Source: Flavobacterium sp.
Lineage (GTDB): Bacteria; Bacteroidota; Bacteroidia; Flavobacteriales; Flavobacteriaceae
Direction: 5' to 3'
DNA: 64,000 bases
Assembly: GCF_024710485.1 (NCBI RefSeq)
Contig: NZ_JANJUQ010000030.1
Span: forward strand, 62,001-126,000
Shown here: in pieces, positions 1 to 64,000 of the stretch
How the letters are laid out: each line of letters starts with the position of its first letter
Numbering within the stretch: position 1 is the first letter of the stretch
Notes under the pieces: generated by a model
Told to the model about the DNA's origin: nothing
The model's database searches: none
The model's input: the letters and a program-made list of their open reading frames with translations, nothing else
Position numbers and translations under genes: made by a program

Positions 1-699
1 GAAGGTTTGCGTAAATCTTCGGGACAAGACCAATTGGAATACATCGCCGCGGTGACAGTGCTTTTTGGCCAAAGTAACCATCGCTTTGAAGTCGGCATCG
101 GTTAAATTGGAATGCGAATGACCTTCTTTAAAGAAACGGAAACTGGCAAACGTTTTGGTTTGGATGAGTTTTTCTATTTCGGCAGTATTGTCCGAATTGT
201 CGGTGCTGTGGCAAAAAATATAGGCTTCGTTTTTGAAATGGTTGATGGCGATAATGTTTTGGTATACGGCGTAAAACAAATCCGGTATCGCCAAATCGCC
301 GGTCTTTTTGCGGATGTCAATTTTATCAAAATATCGAACCGCATCATAACCGATATAACCAAATAATCCGTTGTTGATGAATTTGAATTGGTTTGGCTCA
401 GGCTTGAAACGAGTCACAAATGTTTCCAGTTCGCGAACGATATCAGTATCAGCATTAACAGTAATGACCGATGATTCACCATCGGGAAAGCTTTGTGTTA
501 GTACGTTGTTTTTCAATGTGATAGTCGCTATCGGATTGCAACAGATGTACGAGAAACTATTGTCGGAAGCGTGATAATCGCTGCTTTCGAGCAAAATACT
601 GTTGGGGAATTTATCGCGGATTTTCAAATACACACTCACCGGAGTGATGGTATCGGCAAGGATGGATTTGTAACGAGTGTAAAGCGGATAATTTTTCAT
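1..699 (-). CDS. trpE: Anthranilate synthase component I (TrpE), C-terminal part runs off the window start
   Basis: Reverse strand reads MKNYPLYTRYKSILADTITPVSVYLKIRDKFPNSILLESSDYH... and later HSHSNLTDADFKAMVTLAKKHCHRGDVFQLVLSRRFTQTF (GDVFQ.VLSRRF motif of TrpE). Open to the window edge, so absent from the ORF track. Confidence 0.9.
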   Translation of the reverse strand, partial: MKNYPLYTRYKSILADTITPVSVYLKIRDKFPNSILLESSDYHASDNSFSYICCNPIATITLKNNVLTQSFPDGESSVITVNADTDIVRELETFVTRFKPEPNQFKFINNGLFGYIGYDAVRYFDKIDIRKKTGDLAIPDLFYAVYQNIIAINHFKNEAYIFCHSTDNSDNTAEIEKLIQTKTFASFRFFKEGHSHSNLTDADFKAMVTLAKKHCHRGDVFQLVLSRRFTQTF

Positions 700-719
700 A
701 GTGTAATTTTTAGGCATAA

Positions 720-751
720 AAAAAGGCTTGTCGTGAATGACAAGCCTTTTT
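720..751 (-). terminator. Intrinsic terminator / attenuator in the trpE leader
   Basis: Minus strand AAAAAGGCTTGTC-ATTCAC-GACAAGCCTTTTTTT: 13-bp stem followed by a U tract, ~20 nt before the trpE start. Confidence 0.85.
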
Positions 752-790
752 GGATATTTAGATTTTAAAATATACTCATAGCGGACTAAT

Positions 791-847
791 TCACGACGTT
801 CGACGTAAAGTATTCCACCACCAAGTATTGTTTAAAATGTTGTTCAT
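791..847 (-). CDS. trpL: trp operon leader peptide MNNILNNTWWWNTLRRTS
   Basis: ATG AAC AAC ATT TTA AAC AAT ACT TGG TGG TGG AAT ACT TTA CGT CGA ACG TCG TGA; three consecutive Trp codons just upstream of the attenuator and trpE. Confidence 0.88.
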   Translation of the reverse strand: MNNILNNTWWWNTLRRTS

Positions 848-863
848 TTGTTATTGTTTTGAA

Positions 864-895
864 CAAAATTAGTCAAGTGCTTTTGAATTTCCAAA
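864..895 (-). promoter_or_regulatory. Bacteroidetes-type promoter of the trp leader
   Basis: Minus strand TTTG - 20 nt - TAATTTTG (TAnnTTTG), ~16 nt before the leader peptide ATG. Confidence 0.6.
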
Positions 896-906
896 CTAAA
901 AATAAA

Positions 907-934
907 AAAAACCTCGAAATTAATCGAGGTTTTG
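907..934 (-). terminator. Intrinsic terminator downstream of the YceI gene
   Basis: aaaacctcgaaattaatcgaggtttt inverted repeat 3' of the minus-strand CDS. Confidence 0.6.
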
Positions 935-958
935 ATTTCATAACAATGTTTCCCGTAA

Positions 959-1525
959 TTAAAATACCAAGTTTACTTTTAATTCGAAATCATCGTAAAT
1001 GGTTTTGTCTCCTAAACCTTCAAAGAAGCTTTTAGAACCGTATTTGATGTCGTATTTAGAACGGTCAACTACTAAGTTAGCAGAAGCAGAGTTTCCTTTT
1101 ACGTTCAAATCGAAGTTGATTGGTTTGGTGATTCCTTTGATAGTTAAGTCGGCTGTAACACCGTAAACACCGTTTCCTTTATCAGCAATTTTAGTAAATT
1201 TTAAAGTTGCAGTTTTGAATTTGTCAGTCCCGAAGAAATCATCGGCTTTCAAGTGTCCGTCTAATTTAGCTTTCCACTCTCCGGTTAAATCGGTAGTGTT
1301 GATAGAAGTCATGTCTACTGTAAAGTTACCTCCGGCTACTTTTTTACCTTTAAAAATCAACATTCCTTCTTGGAAGTTGATAGTTCCGCTGTGTTCTCCG
1401 GTTACTTTTTTACCAACCCAGTTGATAGAACTTTTTTCCGTGTTGATTTTTTTGTTTTGAGCAGAAGCTGTTGAAACTCCTAATGCTACAAATAAGGCTA
1501 AGGCAATTGTTTTTAAATTTTTCAT
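959..1525 (-). CDS. YceI family periplasmic lipid-binding-like protein
   Basis: Signal peptide; SSINWVGKKVTGEHSGTINF...DLTIKGITKPINFDL typical of the YceI family. Confidence 0.88.
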   Translation of the reverse strand: MKNLKTIALALFVALGVSTASAQNKKINTEKSSINWVGKKVTGEHSGTINFQEGMLIFKGKKVAGGNFTVDMTSINTTDLTGEWKAKLDGHLKADDFFGTDKFKTATLKFTKIADKGNGVYGVTADLTIKGITKPINFDLNVKGNSASANLVVDRSKYDIKYGSKSFFEGLGDKTIYDDFELKVNLVF

Positions 1526-1546
1526 TGTAATAAATTTAGTTATAGA

Positions 1547-2179
1547 TTATAAATTGATAAATAATTCTTGTTCTGATTTGCGTACCTTAGGGTAGCTTTG
1601 CGTAGCATCATCTGCGTGGCGGTAGCCGATGGTAGCGATAAGACTTGCGTTCAAGCCCATTTCATTCAAGCCTAGGATTTCATTCACTTTTTCAGGTTCG
1701 AAACCTTCCATAGGTGTAACATCAATGTTAAGCTCTGCAGCAGCATTCAAAAGGTTGCTTAAAGCAATGTAAGTTTGTTTTGAGGTCCAAATATTTCTTT
1801 GTTCTGCCGGAAGCGTAGTGATTTTTGATTTCATAAAATCACTGTAGCCTTGTAAGGTGTCAACCGGTAAACCTCGTGTTGCAGCCACACTGTTAATGTA
1901 AGCGTCAATTTCTGTGGCACCAAAGTTGGTAATGTTAGCAAATACCAATAGGTGAGAAGCTTCTGTAATTTGGGATTGTCCCCAAGCAACCGGTTGTAAT
2001 TTTGCTCTCAATTCCGGATTTTCAACGAAAATAATTTTGTAGGGTTGTAAACCGTAAGAGGAAGCACTCAAACGCACGGCTTCTTTTAAGATTTTCATGT
2101 CTTCATCCGAAACTTTCTTCGAAGAATCGAACTTTTTAGTGGCATAACGCCAGTTGGCATTTTTAATAAAGTTACTCAT
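1547..2179 (-). CDS. NAD(P)H-dependent nitroreductase family protein
   Basis: NANWRYATKKFDSSKKVSDEDMKILKEAVRLSASSYGLQPYKIIFV: nitroreductase/NfsB-like N-terminus. Confidence 0.88.
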   Translation of the reverse strand: MSNFIKNANWRYATKKFDSSKKVSDEDMKILKEAVRLSASSYGLQPYKIIFVENPELRAKLQPVAWGQSQITEASHLLVFANITNFGATEIDAYINSVAATRGLPVDTLQGYSDFMKSKITTLPAEQRNIWTSKQTYIALSNLLNAAAELNIDVTPMEGFEPEKVNEILGLNEMGLNASLIATIGYRHADDATQSYPKVRKSEQELFINL

Positions 2180-2188
2180 AGCAAAGGG

Positions 2189-2647
2189 TTAATTAATTGT
2201 TCTGTATTTTTCTAATAAGTTATTCAAATTTTGCAATTCATCTTCAGTCAGGTTATTGGCAAAAAGTTGTTCATGGTTGTCTACTTTCGGATCTAGTTCA
2301 GTCAAAATATCCAATCCTTTTTGGGTAATTAAAACTTCTATTTTACGACGGTTATCCGGACAAACTTCACGAGTAACTAAATCTTTAAGTAATAACTTGT
2401 CAATCAATCGGGTAGTGTTGCTGTTTTTGGCCAACATACGTTCTTGTATAATGCACATATTAGCCGGATTGCCTTTTTGTCCTCTCAAAATACGCAACAC
2501 ATTGTATTGTTCTCCTGACAGGTCATAAGGTTTCAGAATTTCGTTGAACTTATCATTAATGACGTTTTGTGCATACATGATATTTAAAATCACCTTTTTG
2601 GCATCTTTCAACGCTACATTTGATTTTATGACTTCTTCGATTTTCAT
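2189..2647 (-). CDS. MarR family transcriptional regulator
   Basis: wHTH protein: LSGEQYNVLRILRGQKGNPANMCIIQERMLAKNSNTTRLIDKLLLKDLVTREVCPDNRRKIEVLITQKG. Confidence 0.9.
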   Translation of the reverse strand: MKIEEVIKSNVALKDAKKVILNIMYAQNVINDKFNEILKPYDLSGEQYNVLRILRGQKGNPANMCIIQERMLAKNSNTTRLIDKLLLKDLVTREVCPDNRRKIEVLITQKGLDILTELDPKVDNHEQLFANNLTEDELQNLNNLLEKYRTIN

Positions 2648-2662
2648 AATTACTATTACAAT

Positions 2663-2708
2663 ATTTGTAGGTACAAATGTAAAGGGTTTTTTATTTGTAT
2701 ATACAAAT
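2663..2708 (-). promoter_or_regulatory. Two 16-bp palindromic operator-like sites overlapping the marR promoter
   Basis: ATTTGTAGGTACAAAT (2663-2678) and ATTTGTATATACAAAT (2693-2708), 30 bp apart; on the minus strand they contain the -33 TTTG and part of the -7 TACATTTG. Confidence 0.7.
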
Positions 2709-2817
2709 GTTTTGTTATTTTTTTGTTAATTTTTTAAAAATGCTACAGTAGTGGGCTTTTGAAAGGTTTAACGCAACATAGAAAAGCGTTATATTTGTTG
2801 AGCTAATACTTACTATT

Positions 2818-3141
2818 ATGATCAACTTATCACAACAAGATTGGAAAGCACAATTGGAAAGAGACCCTAATGCGGTTATTTTGGATGTCAGAACACCTGA
2901 AGAATGCAATGAAGGCTACATTCCCAAAGCTATCAATATAGATATTTACAAAGGGCAGGGTTTTATTTATGCTGTGGACGAATTGGACAAATCCAAAAAT
3001 TATTATGTGTATTGTAAAGCCGGTGCTCGAAGCGCGCAAGCTTGCCAAATCATGAATCAAATGGGGTTTGAAAATACCTATAATTTGGAAGGAGGTTTTA
3101 TGAATTGGAAGGGAGATGTTGCTTTTTCGAATGAGGACTAA
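2818..3141 (+). CDS. Rhodanese-like domain protein
   Basis: AVILDVRTPEECNEGYIPKAINIDI...YVYCKAGARSAQACQIM, active-site Cys loop CKAGARS. Confidence 0.9.
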   Translation: MINLSQQDWKAQLERDPNAVILDVRTPEECNEGYIPKAINIDIYKGQGFIYAVDELDKSKNYYVYCKAGARSAQACQIMNQMGFENTYNLEGGFMNWKGDVAFSNED

Positions 3142-3271
3142 CTGTTTTCCCAATTGTAAAAGAAGTCAATCTATATAAATACTTTAAAATTCCGGGAGTA
3201 GTGATGGCAAATTTATGGCTAATCATGAATTGGATTATGTTGGCAAACTTTAGCAGGGATACCATTAAATC

Positions 3272-3931
3272 ATGAAGAAATTACTATTACTATTCTCAGT
3301 TATCATTTTAGTGTCTTGTAAATCGGCGTATTTGGATTCCAAAAAAGTTACTGTTTTATTGGATATCAATAAAGAAACTGATGACAATGCCTTTGTTAAT
3401 CTGAAAAATTATAGCAACGATTTTGTGTTTGATATGAAATATGCTACAGCGGATAATTTTTTGAAAGAGAAAGTTTATCCTTGTGACGAGTGTTTCTTGA
3501 GAGTCAAAACTATAAAGTCTTTACTGCAAGCCAATCAAGCTTTTATGGCAAAGGGCTACCGAATTAAATTGTACGATTGTTACCGACCGTTAGCGATTCA
3601 AAAAAAGATGTGGAAATTAGTACCTAATCCGACTTATGTCGCCAATCCGAAAAAGGGTTCGATACACAATAAAGGAGGTGCTGTTGATATCACATTGGTT
3701 GATTCGACAGGAGCAGAGTTGAATATGGGGACAGGATTTGATTTTTTCGGTCCCGAAGCCGGACATAATTACACAGAACTTTCCGCGGAAATCTTGTCCA
3801 ACCGGGAATTCTTGAAAGCGGTGATGCTGCAGTTTAATTTTAAGCCGTTCGACTCAGAATGGTGGCATTATAACCTGAATAATAGTGCCGCCGATGAAGT
3901 GTCTAATTTAAAATGGCGTTGCAACGATTAA
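3272..3931 (+). CDS. VanX-like D-alanyl-D-alanine dipeptidase (M15 family)
   Basis: SIHNKGGAVD (SxHxxGxAxD zinc motif), YDCYRPLAIQKKMWKL, EWWH; lipoprotein signal. Confidence 0.88.
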   Translation: MKKLLLLFSVIILVSCKSAYLDSKKVTVLLDINKETDDNAFVNLKNYSNDFVFDMKYATADNFLKEKVYPCDECFLRVKTIKSLLQANQAFMAKGYRIKLYDCYRPLAIQKKMWKLVPNPTYVANPKKGSIHNKGGAVDITLVDSTGAELNMGTGFDFFGPEAGHNYTELSAEILSNREFLKAVMLQFNFKPFDSEWWHYNLNNSAADEVSNLKWRCND

Positions 3932-4497
3932 TTTTCGATGCATTTCAGATTGTTGATAAAGTAGTTTTCGGGACGGTATGTTTTTTTGTCTATTTCTGCT
4001 GTCAACTCCGTTCGGAATGGATAATCAACAGTTTCTCCTGCAAACTTTACCCGCATAAAAGTTACGGCTGAGGTTCTTAAGTCTTCAAAATTTTCTTTAG
4101 CAAACACAAAATTACCCGACATCACTCGGTTATTGATTTTGTCATCTCCTACAATCAGAGTTCCGCAAGTATCACTGCCAGCGTATAATAATGTCACAAT
4201 TTTTCCATTAGCCAATTGCAAAAAAATCTTAGAACTATTGTCTAAGCAAGTTGCTTTTATGAAGTCCTGACTTCTCTGTAAAAACTGAGCTTCTAAGCTT
4301 AAAAGGCCATTGTTGTTAGACAAAGAAAAGAAGATGTTGGTTGAGTTTCCGGCAAAACTTCGTTCGAAAATAATATAGGATTTGGTAGATTTATAGGTTC
4401 CCAAACTGTCCTTAATGTCTTGGTCAATTTCACAAGGCTGTTGGGCATAAGTAGTAAAGCTAAAGAGTAATAGTAGGGCAAAAAATAATCTTTTCAT
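3928..4497 (-). CDS. Secreted hypothetical protein
   Basis: ORF with N-terminal signal peptide MKRLFFALLLLFSFTTYAQ; no recognised domain. Confidence 0.7.
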   Translation of the reverse strand: MKRLFFALLLLFSFTTYAQQPCEIDQDIKDSLGTYKSTKSYIIFERSFAGNSTNIFFSLSNNNGLLSLEAQFLQRSQDFIKATCLDNSSKIFLQLANGKIVTLLYAGSDTCGTLIVGDDKINNRVMSGNFVFAKENFEDLRTSAVTFMRVKFAGETVDYPFRTELTAEIDKKTYRPENYFINNLKCIEN

Positions 4498-4504
4498 AAG
4501 TCGG

Positions 4505-5677
4505 TTACAATTTGCTGCAAAGTAAAACTATTTTGTGATTATTTATATCGGTAGTAAAAAAACAATAACAATTTCCTCCATCTTTAATTTTCCATTTCTT
4601 GCGTATGTTTTCTACAGAATCCGGAAAATTTCTCACGGTGATATTGGCTTTTTGATTGGCCAATAGTTTCATTTCTAACTTGTGGTAGGGGATTGTTTGG
4701 TCGATTTTGAAAATCCTGCCGGGAAAGGCTATCACGGATTCAGAAGTGTATAAATGCGAATGTGGATGTAGTTTTTGTAGGTTAAACTGCATTGATATCC
4801 AATCAAATCCACCCGATTTCATAATGGCAGCATTAGGTTCATATAAATAGGCCTCGGGTTGACCATAATTGGCTGTTGCAACCGAGTTCCAAACAAAGTT
4901 GAACGTTTCGATTTTCTCTTTGGTTAAATTGACTGTAATAATTTCCGGCGCTTGATTCCATTCTTTTTCAATAATCCACAACAACTCTTTAACTTCATTT
5001 TCCAGCGCAACAATGTGTATGGATTTGACATTCTTCAATTCGATTAAACCGGCTGTTATATCAAGGATTGGTGCGGTTTTTATCATCAAATTCGAAGTAA
5101 AACGAAAGTAGTAATCAAGTTTTTCCGGTACATTCGGCAAACAATCTTTAAGCATGAATACTTTGCCTTTGGCTTCGTTTCTTCTGGAAGGATCGATGTA
5201 CATCCAATCGAATTTAGTGTTTAATCTCTCCAAAGTAGCTTCACTGTCACCCGAAACACAACTGATGTTAGCAATCTTTAATTGTTCAAAATTATGACGT
5301 ACAATTTCGGATAAATCCGCATCGATTTCACAGTGGATTACTTCTTTGAATTGTTTGGCGAAATAAAAATCATCTACTCCAAATCCACCGCTCAGGTCAA
5401 TAAGTTTTTCGCCCGAAATCAATTCCGATTTGTATTTCGCCGTAGGCTCTGAAGATGTTTGCTCTACAGAAACTTTACTCGGATAATAGATGTTTTGGGT
5501 AGCAAACCAAGTCGGTAGTTTGCTTTCTGCCTTTTGTTTGGCTACTATTTGTTGTAAAACTAATGTCCAATTGGCTTCCGTAAAGGGATTTTTTTGCAAA
5601 GCTAACTTTGAAATGTCTACCGATATGTTTTGGTTGATGAAATCTTGCACAACCTTGGTCATTATGGCATGATCCAT
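4505..5677 (-). CDS. Class I SAM-dependent methyltransferase with THUMP-like C-terminal domain
   Basis: LIDLSGGFGVDDFYFAKQF (motif I), MYIDPSRRNEAKGKVFMLKDC. Confidence 0.8.
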   Translation of the reverse strand: MDHAIMTKVVQDFINQNISVDISKLALQKNPFTEANWTLVLQQIVAKQKAESKLPTWFATQNIYYPSKVSVEQTSSEPTAKYKSELISGEKLIDLSGGFGVDDFYFAKQFKEVIHCEIDADLSEIVRHNFEQLKIANISCVSGDSEATLERLNTKFDWMYIDPSRRNEAKGKVFMLKDCLPNVPEKLDYYFRFTSNLMIKTAPILDITAGLIELKNVKSIHIVALENEVKELLWIIEKEWNQAPEIITVNLTKEKIETFNFVWNSVATANYGQPEAYLYEPNAAIMKSGGFDWISMQFNLQKLHPHSHLYTSESVIAFPGRIFKIDQTIPYHKLEMKLLANQKANITVRNFPDSVENIRKKWKIKDGGNCYCFFTTDINNHKIVLLCSKL

Positions 5678-5678
5678 C

Positions 5679-6770
5679 CTAAATGTGTTTGGTTAGCTGT
5701 TGGATGATTTTATTTTCGGGATAAAATTCTTTGCCGAAAACTTTCAATATGGTGTACAACGGAATGGCAATAATCATTCCGATGATACCGAAAAGATAGC
5801 CTACAATGAGTACTATTAAGAAAATTTCCAACGGATGAGAACTTACGCTTTTGGAAAAAATAACGGGAGAGGTGACATTATTGTCTATCAATTGTACTAT
5901 CCAAAACCCAATCATGACATAAATGGTTAACGGCAACATATGGGTTTGAAAATCACTGCCCAAATTGCCTAACATGGTTAAAATGGCCGCAACCACTGAG
6001 GCAATCAAAGGTCCGATGTAGGGCACTATATTCAAAATGGCGCATAAAAAAGCTATGACCAGCGCATTTTGCACTCCGAAAATTAAAAGGACTATGAGAT
6101 ATAAAACAAATACTATGGAAAGTTGAATTAATAGTCCGATAAAATAGCGCGACAGTAAGTTGTAAATCTTGTCTAAAGAATTTAAGATTTTATCCTCTTG
6201 AGCATCGGGAATCAACGCTTTAGCGCTTACAATAAAAGCAATACGGTCTTTGAGGAAGAAGAACGTAATAAACAAGACTGAAACTACGCCAATTCCAAAA
6301 GAGCTTATAGTGCCAATTATGGCGTTGAATAGGTTAGGAATAAAATTAAAATTTAATCGTGAACTGATGTCGGCTTCTTTAAAAAGTGCCTTGGAATCGA
6401 TGTTATGGCTTTCTAAAAATAAGGCTATTTTATTAAGGAGTTCCAACGAATTCTTCTCTATTTCAGCAGTGTTCAGCAGTGAAAGATTGTTGCCTTGGTC
6501 GGCTATCAAAGGAACAAACATCAGTATTAAACCGAAGATCATCAATAAAAAGATCATCAAAGTGGCTATGGTTGCCATAAGATGGCTGAATTTTAATCGT
6601 CTTTTGAAAAAATCAAGTATCGGATTACCTATCAAGGTCAAAATGAAGGCAACTACCAAATAGATAATGACTGCCTGAATTTGGTACAGAAAATACAAGA
6701 CCAAGGCAGCCAAAACTAGTATTCCAACACCTTTAACGATTCCCAGTGCAATTGTTTTTGAAGTGACCAT
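5679..6770 (-). CDS. AI-2E family transporter (YhhQ/PerM-like permease)
   Basis: Multi-TM; NIVPYIGPLIASVVAAILTML and VTSPVIFSKSVSSHPLEIFLIVL motifs. Confidence 0.88.
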   Translation of the reverse strand: MVTSKTIALGIVKGVGILVLAALVLYFLYQIQAVIIYLVVAFILTLIGNPILDFFKRRLKFSHLMATIATLMIFLLMIFGLILMFVPLIADQGNNLSLLNTAEIEKNSLELLNKIALFLESHNIDSKALFKEADISSRLNFNFIPNLFNAIIGTISSFGIGVVSVLFITFFFLKDRIAFIVSAKALIPDAQEDKILNSLDKIYNLLSRYFIGLLIQLSIVFVLYLIVLLIFGVQNALVIAFLCAILNIVPYIGPLIASVVAAILTMLGNLGSDFQTHMLPLTIYVMIGFWIVQLIDNNVTSPVIFSKSVSSHPLEIFLIVLIVGYLFGIIGMIIAIPLYTILKVFGKEFYPENKIIQQLTKHI

Positions 6771-6794
6771 GATTTTTAATTTGGTTTAAAAGTA

Positions 6795-6837
6795 AAAAAA
6801 AACTCGTCCGGTTACGAATAACCAAACGAGTTTTTAC
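6795..6837 (-). terminator. Intrinsic terminator downstream of the metalloprotease gene
   Basis: aaaaactcgtccggttacgaataaccaaacgagttttt inverted repeat. Confidence 0.65.
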
Positions 6838-6854
6838 AATAATATAAATAAAAA

Positions 6855-7808
6855 TTATGGCTGTGCGAAAGAGAATCTAGGACCACCTGAAACAAAGATA
6901 GCATCGATTCTTGATTTTTGACCTGCAGTAAACATGTACATACCTCTGTCGTCTGTATAATCCATGTAATTCATGGTCATTTCAACCGGAGTTCCTGAAC
7001 AAGTACTGTAGTGAGGATAGGTTGGTACGCCATAGTTAGCAGTATTGTGGGTTGGTGTATCGGCAACTAAATCGCTTCCGCAAGTGGTGTCACCCCAAAT
7101 GTGGCGTAAGTTCAACCAGTGTCCTACTTCGTGAGTAGCTGTTCTACCTAAATTATAAGGATAAGCCGGACCTGAATTGCTGGTTACACCCACATATTTT
7201 GAGTCAACCACTACACCGTCAGTAGCAGAGGAACCGCCCGGAAATTGCGCATAACCCAAAATTCCGCCACCTATAGTACAAACCCAAAAGTTTAATTTGG
7301 TAGTTGGCGAAGTAGGATTGATTCCTCCTTGTTTGGCCTTTTTCATAGTGTCTCTGGTTCCCCAAGAAGTTTTGGTTGTAGATTTTCTGATTACTTGGTC
7401 TAATACGAAAGTTATACCAACATTGGCTTTTACTCCTGAAAATAAAGTCGGCACTTGATTGAAATCAGCGTTGGCAGCATTGAAATCAGCATTTAATACG
7501 TCCAATTGTGATTGTAGCTGAGCATCGGAAATGTTTTCAGCAGCCGTTCTGTACAATACATTAAATACCACCGGAATCTCAATTTTTCCATTAACTAAGC
7601 GTCCTTGTTGAATGGCATTCTCAGTGAAAGCTTCAATTTCATTCATTTTGATTGCCAAGCTCGGGTTTTCTTTTAATTGTCTTTCCAATACTTCATGAGA
7701 AACACAAGTTCTTTTCGCTACTCTAGCGTTAGAATTAGTGGTTTTTTCATCGTCTTGACAAGAAAACACCAATAATAGGGCTGCTAATGATAAACAGATT
7801 TTTTTCAT
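6855..7808 (-). CDS. Zinc metalloprotease lipoprotein, M43 (cytophagalysin/pappalysin-like) family
   Basis: HEVGHWLNLRHIWG (HExxHxxxxxH), MNYMDYTDD met-turn, lipobox LLLVFSC. Confidence 0.88.
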   Translation of the reverse strand: MKKICLSLAALLLVFSCQDDEKTTNSNARVAKRTCVSHEVLERQLKENPSLAIKMNEIEAFTENAIQQGRLVNGKIEIPVVFNVLYRTAAENISDAQLQSQLDVLNADFNAANADFNQVPTLFSGVKANVGITFVLDQVIRKSTTKTSWGTRDTMKKAKQGGINPTSPTTKLNFWVCTIGGGILGYAQFPGGSSATDGVVVDSKYVGVTSNSGPAYPYNLGRTATHEVGHWLNLRHIWGDTTCGSDLVADTPTHNTANYGVPTYPHYSTCSGTPVEMTMNYMDYTDDRGMYMFTAGQKSRIDAIFVSGGPRFSFAQP

Positions 7809-7961
7809 AATTCAATAGTAATTTGGTTAATTAGTTACTGCAATTTTATTAAATTATATTTTAATATGAAAATATTGCAACGGAAGTTTTTAATAAATAG
7901 ATGAACATCACCTAATTTTAAGAATAAATAGGGCTTACTATTATAAAAAGAAAGAAAAATA

Positions 7962-8600
7962 TTAATTCTTAAAAATATAATTTAAGATGTTAGCTCCCAT
8001 TTTTAAGGCTTTTTCGCGAACTTCTTTAGGATTGTTGTGTACCTCGGGGTCTTCCCAACCGTCGCCTAAATCGCATTCGAATGTGTATAACAACACCAAA
8101 CGATTGTCTACAAAAATACCGAAAGCTTGTGGTCTCTTCTTGTCGTGCTCATGAATTTTAGGTAATCCTGAGGCAAATGTGTTGGGTTTTTGAAAAATAG
8201 GATGATTGGCCGGAATTTCTATTAGGTCCTGATTGGGAAAGATCCGTTTGATTTCTCGGCGGATGTATTGGTCCATACCGTAATTGTCATCGGCGTGTAA
8301 AAAACCACCGGAAAGCAAGTAGTTTCTCAGATTCACAATTTCGGCATCGCTAAAAACTACGTTGCCGTGACCGGTCATATGCACAAAAGGATAACCAAAA
8401 ATATCCGGACTTCCCGGTTCTACCGTGGCCGGTTTAGATTTGATGTTGGTGTTGATGGTTTGATTGGCGTACTTTATTAAATTGGGTAAAGAGGTAGGAT
8501 TCGCATACCAATCGCCGCCGCCATTGTATTTTAACAGTGCAATTTCCTGAGCGAATCCCATGGAAGTGACCAATAAAAAAAGCAACCCTAATTTTTTCAT
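7962..8600 (-). CDS. DUF4159 domain-containing secreted protein
   Basis: LLKYNGGGDWYANPTSLPNLIKYAN...GGFLHADDNYGMDQYIRREIKRIFP. Confidence 0.8.
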   Translation of the reverse strand: MKKLGLLFLLVTSMGFAQEIALLKYNGGGDWYANPTSLPNLIKYANQTINTNIKSKPATVEPGSPDIFGYPFVHMTGHGNVVFSDAEIVNLRNYLLSGGFLHADDNYGMDQYIRREIKRIFPNQDLIEIPANHPIFQKPNTFASGLPKIHEHDKKRPQAFGIFVDNRLVLLYTFECDLGDGWEDPEVHNNPKEVREKALKMGANILNYIFKN

Positions 8601-8620
8601 AAAGCTGAAATCAAAAACCG

Positions 8621-9328
8621 TTAATCTTCATTCTTAAATACCACACTATGACAAGCCACTACAGCCGCTGTTTCTGTTCGCAATCGCGTTTGTCCCAAAG
8701 ATACTGGAATAAAATGATGTTCCAGTGCCGATTGGATTTCTTTAACAGAAAAATCGCCTTCCGGACCAATCAAAATCACCACATCTTGTTGCGTTTGCAA
8801 TTCATTTTTTAGTGATTTTTTATCGGTTGCTTCACAATGGGCAATGAATTTTTGTCCGCTGAATTCTTTTTTGAGGAATTCTTTAAAGCTAACAGGTTCA
8901 TTCAACTTAGGCAGATAATAGTGTAATGATTGTTTCATGGCGCTTTCCAAAATCTTCTGAAATCTATCCGTTTTGATGACTTTTCGCTCTGAATGTTCGC
9001 AAATAATGGGCGTGATTTCCTGAATGCCGATTTCGGTGGCTTTTTCCAAAAACCATTCGTAGCGTTCATTCATTTTAGTAGGCGCTACTGCTAAATGCAA
9101 GTGGTGTTTCGGTGGTTCTTGACGCTCGAAAGCGTTGATTTTAACCGTGCATTTGCTGTCGGAAGCCAACGTAATTTCGGTGGTAAATAAGAAGCCTAGT
9201 CCGTTGGTTACAAACAAAATATCGCCTTCTTTTTTGCGCAAGACTTTTAGAATATGCTTGCTTTCTTCTTTGTCAAAAACAAAAGAAGTAGCGGTTTCGT
9301 TGATGCTTGGATTGTAAAATAGTTGCAT
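8621..9328 (-). CDS. rsmE: 16S rRNA (uracil1498-N3)-methyltransferase
   Basis: ILKVLRKKEGDILFVTNG, EKATEIGIQEITPIICEHSER, LIGPEGDFSVKEI, SLGQTRLRTETAA. Confidence 0.93.
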   Translation of the reverse strand: MQLFYNPSINETATSFVFDKEESKHILKVLRKKEGDILFVTNGLGFLFTTEITLASDSKCTVKINAFERQEPPKHHLHLAVAPTKMNERYEWFLEKATEIGIQEITPIICEHSERKVIKTDRFQKILESAMKQSLHYYLPKLNEPVSFKEFLKKEFSGQKFIAHCEATDKKSLKNELQTQQDVVILIGPEGDFSVKEIQSALEHHFIPVSLGQTRLRTETAAVVACHSVVFKNED

Positions 9329-9331
9329 GGC

Positions 9332-10354
9332 TTAAAATTCAATACGGGCTTTAGACACAACAGTCGAATCGGTAAATTGATCTTGTAAATATTTTTGATA
9401 ACCAACAATCCCAATCATCGCGGCATTGTCCGTGGTATATTCAAATTTCGGAATGTAGGTTTTCCAACCATATTTGCCTTCAGCGGCTTTCAGCGTATTT
9501 CGAATCCCTGAGTTAGCCGAAACACCGCCGCCAATGGCGATTTGCTTTATACCGGTTTGTGCTACTGCCATCTTCAATTTGTCCATCAAAATCTCGATAA
9601 TGATGTTTTGAACCGAAGCACAAATGTCGTGTTTGTTTTCTTCCACAAAATTCGGATTCGTTTGTACATTTTTCTGGATAAAGTACAAAATTTGGGTTTT
9701 CAAGCCCGAAAAGCTAAAGTCCAATCCGTCTACTTTAGGTTTGGTAAAAGCGTATTTTTTCGGATTTCCTTCTTTGGCAAATTGGTCAATCAACGGACCG
9801 CCGGGATAGGGAAGTCCTAATATTTTAGCGGTTTTATCAAAAGCTTCGCCCACGGCATCGTCGGTAGTTTCGCCTATGATGTCCATCGAAAAATAATCGT
9901 TTACTTGTACAATTTGGGTATGTCCGCCCGAAATGGTCAAGGCCAAAAACGGAAATTCGGGTTTGTCAAAACCTTCTTCGTCTATAAAATGCGCCAAAAT
10001 GTGCGCTTGCATGTGATTAACAGCTATCAACGGAATGTTTAGTGCCATCGCCAACGATTTGGCAAAAGAACCGCCAACCAACAACGAACCCATCAAACCC
10101 GGACCTTGCGTAAAGGCTATGGCCGACAATTGCTCCTTACTAATACCGGCTTTTTTCAAAGCTACGTCTATCACCGGAACGATATTTTGTTGGTGTGCCC
10201 GTGAAGCCAATTCCGGTATCACGCCGCCGTATTCCTCATGTATGCTTTGTCTGGCTACTACGTTAGACAATACTTTGTTGTTGCGTAAAACCGCAGCCGC
10301 AGTGTCATCGCACGAACTTTCAATGGCCAGAATAAAAACTTCTTCAGTATGCAT
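9332..10354 (-). CDS. tsaD: tRNA N6-adenosine threonylcarbamoyltransferase TsaD
   Basis: ILAIESSCDDTAAAVL, GVIPELASRAHQQNI, AVNHMQAHILAHF; likely start is the internal Met (MHTEEVF), 16 codons into the listed ORF. Confidence 0.95.
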   Translation of the reverse strand: MHTEEVFILAIESSCDDTAAAVLRNNKVLSNVVARQSIHEEYGGVIPELASRAHQQNIVPVIDVALKKAGISKEQLSAIAFTQGPGLMGSLLVGGSFAKSLAMALNIPLIAVNHMQAHILAHFIDEEGFDKPEFPFLALTISGGHTQIVQVNDYFSMDIIGETTDDAVGEAFDKTAKILGLPYPGGPLIDQFAKEGNPKKYAFTKPKVDGLDFSFSGLKTQILYFIQKNVQTNPNFVEENKHDICASVQNIIIEILMDKLKMAVAQTGIKQIAIGGGVSANSGIRNTLKAAEGKYGWKTYIPKFEYTTDNAAMIGIVGYQKYLQDQFTDSTVVSKARIEF

Positions 10355-10453
10355 AAAAGGCACAAATTTTGATTTATATTTGACAAGCCTACAAAAAATC
10401 AAAAGTACTGATTTTTTGCAAAGGTAATTTTCTTTCCTAAGTCAGTACACCAT

Positions 10454-13400
10454 TTGGAAAAAAATAAAAAAAATAGCAAGCTCATCAAAGTCAGAAAGAT
10501 TGTATTGCGCACTTTAGCTGTGTTGCTGTTGCTTTTGCTATTATTAGCTTTTGCGCTTTCTCTTCCGGTGGTGCAAACCAAAATTGCCCATTACGCTACG
10601 GATAAACTCAATAAAGATTTTGGTACGAATATCAACATCGATGAAGTAGCGATTACTGTTTTCGGCGGTGTTAAGCTCAAAACCGTTTTGGTGTTAGACC
10701 ATCACAAAGATACCTTGATTTACGCCGATAGGATCAAAACCAGTATTTTAGATTTTAAAAATTTAGTCGATGGTAAACTCCGATTCGGCGATTTGCGGTT
10801 TGACGCATTAACCTTGAATATTGTCAACTATAAAAAGGAAAAAGATACTAACTTAGATTTGTTTGTCGCTGCTTTTGACGATGGCAAACCGGGCTCCGGG
10901 AAGTTTTTAATGACTTCAGGTAATGTGTATGTTAAGAATTCCCATTTTACCATAACCGATTACAATAGAGCCGTTCCGAAAGATGCTGATTTTACCAAAC
11001 TCAATGCGCATCTGAAACAGTTTAAAATCAAAGGACCGAATGTAACCTTTCAAATTGCCGAGATGTCGTTTCAAGACCATCGCGGATTGTGGGTAAAAAA
11101 TTTGACTTCCGATTTTGGGTATACCAAGAAAAACATCAGCTTGGAAAACCTCAAGCTTAAAACCGATGAATCGTATTTGGAAGGCAAAGTAATCCTGAGT
11201 TATAGCAGAGAAAACAAAGACTTCAGCAACTTCAACAACAAAGTGGTTTTTGACATTGCCATAGACAAAGCAACTATCGCTACCAACGATATTCGTTATT
11301 TTTATGCCGAATTAGGAAAGAATAAAACCTTCTTTTTAAAATCGAAAATCAAAGGAACGCTCAACAATTTTGTAGCGACTAATTTGTATTTAAGAGACGA
11401 TAAAAACTCCATTATACGTGGCGATGTCAATTTTAAAAATCTATTTCCGCGTAGTCCGGGCGAGTTTTACATGAAAGGCGATTTCGATAAAATCACCTCA
11501 AATTACAACGATTTGACGAAGTTATTGCCCAACATACTCGGCAAAAAATTACCAACGTCTTTACAAAAACTCGGGCAGTTTCAATTTACGGGTGAAGCAG
11601 AAGTCACCCAAAAACATATTGAAGCCGATTTTGTAATGAATACCGCTCTGGGTTTGGTAGAATCGAGTTTGAAAATGTCTGACATTGACAACATCGACAA
11701 TGCCCAATACAAAGGCTATTTGATTTTGGACAATTTTGACATCGGCACATTAATTAACGATAAAACCGTTGGCCGAGCGAGTCTCGATTTGGATATAGAA
11801 GGCCAAGGATTTACCCAAAAATACCTCAATACTTCCTTTGTTGGGGATATTTATAAGTTGAAATTCAATAACTATAATTACAGCAATATCATAGTCGACG
11901 GGAAGTTCAAGCAACCTATATTCTCCGGTAAAGTGATTGCCAATGATCCTAATTTGTACATGGATTTCAACGGAACAGTAGATTTATCGGCCAAAGAAAA
12001 CATTTATGATTTTCACAGTAAAATTGATTATGTCAACCTGGACAAACTCAACTTCCTTAAAGATTCCATTGCGGTTTTCAAAGGCGATATCGTAGTAAAA
12101 GCTACCGGGAATTCGTTTGACAACCTCAAAGGGAATTTGGTATTGAGCAATGCGTCATATCAGAACAAAAAAGACATTTATTTTGTGGACTTACTCGAAA
12201 TCAATTCGAGTTTTGATGCCACCGGAGAGCGAACCATCATCATCAATTCACCCGATGCCATTCAGGGCGCAGTTGTAGGAAAGTACAAGTTTAATCAGGT
12301 GCAAAAAATGGTAGAGAATTCGTTAGGAAGTTTTTATGCCAATTATAAACCTAATAAGGTTTTACCCGGGCAATACTTGAAATTCAATTTCGACATCAAC
12401 AGCAAGATTATCGAAATCTTTAATCCTGATATTTCTCTGTCTTCCGATACTCAATTAAAAGGCAATATCGGCTCCGACAGCAAGAGTTTTAACCTCGATT
12501 TTAATTCGAAACAAGTCACCGCTTATGACAATGTTTTTGACAATGTTTTGTTGCAAGTTGATAACCAAAATCCATTGTACAATGCCTACGTTCAATTGGA
12601 TTCCATCAAAACGAAGCACTACAAAATCAGAGATTTCAGTATGATTAATACTTTTGCCAACGACACTTTACAATTCAGAACCGAGTTCAAAGGCGGCAAA
12701 AAAGGACTTGATTTTTACAACCTGAATTTTTACCACACCATCAACAACGAAAACCAAAATGTGGTAGGTTTTACCAAATCAGAATTACAGTTCAAAGATT
12801 ACTTGTGGTATCTCAACGAAAAAGATGATTTAAAGGATAATAAAATTGTTTTCGATAAAAAGTTGACCAATTTTTCTTTCCGAGATTTGGAGCTTTCTCA
12901 CGAAAATCAAACCATCAATTTTGTAGGATTGATAGCCGATAAAGTCAACAAAGACCTTCAATTGACCTTTAAAGATGTCAATTTGAATAAAGTCACGCCC
13001 GATGTCGATAAATTCCGCTTTGATGGTATTCTGGACGGCAATATCAATTTCAAACAAAACAACACGGTTTTCCAACCGACATCAACTTTACAAATCGATA
13101 GCTTATCGGTCAACGCTATTGCTTTGGGTAAACTGAATCTCAATATTTCAGGAGACGAATCGTTCAAAAAATTCTATTTGACTTCTAATTTAGAAAATGA
13201 CAATTTTGATTCTTTTGAAGCCGATGGTAAACTTGAAATTGTAGACGACCAAACTTTATTGGATATCGACTTAAGTTTTGATAAATTCAATTTGGGAATT
13301 TTGAGCAAAATTGGAGGAGATGTTATTACCAATATCCGAGGGTTTGTCTCAGGAAATGCCCGAATAGACGGAAATATCAATAGTTTGGATTACAATGGTC

Positions 13401-14989
13401 GACTCTTCATCAACGATGCCGGGTTGACCGTTCCGTATTTGAATACTGATTACCGGTTTGTAAATAATTCCATTGTTGATGTAACCGAAAACAAATTCAT
13501 CATCCGTGAAACTACAATTACCGATACTCAATTTGATACACAAGGTAGTTTGAGCGGTTTTATCAAACACAAGCAATTCGGCGATTGGCAATTGGATTTA
13601 GCTATCAATTCCAATCGATTGTTAGCGCTGAACACCAAAGACCATGAAGACGCGGCTTATTTCGGTCAGGCATTTATGAATGGTTCGGCTGCTATCAAAG
13701 GACCAACCGAAAGCTTAATGATTACCGTAAATGCTGAATCGGCTAAAGGAACTGATGTTAAAATTCCGATTAACGAAGCCGAATCCGTGGAAGAAAATAG
13801 CTTTATCCATTTTAAAACTCCGGCGGAAAAAAGTAAAAATGGCAAAGACAAATTGGTGCAAAATAAAAAGTATAACGGACTCGAATTGGACTTCAATTTT
13901 GAGATTACTAAAGATGCAGATATTGAAGTAATTTTGGATCGCGACTCCGGTCACGGGATGAAAGGGAATGGATACGGAACTTTGTTATTCCGAATTAATA
14001 CTTTGGGTAAATTTGAAATGTTCGGAGATTTTATTGCATTGGAAGGTTCGTACAACTTTAAATATGGCGGTTTAATTGATAAAAAATTCGAAGTTAAAAA
14101 AGGCGGTTCCATCATTTGGTCTGGCGATCCTATGGCAGCCATCCTCAATTTGGAAGCGGTTTATGTGACTACCGCAAATCCGGCTGTTTTGATTGACAAT
14201 CCATCGTTTAACAAAAAAATTGATGTGGAAGTGATTATTGGTGTCAAAGGAAATTTAACCAGTCCGGAGCCTGATTTTAATATCAATTTTCCTAACGTAA
14301 GCAGTTCGCTTAAATCTGAAATCCAATACCAATTAGACGATAAAGACAAGCGTCAAACACAAGCCTTATATTTATTATCCACCGGTAGTTTTTTAAGTCA
14401 GGAAGGTGTTAATCAAAGTCAGTTGTCTAATAATTTATATGAAAAAGCGAGTAGTCTTTTTAAAGATATTTTCTCCGGAGATAATGACAAGATTTCCATT
14501 GCACCCGAATATGTTGTGGCCGACAGAACGGCTACCGGACAGCAAACCGATGGTAGAATTGGGGTGACGGTTTCTTCTAAAATCAACGACCGAATCACGG
14601 TAAACGGTAAAGTGGGTGTTCCGGTAGGCGGTATATCCGAAACCGCTATTGTAGGCGATGTGGAAGTACAATATCGCGTAAACGAAGACGGAACGTTGAA
14701 CCTAAGAGTTTTTAATCGTGAAAATGACATTACTTATATAGGTCAAGGTATAGGTTATACTCAGGGTATCGGAATGTCATACGAAGTCGATTTTGATACC
14801 ATGAAAGAACTCATCAACAAAATCTTCAAAAACGCCAAACTGGACAGAATCAAAACAGCAAATCATGACGACCATGATTCGGAGATGTTTCCGGACGGCA
14901 TGAATATGAAGCCCAAAAAAGCCGAAGAAAAAGACAAAAAGAAGCCTGAAATAGACCCAAATAAAGAGGCAGTTCCCACAGAAGATTAG
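10454..14989 (+). CDS. tamB: Translocation/assembly module TamB (DUF490 C-terminal domain)
   Basis: 1511 aa with N-terminal TM anchor and C-terminal KSEIQYQLDD...TGSFLSQEG...VQYRVNEDGTLNLRVFN; start codon appears to be TTG. Confidence 0.85.
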   Translation: MEKNKKNSKLIKVRKIVLRTLAVLLLLLLLLAFALSLPVVQTKIAHYATDKLNKDFGTNINIDEVAITVFGGVKLKTVLVLDHHKDTLIYADRIKTSILDFKNLVDGKLRFGDLRFDALTLNIVNYKKEKDTNLDLFVAAFDDGKPGSGKFLMTSGNVYVKNSHFTITDYNRAVPKDADFTKLNAHLKQFKIKGPNVTFQIAEMSFQDHRGLWVKNLTSDFGYTKKNISLENLKLKTDESYLEGKVILSYSRENKDFSNFNNKVVFDIAIDKATIATNDIRYFYAELGKNKTFFLKSKIKGTLNNFVATNLYLRDDKNSIIRGDVNFKNLFPRSPGEFYMKGDFDKITSNYNDLTKLLPNILGKKLPTSLQKLGQFQFTGEAEVTQKHIEADFVMNTALGLVESSLKMSDIDNIDNAQYKGYLILDNFDIGTLINDKTVGRASLDLDIEGQGFTQKYLNTSFVGDIYKLKFNNYNYSNIIVDGKFKQPIFSGKVIANDPNLYMDFNGTVDLSAKENIYDFHSKIDYVNLDKLNFLKDSIAVFKGDIVVKATGNSFDNLKGNLVLSNASYQNKKDIYFVDLLEINSSFDATGERTIIINSPDAIQGAVVGKYKFNQVQKMVENSLGSFYANYKPNKVLPGQYLKFNFDINSKIIEIFNPDISLSSDTQLKGNIGSDSKSFNLDFNSKQVTAYDNVFDNVLLQVDNQNPLYNAYVQLDSIKTKHYKIRDFSMINTFANDTLQFRTEFKGGKKGLDFYNLNFYHTINNENQNVVGFTKSELQFKDYLWYLNEKDDLKDNKIVFDKKLTNFSFRDLELSHENQTINFVGLIADKVNKDLQLTFKDVNLNKVTPDVDKFRFDGILDGNINFKQNNTVFQPTSTLQIDSLSVNAIALGKLNLNISGDESFKKFYLTSNLENDNFDSFEADGKLEIVDDQTLLDIDLSFDKFNLGILSKIGGDVITNIRGFVSGNARIDGNINSLDYNGRLFINDAGLTVPYLNTDYRFVNNSIVDVTENKFIIRETTITDTQFDTQGSLSGFIKHKQFGDWQLDLAINSNRLLALNTKDHEDAAYFGQAFMNGSAAIKGPTESLMITVNAESAKGTDVKIPINEAESVEENSFIHFKTPAEKSKNGKDKLVQNKKYNGLELDFNFEITKDADIEVILDRDSGHGMKGNGYGTLLFRINTLGKFEMFGDFIALEGSYNFKYGGLIDKKFEVKKGGSIIWSGDPMAAILNLEAVYVTTANPAVLIDNPSFNKKIDVEVIIGVKGNLTSPEPDFNINFPNVSSSLKSEIQYQLDDKDKRQTQALYLLSTGSFLSQEGVNQSQLSNNLYEKASSLFKDIFSGDNDKISIAPEYVVADRTATGQQTDGRIGVTVSSKINDRITVNGKVGVPVGGISETAIVGDVEVQYRVNEDGTLNLRVFNRENDITYIGQGIGYTQGIGMSYEVDFDTMKELINKIFKNAKLDRIKTANHDDHDSEMFPDGMNMKPKKAEEKDKKKPEIDPNKEAVPTED

Positions 14990-15129
14990 CTTTTCACTTT
15001 CTTTTCACTTTCCCAAATAAAAAACTTATCAACGAAAACGATTGAATTTCTCCCTTATTATTAATATCTTGATAATAGGGGTGAAAAACTACTGGCTCTT
15101 TGCTAAATTTACATTTTAATATATAAAAT

Positions 15130-16116
15130 ATGTCGAAAAATATAAAAAAAATAGGTGTGCTTACATCAGGAGGTGATTCTCCGGGAATGAATGCTGCTAT
15201 TCGATCTGTTGTCAGAACTTGTGCTTACCATAATGTTGAATGTATAGGCATTTACAGAGGTTACCAAGGTATGATTGAAGGCGACTTTAAAGAAATGGGA
15301 CCGCGAAGTGTAAACAATATAGTGAACAAAGGCGGAACTATATTAAAATCGGCACGTTCCAAGGATTTCATGACAGTTGAAGGTCGCCAAAAAGCCTATC
15401 AAAATTTAAAAAACGCCGGAGTAGACGGTTTAGTAGTAATCGGTGGAGACGGTTCGTTTACCGGAGCAGAAGTTTTTAATCATGAATTTGATTTTCCGGT
15501 GATGGGTATTCCCGGGACTATTGATAACGATATTTTCGGAACCAGTCATACTCTAGGATATGACACCGCTTTAAATACAGTAGTGGAAGTCATAGATAAA
15601 ATCAGAGACACTGCAAGTTCTCACAATCGTTTGTTCTTTGTGGAAGTAATGGGTCGCGATGCCGGCCACATTGCCTTGAACGCCGGAATTGGAGCAGGAG
15701 CGGAAGAAATTTTAATTCCTGAGGAAGATTTAGGTTTGGAACGATTGCTCGAATCGCTCAAGAAAAGTAAAGCTTCCGGCAAATCATCCAGTATTGTAGT
15801 CATTGCAGAAGGTGATAAAATCGGTAAAAACGTATTCGAACTCAAAGACTATGTAGAAGCTAACTTACCTGAATACGACGTAAGAGTTTCTGTTTTAGGA
15901 CACATGCAACGCGGTGGTGCGCCTTCGTGTTTTGATCGTGTTTTAGCTTCTCGTTTGGGGGTTAAAGCCGTAGAATCGTTATTGGAAGGAAAAACCAATT
16001 TTATGGTAGGATTGATAGCCGATAAAGTAGCCTTAACGCCCTTAGAGCAAGCCATCAAAGGTCATTCGGAAATCGACAGAGAATTGTTGAGAGTGTCCGA
16101 TATCATGACTACATAG
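15130..16116 (+). CDS. pfkA: 6-phosphofructokinase
   Basis: IGVLTSGGDSPGMNAAIRSVV, GIPGTIDNDIFGTSHTLGYDTA, VLGHMQRGGAPSCFDR. Confidence 0.96.
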   Translation: MSKNIKKIGVLTSGGDSPGMNAAIRSVVRTCAYHNVECIGIYRGYQGMIEGDFKEMGPRSVNNIVNKGGTILKSARSKDFMTVEGRQKAYQNLKNAGVDGLVVIGGDGSFTGAEVFNHEFDFPVMGIPGTIDNDIFGTSHTLGYDTALNTVVEVIDKIRDTASSHNRLFFVEVMGRDAGHIALNAGIGAGAEEILIPEEDLGLERLLESLKKSKASGKSSSIVVIAEGDKIGKNVFELKDYVEANLPEYDVRVSVLGHMQRGGAPSCFDRVLASRLGVKAVESLLEGKTNFMVGLIADKVALTPLEQAIKGHSEIDRELLRVSDIMTT

Positions 16117-17181
<1,065 letters not shown>

Positions 17182-17188
17182 TTGTTTC

Positions 17189-17225
17189 AAAATCCCGTCT
17201 GTTTTCCAATGGACGGGGTTTTTAT
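17189..17225 (+). terminator. Intrinsic terminator after gapA
   Basis: aaaatcccgtc...gacggggttttta. Confidence 0.7.
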
Positions 17226-17253
17226 TTTTACAAACAACTAAACCAAACCCATA

Positions 17254-18105
17254 ATGAAATTACTAGTTGACAGCGGTTCCACCAAAGCCGATTGGATAGC
17301 CATTGACGATAACGGAAAGGTACTTTTTACCACGCAATCTTTAGGGTTAAATCCTGAGGTGCTGAACGAAGAAGAAATCATCCATCGCTTAGACGATAAA
17401 TTCGATATCGAACACAATAAGGACAAAGCCACACATTTGTTTTTTTACGGCGCCGGTTGTGGTACCGATCGAATGAAAAACTTTTTGACCGATGTTTTTC
17501 AAAGATATTTTAAAAATGCTGTTGTTTCAGTGCATGAAGATACTTATGCAGCAGTATACGCTACTACGCCGAAAGATGAAGAAGCTATCGTTTGTATTTT
17601 AGGAACCGGATCTAACTGCAGTTATTTTGACGGCAAAGTGTTGCATCAAAAAGTCCAGTCTTTAGGCTATATAGCTATGGATGACTGCTCCGGAAATCGC
17701 TTCGGGCGCCATTTGATTCGGGGGTATTACTTCGGAAAAATGCCGGCCGATTTAGCCAAAGAGTTTGAAGAAGAATACAATGTCGATCCGGATTACATCA
17801 AATCCAATTTGTACAAAGAGCCAAATCCAAACGCGTATTTAGCCACTTTTGCCAAGTTTTTAATCAAACACAAAGACACTGAGTTTTGTCAAAAATTCAT
17901 CAAAGCAGAAATGACTGATTTTGTGGAGAATTATATCATGCAGTTTGATAATTGTACCAAAGTACCGGTGCATTTTGTAGGTTCGATTGCGTTTTATTTG
18001 AAAGACGAATTGGAGCAAGTACTCAATAGCTACGGCATCAAAATTGGAAATGTATTGCGCCGTCCTATAGACGGATTAATTGCATATCATATTCTGAATA
18101 AATAA
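17254..18105 (+). CDS. BadF/BadG/BcrA/BcrD-type ATPase, probable N-acetylglucosamine kinase
   Basis: MKLLVDSGSTKADWIAIDDNG, CILGTGSNCSYFDG: ASKHA kinase fold motifs. Confidence 0.8.
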   Translation: MKLLVDSGSTKADWIAIDDNGKVLFTTQSLGLNPEVLNEEEIIHRLDDKFDIEHNKDKATHLFFYGAGCGTDRMKNFLTDVFQRYFKNAVVSVHEDTYAAVYATTPKDEEAIVCILGTGSNCSYFDGKVLHQKVQSLGYIAMDDCSGNRFGRHLIRGYYFGKMPADLAKEFEEEYNVDPDYIKSNLYKEPNPNAYLATFAKFLIKHKDTEFCQKFIKAEMTDFVENYIMQFDNCTKVPVHFVGSIAFYLKDELEQVLNSYGIKIGNVLRRPIDGLIAYHILNK

Positions 18106-18114
18106 TCATTTTAA

Positions 18115-18138
18115 AGTCCCGATTCGTCGGGATTTTTT
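18115..18138 (+). terminator. Intrinsic terminator with TTCG tetraloop
   Basis: agTCCCGA-TTCG-TCGGGAtttttt. Confidence 0.75.
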
Positions 18139-18161
18139 ATTTTTACTGAAAAACTATTCTC

Positions 18162-18536
18162 ATGGAAATCGCCATTATTGCTCATAACGGTAAAAAAGCC
18201 GATATGGTGCAGTTTATCAACAAGAACAAACATATACTGGAGAAAGAAAATATCAAGCTCATTGCCACCGGAACTACCGGCAGTAAAGTAGAAGCGGTGG
18301 GTATTAAAGTTAAAAAGATGTTGTCCGGACCTTTAGGCGGCGATGCTCAAATTGCGGCACGTGTGGCCGAAGGCAAAACCAAAATGGTCTTATTCTTCAA
18401 AGATCCGAATTCAAGTCATCCGCACGAACCTGACATCAATATGCTCATCAGAATTTGCGATGTGCATAACATCCCTTTGGCCACGAACGAGGCTACAGCT
18501 CAGCTGTTGTTGTTGGGATTGGATGAAATGAAGTAA
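18162..18536 (+). CDS. mgsA: Methylglyoxal synthase
   Basis: IAIIAHNGKKADMVQFI, LIATGTTGSKVE, SGPLGGDAQIAARVAEGKTKMVLFFKDP. Confidence 0.95.
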   Translation: MEIAIIAHNGKKADMVQFINKNKHILEKENIKLIATGTTGSKVEAVGIKVKKMLSGPLGGDAQIAARVAEGKTKMVLFFKDPNSSHPHEPDINMLIRICDVHNIPLATNEATAQLLLLGLDEMK

Positions 18537-18537
18537 T

Positions 18538-18930
18538 TTAACGAAACTCTTTGGCTACTTTCCACTGGGAAATCTCAGGCGGTCCGGCCAGAAAATTTCG
18601 TGCTTCTCCCATGAATTTTTGAAGATGCGGCGTTTGCATGTGCTCATTGTTGTAATAATCGGCATTATGCCATTCTTCGTAAAGTAAAATATTAGTCGCA
18701 TCTTTCGGGTCAACGTGCAGTTTGATACTCATAAAGTGCGGTTCTTTTTTCACCTTTTCTATCAGTTGGGTCATTTGACCTATAGTTTCCTCACTTTTTC
18801 CGGCTTGGGTTTTATACTTGACTAAAACAATAAGACTATCATTAGTAAAGACTTTATCGTCATTCCAACTCAAGGCTACAAAAGCGATTAATAATACCAA
18901 CAGCGGAAGTGTTTTTTGTAAAAGTTTCAT
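18538..18930 (-). CDS. Putative quinol monooxygenase (antibiotic biosynthesis monooxygenase domain) with N-terminal signal
   Basis: IVLVKYKTQAGKSEETIGQMTQLIEKVKKEPHFMSIKLHVDPKDATNILLYEEWHNADYYNNEHMQTPHLQKF. Confidence 0.75.
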   Translation of the reverse strand: MKLLQKTLPLLVLLIAFVALSWNDDKVFTNDSLIVLVKYKTQAGKSEETIGQMTQLIEKVKKEPHFMSIKLHVDPKDATNILLYEEWHNADYYNNEHMQTPHLQKFMGEARNFLAGPPEISQWKVAKEFR

Positions 18931-19032
18931 AAGCGTAATTTTTAAGTTAAATCATTGATTATGAATTAAAAGTAATAAAAAAAATCCTTCGCAGAACACT
19001 ACAAAGGATTATTATTTTAAGTCTGTCAAGCT

Positions 19033-19413
19033 CTATTTAATCGCTATCATCGAAATTTCGACATTCACATTTTTCGGCAAGCAGGCCACTTGAACTGTTT
19101 CTCTGGCTGGAGCCGTAGCTTCGTCAAAATAACCGCCGTAAACGGCATTAATTCGAGCAAAATCGCCCATATTCATAATAAAAATAGTCGTTTTAACTAC
19201 ATCTTCAAAAGTCATATCGGCTGCCGCTAAAACGGCTTTCATGTTTTCCATAACTTGTTTGGTTTCGGTCTCAATATCGTCTAAAACCAATTCCATGGTC
19301 TGCGGATGCAAAGCAATCTGACCCGAAGTATACAAAGTGTTACCTACTAAAACAGCTTGGTTATACGGTCCGATTGGTGCAGGCGCTTTGTCTGTAAAAA
19401 TTATTTTTTTCAT
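19033..19413 (-). CDS. RidA family reactive intermediate/imine deaminase
   Basis: APAPIGPYNQAVLVGNTLYTSGQIAL...PARETVQVACLPKNVNVEISMIA. Confidence 0.94.
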   Translation of the reverse strand: MKKIIFTDKAPAPIGPYNQAVLVGNTLYTSGQIALHPQTMELVLDDIETETKQVMENMKAVLAAADMTFEDVVKTTIFIMNMGDFARINAVYGGYFDEATAPARETVQVACLPKNVNVEISMIAIK

Positions 19414-19429
19414 GATATATATTTTAAAC

Positions 19430-19457
19430 TTCGTATTTCTAATTTCGTAAATCGTAG
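19430..19457. repeat. Degenerate heptanucleotide-period spacer repeat
   Basis: TTCGTAT TTCTAAT TTCGTAA ATCGTAG between lptD-like and ridA-like genes. Confidence 0.45.
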
Positions 19458-22181
19458 TTACCTTAAAGTTCTATCCGGTAACGAACGTTTGTCCCACTTG
19501 ATATCGCTTAACACACCCGATTTGATTCCGATAAAGAATCCCCAGTAAGCATTGTCGCCAAACGGGACCCAATTAAAGTCCATGCGCCAACTCAACAAAT
19601 CGCGTTCAAATCGGAATTGGGTAAATGTCACCCCTTTTTGTACAAAATCATATCCGGTAGAAACGCCGATTTTCCATTTCGGTGTTAAATCAGTATTCAT
19701 GGAAACCATTAATGAATTACCAATGATTTTCTTTTCTCTGCGGTTGTTAGAATAAGTTAAGGCGTAGGCCAAATTCATGTCCCAAGGCAATTTGTAGTTG
19801 AAAAATTCCGAGACGGGGTTTTCCTTGTCGTTACTGTCATCAAATTGGCTTTCCCTTCGATCGCTCAAATCGGTGTTGGTACCAAATAAATCATCACTGC
19901 GTCCACCATTTCTCTCTCCTTGTGTGTTTTTCTTGTTATCACTTCCATCACTGCTTGCAAAAGTATAATTCAGCGTCAGATTGGCGCTTGTCATTCTGAA
20001 CAAACTACCGCCGTTATCAATGTTCCATGTATTGATGCGTTGTCCGGCATTGTTAATAGCATACGGGTCAAGTGTTGCAGCAAAGTTAATGTTCATTTTC
20101 TGATTCAAGATCTGAGTTCCCCCGCTTACACGCATTGGTGCCCAACGCAACGAATCTGCTGTAATATCATAACTGGTCGAAAAGTTCAGGTTATTTAACA
20201 ACATAATTTTTTTCGGCTCTGTTTGCGTTGAATCTTTATCGGTTACTTTCGCTTCAAAAGTGTTACTTAAAGTAAATCCTATGTTATTTGACATGTTTTG
20301 TCCCGGTGCCCCGAAAATTCCACCTTCAAAACGAGTGTATTCTTTTAACATGGTGCCACTGCCGTCAGGATCGTAAGTGTCGTAATATTTTGAAAAACTC
20401 GGCGTATAACTGTAGGAAATATTCGGACGCATTACGTGTCTGATGGCTTGGATTTTTTTCTTTTCGCCAAAATTAAAAGTACCGTAAATGGTAGTACCTA
20501 AGCCGGCCGAGAAAGAATAAGTTCTGAAGGCATCAAAACCGCGAACGTCGTTATTAACCACTGTATTTTGGGTGGCGTCAAATTGTTTTTGGATGGTTTT
20601 GAAATACCAAACTTCGTTGTAATTAACCGATGTAGAGGCACTGAAGTATTTAAAGATTTTGAAATTGGTACTCAAAGGGATGCTGTGCTGGAAACCTAAC
20701 AAAGCATTTTCAAACATTTCCGGTTTGAAGAACAAAGAATCGGTGGTTTGAATTCGGTTTTCGCCTCTTAAATTGTATTGTAAATTGATGTTTTTGAAGA
20801 ACCCTTTTTTAGCTCCATCTTTCGGAGCAAAAGGGAATATACGGTCCACGCTCATTTGAAGCGTCGGTAAAGTCATATTGATTTGTTCCGTATTCGTATT
20901 CTGTGAGTGAGTAGCCGTTAAGGATAGATTCACCTGTGGTACGGAATTGAAGGTTTTGGAATAAGAAATCGAAGAACTCAAGGTGTTGTTCAAAGTCGAT
21001 CCCACGTTAATTTGGTTCAATGATCGTCGGAAATAAGTGCTGCTTCCTAAGTTAACCGAAGCTGAAAATCGGGAATTCGGATTAGACTTACTGTCTTTAG
21101 AATGCGACCATTGAATATTGTAAATATTGCTTCTTGCGTAGTCGGGATATCCTCTTTCGCTATTGATGAGGTTCTCAAATCGGAAATTCAAATTTCCGTT
21201 GAATTTATATCGTTTGCCGTAAGACGATTGAAAACGGAAGCCGTAACTTCCATTAGTGTAATAATCTCCCAAAATGGCTAAATCATAATAATCGCTCAAG
21301 GCAAAATAGTAACCGCCGTTTTGTAACGAAAAACCTCTGGTGTTGCTATCGTTGTAAGTAGGCATAATGATACCCGAACGTGCTTTGTCGGTCATAGGAA
21401 AAAAAGCAAAAGGCAAAGCCAAAGGTGTCGGAACATCGGCAATAACCATATTGGTTAATCCAACCACGACTTTCTTACCGGGAACTAATTTTACCTTATT
21501 GGTTTGGAAGTAATATTCCGGATTTTCAATGTCTTTTGACGTGGTGAAACGTGCGCCTTTCATAAAGTAAACCGAATCGTTTTCTTTTTTGGTTATGGCA
21601 GCTTTGACTTTGAATTCGCCTTGGTCGGTTCGGGAATTCCATACCAAAGCTTTTTTGGTTTTGAAGTTAAAACGAATAGAATCAGGTTCTACCACATTGC
21701 TTCCTTGTTTGAAAACAGGAAGTTGGGTGTATTTTCCGGTGGAGTCTTTAATTCTTCCGGCATAGACTTCGTCCTTTTCGTAATCAATTACGATAATCCC
21801 CGATTTTAACTCGATGTCCTGATAATAAACTTCTGCTTTGTTGTACAAGGTAATCAGCTTCTTTTTTTGGTCGAGTTTTTCGTAGTCTACCGCTTTTCTC
21901 TTGATTTTATCTTCAATTACAGATTTTTTGGGTTTTACGCTGTCTTTTTTGGTAGAGTCAATCACCTTAGTCAGTTCAGATATCACGACTTTAGTGCTAT
22001 CTGCTTGGTTTTTAGCCGGAAAGCTTCCGCTTTTTGGAGGAGTATCTTGCGAATATATTTTTTGGATTCCTACTGTTAGGAAAATTGTTAAAAAAACGAT
22101 ATAAATTAACTTTCTTTGCAAAGGTTTAATGCTATTTTTGTAGAAGTATGGCTTGGTTTTTGACGGGACAAACTTAAACAA
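19458..22181 (-). CDS. lptD: LptD-like LPS assembly outer-membrane protein
   Basis: ~900 aa OM beta-barrel with N-terminal OstA-like region (LITLYNKAEVYYQDIELKSGIIVIDYEKDEVYAG) and VPTPLALPFAFFPMTDKARSGIIMPTY. Confidence 0.82.
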   Translation of the reverse strand: MFKFVPSKTKPYFYKNSIKPLQRKLIYIVFLTIFLTVGIQKIYSQDTPPKSGSFPAKNQADSTKVVISELTKVIDSTKKDSVKPKKSVIEDKIKRKAVDYEKLDQKKKLITLYNKAEVYYQDIELKSGIIVIDYEKDEVYAGRIKDSTGKYTQLPVFKQGSNVVEPDSIRFNFKTKKALVWNSRTDQGEFKVKAAITKKENDSVYFMKGARFTTSKDIENPEYYFQTNKVKLVPGKKVVVGLTNMVIADVPTPLALPFAFFPMTDKARSGIIMPTYNDSNTRGFSLQNGGYYFALSDYYDLAILGDYYTNGSYGFRFQSSYGKRYKFNGNLNFRFENLINSERGYPDYARSNIYNIQWSHSKDSKSNPNSRFSASVNLGSSTYFRRSLNQINVGSTLNNTLSSSISYSKTFNSVPQVNLSLTATHSQNTNTEQINMTLPTLQMSVDRIFPFAPKDGAKKGFFKNINLQYNLRGENRIQTTDSLFFKPEMFENALLGFQHSIPLSTNFKIFKYFSASTSVNYNEVWYFKTIQKQFDATQNTVVNNDVRGFDAFRTYSFSAGLGTTIYGTFNFGEKKKIQAIRHVMRPNISYSYTPSFSKYYDTYDPDGSGTMLKEYTRFEGGIFGAPGQNMSNNIGFTLSNTFEAKVTDKDSTQTEPKKIMLLNNLNFSTSYDITADSLRWAPMRVSGGTQILNQKMNINFAATLDPYAINNAGQRINTWNIDNGGSLFRMTSANLTLNYTFASSDGSDNKKNTQGERNGGRSDDLFGTNTDLSDRRESQFDDSNDKENPVSEFFNYKLPWDMNLAYALTYSNNRREKKIIGNSLMVSMNTDLTPKWKIGVSTGYDFVQKGVTFTQFRFERDLLSWRMDFNWVPFGDNAYWGFFIGIKSGVLSDIKWDKRSLPDRTLR

Positions 22182-22255
22182 TATTTTCGGTCAAAAATAA
22201 GGAAATAATGATTTTATAACCTTTCGGTTTTAATTAAAATTAACTTTTAGATTTA

Positions 22256-23371
22256 ATGCTTTTGTTTACAAACAGAAATATATTTTTACTGTTGCTGTCG
22301 TTTTGTGTTTTTACGAGTTTCGCTCAGAAAAAAAACGCAAAGTTTACAGTGGTCTTGGATGCCGGACATGGCGGAAAGGATCCGGGTAATTCTTATCATG
22401 GTTTTGTGGAGAAAGAAATCGCCCTTAAAACAACTTTAAAAGTGGGTGAGTTACTCGAAAAACAGAAAGATTTTGAAGTAGTGTACACCCGAAAATCAGA
22501 TGTTTTTATAGAATTGGTTAATCGCCCGAAAGTGGCTAATAAAATTAATGCCGATCTGTTTGTTTCTATTCATTGTAATTCAGTTACCAATCAAACTCCT
22601 TCAGGAACTGAGACTTTTGTAATGGGACTGTCGCGCAGTAATATGAACTTGGAAGTCGCCAAAAAAGAAAACTCGGTAATTTTACTCGAGGACAATTACA
22701 AAAAAACATATGAAGGCTTTGATCCGCACAAACCCGAAAGTTTGGCCGGTTTGAAAATTGTTCAGGAAGAAAATTTAAACAGCAGCATCAGTTTGGCATC
22801 TTTGATTCAGGACAATTTTACGTATAATTTGAGTCGGAAAACCCGAGGCGTGAAACAACAACCTTTATGGGTTTTGGATGCGGCTTACATGCCTGGAGTT
22901 TTAATCGAATTAGGTTTTTTGTCTAACAAAGAAGAAGGCGAGTATTTGAATTCAGAAGATGGACAAAGTCAAATGGCAGAACAAATTGCTAAAGCCATCA
23001 TTGCATATCAGAAAGAGTTTTTTAACGATATTGTCGTTCAAAGCGATAAAACAGACTTGGTAAATCAGAAACCCAAAAAAGAGGAAGTAGTCGATAAACA
23101 ATCGGAATCGATTCCTGTTTCGGCTACAGAAAACGGTAAGTACAAGATACAACTTTTTGCTTCTTCTAAAAAAAGAGCCGTAACTTCGCCTGATTTTAAA
23201 GGACTGAAAGAGATTTCGTTTACTTTCGATAACAACTTGTACAAGTATTTTTACGGTAGTGTGACCGATTTGAATGAAGCCAAAAAGTTGTGCCAACAGG
23301 CTAAAAAAAGTGGTTTTTCGGATGCATTTGTAGTCATGGTTACCGATGGAAAGACATCAGCAATTAAATAA
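22256..23371 (+). CDS. N-acetylmuramoyl-L-alanine amidase (Amidase_3) with C-terminal SPOR-like domain, copy 1
   Basis: FTVVLDAGHGGKDPG...FVSIHCNS...GVLIELGFLSNKEEG. Confidence 0.9.
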   Translation: MLLFTNRNIFLLLLSFCVFTSFAQKKNAKFTVVLDAGHGGKDPGNSYHGFVEKEIALKTTLKVGELLEKQKDFEVVYTRKSDVFIELVNRPKVANKINADLFVSIHCNSVTNQTPSGTETFVMGLSRSNMNLEVAKKENSVILLEDNYKKTYEGFDPHKPESLAGLKIVQEENLNSSISLASLIQDNFTYNLSRKTRGVKQQPLWVLDAAYMPGVLIELGFLSNKEEGEYLNSEDGQSQMAEQIAKAIIAYQKEFFNDIVVQSDKTDLVNQKPKKEEVVDKQSESIPVSATENGKYKIQLFASSKKRAVTSPDFKGLKEISFTFDNNLYKYFYGSVTDLNEAKKLCQQAKKSGFSDAFVVMVTDGKTSAIK

Positions 23372-23385
23372 TTTAAAAACAATTT

Positions 23386-24570
23386 TTGAAAGTGATAAAA
23401 CCAATGAAAGGATTCAACGTAGTTGTAGGTGCGATTTTATTATTCATTTCTAACTTAATAGTAGCCCAATCGGGAGAAAAATTCAAAGTAGCTTTAGACG
23501 CCGGTCACGGTGCACACGACTTTGGTGCCGTATATCACGGTCATATCGAGAAAAATATTGCTTTGGCCGTAGTGCTTAAAGTGGGTAAGATTCTCGAAAA
23601 AAATTCAGGGATTGAAGTCATTTATACCCGAAAGACAGATGTTTTTATCGATTTGATTGAGCGAGCCAATATTGCAAACAGAGCCGATGCTAATATTTTT
23701 GTTTCCATACATTGTAATGCGAATAAGAATACCGCTGCTTGTGGTTCCGAGACTTATGTAATGGGTATGTCTAAAAACGCTTCCAACTTAGAAGCTGCTA
23801 AAAAAGAGAATGAGGTAATCACTATGGAGAAAGATTACAAACAAAAATACCAAGGTTTCGATCCGAAATCGCCCGAGACCTTTATTGGTTTAGTGGTACA
23901 ACAAGAAGAATTTATGGAAGGCAGTATTGCTTTGGCCGGAAATGTTCAGGAATTCTTCATGAAAGCCGGCTCCAAAAGTCGTGGTGTAAAACAAGCGCCT
24001 TTTATGGTTTTGCACAAAGCCTATATGCCGAGAGTGTTGATAGAAATGGGTTTTATCTCTAATCCGGAAGAAGGCAGTCGATTGGATTCCGAATCAGGTC
24101 AGGATGCAATGGCGGAAGCAATTGCTAATGCCATTATTAAATACAAAAAAGAGTTTTACGGTACCGGTGAAGGCGAAACAACCGTGAAGCCTTCCCAAAA
24201 AGTTGAAAATATCAAAGTAGTTGATTCTCCTGCGGTTGCTAAAACCACTAAAGCACCGGAAGTAAAAAAGCCGGAAACGAAAACCGAACCGAAACCTGAA
24301 GCAATCACTCCAGGCGTAGCTATTTTTAAGGTGCAATTATCAGCTAGTGGAACTAAGTTAGATCCTATACCAAGTAATTTTAAAGGTTTGAATAACATTT
24401 CAGTGGCCAATGAAGGTTCTTTATACAAATATATGTATGGAGAAACCTCAAGTTATGAAGAAGCCAAAAGGTTATTAGCCGAGGCCAAAGCCAAAGGTTT
24501 TACATCCGCTTTCGTAATCGCTTTTAAAAATGGTAAAAAAGTCTCTGTGCAAGAAGCTTTAAAACAATAA
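23386..24570 (+). CDS. N-acetylmuramoyl-L-alanine amidase (Amidase_3) with C-terminal SPOR-like domain, copy 2
   Basis: FKVALDAGHGAHDFGAVYHG...FVSIHCNANKNTAACGSETYVMGMS...RVLIEMGFISNPEEG; start TTG 23386 or ATG 23404. Confidence 0.9.
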   Translation: MKVIKPMKGFNVVVGAILLFISNLIVAQSGEKFKVALDAGHGAHDFGAVYHGHIEKNIALAVVLKVGKILEKNSGIEVIYTRKTDVFIDLIERANIANRADANIFVSIHCNANKNTAACGSETYVMGMSKNASNLEAAKKENEVITMEKDYKQKYQGFDPKSPETFIGLVVQQEEFMEGSIALAGNVQEFFMKAGSKSRGVKQAPFMVLHKAYMPRVLIEMGFISNPEEGSRLDSESGQDAMAEAIANAIIKYKKEFYGTGEGETTVKPSQKVENIKVVDSPAVAKTTKAPEVKKPETKTEPKPEAITPGVAIFKVQLSASGTKLDPIPSNFKGLNNISVANEGSLYKYMYGETSSYEEAKRLLAEAKAKGFTSAFVIAFKNGKKVSVQEALKQ

Positions 24571-24620
24571 TAACAAGGAGTTTTAGTATTTTATTTTAAC
24601 TTTGTAAAAAAAAATCAGCT

Positions 24621-25574
24621 TTGAAAATCACCAGAGAAATTAAAACAGCCATTCTAGTAATTGCCTCTATTTTATTGTTTATTTGGGGTTATAGCTTCTT
24701 AAAAGGAAGAGATTTATTGTCAAGTTATAATAAATATTACGTCAGCTATGCCAATGTAGATGGTTTGGTTGTTGCTGCACCGGTTACTATTAACGGATTG
24801 ACGGTTGGAAAAGTGAATTCCATCGCTTTGCAGGACGATTGGACTTCCTTAGTGGAACTTCAAATAAACGGCGATTATCAAATCCCGAAGAACAGTGTGG
24901 CCGAATTGTATTCTCCCGGACCCATCGGCGGTAAACAAATTGCCATCTTACCCAACACGGAAACTCAGGAAATTGCTGCTTCAGGTGATTTTTTAAAGTC
25001 GGCTAACAAGTTAGGACTAACCGAAGAAGTGTCCAACCAAATCAAACCTATCAAAGAAAAATTGGATAAAGTTTTGGAAAATGCCAATATGATGTTGGTC
25101 AACATCAATCAGGTATTAGACGAAAAAACCAAGCAAAATCTCAGAGGTAGTTTAGAAAGCCTAAATGCAACTTTAGCCGAGTTTAAAGAAGCATCTGCAA
25201 CCGTTAACGGAATGCTGGCAGAAAACAAAGGGAAAATCAATACTACAATGACAAACTTCGAGAAAACATCAGCCAATTTGACGATAATGTCTGATTCGTT
25301 AGCCAAAGCCAATATCGCGCAAACGGTTAAAAATCTCGAAAAAACATTAGCTAGCGTAGACAAGCTAATGGCCGATATGCAGTCCGGAAAAGGAACTTTA
25401 GGCAAGTTAGCTAAAGATGAAGCGCTCTACAACAACTTCGCCAAAAGTTCCAAAGAGTTAGAATTGCTTTTGCAAGATTTACGATTGAACCCAACCCGTT
25501 ATATCAATGTTTCGCTTTTCGGTAAGAAAAACAAACCATATAAAGCGCCGGTTAACGACACTATTACCAAGTAA
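24621..25574 (+). CDS. MlaD/MCE family protein
   Basis: N-terminal TM; KYYVSYANVDGLVVAAPVTINGLTVGKVNSI (MCE domain); apparent TTG start. Confidence 0.88.
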   Translation: MKITREIKTAILVIASILLFIWGYSFLKGRDLLSSYNKYYVSYANVDGLVVAAPVTINGLTVGKVNSIALQDDWTSLVELQINGDYQIPKNSVAELYSPGPIGGKQIAILPNTETQEIAASGDFLKSANKLGLTEEVSNQIKPIKEKLDKVLENANMMLVNINQVLDEKTKQNLRGSLESLNATLAEFKEASATVNGMLAENKGKINTTMTNFEKTSANLTIMSDSLAKANIAQTVKNLEKTLASVDKLMADMQSGKGTLGKLAKDEALYNNFAKSSKELELLLQDLRLNPTRYINVSLFGKKNKPYKAPVNDTITK

Positions 25575-25585
25575 AATATCATTTT

Positions 25586-26893
25586 ATGCTGTACATCGAC
25601 AACATACTTTTTGCCTTAATCTTGATAGCCGGAATTGGTTTTTTTGCCCAAAACGTAAAGAAACTCAAACGCAATATTAATTTGGGTCGCGATGTAAATC
25701 GCACTGACAATAGTTCAGCTCGCTGGAAAAATATGGCTATGGTTGCTTTAGGGCAATCTAAAATGGCAAAAAGACCAATAGCTGCCTTTTTGCACTTAAT
25801 AGTGTATGTGGGCTTTATTATCATCAATTTAGAAGTACTCGAAATCATTATCGATGGTTTGTTCGGAACACACAGGGTGTTTTCTTTTATGGGCGGATTT
25901 TACGGTTTTCTAATCGGTTCATTTGAAGTTTTAGCCGTATTGGTTTTGGTAGCTGTAGCTGCTTTTTGGATTAGAAGAAATGTTCTCAACATTGGTCGAT
26001 TCAGGAGTTCGGATTTGAATGGCGCTCCTAAAAAAGACGCCAACACTATCTTGTATTTTGAAGTAGTCTTGATGTCGTTATTCTTAATCATGAATGCCTT
26101 TGATTTGCATTTTCAGGATATGAATTCCGGAAATATCATCTCACAATTTTTAGCCCCTTCACCGGACACTTTTTCTTTAGAGGCCGTGACCATTATTGAA
26201 AGAACCGCTTGGTGGTTGCACATAGTTGGGATTTTGATTTTCTTGAACTATTTGTACTATTCCAAACATTTACACATTTTATTGGCTTTCCCGAATACAT
26301 ATTTTGCGGATTTGAATGCCAAAGGCAAATTCGACAACTTGGAAAGCGTAACCAAAGAAGTAAAATTAATGATGGATCCGAATGCCGATCCGTTTGCGGC
26401 TCCACCGGTGGATGAAAATGCGGTGCCAAGTAAATTTGGAGCTTCGGACGTGCAAGATTTGAATTGGGTTCAATTGCTCAATGCTTACACTTGTACCGAG
26501 TGCGGCCGTTGTACTTCCTCTTGTCCGGCCAACCAAACCGGGAAGAAATTATCGCCGCGAAAAATTATGATGGACACCCGCGATCGTTTGGAAGAAGTTG
26601 GAAAAAATATGGATGCCAACAAAGGCGTATTTGTACCGGACGGTAAGTCGTTATTAAACGATTACATTACTACCGAAGAACTTTGGGCTTGTACTTCCTG
26701 CAACGCTTGTGTGGAAGAATGTCCTGTAAACATCAGTCCGTTATCGATTATTATGGATATGAGAAGGTATTTGGTTATGGAACAAAGTGCCGCACCGCAA
26801 TCCTTAAACGCCATGATGACCAACATAGAAAACAATGGCGCACCATGGCAATACAACCAAATGGATCGCTTGAACTGGAAAGACGAAAATTAA
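25586..26893 (+). CDS. (Fe-S)-binding membrane protein, heterodisulfide-reductase/NarI-like with 2x[4Fe-4S]
   Basis: CTECGRCTSSCPANQTGK and CTSCNACVEECPVNISP motifs plus N-terminal TM segments. Confidence 0.88.
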   Translation: MLYIDNILFALILIAGIGFFAQNVKKLKRNINLGRDVNRTDNSSARWKNMAMVALGQSKMAKRPIAAFLHLIVYVGFIIINLEVLEIIIDGLFGTHRVFSFMGGFYGFLIGSFEVLAVLVLVAVAAFWIRRNVLNIGRFRSSDLNGAPKKDANTILYFEVVLMSLFLIMNAFDLHFQDMNSGNIISQFLAPSPDTFSLEAVTIIERTAWWLHIVGILIFLNYLYYSKHLHILLAFPNTYFADLNAKGKFDNLESVTKEVKLMMDPNADPFAAPPVDENAVPSKFGASDVQDLNWVQLLNAYTCTECGRCTSSCPANQTGKKLSPRKIMMDTRDRLEEVGKNMDANKGVFVPDGKSLLNDYITTEELWACTSCNACVEECPVNISPLSIIMDMRRYLVMEQSAAPQSLNAMMTNIENNGAPWQYNQMDRLNWKDEN

Positions 26894-26972
26894 TTATAAA
26901 AGGATAAATTCTCATATTTGTGAGGCTTGGGAATTTGTTGAATGAATTTGAAAAACTATAAAAAGTAACCCA

Positions 26973-27419
26973 ATGAAAGCGGAAGACATCGAGAAAAAAT
27001 TACAAAGCATCACAGAGAATGGCCAACAGTTAAGTCCGATTTTACCGGAAGGCATCAAGAATTATTTAATCGACATCGACGGAACGATTTGTGATGACAT
27101 TCCGAACGAAGAACCGGAAAGAATGCTAACCGCGGAAGTCTATCCCGACGCTTTAGCTACCTTGAACAAATGGTATGATGAAGGACATATTATCTTCTTC
27201 TTCACCTCAAGAACAGAAGCACACAGAGAATACACCGAGCGTTGGTTAAAACAACACGGATTTAAATACCATGGTATTTTATTTGGAAAGCCACGCGGCG
27301 GTAATTACCATTGGATTGACAATCACTTGGTAAAAGCCACGCGTTACCGAGGCAAGTTCACCGATTTGGTAGACAAAGAAGTAACCATTCAAGTGTTCGA
27401 CGACGAGCACCACGAGTAA
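26973..27419 (+). CDS. HAD-superfamily phosphatase-like protein
   Basis: YLIDIDGTICDDIPNE (DxDGT), FFFTSRTEAHREYTERWL. Confidence 0.75.
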   Translation: MKAEDIEKKLQSITENGQQLSPILPEGIKNYLIDIDGTICDDIPNEEPERMLTAEVYPDALATLNKWYDEGHIIFFFTSRTEAHREYTERWLKQHGFKYHGILFGKPRGGNYHWIDNHLVKATRYRGKFTDLVDKEVTIQVFDDEHHE

Positions 27420-27420
27420 T

Positions 27421-27483
27421 ATCAAATATTAGATATTAGATATCAAAATTTGAATATCAAATATCATAAATCTAAAAATTGAT
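27421..27483. repeat. Nine-unit degenerate heptanucleotide tandem array filling the intergenic spacer
   Basis: ATCAAAT ATTAGAT ATTAGAT ATCAAAA TTTGAAT ATCAAAT ATCATAA ATCTAAA AATTGAT. Confidence 0.7.
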
Positions 27484-27484
27484 T

Positions 27485-28276
27485 ATGTCAGAAGTATTAA
27501 ACGTGCCGACTATGGCAGAAATGATGGCTCAAGGCAAGCAACCCGAAGTATTGTTTTGGGTAGGTTGTGCCGGAAGTTTTGACGACAGGGCCAAAAAAAT
27601 CACTAAGGCTTTCGTGCGCATTCTAAATCGCGCCAAAGTAGAGTTTGCCGTTTTAGGAACTGAAGAAAGTTGTACCGGTGATCCGGCCAAACGCGCCGGC
27701 AACGAATTTTTGTTTCAAATGCAAGCCATGATGAATATCGAGGTATTAAATGCTTACGAAGCCAAAAAAATCGTTACCGCTTGTCCGCATTGTTTCAATA
27801 CTTTAAAAAATGAATATCCGGAATTGGGTGGCACTTATGAAGTGGTTCACCATACCGAATTTTTAAAACAACTTTTAGATTCGGGTCGATTAACTATCGA
27901 AGGCGGCCAATTTAAAGGTAAAAAAATCACTTTCCACGATCCGTGTTATTTGGGACGCGCCAATAATGTGTATGAAGCACCAAGAGATTTGATTCAGAAA
28001 TTAGATGCTGAGTTAGTCGAAATGAAACGCTCTCGTGCCAATGGATTGTGTTGTGGTGCCGGAGGTGCTCAAATGTTCAAGGAACCTGAAAATGGGAACA
28101 AAGACATCAACGTGGAAAGAACGGAAGATGCTTTAGAAACCAAAGCCGAAATCATTGCAGCCGGTTGTCCGTTTTGCAACACCATGATGACCGACGGTGT
28201 AAAAGCCAAAGAGCAAGAAGGCAACGTAAAAGTGATGGACGTAGCCGAACTTATCGCGAATGCACAAGATTTATAA
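27485..28276 (+). CDS. (Fe-S)-binding protein with CCG domains (heterodisulfide reductase subunit B-like)
   Basis: VLFWVGCAGSFDDRAKKI, ACPHCFNTLKNEYP, CCGAGGAQMFKE, AGCPFCNTMM; start taken at MSEVLN. Confidence 0.88.
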   Translation: MSEVLNVPTMAEMMAQGKQPEVLFWVGCAGSFDDRAKKITKAFVRILNRAKVEFAVLGTEESCTGDPAKRAGNEFLFQMQAMMNIEVLNAYEAKKIVTACPHCFNTLKNEYPELGGTYEVVHHTEFLKQLLDSGRLTIEGGQFKGKKITFHDPCYLGRANNVYEAPRDLIQKLDAELVEMKRSRANGLCCGAGGAQMFKEPENGNKDINVERTEDALETKAEIIAAGCPFCNTMMTDGVKAKEQEGNVKVMDVAELIANAQDL

Positions 28277-28283
28277 TGCTGTA

Positions 28284-28315
28284 ATCTCAATTATTAATAC
28301 CCAATCATCAATCTC
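28284..28315. repeat. Possible weak heptamer-period spacer
   Basis: ATCTCAA TTATTAA TACCCAA TCATCAA TCTC|ATG. Confidence 0.35.
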
Positions 28316-28798
28316 ATGTTTGTACCTTTTGAAAATCTACCCGAAGAATCCCGAATTTGGATTTATCAGTCCAATCGCAAATTTTCAGATGATGAGATGA
28401 CTGAAATCGAACAAGATTTGAAAGCATTTCTCGAGAATTGGTCAGCTCACGGTACCGGATTGGAAGCCTCTTATTTGCTCAAATACAATCGTTTTATTAT
28501 TATAGCAGTCAATCAAGAAGTGCAACAAGCCACCGGTTGTTCTATTGACACTTCGGTTTCTTTTATCCAAAGTTTAGAGCAAAAATACCAAGTAGACTTG
28601 TTGGATAAAATGAATGTTACTTTTAAAAACGGAGAGCACATCGCACATAAATCGCTTATCGATTTTAAACGCATGGCCAAAGAGAAAGCCGTAACGGCCA
28701 ATACTATAGTGTTTAATAATTTGGTTAATACCATCGAAGAGTTCAACGAAAGCTGGGAAGTTCCTGCTGCCGACAGTTGGCATAGTCGTTTCTTTTAA
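28316..28798 (+). CDS. Conserved Flavobacteriia protein of unknown function
   Basis: FVPFENLPEESRIWIYQSNRKFSDDEMTEIEQDLKAFLENWSAHG; no Walker motifs visible, so not called an ATPase. Confidence 0.7.
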   Translation: MFVPFENLPEESRIWIYQSNRKFSDDEMTEIEQDLKAFLENWSAHGTGLEASYLLKYNRFIIIAVNQEVQQATGCSIDTSVSFIQSLEQKYQVDLLDKMNVTFKNGEHIAHKSLIDFKRMAKEKAVTANTIVFNNLVNTIEEFNESWEVPAADSWHSRFF

Positions 28799-28811
28799 TT
28801 TCCGTTTTTTC

Positions 28812-31800
28812 ATGAAGCAGTTTTTGTTCAGAATAGCAGTATTCAGCGCTTTGTTGTTTTTGGTTACGAATTGTTCGACTACCAAGGACAAAAAGTCGTT
28901 TGTAACCCTGAGCAAAGCCGGCATCGCAGAAGACGAAGAAATTTACATTCCTCATCTTAAATCGGAGCGAAAAAACTTTTTCCCCGAGACCTTAGCCGAA
29001 AGCCAATGGGTTGACAGCATCTACAACCAAATGACTTTTGATGAAAAAGTAGGGCAGTTGTTTATGGTGGCAGCTTATTCTAACAAAGATTCCATTCACA
29101 CCAATGCAATCAAAAAGTTGGTACGCGATTATAAAATCGGTGGCGTAATTTTCTTTCAAGGCGGTCCGAGAAGACAAGCGCGTTTAACCAACCAATACCA
29201 ATCATTAGCCAAAGTGCCGCTGTTTATTGGGATCGATGCCGAATGGGGCATGAGCATGCGTCTGGATTCTACGTTTCGCTATCCGTTCAACATGACTTTA
29301 GGCGCTGTCAAAGATTTGAAATTGGTTGAGAAAGTCGGAGTAGCCATGGCTAAAGAAAGCAAAAGAATGGGTGTACACTTTAATTTTGCACCGGTTTTAG
29401 ACATCAATACCAATCCCAAAAATCCGATTATCGGTTTTCGTTCTTTTGGCGAAAATAAAGTTAATGTTGCCGAACACGCCATCGCATTAATGAACGGAAC
29501 TCAAAGCCAAGGCATATTTGCCACGGGGAAACACTTTCCGGGTCACGGCGATACTTCAACAGATTCACATCATACTTTACCGGTAGTTAATGCCTCTGCA
29601 GAGCATATCGAAAAAGTAGAATTGTATCCTTATAAACGTATGTTCGATGAAGGTTTGGTTTCTGTAATGGTCGCACATTTGAATGTGCCGAGTTTAGAGC
29701 CGCGCGAAGGCTATCCGACTTCTATTTCGCAACCCGTAGTCACCAATTTGTTGAAAAATGAAATGGGTTTCGAAGGCTTGATTTTTACCGATGCCTTGAA
29801 TATGAAAGGAGCCAGTAATTTTAAAAAGCCCGGAGATATTGATTTGGAAGCCTTTATGGCCGGAAACGATATTTTGCTTTTTGCCGAGAATGTGCCTTTG
29901 GCAGTCGATAAAATCAGAGCTGCTTTTCAACAAGGATTGGTTACTGAGAATCGTTTGGCCGAATCGGTTAAAAAAATATTGCGATACAAATTCAAAGCCG
30001 GATTGCACCAATACGAACCGGTAGAAGAAATCAATTTGTACAACGATTTGAATCCGAAATCTAATCTTTCTTTGCAGTACGAACTCTACGAAAATGCGGT
30101 GACAGTGGTTAAGAATGACGGAATTTTGCCGATTCGCAATTTGAATCAAAAGATAGCCTACGTGAAAATAGGTGAAGACCACAACAGTGCTTTTGTCAAT
30201 ACGTTAAAGAAATATACCGAAGTTACCGAAGTGTCAGATGCCAATCCGGATTCTCTTATGGTCAAGTTGGCTGATTTCGAAACAGTTATTGTAGGTTATC
30301 ACAAATCGGATAAAGCCTGGTGGAAATCGCATGAGTTTACGGAAGCCGAGTTGCAGTTGATTGCGAATATTGGCGCCCAAAAGAAAGTGGTTTTAGATTG
30401 TTTTACCAAACCGTACACCTTATCTAAAATTCAAAATTTTGAAACTATTGAAGGCGTTATTGTTTCTTATCAAAATGCTGAAATAGCTCAGGAAGTTTCG
30501 GCTGAATTGATTTTTGGTGCGATTGAATCCAAAGGAAAGTTATCGGTTTCCATTAACGATGAATACAAAGCCGGACACGGATTAACCACAGAGAAGTTAA
30601 ATCGTTTAGGATTTTCCACACCAGAGAATATGGGAATGAGTTCGGAAAAGCTCAATCAAATCGAAAAATTAGCCATCAAGGCCATCGACGGAAAAATGGC
30701 ACCCGGAATGCAAGTTTTGGTAGCGCGTAAAGGCAAAGTGGTTTATCAAAAATCATTCGGTTACCAAACTTATGACAACAAGGTAAGGGTGAAGAACACG
30801 GATTTGTATGATGTAGCTTCTTTAACTAAAGTCATAGCTACTTTGCCCAACGTGATGCAGTTGTACGATCGTAAAAAGGTGCGCTTAGAAACCACTTTAG
30901 GTGAAATGTTGCCTAGTTTTCAAGGTTCCAACAAAGCTTCCATTGATTTTAAAACTTTGTTGTCACATTACGGACAACTCCAGGCCTGGATTCCGTTTTA
31001 CAAAGCTACTGTTGGAGCCGATAAAAAGCCTTTGGAAAGATATTACAGAAAAACGGCAGTTCCGGGGTTTACTAAAAGAGTAACTGACAGTCTGTACCTA
31101 CGTGACGACTACCACGATAGCATCATGAAGCAAATTATCGATAGTCCGTTACTCGATAAAAAAGAATACAAATACAGCGATTTTACCTTCATCATTCTCA
31201 AACAATATTTAGAAAAGAAAACCGGAAAATCTCTAGATCAACTCACTTACGAGAATTTCTACCAATCGTTGGGAATGAATTACACTTTGTATAATCCGTT
31301 GACTAAGTTCGATAAAAGTCTGATTGCACCTACGGAGGAAGATAATTATTTCCGCCAAACAACTATTCAAGGCTATGTACACGATATGGAAGCCGCTATG
31401 GAAGGTGGCGTTGCCGGTCATGCCGGTGTTTTTTCCAATGCCTTGGATGTGGCGAAAATGATGCAATTGTTTTTGCAAAAAGGGCAATACGGTGGCGTTA
31501 CTTATTTTTCTCCTGAAACTTTTGACGTATTCAATACCTGTCATTTCTGTGCCGAAGGCAATCGCAGAGGCTTAGGATTTGATAAACCACAACTCAGCGG
31601 TGGTGGTCCAACTTGCGGTTGTGTTTCCAAATCAAGTTTCGGACATACCGGATTTACAGGAACCATAGCTTGGGCTGATCCTGAAACAGAAATAGTTTAT
31701 GTGTTCTTGTCCAACAGAACTTACCCGGATTCAAATTTACCGAACAAACTTTCTAAAGAAAACATTCGTGAAGAAATTCAAAAAGTAATTCAAGACGCCA

Positions 31801-31814
31801 TCATAGTCCACTGA
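28812..31814 (+). CDS. GH3-family glycoside hydrolase fused to a serine hydrolase (beta-lactamase class C-like) domain; lipoprotein
   Basis: N-terminal KHFPGHGDTSTDSHHTLP and FTDALNMKG (GH3/NagZ-like); C-terminal DVASLTKVIATLP (SxxK) and FGHTGFTGT. Confidence 0.88.
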   Translation: MKQFLFRIAVFSALLFLVTNCSTTKDKKSFVTLSKAGIAEDEEIYIPHLKSERKNFFPETLAESQWVDSIYNQMTFDEKVGQLFMVAAYSNKDSIHTNAIKKLVRDYKIGGVIFFQGGPRRQARLTNQYQSLAKVPLFIGIDAEWGMSMRLDSTFRYPFNMTLGAVKDLKLVEKVGVAMAKESKRMGVHFNFAPVLDINTNPKNPIIGFRSFGENKVNVAEHAIALMNGTQSQGIFATGKHFPGHGDTSTDSHHTLPVVNASAEHIEKVELYPYKRMFDEGLVSVMVAHLNVPSLEPREGYPTSISQPVVTNLLKNEMGFEGLIFTDALNMKGASNFKKPGDIDLEAFMAGNDILLFAENVPLAVDKIRAAFQQGLVTENRLAESVKKILRYKFKAGLHQYEPVEEINLYNDLNPKSNLSLQYELYENAVTVVKNDGILPIRNLNQKIAYVKIGEDHNSAFVNTLKKYTEVTEVSDANPDSLMVKLADFETVIVGYHKSDKAWWKSHEFTEAELQLIANIGAQKKVVLDCFTKPYTLSKIQNFETIEGVIVSYQNAEIAQEVSAELIFGAIESKGKLSVSINDEYKAGHGLTTEKLNRLGFSTPENMGMSSEKLNQIEKLAIKAIDGKMAPGMQVLVARKGKVVYQKSFGYQTYDNKVRVKNTDLYDVASLTKVIATLPNVMQLYDRKKVRLETTLGEMLPSFQGSNKASIDFKTLLSHYGQLQAWIPFYKATVGADKKPLERYYRKTAVPGFTKRVTDSLYLRDDYHDSIMKQIIDSPLLDKKEYKYSDFTFIILKQYLEKKTGKSLDQLTYENFYQSLGMNYTLYNPLTKFDKSLIAPTEEDNYFRQTTIQGYVHDMEAAMEGGVAGHAGVFSNALDVAKMMQLFLQKGQYGGVTYFSPETFDVFNTCHFCAEGNRRGLGFDKPQLSGGGPTCGCVSKSSFGHTGFTGTIAWADPETEIVYVFLSNRTYPDSNLPNKLSKENIREEIQKVIQDAIIVH

Positions 31815-31881
31815 TTCTTTAACGCTTTTTTACCAAATCACATCGCTATTTTCTTTAAATTCGTACCAACAAAAACAGTTT

Positions 31882-33024
31882 ATGAAAATAGCCATAGTTT
31901 GCTATCCTACATTTGGAGGTAGCGGTGTTGTAGCCACAGAACTCGGACTCGAATTAGCCCATCGCGGTCATGAAATTCATTTTATTACTTACCGTCAGCC
32001 GGTGCGTTTGGCCCTTCTAAATCCTAACGTACATTACCACGAGGTAAATGTACCTGAATATCCGCTGTTTCATTACCAACCCTACGAATTGGCCTTGTCT
32101 AGTAAGCTGGTGGATATGGTAAAATTGTACAAGATAGAAGTCCTGCACGTACATTATGCTATTCCGCACGCATACGCCGGCTATATGGCTAAGCAAATGT
32201 TGAAAGACGAAGGCATCAATATTCCAATGGTAACTACATTGCACGGTACCGATATTACCTTAGTTGGCAATCATCCTTTTTACAAACCGGCAGTGAGTTT
32301 CAGTATCAATAAATCCGATGTAGTTACTTCGGTATCGCAAAGTTTAAAAGACGATACTTACAACTTGTTTCCCATTGAAAAAGACATACATGTAATTCCG
32401 AATTTTATCGAGTTGGATAAGACCAGAAATGAGAGTTTGATTTCTTGTCAGCGTTCGGTTATGGCTCAAAAAGAAGAGCGAATCGTAACGCACATCAGTA
32501 ATTTCAGAAAGGTAAAACGCATTCCGGATGTTGTCAAAATCTTTTATAAAATTCAGCAACAAATTCCGGCTAAACTAATGATGGTTGGCGACGGACCTGA
32601 AAAAGCCAAAGCCGAAGAACTTTGTGAAGAATTAGGCATACAAGACAAAGTTATTTTCTTTGGAAACAGTAACGAGATTGACCAAATTTTGTCGTATTCT
32701 GACTTATTTTTATTACCGTCGGAAACCGAAAGTTTCGGATTGGCAGCTTTGGAAGCAATGGCTTGGAGCGTACCGGTTATCTCCAGTAATTCAGGCGGTT
32801 TACCCGAAGTGAATTTTGACGGTGAATCCGGTTATTTGAGCAATGTAGGTGATATTGATAATATGGCTGAGAATGCTTTGAAGATTTTAAAAGACGACAA
32901 AATACTTGAGCAATTCAGAACCAATGCTTTGAATATTGCCAAACGATTTGACATTAAAAACATATTACCGCTTTATGAAAATTTGTATATTCAAGCCATA
33001 AAAGAAACCCGATGCGAAAAATAA
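31882..33024 (+). CDS. bshA: N-acetyl-alpha-D-glucosaminyl L-malate synthase BshA
   Basis: MKIAIVCYPTFGGSGVVATELG, HVHYAIPHAYAGYMAKQML, ETESFGLAALEAMAWSVPVISSNSGGLPEV. Confidence 0.93.
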   Translation: MKIAIVCYPTFGGSGVVATELGLELAHRGHEIHFITYRQPVRLALLNPNVHYHEVNVPEYPLFHYQPYELALSSKLVDMVKLYKIEVLHVHYAIPHAYAGYMAKQMLKDEGINIPMVTTLHGTDITLVGNHPFYKPAVSFSINKSDVVTSVSQSLKDDTYNLFPIEKDIHVIPNFIELDKTRNESLISCQRSVMAQKEERIVTHISNFRKVKRIPDVVKIFYKIQQQIPAKLMMVGDGPEKAKAEELCEELGIQDKVIFFGNSNEIDQILSYSDLFLLPSETESFGLAALEAMAWSVPVISSNSGGLPEVNFDGESGYLSNVGDIDNMAENALKILKDDKILEQFRTNALNIAKRFDIKNILPLYENLYIQAIKETRCEK

Positions 33025-33437
33025 TTTCCTTATTGGCCTTTATAGCACTGTATTCGTGTTCCACTTCAAAAGCAACAGCACCATTGCCATTGTATGAAGT
33101 CTTGGTAACCAATAATGATGGTGGTGCTAACATCAAGTTTTATGAAATTCTTACTGAACCCAAAGAAATCATGATGCTTTTGGGAGATGAAACGCTACAA
33201 AAGAAAATCAAATCGCAAGATACCCAGAAAAGCAGTTTTATTATTCTTAATTCCGGACCGACAAAAGAGACTTACAATAGGGTGAAGGTTGAAAAAGTGG
33301 TTGAAACTCCCACAGAGATTGTGGTCTATGTTAAAGACACTCAAAAGCCAACTGAGGCGGATTTGAGTAACGAAAATATTATCTATCCTTACACCATTAT
33401 CAAAATCAATTCGAAGAAACCCATAGTTATCAAATAA
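33012..33437 (+). CDS. Small putative lipoprotein overlapping bshA 3' end
   Basis: Lipoprotein signal MRKIISLLAFIALYSCSTSK; 13-bp overlap with bshA. Confidence 0.65.
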   Translation: MRKIISLLAFIALYSCSTSKATAPLPLYEVLVTNNDGGANIKFYEILTEPKEIMMLLGDETLQKKIKSQDTQKSSFIILNSGPTKETYNRVKVEKVVETPTEIVVYVKDTQKPTEADLSNENIIYPYTIIKINSKKPIVIK

Positions 33438-33473
33438 AAAAAATCCCGATTTTCAAAGAATCGGGATTTTTTT
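33438..33473. terminator. Bidirectional intrinsic terminator
   Basis: aaaaaatcccgattttcaaagaatcgggatttttttt between convergent genes. Confidence 0.8.
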
Positions 33474-33488
33474 TATTTCATTTTTAAA

Positions 33489-33977
33489 TTACCAACGGTA
33501 ACGGATACTCAAAGCAATGTCCGGTCCGAAACTGTCTTCTCTGTAGTCGTCAGAATTAAAATAAATTTCAGGTCTGAAGTCCAAAGACAATTGAAGCGGA
33601 ATGTCGAAGTTGTATTCAATACCGATGTCACCGGCTGCTAACAAAATAGTTCCGTTTTCATCGAAACCATTGTCCTTATAACTCCAACTTCCGATACCAC
33701 CACCAACTCCGGCATACCAATTGAAGCCTCCGTCAATATTCCAAACCCATTGGTACAAACCAACCAATTTAAAAGCATCGACATTTTGACTGTTTCTCCA
33801 ACCCAAATCAAGCTCTAAACGATTGTTTTTAGACAAACCTCTTTGGTATGAAACTTCACCACCAAATCCATCGTTGTCTCCCAAACGTAATCCTAAGGCA
33901 TTTTTTGAAATGTCTTGAGCCTGCGCGCTGAATGCTAATCCGATTAGCATAAAAGCTGATAAAATGATTTTCTTCAT
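33489..33977 (-). CDS. Outer-membrane beta-barrel-like protein
   Basis: Signal peptide MKKIILSAFMLIGLAFSAQAQ, alternating strands, terminal RYRW. Confidence 0.7.
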   Translation of the reverse strand: MKKIILSAFMLIGLAFSAQAQDISKNALGLRLGDNDGFGGEVSYQRGLSKNNRLELDLGWRNSQNVDAFKLVGLYQWVWNIDGGFNWYAGVGGGIGSWSYKDNGFDENGTILLAAGDIGIEYNFDIPLQLSLDFRPEIYFNSDDYREDSFGPDIALSIRYRW

Positions 33978-34065
33978 AAATGTGTTTTTTTGTTAATACA
34001 AATATACTCATTAACGAGGAAAAATGCCGATTATTGTTAATAGTAGTCTTATATTTTTGTTAAAA

Positions 34066-34905
34066 TTATTTCTGCTCCTTAGATAAAATGATAGAGGCAA
34101 TAAGCTGTTGTTCTATATAATTTTCCATATCAGACCAATCCTCTTCTTCCTCTTCTAGTTCGGTGTAGTCTTCATAACGGTATAGTTTCCAACGTTTTTT
34201 GTGGTATTCTAAAGCAGTTAGGTTTTCTACCCAATCCCCTGAATTTAAGTACAAAGTAGCACCGTTTTTATTTTCTTTTTTTTCAATTTTAGGTTCGTGA
34301 ATATGGCCGCAAATAACATAGTCATAATTTTTTTCGATGGCCAAATCAGTCGCCGTATTCTCGAAATCGGAAATGTGTTTGACGGCTTTTTTAACTCCGG
34401 CTTTGATTTTTTTAGAAAACGAATAAGGTTCTTTTCCCATTTTTTTCAAACACCAATTGATGAAGCGATTCAGTAAAATGAGATAATCGTAGCCGATACC
34501 ACCGAGTTTGGCTATCCATTTGGAATGTTGGACAGAGGCATCAAATACATCTCCGTGAAATATCCAGGCCTTTTTATGATCGAGTTCTAAAACGAGTTTG
34601 TCCACGACTTTAAAATTTCCGATAGAAGTATCACTGAATTTTCGTAGGAATTCATCGTGATTCCCTGTAATATAATACACCTGAGTACCTTTAGAAGCTA
34701 AGTTGATAATCTTTTGGATTACCTTTAAATGCGACTTCGGAAAATAGGATTTTCGAAATTGCCAAATATCGATGATGTCACCGTTTAAGATTAATATTTT
34801 GGGTTTGATGGAGGATAAGTAATAACCCAATTCGTGCGCATGAGCTCCAAAAGTACCAAGGTGAACATCGGAAATCACCACTACATCCGTTTTTCTTTTT
34901 TTCAA
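34066..34905 (-). CDS. UDP-2,3-diacylglucosamine diphosphatase-like metallophosphoesterase
   Basis: VVISDVHLGTFGAH, LNGDIIDIW, ITGNHDEFLR, ICGHIHEPK. Confidence 0.85.
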   Translation of the reverse strand: MKKRKTDVVVISDVHLGTFGAHAHELGYYLSSIKPKILILNGDIIDIWQFRKSYFPKSHLKVIQKIINLASKGTQVYYITGNHDEFLRKFSDTSIGNFKVVDKLVLELDHKKAWIFHGDVFDASVQHSKWIAKLGGIGYDYLILLNRFINWCLKKMGKEPYSFSKKIKAGVKKAVKHISDFENTATDLAIEKNYDYVICGHIHEPKIEKKENKNGATLYLNSGDWVENLTALEYHKKRWKLYRYEDYTELEEEEEDWSDMENYIEQQLIASIILSKEQK

Positions 34906-34989
34906 AATAATTGCTTTTAAGGTTTTCCAAATTAACTATTAAGATGTTAGTCTAAGTTTACCTAAGGATTAACTTTTGAATAATAATCT

Positions 34990-35019
34990 TTTGCACTTTT
35001 AAACTTTGCCCTATATTTG
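34990..35019 (+). promoter_or_regulatory. Bacteroidetes-type promoter upstream of aroC
   Basis: TTTG (34990-34993) - 18 nt - TATATTTG (35012-35019). Confidence 0.55.
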
Positions 35020-35035
35020 TTTAAAATCGATAAAC

Positions 35036-36100
35036 ATGGCCGGAAACAGTTACGGAACTCTTTTTAAAGTCACCACTTTCGGAGAATCTCACGGAGAAGC
35101 TTTAGGAGGAATTATCGATGGCTGTCCACCCGGAGTAGCGTTAAATTTTGAAGCCATTCAAGCCGAAATGCAGCGCAGAAAGCCCGGACAGTCGGCCATA
35201 GTTACCCAACGAAAAGAAGCCGATGAAGTACAGTTTTTATCCGGAATTTTTGAAGGAAAAACGACAGGCACACCAATCGGTTTTATCATCCCGAATACCA
35301 ATCAAAAATCGGATGATTATACGCATATCAAAGATTCGTATCGACCGAGCCATGCCGATTATGTGTATGAAAAAAAATACGGCATTCGTGATTACCGCGG
35401 CGGCGGAAGAAGTTCGGCCAGAGAAACTGCTTGTAGAGTAGTAGCCGGAGCGGTTGCTAAACAATTATTGCCTTCGGTAAAAATAAACGCTTTTGTATCA
35501 TCTGTTGGGACTATTTTTATAGACAAACCATATCAGGACTTAGATTTTTCGCTAACAGAAAGCAATGCTGTTCGTTGTCCCGATTTAGAGACAGCAGCTA
35601 AAATGGAAAACTATATCAAGAGCATTCGCAAAGAAGGCGATACGGTTGGCGGAACTATCACTTGTGTTATTCAAAATGTTCCTGTCGGATTAGGTGAACC
35701 TGTTTTTGACAAATTGCATGCCGAATTGGGCAAAGCAATGTTGTCAATCAATGCTGTAAAAGGATTCGAATATGGTAGCGGATTTTGCGGTGCACAAATG
35801 AAAGGCAGTGAACACAACGATCTTTACAACGATGACGGATCTACCAAGACCAATCTTTCCGGTGGTATTCAGGGCGGAATTTCTAACGGGATGGATATCT
35901 ATTTCCGAGTAGCTTTCAAACCGGTTGCCACTTTGATGCAAGAGCAGGAAGTTTTAACCAATCAAAATACTATTGTCACACAGCAAGGGAAAGGACGTCA
36001 TGATCCTTGTGTGGTGCCGAGAGCGGTACCCATTGTGGAAGCTATGGCTGCCTTAGTTTTGGCTGATTTTTATTTACTAAACAAAACCTATCAAAAATAA
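35036..36100 (+). CDS. aroC: Chorismate synthase
   Basis: [62 protein letters not shown]; start after the promoter, not at 35006. Confidence 0.96.
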
Positions 36101-37357
36101 ATGGACACAACAGAAACGTCGAAAAAGTCAATACTTTCTAATCTTACTTTTCAAATTTTAATTGCCGTAGTACTTGGTGCCTTGTTGGGAGTCTTTGTTT
36201 TTAAAAATTTTGACGAAACTTTCCGAGAGTCTTTCAGCAAGAATATTAAGTTGCTAGCAACCATATTTATTCGGCTGGTACAGATGATTATTGCACCTTT
36301 AGTCTTTACTACTTTGGTGGTAGGAATTGCCAAATTAGGCGATATCAAATCGGTAGGACGAATAGGAGGTAGGGCTTTGGGCTGGTTTTTTTCCGCATCA
36401 TTTATTTCTTTGTTGATAGGAATGTTTTGGGTAAATCTATTAGAACCCGGAAAGAATATTCAATTACCAAATCTTGATCCTAATAAAGCCTCAGAGATTG
36501 TACAAAAAACGGAAGGTTTTTCTGCTCAGAATTTTATAGAGCATATCATTCCTAAAAGTGTGGTTGAAGCTATGGCTACTAATGAAATTTTGCAGATAGT
36601 AATTTTCTCTATTTTCTTCGGGTTAGCCGCTGCATCCATAGGTTCGCATGCAAAACCGGTTATCAATGCTTTGGATAAAACATCACACATTATTTTGAAA
36701 ATGGTGAACTATGTAATGAAGTTTGCTCCTTTCGGTGTTTTTGGTGCTATAGCTAGTGTTTTGGCCATGATTGATTTTTGGGAATTGATTAAAACTTACA
36801 TTTACTTCTTTGGTTCGTTTTTGGTTGGAATAGCCTCTTTGTGGGTTGTGCTATTGTTTGTTGGTTATTTGTTCTTGAAAGGGCACATGACAACGCTCTT
36901 GAAGCGAATCATGAGTCCGTTAGTAATTGCTTTCGGTACAACGAGTAGTGAAGCGGTTTTTCCCAAACTAACAGAAGAGTTGGAGCGATTTGGCGTTAAA
37001 GACAAAATTGTTTCTTTCATGTTGCCTTTAGGATATTCTTTTAATCTTGACGGTAGTATGATGTATATGACATTCGCCAGTATTTTTATTGCACAAGCCT
37101 ACGGTATTCCATTGGATACCGGAACCCAAATGACAATGTTGTTAGTTTTAATGTTAACCAGTAAAGGGATTGCAGGAGTTCCCCGAGCCAGTTTAGTTGT
37201 TGTGGCTGCTACTTGCGGGATGTTTGATATTCCTGAAGTAGGCATTGCTTTGATTCTCCCGATAGATCATTTTTGTGATATGTTCCGAAGTGCTACCAAT
37301 GTATTGGGCAATGCCATTGCAACAAGTGTTGTAGGTAAATGGGAAAAGGATAGTTAA
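36101..37357 (+). CDS. Dicarboxylate/amino acid:cation symporter (DAACS family)
   Basis: TTSSEAVFPKLTEELERFG, YSFNLDGSMMYMTFASIFIAQ, DHFCDMFRSATNVLGNA. Confidence 0.93.
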   Translation: MDTTETSKKSILSNLTFQILIAVVLGALLGVFVFKNFDETFRESFSKNIKLLATIFIRLVQMIIAPLVFTTLVVGIAKLGDIKSVGRIGGRALGWFFSASFISLLIGMFWVNLLEPGKNIQLPNLDPNKASEIVQKTEGFSAQNFIEHIIPKSVVEAMATNEILQIVIFSIFFGLAAASIGSHAKPVINALDKTSHIILKMVNYVMKFAPFGVFGAIASVLAMIDFWELIKTYIYFFGSFLVGIASLWVVLLFVGYLFLKGHMTTLLKRIMSPLVIAFGTTSSEAVFPKLTEELERFGVKDKIVSFMLPLGYSFNLDGSMMYMTFASIFIAQAYGIPLDTGTQMTMLLVLMLTSKGIAGVPRASLVVVAATCGMFDIPEVGIALILPIDHFCDMFRSATNVLGNAIATSVVGKWEKDS

Positions 37358-37437
37358 GGATAGGAAAAAAGAAAGTTAAATTATGCCAGATTATAATTAA
37401 CTTTAATATATTTGCTTAACAATTAAAAAACTATTTT

Positions 37438-38496
37438 ATGAAAAAACTTTTACTTTCTTTGACTCTTTTAGGAGGTTTATTTGTATCCAATGCTCAGACA
37501 ATTCAATCTGATGACTTCAATGGTCTAACAATTGGAAACATTGGTACAGATTTAACAGGTACAACAGCCGGGCAAGGCTCTTGGTTGACTTTTTCTAACA
37601 ATGGAACTGATCCTACAACTACAACCAATTCAGCGAGTTCTAATTTTCAAATTATTGCCGCAGGAAATAATGCTACTAAAGGTTTGCAAATTGTTGGTCC
37701 AAATGGAAATAAAGGTGTAAGATATATGTGGAAAGATGGTCTTCCTACTGCTTGGGCAGCAAGAACAGCCGGAAACGAAATAATTGAAGTTGAGGTAGAT
37801 TTTTTCACTGGAGCCACAACAACCAGCACCGGATTTACAGGGGTTTATTTATATGATCCAACTTTTGAAATCATTAATGGATTAATTTACACCAATAATA
37901 CAAGATTATTAAGAGGTGTTGCAAAATTGAATAATGCCGGTACAGTTGATACATACACTGTTAATTTAGCTACTGGTGGTTTAATTTTACAAGCCAACAC
38001 TTGGTACAGAATTGGATTTGGTTACAACACTACTACTGGTCAGCCAACGTGGAGAGTTAATACTATGACTGATACTGCTACTATTGCTAATACTTTTTGG
38101 GCAGGAGGTGCTGATTTAGCTGATCCGGGTGAGTTAGATTTAGCTTCTGAGGCAAACACTACAAACGCTGCATCTTTCAGCGGTGTTTTTGATAATTTTG
38201 TAATGAGAGCTTCTGCTACTGATACGCTTTTAGGAGTTAACGATTTATCAGTTTCTAATGATACATTTGTTGTTTATCCAAACCCGGTAGACAATGTTGT
38301 GAACATTTCTCTTATGAGTAACACTTTTGATGTTGAAATCAACAAAGTGAGAATTTCTGACGTTAATGGAAGAACTGTAAAAGAATTCAATTCTAATTTA
38401 AATCAGTTGAATATTGCAGATTTGAACTCTGGAGTTTATTTCTTAAACATTGAAACAGCAAACGGAAAAGCTACTAAGAAAATTGTAAAACAATAA
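37438..38496 (+). CDS. T9SS type A sorting domain-containing secreted protein
   Basis: C-terminal FVVYPNPVDNVVNISLMSN...GVYFLNIETANGKATKKIVKQ. Confidence 0.88.
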   Translation: MKKLLLSLTLLGGLFVSNAQTIQSDDFNGLTIGNIGTDLTGTTAGQGSWLTFSNNGTDPTTTTNSASSNFQIIAAGNNATKGLQIVGPNGNKGVRYMWKDGLPTAWAARTAGNEIIEVEVDFFTGATTTSTGFTGVYLYDPTFEIINGLIYTNNTRLLRGVAKLNNAGTVDTYTVNLATGGLILQANTWYRIGFGYNTTTGQPTWRVNTMTDTATIANTFWAGGADLADPGELDLASEANTTNAASFSGVFDNFVMRASATDTLLGVNDLSVSNDTFVVYPNPVDNVVNISLMSNTFDVEINKVRISDVNGRTVKEFNSNLNQLNIADLNSGVYFLNIETANGKATKKIVKQ

Positions 38497-38516
38497 TTTT
38501 ACATTTCTCTATAAAG

Positions 38517-38547
38517 AAAAACGACTAAGGAAACTTAGTCGTTTTTT
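38517..38547. terminator. Bidirectional intrinsic terminator
   Basis: aaaaacgactaaggaaacttagtcgttttttt. Confidence 0.75.
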
Positions 38548-38672
38548 TTATTCTTACTATTCATCATCAGGAGTATGGCGCCTACCAACCCGATGATGAC
38601 TAAGGTAAATACGCCTACCATAATGAAGGCACCGTTGTCCCAAGAATACAAGGAAATGTTTTGTGATGTCAT
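38535..38672 (-). CDS. 45-aa single-pass membrane protein
   Basis: Minus strand MTSQNISLYSWDNGAFIMVGVFTLVIIGLVGAILLMMNSKNKKND*: clean TM helix plus charged tail; below the ORF track length cutoff. Confidence 0.6.
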   Translation of the reverse strand: MTSQNISLYSWDNGAFIMVGVFTLVIIGLVGAILLMMNSKNKKND

Positions 38673-38733
38673 GACTTATCGATTAGAGTTTATCAAAATT
38701 ACTTTGATAAATTCTAATACGGTATGATAATTA

Positions 38734-39162
38734 TCATGCCAGAAATTTTGCTGCCAATTCAGGTGTAGGCATCATACAACTTTCTTTTTTGCCATACCAA
38801 CGGTAACGATTTTTGGCGATGTAATCATAAACCGTGTTCGAAATAAACTTTGGGAGTATTTGCAAGATGTTAAGCAGCTGATACAAACCTCCAAATTCAT
38901 TTATTATTTTCAATGCAGCTTCTGCTTTGTAAAAATAGGCTTTACCGGGTTCATAAAGCACCATACTGTCGGTATGCTCACGATTAATGCCAATATGATT
39001 CAAAATCTTATTGCCCAAATCAGATTGCAGCGGTACAAAACGAAATACGTCTTTGGTATCCCGTTTAATAACAAACTGTACTGAGGCGTTGCAAAGATTA
39101 CAAACCCCGTCATAGAGTATAATTTTCTTGTCTTTGGGTAATTCGTTAATTTCCATCATCAA
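38734..39162 (-). CDS. DCC-family (DUF393) thiol-disulfide oxidoreductase-like protein
   Basis: IILYDGVCNLCNASVQFVIKRD (DxxCxxC). Confidence 0.9.
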   Translation of the reverse strand: MMMEINELPKDKKIILYDGVCNLCNASVQFVIKRDTKDVFRFVPLQSDLGNKILNHIGINREHTDSMVLYEPGKAYFYKAEAALKIINEFGGLYQLLNILQILPKFISNTVYDYIAKNRYRWYGKKESCMMPTPELAAKFLA

Positions 39163-41348
39163 TGGGCTTGAACAAATTCTAATTCTTCTAAACTGACTTT
39201 AGAAGTAAAGATGCCGTAATTCACCACGGCTTTATTTTTCTCAATTTTATCAATGGTACCAATCGATTTTCCGTCAACCATGCGAACCCTGTCTCCAATT
39301 TTTAAAACCACTTTTGGTTTTTCGGTTTCGAGCTTTTGCGCTTTAATCTTCTTTTCCTTTTTGGCTACTCGAATTTCTTCTACTTTGACTTTAACTTCTT
39401 CCACCACTTTTTTCTGGATAATCTCCTTTTCTTTTTTCTCTTTGGCTGTGGCTTTTTTGCGTTTGGAGTTTTCAATTTCCACCAATTTCAAAAATTCTCC
39501 AATCAATACTTTTTTGTCTTTGTTGTTAAAGTATTTCTCGGATAAATCATCTATTTTCTGCCCGATGTAAATCAGCCGTTGATTGGCATCATACAATTCT
39601 TGATAGCGCTCCAATTTTTCCTGAATCTTAGCATTAATGGTTTCCATTTTTTTGCTTTCTTCACGGGCTTTGATTTCTTCTTCTTTTAAGGTTAGCGAGG
39701 TCTTTTCGAGTTTGGAACGCTCTTTTTGCAAGGTGGCTATTGTTTTGTCGAAACGCACTTTTCCACCTTCAATTTTTTTCTTGGCCCGATTGATTAATCC
39801 GTAGGGTATACCGTTCTTTTGCGCTACTTCAAAGGTGAAAGAACTTCCGGCCTGCCCTAAAATTAATTTGTACAAAGGTTCTAATGATTTTTCATCGAAA
39901 AGCATGTTGGCGTTGGAAGCAAACGGTAATTCGTTGGCCAATATTTTCAAATTGGAATAATGCGTGGTGATAATCCCAAAGGCTTCCCGATGGTAGAATT
40001 CTTCTAAAAAGGTTTCTGCCAAAGCGCCTCCCAATTCAGGGTCGGAACCGGTTCCGAATTCATCGATCAAGAACAAGGTTTTGGCGTTGCATTTTTTCAA
40101 AAAGTAATTCATGTTCTTCAATCGGTAACTGTAAGTGCTCAAATGGTTTTCAATCGATTGATTGTCGCCTATGTCCGTTAGAATTCTGTCAAATAAAAAG
40201 GTTTCGCTTCGTTCGTGTACCGGAATCAGAATCCCGCATTGAAACATCAATTGCAGTAAGCCGACTGTTTTTAACGAAATGGTTTTACCGCCGGCATTCG
40301 GTCCCGAAATCACGATAATCCGACTGTCGTTTTTCAATTCAATGGTTTGCGGAAATGTTTTTTCCTTTTTCTCCAAATTGTTCAAAAACAATATCGGATG
40401 ATAAGCTTCGCGGAAAAACAAACGCTTTTCCTCAGTAATGTTAGGCAATAATGCATTGATTTTACGCGCATATTTGGCTTTTGCAGCCACTACGTCGATA
40501 TCACTCAGAAAGTCTTGGTATTGCTTTAGTAAATCAACATAAGGCCTAATTTCATGGGAAAGTTTCTTTAAAATTCGAGTGATTTCCTCTCTTTCTTCGT
40601 ATTCTAAATTGTTCAATTCTCTCGAATAGCGCAGCGTAGCTTCGGGTTCAATGTAAGCGATGCTACCGGTTTTAGAACTGCCTAAAATGGAACCTTTGAC
40701 TTTTCTTCTATACATGGCCAAAACTGCCAAAACCCGTCGGTTTTCAACGATACTTTCTTTAATCTCATCCAAATAGCCTAAGCTGTTGTATTGGCTTAAT
40801 GCCTGACCGAAACTTTGGTTGACTTTTCCGCGAACCACATTCATATCGCGGCGGATGTTAATCAAATCGGGCGAAGCATTGTCTTTGATTTCCCCGTATT
40901 TGTCAACTACTTCATCAATTTTTTGTGTGATGTATTTGGTGTATTCAATTTGGGCTGCTTTCTCGTTTAATTTCGGATAGTAATCGTGAAATTTCTTCAG
41001 AAACAATAACAATACATTCACAGTTTCAGACAGCGTAGCGATTTTACGAAAACTACTCACTTCCAAAAAACTGTCTTCAATGGCTAAAAACTTTAAATCT
41101 TGGGTGATATTTTCGAAACCGTGGTTGGGAATGGCGTTGTTATTGGTGAACGACGACAAGTACTCCGAGGTTTGTAAAAGCTCGTTCATCAAAGTGGCTT
41201 TGTCTTTGAAAGGAACAATGTCGAGTGCTTTTTGTTTGCCGATTTCGGTATTGCATCGGTCGGATATGGTTTGCAGGACCGTATTGAATTCTAAATCTTG
41301 TAATGTTTTCTCAGTAATCGCTATCATGCTTTCAGGTCTATGCTTCAA
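39159..41348 (-). CDS. mutS2: Endonuclease MutS2-family ATPase
   Basis: VISGPNAGGKTISLKTVGL Walker A, IDEFGTGSDPELGGALAE; C-terminal charged linker. Confidence 0.92.
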   Translation of the reverse strand: MKHRPESMIAITEKTLQDLEFNTVLQTISDRCNTEIGKQKALDIVPFKDKATLMNELLQTSEYLSSFTNNNAIPNHGFENITQDLKFLAIEDSFLEVSSFRKIATLSETVNVLLLFLKKFHDYYPKLNEKAAQIEYTKYITQKIDEVVDKYGEIKDNASPDLINIRRDMNVVRGKVNQSFGQALSQYNSLGYLDEIKESIVENRRVLAVLAMYRRKVKGSILGSSKTGSIAYIEPEATLRYSRELNNLEYEEREEITRILKKLSHEIRPYVDLLKQYQDFLSDIDVVAAKAKYARKINALLPNITEEKRLFFREAYHPILFLNNLEKKEKTFPQTIELKNDSRIIVISGPNAGGKTISLKTVGLLQLMFQCGILIPVHERSETFLFDRILTDIGDNQSIENHLSTYSYRLKNMNYFLKKCNAKTLFLIDEFGTGSDPELGGALAETFLEEFYHREAFGIITTHYSNLKILANELPFASNANMLFDEKSLEPLYKLILGQAGSSFTFEVAQKNGIPYGLINRAKKKIEGGKVRFDKTIATLQKERSKLEKTSLTLKEEEIKAREESKKMETINAKIQEKLERYQELYDANQRLIYIGQKIDDLSEKYFNNKDKKVLIGEFLKLVEIENSKRKKATAKEKKEKEIIQKKVVEEVKVKVEEIRVAKKEKKIKAQKLETEKPKVVLKIGDRVRMVDGKSIGTIDKIEKNKAVVNYGIFTSKVSLEELEFVQAH

Positions 41349-41410
41349 AGTTACAAAGGTTAAAAGCCATATTGCAACAGAAAATACTATTTTTGGTAAA
41401 ATTTTATGAG

Positions 41411-42076
41411 ATGTTAATCAAAATGGAGCCGACTTGGCAGGAACAACTTTACGGCGAATTTAACCAACCTTATTTTCACCGATTGGTAGCCTTCGTGAAA
41501 GAAGAATATGCCACCAAAAGATGCTTTCCCAAAGGGAGTCAAATATTTGCTGCTTTTGACCATTGTCCGTTTGACAAGGTGAATGTAGTCATTATCGGTC
41601 AAGATCCTTATCACGGTTTGGGCCAAGCTAACGGTTTGTGTTTTTCGGTAAACGATGGGATTGCTTTTCCGCCTTCGCTTCAAAATATTTTCAAAGAAAT
41701 TGAGTCCGATTTGCAAATTCCGTTTCCCATCAGCGGTAATTTGGAACGTTGGGCCGACCAAGGGGTTTTGTTGCTCAATGCTACCTTAACCGTAAGGGAA
41801 AGCGAGGCGGGAAGCCACCAAAATCAGGGTTGGGAAACCTTTACCGATGCGGTAATTCAGAAAATATCCGACACTAAAGAGAATGTGGTTTTTTTACTTT
41901 GGGGCGGATTTGCCAAAAAGAAAGGCGCTAAAATCAATCGAAACAAACACCATGTTTTAGAAACCGGACACCCATCGCCCTTAAGTGCTAATAGAGGCTT
42001 ATGGTTCGGCAATCAGCATTTCAGTAAAACCAATCAATATTTAGAAAGTCTCGGAAAAGAGCCTATTCGTTGGTAA
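41411..42076 (+). CDS. ung: Uracil-DNA glycosylase
   Basis: VVIIGQDPYHGLGQANGLCFSV, LLNATLTVRESEAGSHQNQGWE, ETGHPSPLSANRG; start MLIKMEPTW or MEPTW. Confidence 0.96.
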   Translation: MLIKMEPTWQEQLYGEFNQPYFHRLVAFVKEEYATKRCFPKGSQIFAAFDHCPFDKVNVVIIGQDPYHGLGQANGLCFSVNDGIAFPPSLQNIFKEIESDLQIPFPISGNLERWADQGVLLLNATLTVRESEAGSHQNQGWETFTDAVIQKISDTKENVVFLLWGGFAKKKGAKINRNKHHVLETGHPSPLSANRGLWFGNQHFSKTNQYLESLGKEPIRW

Positions 42077-42077
42077 T

Positions 42078-42674
42078 TTAGTTTACGGTAAAATAATAAT
42101 ATCCGTTGTTATCTAAATTAGAAACAGCCGCATTGATATTTACAATCAAGTCTTTAGGAGCACTCAAGGAAACCATCTCTACACTGTTAGCAGAAGAACT
42201 GTTGTATCCGAAAGAGAGACGATAATTCCCGGCGTTTAACAACGGAAAGCCAACGTTATAACGATAATATTCTTCAGTAGTGTTGTATTCACAAACACCG
42301 TAAACATAAGCGCCGTTTTGTGCATTTCCGGAAATGATATCTAGTTGGTTATCATTCACCGTTACCACTTCCCAATCGGTAGCGTTAATTTTTCGCTCAA
42401 TCACATACGAAAAAACAAACTGTGAGGCATTCCCGGTAGTTTTGTAAATGTCTAAAAGTGCGGTTTGCGTTTGTCCGGGTTCCGGAATGTATCTTGCCAA
42501 ATCAGCTTTAACGTATAAATAATCACCAACGGTATAAGTAGATTGCGTTTCAATCCTTACGATATTATTACCGCCTTCTACATAAATGGTTTTATAGAAA
42601 TCGTCATCGTTGGTGTCGCAGTTGGAAAATAAAAGACCAACAAACAATAATGCTGCATAGTGTAATTTTTTCAT
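42078..42674 (-). CDS. Putative lipoprotein of unknown function
   Basis: Lipobox LLFSNC; no recognised domain. Confidence 0.65.
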   Translation of the reverse strand: MKKLHYAALLFVGLLFSNCDTNDDDFYKTIYVEGGNNIVRIETQSTYTVGDYLYVKADLARYIPEPGQTQTALLDIYKTTGNASQFVFSYVIERKINATDWEVVTVNDNQLDIISGNAQNGAYVYGVCEYNTTEEYYRYNVGFPLLNAGNYRLSFGYNSSSANSVEMVSLSAPKDLIVNINAAVSNLDNNGYYYFTVN

Positions 42675-42684
42675 CTTTCTTTTT

Positions 42685-43254
42685 TTAAAAACGATAGCCT
42701 AAGTTAAAACCGACTCTGGAAATTACATCCGGACTCTTATCGCGATTGGTTAAATTAGAACCGAAACCGGCTAAGAATTCTACCAAAAAGGCTTCTTTGA
42801 TATACAATTTGTATCCCAAGCCACCGCCCAAACCAAAATCGGAATATGCTGATTTTTTGGTGGTGTAGTAGCCATTCAAATTGTTATCGACCAAACGAAT
42901 AATCTCTTTGTAATCACCACCGTTGTAGGAAGCAAACACTTCCGCAAAATAAAAACTGGTCTTGCCTTTTGACAATTGGTATCTCACATACGGATTGAAT
43001 TCAAATTTCGGGACATTATTGCGGTATCCTCTTTCAAAATCATCATTCAATTTACCACTATCCGAAAAATTTAAGTTGAAACCCGTCGAAAAGGCTCCGC
43101 CGAAAAAGCGTTCATAACTGAAACTGGCTTTTTGCCAAACCAAGGCAGACAATACATCTACTCGGAATTCATTTTTTTTGTTGTCAATAGCCGCACTTTC
43201 TTGCGCTTGAGTTGCCGTAGAAAGCAACAGCAACAGCAGTAAAACTTTTTTCAT
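42685..43254 (-). CDS. Putative outer-membrane beta-barrel protein
   Basis: Signal peptide, C-terminal VGFNLGYRF. Confidence 0.65.
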   Translation of the reverse strand: MKKVLLLLLLLSTATQAQESAAIDNKKNEFRVDVLSALVWQKASFSYERFFGGAFSTGFNLNFSDSGKLNDDFERGYRNNVPKFEFNPYVRYQLSKGKTSFYFAEVFASYNGGDYKEIIRLVDNNLNGYYTTKKSAYSDFGLGGGLGYKLYIKEAFLVEFLAGFGSNLTNRDKSPDVISRVGFNLGYRF

Positions 43255-43320
43255 ATGGGTTAGTTTAACGGAAACGAATATACTAAATAAACCAGTTGTT
43301 TAAAATATTTTAAGGAAGAT

Positions 43321-44253
43321 TTATTCCAGTGTTAAAGCCCCTAAAATTTCTTCATTCATGAACGGTCCGCCGGGGTATTTGGCGGTGTAATCCAAGTTAA
43401 GCCAAATGTTTCCTCTTTCGTCAATGTGGTAATTAATAGTTTGATTTTTACTTTCCGTAGGGAACAATACTTTCTTAATGACGTAATTAATCTGTTCTAA
43501 ATCTTTTTGGGTACCAATGTAAAGCTCCGGATAAATATGGCCTTTGGTATGGATCAATCGGGTAGTGCCGCCAATCGATTTGATGCAAGCCACCATAAAA
43601 ATCGAATGGTCATCGCAGTCTCCGGAAAGGTATTGTAAAGACTCAGTTGCTTTGGCAATATAGTCCCGTCCTTTGGGATCGCTGACGTAGTTCCACCGGG
43701 TATTAATTTCTTTAAAAATCGCAAAAGATTGGACGATGGTATGGATTTCGTGATAGCCTTTTACCTCTCTGAAGTGTTTGCTCGTTGCCATAATGGCGAA
43801 GTTCCGAATCCTGGGATTTTGGTATTCTACAGCATCCAAGATTTTGGATTTGTTCGGAAATGGCAGTAACTTAGAAATGATAATGTCCTGCGGATATGGA
43901 TTTTCGCTCATGGTGTAAACCATTGAACGGTAGTCTTCAAAAACACTTTGGAAACCGTATTTTCCGGATAAAGTACCGAACAGCAATAAGATGAAATAAA
44001 GAATCACCGAGATTAATGTTACCCTTCTTAAAGCTCTTAATAAGAGTTGGATAACTGCTAAAATGACAATGAAAAGCAAAACGCGGTCGAAGTGGTTCGC
44101 CCAGTCTAAAACCACTAAGTTTTGGTGGGCAATGATAAAAATCGGAATGGTAATCAGGATGTTCAAGACAAAAATGATAATCATGTCCCAAGGACTTTTT
44201 ATCCTGAACTTTTCTTTAAGTTGCTGATACGTAAGATTTCCCGGTTTTATCAT
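43321..44253 (-). CDS. Transglutaminase-like domain membrane protein
   Basis: N-terminal TM helices; YLSGDCDDHSIFMVACIKSIGGTTRLIHTKGHIYPELY: papain/transglutaminase-like Cys-Asp-His. Confidence 0.75.
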   Translation of the reverse strand: MIKPGNLTYQQLKEKFRIKSPWDMIIIFVLNILITIPIFIIAHQNLVVLDWANHFDRVLLFIVILAVIQLLLRALRRVTLISVILYFILLLFGTLSGKYGFQSVFEDYRSMVYTMSENPYPQDIIISKLLPFPNKSKILDAVEYQNPRIRNFAIMATSKHFREVKGYHEIHTIVQSFAIFKEINTRWNYVSDPKGRDYIAKATESLQYLSGDCDDHSIFMVACIKSIGGTTRLIHTKGHIYPELYIGTQKDLEQINYVIKKVLFPTESKNQTINYHIDERGNIWLNLDYTAKYPGGPFMNEEILGALTLE

Positions 44254-44269
44254 GTTGCCATGGCAAAAG

Positions 44270-45121
44270 CTAAACGGCTTTTACTATTTCAGCAAAAGTA
44301 CCTTTTTTCTCGATAATTTTGAGGTCAAATAATTGATTTTGAATTTTGTTTAACACTTTTTCCTCTAAGGGTTTTTGTGCCCATTTGGTGAGTGATAACC
44401 AAGTTTGAATGTCTTCTAACTTTTGGTTGTATTTAGTCGCTAAAGTGCGATCAATGCTCGGAATTTCCTTAAATTCAATCGTAGTATTATTGATTATTTC
44501 CAGTAATAAAGCCACGGTTTGGCGATTGTTTTCGAGAAACTCGTTGCGTATGGCAATTACAAAGCAAGGCCAAGGTGTGGGGCAATCGGCTACGTGTCGA
44601 AAGATACCTTTGTCAACCAAAGGCTGAGTCATAAAACGTTCCCACATAAAGTAATCGGCTTTCCCATGGGTTAAAGCTTCCACAGCGCCGTCTATGGTAT
44701 TAACTACTTCAAATTGCAACGTTTCGGTGTTCCAGTGTTGGTTTTGTGCGTTGACATAAGCCATCAAGTGTGACCCTGAGCCATAGCGTGAAATGGCCAC
44801 TTTGGTGTTTTCTAAATCGGATAAAGTTTGGTATTGGGATTCCGCTGCAACGTGGATTCCCCAGATAAGCGGACTATCCACATAAGTCTGAACAATCGAA
44901 CTCGGATTACCGCCAACGATGTCTTTAACAATGCCTTCGGTTAAAATCACCGCGATGTCGGTTTCATTATCGCGCAACAGTTGGCACATTTTTCCGGTAC
45001 CTTCGGGTACATCAGTCCATTGCAAATCGATGCCGACTTCCTCAAACTCGCCATTGTCCAAGCATAAATGCCAAGGTAAATTGAAATGTTCCGGTACGCC
45101 GGCTATTCTGACTGTTTTCAT
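44270..45121 (-). CDS. Periplasmic-binding-protein-fold (PBP2/NMT1-like) protein without a signal peptide
   Basis: VRIAGVPEHFNLPWHLCLDNGEFEEVGIDLQWTDVPEGTGKMCQLLRDNETDIAVILTEG; no N-terminal hydrophobic leader. Confidence 0.7.
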   Translation of the reverse strand: MKTVRIAGVPEHFNLPWHLCLDNGEFEEVGIDLQWTDVPEGTGKMCQLLRDNETDIAVILTEGIVKDIVGGNPSSIVQTYVDSPLIWGIHVAAESQYQTLSDLENTKVAISRYGSGSHLMAYVNAQNQHWNTETLQFEVVNTIDGAVEALTHGKADYFMWERFMTQPLVDKGIFRHVADCPTPWPCFVIAIRNEFLENNRQTVALLLEIINNTTIEFKEIPSIDRTLATKYNQKLEDIQTWLSLTKWAQKPLEEKVLNKIQNQLFDLKIIEKKGTFAEIVKAV

Positions 45122-45140
45122 AGTAGGATAATGTCTTTAT

Positions 45141-45172
45141 ATCTGTAATCTGAATATCTGTAATCCGAAAAT
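45141..45172. repeat. Tandem 15-bp (7+8) degenerate repeat in spacer
   Basis: ATCTGTAATCTGAAT / ATCTGTAATCCGAAA / AT... Confidence 0.5.
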
Positions 45173-45709
45173 CTATCTAACATGCGGATTCTCCATTTGC
45201 CACCATTTCCAGGTAGCGCCGTCTTTATCGGTGTAATCTTCCATGAATTGCATCCCGATTTTTTGCAGAATGTGATTGGAAGCGCCATTGTCAAAATGCG
45301 TGTACGCATTCATCTTGTCGATGTTCATTTTTTTGAAACCGTAATCCAACCAGGCATAAGAGGCTTCCGTGGCATAGCCTTTGCCCCAAAATGGTTCTGC
45401 CAAGCGATAGCCGTAATCGTAAAAATTAGTGTTGCCGTTTTCTGTGTGGTCGTCTACGAATTTAATTCCGGTCCAGCCAATAAACTCTCCGGTTTCTTTT
45501 AGAATAGTAGCAAATCGACCGATGTTGTTTCTTTTGTATTGCTCGTTAACGTAGTGAATCACTTTGATGACTTCCTCTACTTTTTGTACCGGAGTTTGCC
45601 AAAGGTATTTGTGCACTTCCGGATTTTTATCCATAGCAAACATGGCTTCCGCATCGGAAAGTTCTAGCGGACGCAGGAGTAAGCGGTCGGTTTCTAAAAT
45701 TAAATTCAT
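45173..45709 (-). CDS. GNAT family N-acetyltransferase (RimJ/RimL-like)
   Basis: LETDRLLLRPLELSDAEAMFAMDKNPEV...GYRLAEPFWGKGYATEAS. Confidence 0.92.
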   Translation of the reverse strand: MNLILETDRLLLRPLELSDAEAMFAMDKNPEVHKYLWQTPVQKVEEVIKVIHYVNEQYKRNNIGRFATILKETGEFIGWTGIKFVDDHTENGNTNFYDYGYRLAEPFWGKGYATEASYAWLDYGFKKMNIDKMNAYTHFDNGASNHILQKIGMQFMEDYTDKDGATWKWWQMENPHVR

Positions 45710-45723
45710 GACAAGATGGTTTC

Positions 45724-45832
45724 ATAGCCCCGATGGAAGCGGCATCCTTTTTTACCGGTTCTCGATACATCCTGAAATAGTACACCGGAACTGACGGTAA
45801 AAAAGATACAGCGGACAGCGGGAAATAGCTCC
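45724..45832 (+). ncRNA. flavo-1-like structured intergenic element
   Basis: ATAGCCCCGATGGAAGCGGCATCCTTTTTTACCG...CGGTAAAAAAGATACAGCGGACAGCGGGAAATAGCTCC; perfect 10-bp TTTTTTACCG/CGGTAAAAAA stem plus basal AGC/GCU and CCCG/CGGG pairings; family name recalled from memory, strand uncertain. Confidence 0.55.
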
Positions 45833-45837
45833 TGAAA

Positions 45838-46704
45838 TTATTCGGCTAACTTATTTAAGGCGTAGGCAATTAATGCGTCTACAGCTTTGTACGGATCTTC
45901 GCTGAAGTTTCCGGTGGCGCGGTTGGCAATGATGGCGTTGAGCGACAAACACTCGTGGCCCAACAGTTTGCCCAAACCATAGATGGCTCCGGTTTCCATT
46001 TCGAGGTTGGTCATTTTGATGCCTTCGAACTCGAAGCTGTCCATTTTAGCATTGAGTTCCGGATCTTGGATTTCCAAGCGCAATACGCGGCCTTGCGGTC
46101 CGTAAAAACCGCCGGCAGTTCCGGTAAATCCTTTGAATATTTGATCGCTTTCCATTCTTTTTTCCAGCGTTTCCGAGCAAGCAATAACATAAGGACGGCC
46201 TTTTCGCATGTCCCAATTGGTCTGACTGATAAAGGCGTCTTCCATGGCTTTTTCCGAAATGTCGTCGATTAAATAGGAGCGAAGCATGTTGTCTAAGCCT
46301 AATCCGTACCGACTCATCACAAAACTGTCACACGGAATATCGGCTTGCAACGAACCCGAAGTTCCGATGCGGATAATGTTGAGCGACGTCAGGTTTTCTT
46401 TTGGTTTACGCGTTTCTAAGTCGATGTTGACCAACGCATCAAGCTCATTCATAACAATATCAATATTGTCCGGACCGATACCGGTTGACATGACAGTCAT
46501 TTTTTTGCCTTTGAAGTAACCGGTTTGGGTTTTGAATTCGCGCTTTTGCGTCGAAAATTCGATGCTGTCAAAGAATTGTGTAATTTTTTCTACGCGGTTT
46601 TGATCGCCAACGAAGATGATGTCGTGGGCAATATGTTCCGGTTTTAAGTTGAGATGGTAAACACTGCCATCCGGGTTTAATATTAATTCTGAAGATTGTA
46701 TCAT
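45838..46704 (-). CDS. Nucleoside (uridine-type) phosphorylase
   Basis: FVGDQNRVEKITQFFDS, MTVMSTGIGPDNIDIVMNEL, IIRIGTSGSLQADIP, NLEMETGAIYGLGKLLGH. Confidence 0.9.
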   Translation of the reverse strand: MIQSSELILNPDGSVYHLNLKPEHIAHDIIFVGDQNRVEKITQFFDSIEFSTQKREFKTQTGYFKGKKMTVMSTGIGPDNIDIVMNELDALVNIDLETRKPKENLTSLNIIRIGTSGSLQADIPCDSFVMSRYGLGLDNMLRSYLIDDISEKAMEDAFISQTNWDMRKGRPYVIACSETLEKRMESDQIFKGFTGTAGGFYGPQGRVLRLEIQDPELNAKMDSFEFEGIKMTNLEMETGAIYGLGKLLGHECLSLNAIIANRATGNFSEDPYKAVDALIAYALNKLAE

Positions 46705-46713
46705 AATTTTTTG

Positions 46714-46755
46714 TTTCGAGTTATGGTTTGCGGGTTTCGGGTTCCGAGTTTTAAA
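46714..46755. repeat. Heptanucleotide-period degenerate array
   Basis: TTTCGAG TTATGGT TTGCGGG TTTCGGG TTCCGAG TTTTAAA. Confidence 0.55.
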
Positions 46756-46767
46756 CTTGAAACCGGT

Positions 46768-47100
46768 TTATCCGCCTACGCGTTTGGTTTTGAATCCTTT
46801 CTCTTGCAGGATTTTCATGATTTTGTCGCGGTAATCGCCTTGTATGATGATGGCTCCGTCTTTGAATGTACCGCCGACACTGAGTTTGGTTTTGATTTCT
46901 TTAGCTAAGATTTTAAAATCTTCGTCACTGCCTTCGTAGCCTTCAATAATGGTAGTGGCTTTGCCTTTGCGTTTTTCGTATTTGCAAATCATGGGTTCTT
47001 TTTGGATAAAGAGCTCGTGATTTTCAGCTACTGTTTCTTCCGTCTCATTGGAAGGTTCGTGATCGGGGAATAATTTCTTGAGTTGTTCTTGTAAGTCCAT
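46768..47100 (-). CDS. SUI1/eIF1-like translation factor (YciH family)
   Basis: CKYEKRKGKATTIIEGYEGSDEDFKILAKEIKTKLSVGGTFKDGAIIIQGDYRDKIMKILQEKGFKTKRVGG. Confidence 0.93.
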   Translation of the reverse strand: MDLQEQLKKLFPDHEPSNETEETVAENHELFIQKEPMICKYEKRKGKATTIIEGYEGSDEDFKILAKEIKTKLSVGGTFKDGAIIIQGDYRDKIMKILQEKGFKTKRVGG

Positions 47101-47108
47101 TTATCGAT

Positions 47109-47190
47109 AAAGGTACTAAGGTTCTGAGTTGCTAAGGTCCTAAGGTTTTTTACCTGAGTTCCTCAGTGCCTTAGCACCTTGGCGTCCTAA
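47109..47190. repeat. Inverted pair of octanucleotide-period arrays
   Basis: aaaggtac taaggttc tgagttgc taaggtcc taaggttt then CCT triplets at 47153, 47161, 47169, 47177 (exact 8-bp spacing) in complementary words. Confidence 0.65.
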
Positions 47191-47256
47191 TAAAAAACCA
47201 AAAAAGACATCAAGTTGGAAAACTCAATGTCTTTGATGAAATTATTGAATTAACCT

Positions 47257-48207
47257 TTACTTTTTGAGTCCTAATTCTACCAAACGTTCGTCCAAGTATT
47301 CTCCAGCTGTAATATCGTCGAATGCTTTCGGATGATCGGCATCGATACATTTTTCCAAACAATTCAGAGGCATATCGCTTACCGGATGCATAAAGAACGG
47401 AATAGAGTAACGTGACGTTCCCCACAATTCTCTTGGTGGATTCACTACTTGGTGGATGGTTGATTTTAATTTGTTATTGGTGTGACGGGACAACATGTCG
47501 CCTACATTAATCATCAACTCGTCCGGTTGCGCCATGGCATCAATCCATTCGCCATTGTGATTTTGTACTTGTAATCCTTTGCCTTGGGCACCCATTAACA
47601 ACGTAATCAAGTTGATGTCACCATGAGCGGCAGCACGAACGGCGCCATCTTTAGGTTCGTCTGTAATAGGTGGATAATGAATTGGTCTTAAGATACTATT
47701 TCCGTCTTTAATGTAATTGTCGAAATAAAATTCATCCAAGCCAATGTATAAGGCTAAAGCGCGTAATACATACACGCCGGTTTTTTCTAACATTCTGTAA
47801 GCTTCTTTTCCGACTTCATTAAAATGAGGCAATTCGGCTACTTCTACATTGTCAGGATATTCGTTGGCGTATTTTGAGCCTTCACTCACATACTGCCCAA
47901 AGTGCCAAAACTCTTTTAAATCTCCGGCAGAGCGACCTTTAGCATGTTCTTTTCCGAAAGAAACATAACCTCTTTGTCCGCCAATTCCCGGAATTTCGTA
48001 TTTGGCTTTGGTTTCCAATGGCAGGTTGAAGAAATTGCGCACTTCTGCATACAAGTCTTCTACCAATTTGTCATCTAAAAAATGACCTTTTAGTGCAACG
48101 AAGCCGATGTCTTCGTATGCTTTTCCGATTTCATTTACAAATTTTTGTTTACGTGCCGGATCGTCCGACAGGAAATCACGTAAGTCAACACTTGGAATTT
48201 GTTGCAT
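47257..48207 (-). CDS. Isopenicillin N synthase-like 2OG-Fe(II) oxygenase family protein
   Basis: IPSVDLRDFLSDDPARKQKFVNEIGKAYEDIGFVALKGH, AAHGDINLITLLMG, SRHTNNKLKSTIHQV. Confidence 0.88.
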   Translation of the reverse strand: MQQIPSVDLRDFLSDDPARKQKFVNEIGKAYEDIGFVALKGHFLDDKLVEDLYAEVRNFFNLPLETKAKYEIPGIGGQRGYVSFGKEHAKGRSAGDLKEFWHFGQYVSEGSKYANEYPDNVEVAELPHFNEVGKEAYRMLEKTGVYVLRALALYIGLDEFYFDNYIKDGNSILRPIHYPPITDEPKDGAVRAAAHGDINLITLLMGAQGKGLQVQNHNGEWIDAMAQPDELMINVGDMLSRHTNNKLKSTIHQVVNPPRELWGTSRYSIPFFMHPVSDMPLNCLEKCIDADHPKAFDDITAGEYLDERLVELGLKK

Positions 48208-48374
48208 ACTACTAAAAAATTTTTGTTAATAACTCAGACTGAGGAAATCCCAATCATAACTACAAATGTAACTAAATTTTAATTAGAAAAAGTCAAAGTT
48301 ATTAACAATTGTTGTCCTATTACGCGTTCATTTACAGATATTAAGACAGTCTTGCATTTTTAAATTAAATGGGT

Positions 48375-48382
48375 TACATTTG
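48375..48382 (+). promoter_or_regulatory. -7 element (TACATTTG) of a Bacteroidetes-type promoter for the T9SS gene
   Basis: TTG - 20 nt - TACATTTG upstream of ATG 48411. Confidence 0.5.
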
Positions 48383-48410
48383 AAATGTTAACCTCCTAAA
48401 AAACAACCTC

Positions 48411-49142
48411 ATGAGAAAACTTTACGCTTTATTTTTATTGATAACTGTTGGCTTGTATGGGCAAACTGGCAGTTTATGTACCGATCCCATAGTTATAAAT
48501 AGTTTGCCTTACACCACTACAGACAATACGGCTAACTATGGTGATAATTACGATCCTCCGACAGCCACCCCAATTTCTTGTGGTGCAGGAACTTCTGGGA
48601 ATTATTATCTTGGTGGAAATGACGTGATTTACGCTTACACTCCAACAGCAAACGGAAATATTTCCATACAATTGCCCTCTGCGCCAGGTTGGACCGGTCT
48701 TTTTGTGTATACCAGTTGTGCCGGTATAGGAGCTGCACCTTATGCTTGTAATTGCAGTTCGGCTGCCGGTAACAGAACTATTAATGATATGGCGGTTACG
48801 GCCGGGCAAACATATTATATCGTAATTTCTTCATGGCCATCGCCTCAAACCATTGCTTACACGTTAAATGTAACGCAAAGCAATTTGGATAACAGTGAAT
48901 TTAATCCTAATAAAACGGTCACTTTGTATCCTAATCCGGTGCGACAAGAATTATTCGTGGAAACCGATGCATCGATTAAAAATGTCAGCATTATTTCGGT
49001 TAATGGACAACGTTTAGCGGCTAATTTAATCAATAACAATAGTATTAATGTTGACGGTTTGTCGGCCGGATTTTACATTTTAGAGATGACTACGGAAGAA
49101 GGACTACTATTGCGTAAAAATTTCATAAAAGCAGCCAATTAA
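48411..49142 (+). CDS. T9SS type A sorting domain-containing secreted protein
   Basis: Signal peptide; C-terminal VTLYPNPVRQELFVETDASIKN...GFYILEMTTEEGLLLRKNFIKAAN. Confidence 0.88.
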   Translation: MRKLYALFLLITVGLYGQTGSLCTDPIVINSLPYTTTDNTANYGDNYDPPTATPISCGAGTSGNYYLGGNDVIYAYTPTANGNISIQLPSAPGWTGLFVYTSCAGIGAAPYACNCSSAAGNRTINDMAVTAGQTYYIVISSWPSPQTIAYTLNVTQSNLDNSEFNPNKTVTLYPNPVRQELFVETDASIKNVSIISVNGQRLAANLINNNSINVDGLSAGFYILEMTTEEGLLLRKNFIKAAN

Positions 49143-49162
49143 AAAGCAGCATGATTGAACCG

Positions 49163-49196
49163 AAAACCCCGAGTATTGATTTGCTCGGGGTTTTTC
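49163..49196 (+). terminator. Intrinsic terminator
   Basis: aaaaccccgagtattgatttgctcggggttttt. Confidence 0.8.
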
Positions 49197-49281
49197 TTTG
49201 GTAAAATTGGCTTAACTTTCCTTTAAAAACTACAACGATTGAAATCTGTTTTTATACTTTTGCAACACCAAAACAAACCCA

Positions 49282-51258
49282 ATGAAATTCGATAGAAAAG
49301 AATTGTCCAATATCCAGTTGTTGGACTTGTATAAAAGATTACTCAAGCCCCGATTGATAGAAGAAAAAATGCTCATCTTGTTGCGTCAAGGGAAAGTGTC
49401 TAAATGGTTTTCGGGCATTGGTCAGGAAGCCATTTCAGTAGGAATTACGGCTGCGTTAGACCAAGATGAATATATTTTACCAATGCACCGCAATTTGGGT
49501 GTATTTACCGGGAGAGACATTCCATTGCACCGATTGTTTTCGCAATGGCAAGGAAAGAAAAGCGGTTTTACCAAAGGAAGAGACCGCAGTTTTCACTTTG
49601 GTACCCAAGAGTTTAAAATTATCGGAATGATTTCGCATCTCGGACCGCAAATGGGTGTAGCCGACGGTATCGCTTTAGCCAATAAACTCAAGCAAAACGG
49701 CAAAGTTACAGCTGTTTTTACCGGAGAAGGTGCTACTTCGGAAGGCGATTTTCATGAGGCATTGAATATAGCCGCTGTTTGGGATTTACCGGTAATGTTT
49801 GTGATTGAAAACAACGGTTATGGTTTATCAACACCGACCAACGAGCAATACCGCTGTGAAAACCTGGCTGACAAAGGCGTAGGCTATGGCATGGAAAGTC
49901 ATATCATAGACGGTAACAATATATTAGAGGTTTATTTGAAAGTAGCTGAATTAAAAGCGTCGATGACAGTCAATCCTCGTCCGGTGTTGTTGGAGTTCAA
50001 AACCTTTAGAATGCGCGGTCACGAAGAAGCCAGTGGAACTAAATATGTACCTCAGGAGTTGATGGACATGTGGGCGATTAAAGATCCGATTGCCAATTAC
50101 CGAGATTATTTGATGACAGTTGGTGTGCTTTCTGAAGAAATGGATGCCGAGTTTAAAGCTAATATCAAAGCCGAAATTGATGAACATTGGGCCATTACTG
50201 TCGCCGAACCTGAATGCGAAGCCAGTTTGGAAGAAGAACTCAATGATGTGTATGAACCATATACTTTTGAAGTCTTTGAACCTGGCGCAGAAAAAGAAAA
50301 CATTCGTGTTATTGATGCCATTTCTTCGGCCTTACGCCAATCCATGGAACGCCATGAAAATTTGGTGATTATGGGACAAGATATTGCGGAATACGGAGGG
50401 GCCTTTAAAATTACCGATGGTTTTGTAGCGCAATTTGGCAAAGACCGCGTACGCAATACACCTATCTGTGAAAGTGCTGTAGTATCGGCGGCGAATGGAT
50501 TATCTATAAATGGTCATAAGGCTGTAGTGGAAATGCAGTTTGCCGATTTCGTGTCTACTGGATTCAATCCGATAGTGAATTTATTGGCTAAACAACACTA
50601 TCGTTGGGGCGAAAAATCGGATGTAGTAGTTCGTATGCCTTGTGGTGGCGGTACGCAAGCCGGACCGTTTCACTCACAAACCAACGAAGCTTGGTTTACC
50701 AAAACACCGGGCTTGAAAGTGGTTTATCCGGCGTTTCCGTATGATGCCAAAGGATTATTGAATACTGCCATTAACGATCCGAATCCGGTGATGTATTTTG
50801 AGCACAAACAATTGTACCGTTCCGTTTATCAAGAGGTTCCGACGGATTATTACACCATTCCTTTCGGGAAAGCCGCTTTATTGAAAGAAGGTACGCAAGT
50901 AACCGTTATTTCGTTCGGAGCCGGTGTGCATTGGGCTTTGGAAACCTTAGATAAACACCAGGATGTTAGTGCCGATTTGATTGACTTAAGAACATTACAA
51001 CCTTTGGATACCGAAGCGATTTTTACTTCGGTTAAAAAGACAGGTAAAGTTATTATTCTTCAAGAAGATACTTTGTTTGGCGGAGTGGCAAGTGACATTT
51101 CGGCTATGGTTACCGAAGCCTGTTTTGAGTATTTGGATGCGCCTGTGCGAAGAGTAGGTAGTTTGGAAACGGCTATTCCTTTTGTGAAGCCATTAGAAGA
51201 TCAGTATTTGCCTAAAGCTCGTTTTGAAACTTCATTACTTGAGCTTATAGCTTATTAA
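49282..51258 (+). CDS. 2-oxoacid dehydrogenase E1 component, fused alpha and beta subunits
   Basis: [31 protein letters not shown] (TPP motif) followed by beta part [39 protein letters not shown]. Confidence 0.92.
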
Positions 51259-51277
51259 CAACATATAGAGTTAATGT

Positions 51278-51307
51278 AAAAAGACACAAGCGCTTGTGTC
51301 TTTTTTT
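51278..51307. terminator. Bidirectional intrinsic terminator
   Basis: aaaaagacacaagcgcttgtgtcttttttt. Confidence 0.8.
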
Positions 51308-51331
51308 ATTATTTTAAATTTAAAAGTGGAT

Positions 51332-51721
51332 TTATATACAATTCAGCAGGACTTCTTTGGATAATGGCTTGCTGATGTAACTTACTACATTTGGGTTTTG
51401 TTCTGCTCTCGATTTGTCAATCGGATTTAGTGAAGCTGATATTACGTGGATATGGCATTCAATATGTAAGTTGGATTTTACTTTCTCGAACTCATCTAAG
51501 AATTCCCAACCGTTGATTAAAGGCATATTTAAATCTAAAAAGATGACAACTCTTTTTCCGGGCTTAGATTCCTTGTTAATATTGATGATACCTTCTAAGG
51601 CTTGTTTGCCGTTAAAAAAGGTCTGAATATCGTCTGTTATGTTTAACAACGTAATGAGTCGTCGATGAAAATAATTCACAGACAAGTCGTCGTCGATGAG
51701 TATGATGGTATTTGATGTCAT
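51332..51721 (-). CDS. Single-domain response regulator
   Basis: IILIDDDLSVNYFHRRLI, VIFLDLNMPLINGWEFLDEF, HVISASLNP, YISKPLS. Confidence 0.93.
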   Translation of the reverse strand: MTSNTIILIDDDLSVNYFHRRLITLLNITDDIQTFFNGKQALEGIININKESKPGKRVVIFLDLNMPLINGWEFLDEFEKVKSNLHIECHIHVISASLNPIDKSRAEQNPNVVSYISKPLSKEVLLNCI

Positions 51722-54339
51722 GGTTTTAAATGTTTTGAAAGGGTGAAAATGATCGAAGTGCCTTTATTGATCTCCGATTTTATCCATATTTTTCCATTGT
51801 GGATATCGACAATTTTTTTGCAATGGGCCAGTCCGATACCGAAGCCACTGTACTCATGTGAAGTGTGTAATCTTCTGAAAATTTGAAAAATCTGCTCAAA
51901 ATATTTTTCCTCGATGCCGATTCCGTTATCGGTTACTTTAAATTGCCAGTATTCTCTCAATTCTTTGGCTTCTATAGATACTATTGGAGCGGTCTTTTCT
52001 TTTCTGAATTTCAGTGCATTACTGATTAGATTTTGGAATAACAATCTAATGAAAATGGGATAGCATTCAATTACAGGAAGTGATTTAAAAGAAATTTCCG
52101 CATTCGTTTCTTTAATGTTAACGGAAAGATCTTCCAATACCTCAGTTAAGGTTTCATTCAGATTGAGTAATTGGGTTTCATTACCTTTATTGATTCTGTT
52201 GTACTCTAATAAGCCTGAAATAAGAAATCGCATTCTGTTGGCCGAATTATTGATAAAATTCAGGAATAGATTGCCTTCCTCATTTAATTGTTGGCTGAAT
52301 TCTTTCATCAACAAATCCGAATAGCTGATAATAGTAAGAAGCGGTTCTTGTAGATCATGTGAAGCGATGTAGTTAAACTGCTCCAATTCGGTATTTTGAC
52401 GCTTTAGAATTTCGTTTTGAAGTTGAATTTGTTTTTCTTTTTCTTTTCGACTGCTGATATCACGGATAAAAACAAAATATTTGTATTTATAGTCTAAATC
52501 ATCAACGGCAATCAATGTCAGCTCAATAGGAAATGTTTTTTTATGTCGATCAATCGCCATTAAATCCAAAGTGGTATTTGCCTTACCCGATAATTCTACT
52601 TTTTTAAAGAAATCGCTGATTTCAAAGCAATTATTTTCATCGGAAAGAATCAGTTCAGGAAGGTTTTTACCGATGACTTCGTTGAGCGACCAACCAAATA
52701 TTTTCTCAGCTTTTGTATTCCAAAATGAAATTGTGCAATCTTCGTTGATAATAACAATTCCTTCCATCGAAGATTGCATAATCAAGTTGTTTTGCTTTTC
52801 GGTTTTTGATAGTAGGCTTTGTAGGTTTTTGATATCGGAGATGTCAATCCCGTAGCCTATCATATAAGCAAGCTCGCCTTCGACATAAAAAGGGAAAAAC
52901 CTTCTCAAGATGTAGAATGTTCGGTCTCCTCTAATCACCTCATCCACCCATTCTACTTGTTTTCCTTTTTTTTTGGCTTCCTGAAAATACGTTTCTCGTT
53001 GGATGGCCATATCGTTATTAATCCCTTTTTTTCTACAATAATCAAAATTGTTTTTACCTATCATCCATTGGCGTAAATCCGGATCGGATATGCCATTAGG
53101 ATTGATAAAAAGATAGTTGTGATTTTTGTCAAAAACCGCTATATCCGCTGGTAAATTAAAAAGCACGGAGTCGTTAAACTCATTGCGTTTCTTGATTTCA
53201 AAATCGGCTATTTTTTGTTGTGAGATGTCCCAAACAATACCATTAAATACCATTTTACTGTTTTGAAAAACCGGAGTGGCACTCGCTTCAAACCATTTGA
53301 TACTGTTGTCTCTCAATATCATCCGACCGGTAAACTTAAAAGGCTCGTTGTATGAGATAGATTGTTGTGTAGCTTCAAGAAATGAAGGAATGTCTTCAGG
53401 GTGTATGCGCAATCGGGTTAACCAAGACTTGTAATGTGTTAGTATATTAAATCCGAAAATTTCCTGAAATGAATTGCTCACATGGTGGAAATAATGAACT
53501 TTATTTTTGAGTACATGAAACTGAAATAAAGCAACCGGCAGATGCTTTTGGAAAAAATCAATTTGAGATTTTTTTTCCTCAATGACAATTTTATCTTTTA
53601 GTTTTTCAGTTATATCATTGCAAATCAGTAAGTAGTAGTGTTTGTTTTCGAAGTTTCTTTTTTGAAAATCAATTAACAAATGTTTTTTTTTGATTTTTTC
53701 ACTAAACTTAAAATCATTTTTCTTGTCGACTTTTTGTAAAATTTCCGACCATTTTACAGCGTTTTGGAAATATTTAAAAATCTCCCAAATACATTTTTCA
53801 CTCAAATTGGCATCGGAGATTTTAACCATTTTTTGGGCAGCAGAGTTTTTGTAAACTAATTTTCCGTCTGAGTTAAAAACAAAAACTCCTTCTTTAATTT
53901 GATGGATGAATGCTTCAAAGAGACCAAGTTTCTTTTTTATGGAAGTCAGATTTTCATCAGTTTGTTTTTTGTTTGGTACTGTTTTATTAAAAGTAATGAT
54001 GTAGTACTCTTTTTCTCGAGTAAATAAAGAAAAGTTTAATTCGAGTTCAACCAAGTTGCCCTCAAGATCAGCAACTTTTTTTTGTGTGTTGAAAGGAAAA
54101 GATATGTTGTTAAAATTAATTTCCGAAATCAAAGAATCTATGACGCTATTGGGGAATATTGAAAGTATATTTTGTGCTTTTTGATTGATAAAAATGCACT
54201 CTCTCTCATCGTTAAAAGCAATAACAGACAAGGGTAATACTTGTAGGATTGATGAGATATTTTGTTCCAAATGGTGCATTTTCCTGTGTCTAGACTCATT
54301 TTTTCTCAAATTTAGAATCCTAATTTTTGCCTTTAGCAA
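51718..54339 (-). CDS. Multi-PAS sensor histidine kinase
   Basis: Multiple PAS/PAC segments; H-box EQFNYIASHDLQEPLLTI; N-box LFQNLISNALKFRKE; G-boxes DNGIGIEE, GFGIGLAHCKKIV. Confidence 0.93.
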   Translation of the reverse strand: MLKAKIRILNLRKNESRHRKMHHLEQNISSILQVLPLSVIAFNDERECIFINQKAQNILSIFPNSVIDSLISEINFNNISFPFNTQKKVADLEGNLVELELNFSLFTREKEYYIITFNKTVPNKKQTDENLTSIKKKLGLFEAFIHQIKEGVFVFNSDGKLVYKNSAAQKMVKISDANLSEKCIWEIFKYFQNAVKWSEILQKVDKKNDFKFSEKIKKKHLLIDFQKRNFENKHYYLLICNDITEKLKDKIVIEEKKSQIDFFQKHLPVALFQFHVLKNKVHYFHHVSNSFQEIFGFNILTHYKSWLTRLRIHPEDIPSFLEATQQSISYNEPFKFTGRMILRDNSIKWFEASATPVFQNSKMVFNGIVWDISQQKIADFEIKKRNEFNDSVLFNLPADIAVFDKNHNYLFINPNGISDPDLRQWMIGKNNFDYCRKKGINNDMAIQRETYFQEAKKKGKQVEWVDEVIRGDRTFYILRRFFPFYVEGELAYMIGYGIDISDIKNLQSLLSKTEKQNNLIMQSSMEGIVIINEDCTISFWNTKAEKIFGWSLNEVIGKNLPELILSDENNCFEISDFFKKVELSGKANTTLDLMAIDRHKKTFPIELTLIAVDDLDYKYKYFVFIRDISSRKEKEKQIQLQNEILKRQNTELEQFNYIASHDLQEPLLTIISYSDLLMKEFSQQLNEEGNLFLNFINNSANRMRFLISGLLEYNRINKGNETQLLNLNETLTEVLEDLSVNIKETNAEISFKSLPVIECYPIFIRLLFQNLISNALKFRKEKTAPIVSIEAKELREYWQFKVTDNGIGIEEKYFEQIFQIFRRLHTSHEYSGFGIGLAHCKKIVDIHNGKIWIKSEINKGTSIIFTLSKHLKP

Positions 54340-54614
54340 TTTTAGGCTTAACGGTAGCTTTATTTATTTCAGTGGTAATTATATATAGACGAACGGTATA
54401 AATAGCTATTTTATTACAATTAACATTTGTTTAATCTTCCTGTTTTTTGAATCTCTATTTTCATTCGTCGAAAGATTTAAACCGCTAGCGGAAATAACTT
54501 CGTGTTTTATCTAATCCTAATTCTTAAAATTTAAAAAATGTAATAAATTGTTAGAGATGCGTCTATTTTGTCGCTTCTTTAAATCTAAGTCTTACATTTT
54601 TAAAAAGTTTTTCT

Positions 54615-55799
54615 ATGCTCCAATTTTACTCTGCTTCAACAAGAATAGTCAACACCAAAAGGGGTGTGGCCGAATGTTTGGAAATTGCTTGTCAAAGCGA
54701 TTACGAAAACGTTGATTTACTGATTTTTCACGCTTCTATTGGTCATGACTTTGATGCTATTTTAGCCGAATCTAAACGATTAGCACCTAATGCCGATGTT
54801 GTGGCTGCCTCTTGTTGTGGTGTTGTTGGAAGAGAAGGGGTGAGCGAATCAATGAAAGATATCGCAATGATGGCCATCAAGGGAAAAGATTACGCCTTGG
54901 CTTCAACGGATGGTTTGTACGGATACAATTCTTACGAGAAGGCTTTAGAGTTGGCGCAAAATTTAGCCTCACAAAAACAAGGAATCAATATGATTTATTT
55001 TTTGGGATCAGGTATTGATATCAATAACGATTTATGCATTAGAGCTTTTGAAGAGGTTTTTGGTTCTGAAGTAACCATTTTCGGAGCCACATCGTCTGAT
55101 AACATGAAGGGTTATGTAAGTTATCAAGCCATTAATGATGTGGTTTATGAACACGGTGCATTTGCGATAGGTTTCTGCGATCCAACACTAACGGTAGACA
55201 CTCAAGCTACTCACGGATTTATTGCTATCGGAGAACCTATGGTAGTTACCAAATCCGAAGGGCACATCATTAAAGAGCTTAACGGAAGACCGGCTTGGAC
55301 TGAGTATTTAAACCGTTTGGGATTAACAGATAAATCCGATTGTGGGAATACCATTCCTATTGGTGCTTTAGCAGAACAATTGTCTCCTGAATTAGCTAAA
55401 GAATATGGAAACAACCACATTTTGCGTGTGGTAACCAAACACGTTGGTGAGGAAATGTACTATGCTACTACTTGTCCTGAGGGAACTGAACTTTGGTTAA
55501 CAGTTCGGGATGAGGAAGTTATCTTTAACGAAATGGAGCGTATTGTAGAATGTATCAACACTCGAAATAATGGCAAAAAGCCGGTAGCAGTCTTTCATGC
55601 CGATTGTTTGGCCAGAGGTCGTTTTTTAACAGACAGAATCTTGAAAGAAGAATTAGTCTTTAAAATGCAAGCTCCTTTTTATGCTGAAAACGGTTGTCCT
55701 CCATGGTTAGGGATGTATGGCTTTGGAGAGTTTGCTCGTTTAGGAAATAAAAATACATATCACAATTACACTACCGCACTCTATGTAATCTACCGATAA
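54615..55799 (+). CDS. FIST-domain (FIST_N + FIST_C) signal-transduction protein
   Basis: ADVVAASCCGVVGREGVSESMKDIAMMAI, FGATSSDNMKG, HGAFAIGF, C-terminal VAVFHADCLARGRFL. Confidence 0.88.
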   Translation: MLQFYSASTRIVNTKRGVAECLEIACQSDYENVDLLIFHASIGHDFDAILAESKRLAPNADVVAASCCGVVGREGVSESMKDIAMMAIKGKDYALASTDGLYGYNSYEKALELAQNLASQKQGINMIYFLGSGIDINNDLCIRAFEEVFGSEVTIFGATSSDNMKGYVSYQAINDVVYEHGAFAIGFCDPTLTVDTQATHGFIAIGEPMVVTKSEGHIIKELNGRPAWTEYLNRLGLTDKSDCGNTIPIGALAEQLSPELAKEYGNNHILRVVTKHVGEEMYYATTCPEGTELWLTVRDEEVIFNEMERIVECINTRNNGKKPVAVFHADCLARGRFLTDRILKEELVFKMQAPFYAENGCPPWLGMYGFGEFARLGNKNTYHNYTTALYVIYR

Positions 55800-55800
55800 G

Positions 55801-58308
55801 ATGTTCCCAATGAAAACCAGAAATAATTTCGATTCGTTGCTTAGGGAATACCAAGAATTACAGTTGCGTGTAACTCGTTTTTCCTATATAGAGCAACAGC
55901 TAATAAACGCTCAAGACAAACTTGATCACGAGTTGGTTTTGTATAAGCGGTTGAATAAGTTCAGCAATAATGCTCTAAAAAGCAAAAAGCTGGAAGATTT
56001 TTTAACCATGGCTGTAGAAGGAATTGTGGATGTGTTGGAAGTAGAATCAGCTGCAATCTTAATTGTAGAAAATCAATCCGGGAATAGTATTTTCTTCAGC
56101 GAAAGTATTCACTTTGATACAAAAGAAGATCAAAGTAAAGTGTCTGAAGATTTGTTGAATTTGGCCGAAATAGTCGGAAAGGCAAAATCACTGATTATCT
56201 CTTCCAGACGATTGAAGTTATTAAATTATCTGTCGGACTATTCAGATGCCGTGTTTCATGCGGCCGTCGATTCAAACCTGAATATTTCGGTTTATCTTAT
56301 CGGATTAGTGTCTGAAAAAAAAGCACCTTTCTATGAAAAATTGTACGACAAACACGAAACTATTTTCAGCTTGTTTACCCAGCAATTTCTTTCAATATTA
56401 ACCAGCTTTTACCAAAATAGAAAAATACAAGATCAAATAGCCAAAATTTCAAGTTCTGAAATTGAACTTAAAAAGTTATCACTCATTGCTACCAAAACCA
56501 AAAACGGTGTTATCATTACCGATGAAAAAGACATTATAGAATGGGTTAATGAATCGTTTGTAAAAATGTCGGGTTATTTATTTGAAGATGTTTACGGAAA
56601 GCAAACCAAAGATTTGTTTGACAACTTTATTGTTGATTTTTCCGAAAAGAAAAGGATTTTTAAAGCCCTCAAAAACAAGCAAAATATCGAACTCACGCTA
56701 CTCAACAATACTAAGGACGGTAAGTTGTATTACAGCCAAATCGAAATTATTCCTGTGTTTGATGAGCTCAAAAGACACATCAATTACATTTTTGTCATCA
56801 AGGACATTACAAACGAAGTCGAGTTTAAAGCAGAAATTCTAAGAATGAATTCCCGATTTGAATTGATTTCAGACAAATCACAAATCGGAATTTGGGAATG
56901 GAACAAAGAAGTAAATGATTCGACTTGGAACAACATATTGATTAAGCAATACGGTGCCGAAAAGCATTCCATCAAAGAAGGCTTTTATGCTTTTTGGCTG
57001 AACTCTTTGCATCCCGATGATAAGAAAAGAGTCATCGAAAATCGAGATAGACTCCTTAATTGTGAAATCGACAGTATTGAGCAAGATTATAGAGTTATTC
57101 GTCAAAACGACCAATCGGTTCGGTATCTGAAAACGCTAACCATAGGTGAAAAAGATGCCAAAGGAGAAGTAATTCGTTTGGTAGGAAGTTCAATAGACAT
57201 AACCGACAAAAAACGAGCCGAGGAAAAAGTAGCTTCATTGAAACAATTTTATGAAAGTATAATCAATCATTTACCAAACAAAATTGCGGTATTTAATGCT
57301 TCATGTGAGTTAATCTATTTTAACCAAGCAATGTCTGACTGTAATCCGTTTTGGGGTGATTTTCTTTTTAAATCAATTTATGACGTACATCCCGAAGAAA
57401 CTAATCAAACCACAGTTAATAAGCTGATTTTCCATATCCAAAATGCTATTAACAGCAAATCAGCAGTCAAGTATGAAGAAGTAATTGTCAAAGACGAAAA
57501 TGAAATCGAATTACTTAACACAGTCCTGCCTTTTTTTAGAGAAGATAAATTGGAGTACATTATCTTATCCGGTGTAGACATTAGTGAACTTAATAAAATT
57601 CAAAAAGACTTGCTCAAAAATAACTTTGAGCTGCAAAAGGTCAATTCAGAACTCGACAACTTTGTTTATAGAGTATCACACGATTTAAGATCTCCGTTGC
57701 TTTCTATTAAAGGATTAATTTCTTTAATAGATTTTGATGAAGTCAATCCAAGCTTGGCGGAATACATTAAATTAATTGAGAATAGCGCTAGTAGAATGGA
57801 TTCCTCTATTCAAGATATTTTGGAGTACTCCAGAAATTCACGATTAGAAGTCAAACACGAAGAAGTTAATCTCAAAGAAATGGTTTTTGAAATATTTGAT
57901 GATACCAAATATTCAGCAGATTCAAAAATCGATTTAATCTATGAAAGTAGTATTTCTGACAGCATCATAACCGACAAATTCCGAATAGGTGTATTGCTCA
58001 AAAATTTAATAGGAAACTCGGTTAAGTACAAACGAAACAATGTAAACTCTTTTGTCAAGTTTTCACTGACTAAGAACAATAAAATGATTACCATAACAAT
58101 TACAGATAATGGTAAGGGAATCGAAAAAGAAAGTCTGTCTAAAGTTTTTGAAATGTTCTACAGAGGCTGTAGCGACAGTGTAGGGTCTGGTTTGGGACTC
58201 TACATCTGTAAAGAGATTATAGAAAAACTTGAAGGAACCATAACCTTAAAATCGAAATATGGACTAGGAACCGAAATCAATATAAAACTACCACTAAACA
58301 AATTATGA
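55801..58308 (+). CDS. GAF/PAS sensor histidine kinase
   Basis: N-terminal GAF-like region, PAS repeats, LDNFVYRVSHDLRSPLLSIKGLI, LLKNLIGNSVKYKRN, GSGLGLYICKEII. Confidence 0.92.
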   Translation: MFPMKTRNNFDSLLREYQELQLRVTRFSYIEQQLINAQDKLDHELVLYKRLNKFSNNALKSKKLEDFLTMAVEGIVDVLEVESAAILIVENQSGNSIFFSESIHFDTKEDQSKVSEDLLNLAEIVGKAKSLIISSRRLKLLNYLSDYSDAVFHAAVDSNLNISVYLIGLVSEKKAPFYEKLYDKHETIFSLFTQQFLSILTSFYQNRKIQDQIAKISSSEIELKKLSLIATKTKNGVIITDEKDIIEWVNESFVKMSGYLFEDVYGKQTKDLFDNFIVDFSEKKRIFKALKNKQNIELTLLNNTKDGKLYYSQIEIIPVFDELKRHINYIFVIKDITNEVEFKAEILRMNSRFELISDKSQIGIWEWNKEVNDSTWNNILIKQYGAEKHSIKEGFYAFWLNSLHPDDKKRVIENRDRLLNCEIDSIEQDYRVIRQNDQSVRYLKTLTIGEKDAKGEVIRLVGSSIDITDKKRAEEKVASLKQFYESIINHLPNKIAVFNASCELIYFNQAMSDCNPFWGDFLFKSIYDVHPEETNQTTVNKLIFHIQNAINSKSAVKYEEVIVKDENEIELLNTVLPFFREDKLEYIILSGVDISELNKIQKDLLKNNFELQKVNSELDNFVYRVSHDLRSPLLSIKGLISLIDFDEVNPSLAEYIKLIENSASRMDSSIQDILEYSRNSRLEVKHEEVNLKEMVFEIFDDTKYSADSKIDLIYESSISDSIITDKFRIGVLLKNLIGNSVKYKRNNVNSFVKFSLTKNNKMITITITDNGKGIEKESLSKVFEMFYRGCSDSVGSGLGLYICKEIIEKLEGTITLKSKYGLGTEINIKLPLNKL

Positions 58309-58310
58309 GA

Positions 58311-58712
58311 ATGAAATACATACTTATTGATGATGATCCAATTATTAATTTGGTGCACAAAAAAGTAATTATGAAAACGGATTTAGAGGCCGAGGTAGCC
58401 GATTTTATTTCCGGAAGAAAGGCCCTCGATTATTTTCAAAGCAAACAGGGGCAATTAGCAGATATTGTATTGCTCGATATTAATATGCCCGAAATGAATG
58501 GCTTTGAATTCCTCGACGCTCTGCTCAAAAATAAAAATATCGATTGCAATAAACTCAAAATCTTTATATTAACCTCTTCTCTGAATGTAAAAGATAAAGA
58601 GCAGGCCGGAAAATATCCAATTCTCAAAGGCTACTTAGAAAAACCCTTAAACATTTTAAATTTTAAAGAACTTATTCAACAAGGTTTTAATTTTCAAGGA
58701 TATACGGTATAG
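58311..58712 (+). CDS. Single-domain response regulator
   Basis: MKYILIDDDPIINLVHKKVI, IVLLDINMPEMNGFEFLDAL, ILTSSLN, YLEKPLN; 4-bp-type overlap with the kinase. Confidence 0.93.
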   Translation: MKYILIDDDPIINLVHKKVIMKTDLEAEVADFISGRKALDYFQSKQGQLADIVLLDINMPEMNGFEFLDALLKNKNIDCNKLKIFILTSSLNVKDKEQAGKYPILKGYLEKPLNILNFKELIQQGFNFQGYTV

Positions 58713-58758
58713 CGATTTTTTATTCTAATGCTAAAACATAGTGATTGGTGTATATTTT

Positions 58759-58775
58759 GATAGTTTTTTTCTATC
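58759..58775. promoter_or_regulatory. OxyR-like half-site upstream of katG
   Basis: gATAG-N7-CTATc inverted repeat ~75 bp before the katG ATG. Confidence 0.35.
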
Positions 58776-58831
58776 GCAAATAATTTTTTGATAAGTCATT
58801 TCTCTTTAACTTAGCAGAAAACAATTTGTAA

Positions 58832-61145
<2,314 letters not shown>

Positions 61146-61183
61146 TTTTTTGCCGTTAGACCGCTGTTGTACGTTCGTATTTC

Positions 61184-62248
61184 TTAAAATTGCTTTTCAA
61201 AAGTCTTTCCGTTAAACTTAAATATAGTTCCATCTGCCATTCCAAAAAGCAAATTGTTTTTGTTGTCTTTATAAATGGTCCAAATCATTGGTTTAGATGG
61301 ATTGTCGCTAACGGAATAGTTTGTTAACGTTTTACCGTCATATTTCCATGCTCCAGTATATACATCTCCAAACCAAATATTACCTTCTGAATCTTCTTCA
61401 ATAGCAAAAGGGTGTCCCAATGTGCCGGGTTGTGATTTAGTATCTCCTCTTCTTGTGCTTGTTGGGTGGATTAAATGATGCTTTTCAGAAAAATTCATGA
61501 TAGAATTCCCTTCCATTAGCAAAACGCCAATTCCATTATTTCCTATCCAAATTCGTCCTTTTGAATCGGCTAATACGCTTCTTATATGCAATTGCTCATT
61601 ATCTTTTAGGTTTAAATTTTCAGCATCAAAGCGGATTACCATTTTGTCATCATAACGGAATAGTGCAGCATAAGTGGCAATCCAAACGTTTCCGTCTTTA
61701 TCTTTTGAGATACCCGTAACACCATAAGATGTATAAGGATTTTTATTTTTGGGTTTTGGGAAAGTCAAATAGTTCATATGCATTCCGTCAAAACGATTGA
61801 TTCCGTCTTCTTCCCAAGCATAAAACCATAAATCTCCTTTGGTTTTATGCCAATCCAATAGTGGATTGTTATTTTTAGATGGATAATTCGTAAACTTCCT
61901 GTCGTCATATACACTTATTCCGTTGGCTGTTCCAAACCAAATTCTTCCATATTCGTCCTCTTGGATAGAACGGATTTGATTGTCGGATAAACCGTCATTC
62001 GCAGTAAAGTATTCAAATGATTTTCCATCATAAAAGCTGACCCCTTCCATATGACTTCCAATCCAATAATTGCCTTTGCTGTCTTGAAAGATAGCACGTA
62101 TTGCAGAAGTGAATTTTAAGGTGTCGGTTTTTGAGTTTACTGCTAATAAAGGCTTGTTCGTTTCTTTTTCTGTTGATTTCTTTTCAACGCAAGAAAAGTT
62201 TAGTGTCAATAGGAGTATTAGATAAATCAATTTTATTTTTTTGTTCAT
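61184..62248 (-). CDS. Two-component regulator-type beta-propeller lipoprotein (Reg_prop repeats, no kinase domain)
   Basis: Lipobox LLTLNFSC; repeated WIGSHMEGVSFYDGKSFEYFTANDGLSDNQIRSIQEDEYGRIWFGTANGISVYD. Confidence 0.85.
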   Translation of the reverse strand: MNKKIKLIYLILLLTLNFSCVEKKSTEKETNKPLLAVNSKTDTLKFTSAIRAIFQDSKGNYWIGSHMEGVSFYDGKSFEYFTANDGLSDNQIRSIQEDEYGRIWFGTANGISVYDDRKFTNYPSKNNNPLLDWHKTKGDLWFYAWEEDGINRFDGMHMNYLTFPKPKNKNPYTSYGVTGISKDKDGNVWIATYAALFRYDDKMVIRFDAENLNLKDNEQLHIRSVLADSKGRIWIGNNGIGVLLMEGNSIMNFSEKHHLIHPTSTRRGDTKSQPGTLGHPFAIEEDSEGNIWFGDVYTGAWKYDGKTLTNYSVSDNPSKPMIWTIYKDNKNNLLFGMADGTIFKFNGKTFEKQF

Positions 62249-62398
62249 TTCGGATTTTTATAGGGGCACAAAGTTTCACAGCTTCATGACTTTTGTGAAG
62301 CCGGTAAGCTCAGTGCTTACGGCTAAGATAAAAGTTTTTATGTTAATACGTTGTATTCAAGATTAATTGTGAGCACGGATTGCAAATTCGCGCTATCG

Positions 62399-62512
62399 GG
62401 TTTAGCTTAATATTGATTAAAGTTATGTAATGAAATAGGAGGTCACCAGACCTCCTATTTTGTATATCATTTGTGGTTGTCGAACGCGAAAGGATTCGCG
62501 CACGAGCGGGGG
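62399..62512. repeat. Duplicated element copy 2
   Basis: ggtttagcttaatattgattaaagttatgtaatgaaataGGAGGTCaccaGACCTCC...cgaaCGCGAAaggaTTCGCGcacgagcggggg. Confidence 0.8.
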
Positions 62513-62622
62513 ATAAGTGATAAGTTTTTTCTTGTCCCTTTTTCTTTTAATCTGATAACAATCGAAATTGATTTTCAGTCTGTTTCGAAGTCTCTGGAGT
62601 CTAAAACTTTTTTATTATATAA

Positions 62623-62652
62623 AAAAACCACTCACTTTCGCGAATGGTTTTT
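62623..62652 (-). terminator. Intrinsic terminator downstream of amidohydrolase
   Basis: aaaaaccactcactttcgcgaatggttttt. Confidence 0.65.
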
Positions 62653-62680
62653 ACTTCGTACTTCGTACTTTTCACTTCGT
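62653..62680. repeat. Heptanucleotide tandem repeat between stop codon and terminator
   Basis: ACTTCGT ACTTCGT ACTTTTC ACTTCGT. Confidence 0.65.
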
Positions 62681-62682
62681 CC

Positions 62683-64000
62683 TTAATTATGAATTGCATC
62701 ACAACAATGGTGCTCCATAAAACTTTCAGTTTCTTCATGCCAAGGGAAAGCCGCGTTGTATTTACTGTTTTCCCAGTAGAATTTTTTACGGGCTTTAGGT
62801 TCGTTGCCTTCTTCGTTCATAGTATCGGCATTGTACATGCGGCCGTTAGCAATAACGTAACGCAAAGAGTTCGAGTTTTGAATGTCTTCTAACGGATTCT
62901 TATCTAAAACTAAAATATCTGCTAATTTGCCTACTTCCAAGGAACCAATGTCTTTTCCGGCGCCTATGTAATTAGCGGCGTTAATGGTGGCGGTTTTTAA
63001 AGTTTCTAAATTGCTCATGCCGCCTTGGTTGATGCTCCACAATTCCCAATGCGCGCCCAAACCTTGCAATTGTCCGTGGGCACCCATATTCACTTTAACG
63101 CCGTTATCGGCCAAAGCTTTAACCGATTTTGCGGTTAGGATATGATCGTTTTCATACTCTTCGTCCGGCGCCATGGTGCGGAAACGAGCACGCGAATCGA
63201 TGATGCCTCTCGGCGTGAATTGCAATAGCTTTTTGTCTTCGTAAACCTTCGTTTTTTGGTACCAATAGTACTCGGCATTCAAACCGCCATAATTTACAAT
63301 CAGCGTAGGAGTATAGCCCACGCCGGTTTTGCCCCAAAGGGTCAAGACATCTTTATATACTGGTGTAATCGGAATGTTGTGTTCTACACCGGTATGACCG
63401 TCAATCACCATACTCATGTTGTGGAAAAAGTTGGAGCCACCTTCAGGGACTACGTTAATGCCTTCTTCACGAGCCGCTTGTAATACTTGTTGGCGTTGGT
63501 CGCGACGCGGTTGGTTGTAACTCTTCACCGATAAAGCGCCAAAAGCTTTGGTTCGCTTAATGGAGAAACGGGCATCGTCTATATTATTGACTACGGCTTT
63601 AAAATCGCCATCGGCACCGTATAATATAAAGCCGGTAGAGTAAATACGAGGTCCAACCAAATTCCCGCTTTTAACCATTTCCGAAAGTGTAAAAATCGAT
63701 TCGGTGTTGGAAGACGGATCGTGCGCAGTCGTCACTCCGTAAGCCAAGTTAGCATACAACTGCCAGTTTTGTTGCGTAGTTAACCCGTAGCGAAACGCAC
63801 CAATATGAGCGTGTGCATCTACCATACCGGGCATTACCGTTTTGCCCGATAAGTCGTAAACGCGCGCATCGGCAGGAATGGTTACCTCACCGGCTTTGCC
63901 TACAGCTTCGATGCGGTTTTGGTTTACAATCACCGTTCCTCTTTCAATCACAGTATCGCCATTCATAGTAATGATACGGGCGTTGGTTAAAGCCAATTTC
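62683..64000 (-). CDS. Amidohydrolase family protein, C-terminal part (5' end beyond the window)
   Basis: VMPGMVDAHAHIGAFRYG, VYDLSGKTVMPGM, SLEVGKLADILVLDKNPLEDI; open reading frame continues to the window edge. Confidence 0.88.
   Translation of the reverse strand, partial: KLALTNARIITMNGDTVIERGTVIVNQNRIEAVGKAGEVTIPADARVYDLSGKTVMPGMVDAHAHIGAFRYGLTTQQNWQLYANLAYGVTTAHDPSSNTESIFTLSEMVKSGNLVGPRIYSTGFILYGADGDFKAVVNNIDDARFSIKRTKAFGALSVKSYNQPRRDQRQQVLQAAREEGINVVPEGGSNFFHNMSMVIDGHTGVEHNIPITPVYKDVLTLWGKTGVGYTPTLIVNYGGLNAEYYWYQKTKVYEDKKLLQFTPRGIIDSRARFRTMAPDEEYENDHILTAKSVKALADNGVKVNMGAHGQLQGLGAHWELWSINQGGMSNLETLKTATINAANYIGAGKDIGSLEVGKLADILVLDKNPLEDIQNSNSLRYVIANGRMYNADTMNEEGNEPKARKKFYWENSKYNAAFPWHEETESFMEHHCCDAIHN

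Follow-up and report, generated by a model that had tools for sequence, protein, structure and literature searches.

In the trpL leader of Escherichia coli, Trp codons are combined with a 1:2 hairpin, a 2:3 antiterminator and a 3:4 terminator, and in phyla other than the Bacteroidota T-box elements and TRAP are known regulators of trp genes. Within the Bacteroidota, the Bacteroid-trp family (Rfam RF01692) was entered in Table 1 of Weinberg et al. 2010 (PMC2864571), and according to Rochat et al. 2019 (PMC6414381) such an element lies before the trp operon of Flavobacterium psychrophilum, where attenuation was already proposed. A 2021 transcriptome study of the same species (PMC9723704) similarly mentions strong clues to leader-peptide attenuation before amino-acid operons.

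Here we analyzed a 64,000-nucleotide stretch of Flavobacterium sp. DNA, referred to throughout as the window, in which a sequence-only reading had noticed a tryptophan attenuator upstream of trpE. That reading of the locus stands, although its membership in a catalogued family had not been recognised: the leader is a good example of RF01692 and not a new kind of switch. We consider it highly likely that it is a ribosome-mediated transcription attenuator of trpEGDCFBA belonging to this family, an interpretation supported by its anatomy, its RF01692 membership, conservation in hundreds of genomes and models of the growing transcript.

Results

Family identity and distribution of the leader

On the minus strand, cmscan assigns positions 867-739 to RF01692 with a score of 75.2 bits, where the gathering score is 49, and an E value of 1.3e-7 for the whole 64 kb; the match is full-length (model positions 1-131) rather than truncated. 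One copy was found in the genome, and its context is that of the family, with an open reading frame (ORF) carrying a WWW run before trpEGDCFBA in a Bacteroidota genome; its nearest relatives are nearly all from Flavobacterium. Rfam matches below threshold (rimP, Phe_leader, Thr_leader, FopS and others) were treated as chance. Elsewhere in the window, a Flavo-1 RNA (RF01705) was matched on the plus strand at 45722-45829 with 71.4 bits; PMC9723704 doubts that Flavo-1 matches represent one structural element, as they are found on either transcript strand.

The leader was matched in 278 of 400 Flavobacteriaceae genomes, 243 of them above the cut-off, and about a third of the 400 sampled genomes had no match under filters that were strict and with some genomes being incomplete. 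A phylum-wide sample gave 31 matches among 297 genomes, nearly all of them in Flavobacteriaceae, with one from the same order and one from the same class outside the family. The conservation counts reported below refer to 165 distinct leaders that were extracted.

Promoter and leader peptide

A Bacteroidetes-type promoter of the form TTTG-N20-TAATTTTG had been claimed for this locus, and direct reading of the sequence places it at 895-864 (minus strand), with the -33 TTTG at 895-892 and the -7 box TAATTTTG at 871-864 fitting the TAnnTTTG pattern. In 163 of the 165 leaders this pattern stands within 60 nt on the 5' side of the leader ATG, mostly with a TTG spacing of 19-20. In F. psychrophilum the TAnnTTTG box spans -12 to -5 (PMC9723704), which predicts a transcription start near 859. 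The distance from box to leader ATG is bimodal, being 4-5 nt in 23 leaders and 16-18 nt in 101, with 16 nt in this window. Judging by the same box position (PMC9723704), leaders of the short-distance class should be leaderless mRNAs, having the leader-peptide ATG as first codon, a type that is otherwise rare (5.5% of F. psychrophilum mRNAs).

The leader peptide ORF MNNILNNTWWWNTLRRTS extends from 847 to 791 on the minus strand, with its ATG at 847-845 and a TGA stop at 793-791, and the 18 codons with three tandem TGG that had been described are borne out. The three UGG control codons occupy 823-815, a position supported by both sequence and conservation, and UGG UGG UGG is kept in 164 of the 165 distinct leaders.

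Alternative RNA pairings

In the MFE fold, one long sequestering (anti-antiterminator) hairpin at about 838-762 (minus strand) encloses both the Trp codons and segment 2, and the terminator comes after it; this architecture agrees with that of the Rfam consensus. Folding yielded -46.8 kcal/mol compared with -20.9 +/- 3.1 kcal/mol for dinucleotide shuffles (z = -8.3, 0 of 200). A competing hairpin of TTTACG with CGTGAA had been postulated just after the Trp codons, and this pairing is present with one G-U pair, but it is merely the tip of the far longer hairpin, where UUUACG 809-804 pairs with CGUGAA 795-790. Within that tip, 40 diverse leaders show a compensatory change at pair 809:790, with C-G in 21 of them and U-A in 9.

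Segment 2, the antiterminator strand GUCGUGAAU (797-789, minus strand), contains the leader stop codon, and its core UCGUGA occurs in 158 of the 165 leaders. Its partner AUUCACGAC (738-730, minus strand) comprises the terminator loop and the first 3 nt of the 3' arm, with the loop UCAC found in 156 of 165. The exact complementarity noticed earlier between GTCGTGAAT (797-789) and ATTCACGAC (738-730) was confirmed from the sequence. The two outer pairs of this 9-bp antiterminator (789-790 with 737-738) were rejected as a family feature, being kept in only 14 of 35 and 5 of 27 leaders, and therefore only the UCGUGA:UCACGA core was counted as such. In the fold of this window, the antiterminator adds three more pairs with the terminator 5' arm.

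A contiguous helix of at least 6 bp between segment 2 and the loop is found in 159 of the 165 leaders, and on average 4.6% of trials with dinucleotide-shuffled segments attain the observed helix length. In 125 leaders the ORF ends at the UGA of UCGUGA, in 15 this UGA lies in another frame, and in 18 it is located past an earlier stop; because the motif survives in all three situations, its conservation points to selection on RNA pairing rather than on the peptide. The antiterminator core is nearly invariant, leaving almost no compensatory covariation there within the family. In a class-level relative (L118), the loop is ACCU and the segment AGGU, which by inspection of the sequences would pair. 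In an order-level relative (L137), the sequence that follows WWW, CAAAGUCUU, has its complement in the 5' arm of the terminator, AAGACUUUG, and not in the loop, an E. coli-like layout in a leader with a weak Rfam score (49.8 bits).

Terminator and trp operon

The intrinsic terminator (751-718, minus strand) has arms at 751-739 and 732-720, a T run at 726-718 and, as had been proposed, a 13-bp stem and the loop ATTCAC (738-733), to which both sequence and fold attest. It is placed between the leader ORF and the first structural gene, as in classical trp attenuators. Comparison of relatives' leaders corroborated the earlier reading of the locus, with WWW in 164 of 165 and compensated changes both at 809:790 and in the terminator stem (G-C/A-U, G-C/C-G and C-G/U-A in the 40-leader alignment).

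Downstream, the N-terminal part of trpE covers 717-1 (minus strand; Pfam Anth_synt_I_N, 3.7e-30) and runs beyond the window edge, and a complete trpE-G-D-C-F-B-A operon, seen in sequence L111, directly follows the leader. There are two candidate trpE starts, of which ATG 717 abuts the terminator T run and ATG 699 is further in; the true start is probably 699 and not 717, because TrpE homology in most relatives starts at residue 3-7. On the same strand just past trpA (L111 49-3144) are genes for a TetR-like regulator, a TolC-like outer membrane protein and an EmrA-like efflux adaptor.

Folding of the growing transcript

Transcripts were folded at increasing length, and the stretch covered by a ribosome at the Trp or stop codons was masked. 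The ribosome footprint was assumed to extend about 11-14 nt downstream (PMC4833913 has a cover of at most 12 nt on that side), and the model depends on this footprint and on an assumed polymerase exit length. When the ribosome sits on the second Trp codon of this leader, the modelled antiterminator probability stays at 0.99-1.0 up to an exposure of 7 nt of the 3' arm, and the terminator prevails once 8-9 nt are exposed. When the ribosome is absent or sits at the stop codon, the terminator already has a probability of at least 0.95 from 4 nt exposed.

Of the 165 leaders, 133 show takeover at 8-9 nt with a stalled ribosome, and 164 show it at 3-4 nt with the ribosome at the stop codon. With no ribosome, takeover spreads from 3 to 9 nt over all leaders, and the sequestering hairpin alone is therefore less uniform in its effect than a ribosome at the stop. 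Shuffling the sequence from the Trp codons to the terminator abolishes the delay, with stalled takeover mostly at 4 nt rather than 8-9. In computation, then, antiterminator and terminator are mutually exclusive and dependent on ribosome position.

Once the 3' arm is fully exposed, equilibrium folding favours the terminator despite a stalled ribosome in 146 of the 165 leaders, and a thermodynamic switch was rejected on these grounds; since the terminator nearly always wins at full exposure, the switch must be kinetic. RNA polymerase holds about 8 or more nt of RNA. In these models the exposure difference of 4-5 nt coincides with the point at which the T run does or does not bring about termination, and a short antiterminator is enough, because at that moment only the loop and the upper 3' arm lie outside the polymerase. 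The sequence-only reading had cautioned that its antiterminator invades only the loop and the top of the stem; the core pairing is indeed limited to the loop and the top of the 3' arm, but the weakness seen in this is largely resolved by the growing-transcript folds.

Discussion

The leader very probably switches the tryptophan-making genes on when tryptophan is low. With ample charged tRNA-Trp, the ribosome would pass UGG UGG UGG to the UGA and cover segment 2, leaving the terminator (751-720) without a competitor, so that it would form before trpE. If the ribosome were absent, the long hairpin would hide segment 2 and the terminator would form too. When Trp-tRNA is scarce, a ribosome stalled on the UGG run would open up the long hairpin on its 5' side, and the freed segment 2, GUCGUGAAU, could capture the emerging terminator loop and the top of its 3' arm, AUUCACGAC, together with a few 5'-arm pairs, delaying the terminator beyond the T run and allowing the operon to be transcribed. 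We infer the ribosome stalling, the coupling of transcription to translation and the Trp-dependent read-through from the family and from the folds.

Other explanations of the same arrangement were weighed. That the leader peptide might be a nascent arrest peptide, which like TnaC would sense free tryptophan rather than charged tRNA through codon stalling, is brought to mind by the LRQTS and LRRTS endings common among relatives, but the peptide after WWW varies freely in both sequence and length (CFRN, NFSNLRS, SNRNSKFVN, NNLRQTS and others) while the UCGUGA RNA motif is kept in every frame, and stalling at WWW is exactly the position that frees segment 2 in the folds, making this a very improbable account. 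It is equally hard to believe that the terminator is the mere end of the yceI-like gene upstream of the leader (959-1525, Pfam PF04264) or a constitutive brake, with the WWW ORF being incidental. The terminator is indeed strong in every state after full exposure. However, the yceI-like gene has its own terminator (AACCTCGA at 931-924 and TCGAGGTT at 917-910, then a T run), and the one before trpE therefore does not serve it; the promoter sits between this gene and the leader, and an incidental ORF would not lead one to expect WWW kept in 164 and segment 2 in 158 of 165 leaders.

Control by a T-box or a TRAP-like protein site, as exerted on trp genes in other phyla, is already contradicted by the sequence and is the least credible of the alternatives, with next to no probability. 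No T-box match was obtained in the region by Rfam search even at E 5, and the leader (867-718) has only two (G/U)AG triplets compared with the 11 described for the TRAP site of Bacillus subtilis (PMC4027176).

Ribosome-mediated attenuation is thus the reading we retain, and the leader, which is readily understood in mechanistic terms, comes close to a textbook case of an already catalogued family. We put forward more tentatively, as a proposal that may well prove wrong, that it works as a purely kinetic attenuator in which segment 2, around the leader stop, captures the terminator loop, and that a subset of Flavobacteriaceae (those with the -7 box 4-5 nt before the ATG) translates the leader peptide from leaderless mRNAs. 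If true, this reading would define a mechanistic sub-type within RF01692 that is not spelled out in the sources consulted. The analysis yields a testable kinetic model for the short antiterminator of Bacteroid-trp, a point that the Rfam consensus leaves open. The case also represents a real attenuator recovered from raw sequence without tools, in what is otherwise ordinary gene regulation.

Compared with the RF01692 model, the leader has in common the ORF with Trp codons, the sequestering hairpin, the terminator 5' arm and the position before trp genes; the Rfam model ends after the terminator 5' arm, without the antiterminator pairing, which is described in the present analysis. The trp leader of F. 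psychrophilum, a different species, belongs to the same family and precedes the same type of operon, with attenuation proposed by the authors (PMC6414381; PMC9723704), and no detailed alternative-pairing model was found in the available parts of that literature. With E. coli trpL the leader shares the Trp codons and the 1:2, 2:3, 3:4 logic, although sequence homology is not claimed. In contrast to trpL, the Flavobacterium leader has its stop codon within segment 2 and a longer sequestering hairpin that takes in the Trp codons. The target of segment 2 differs as well, being mainly the 5' arm of the terminator in trpL but the terminator loop and the uppermost part of the 3' arm here.
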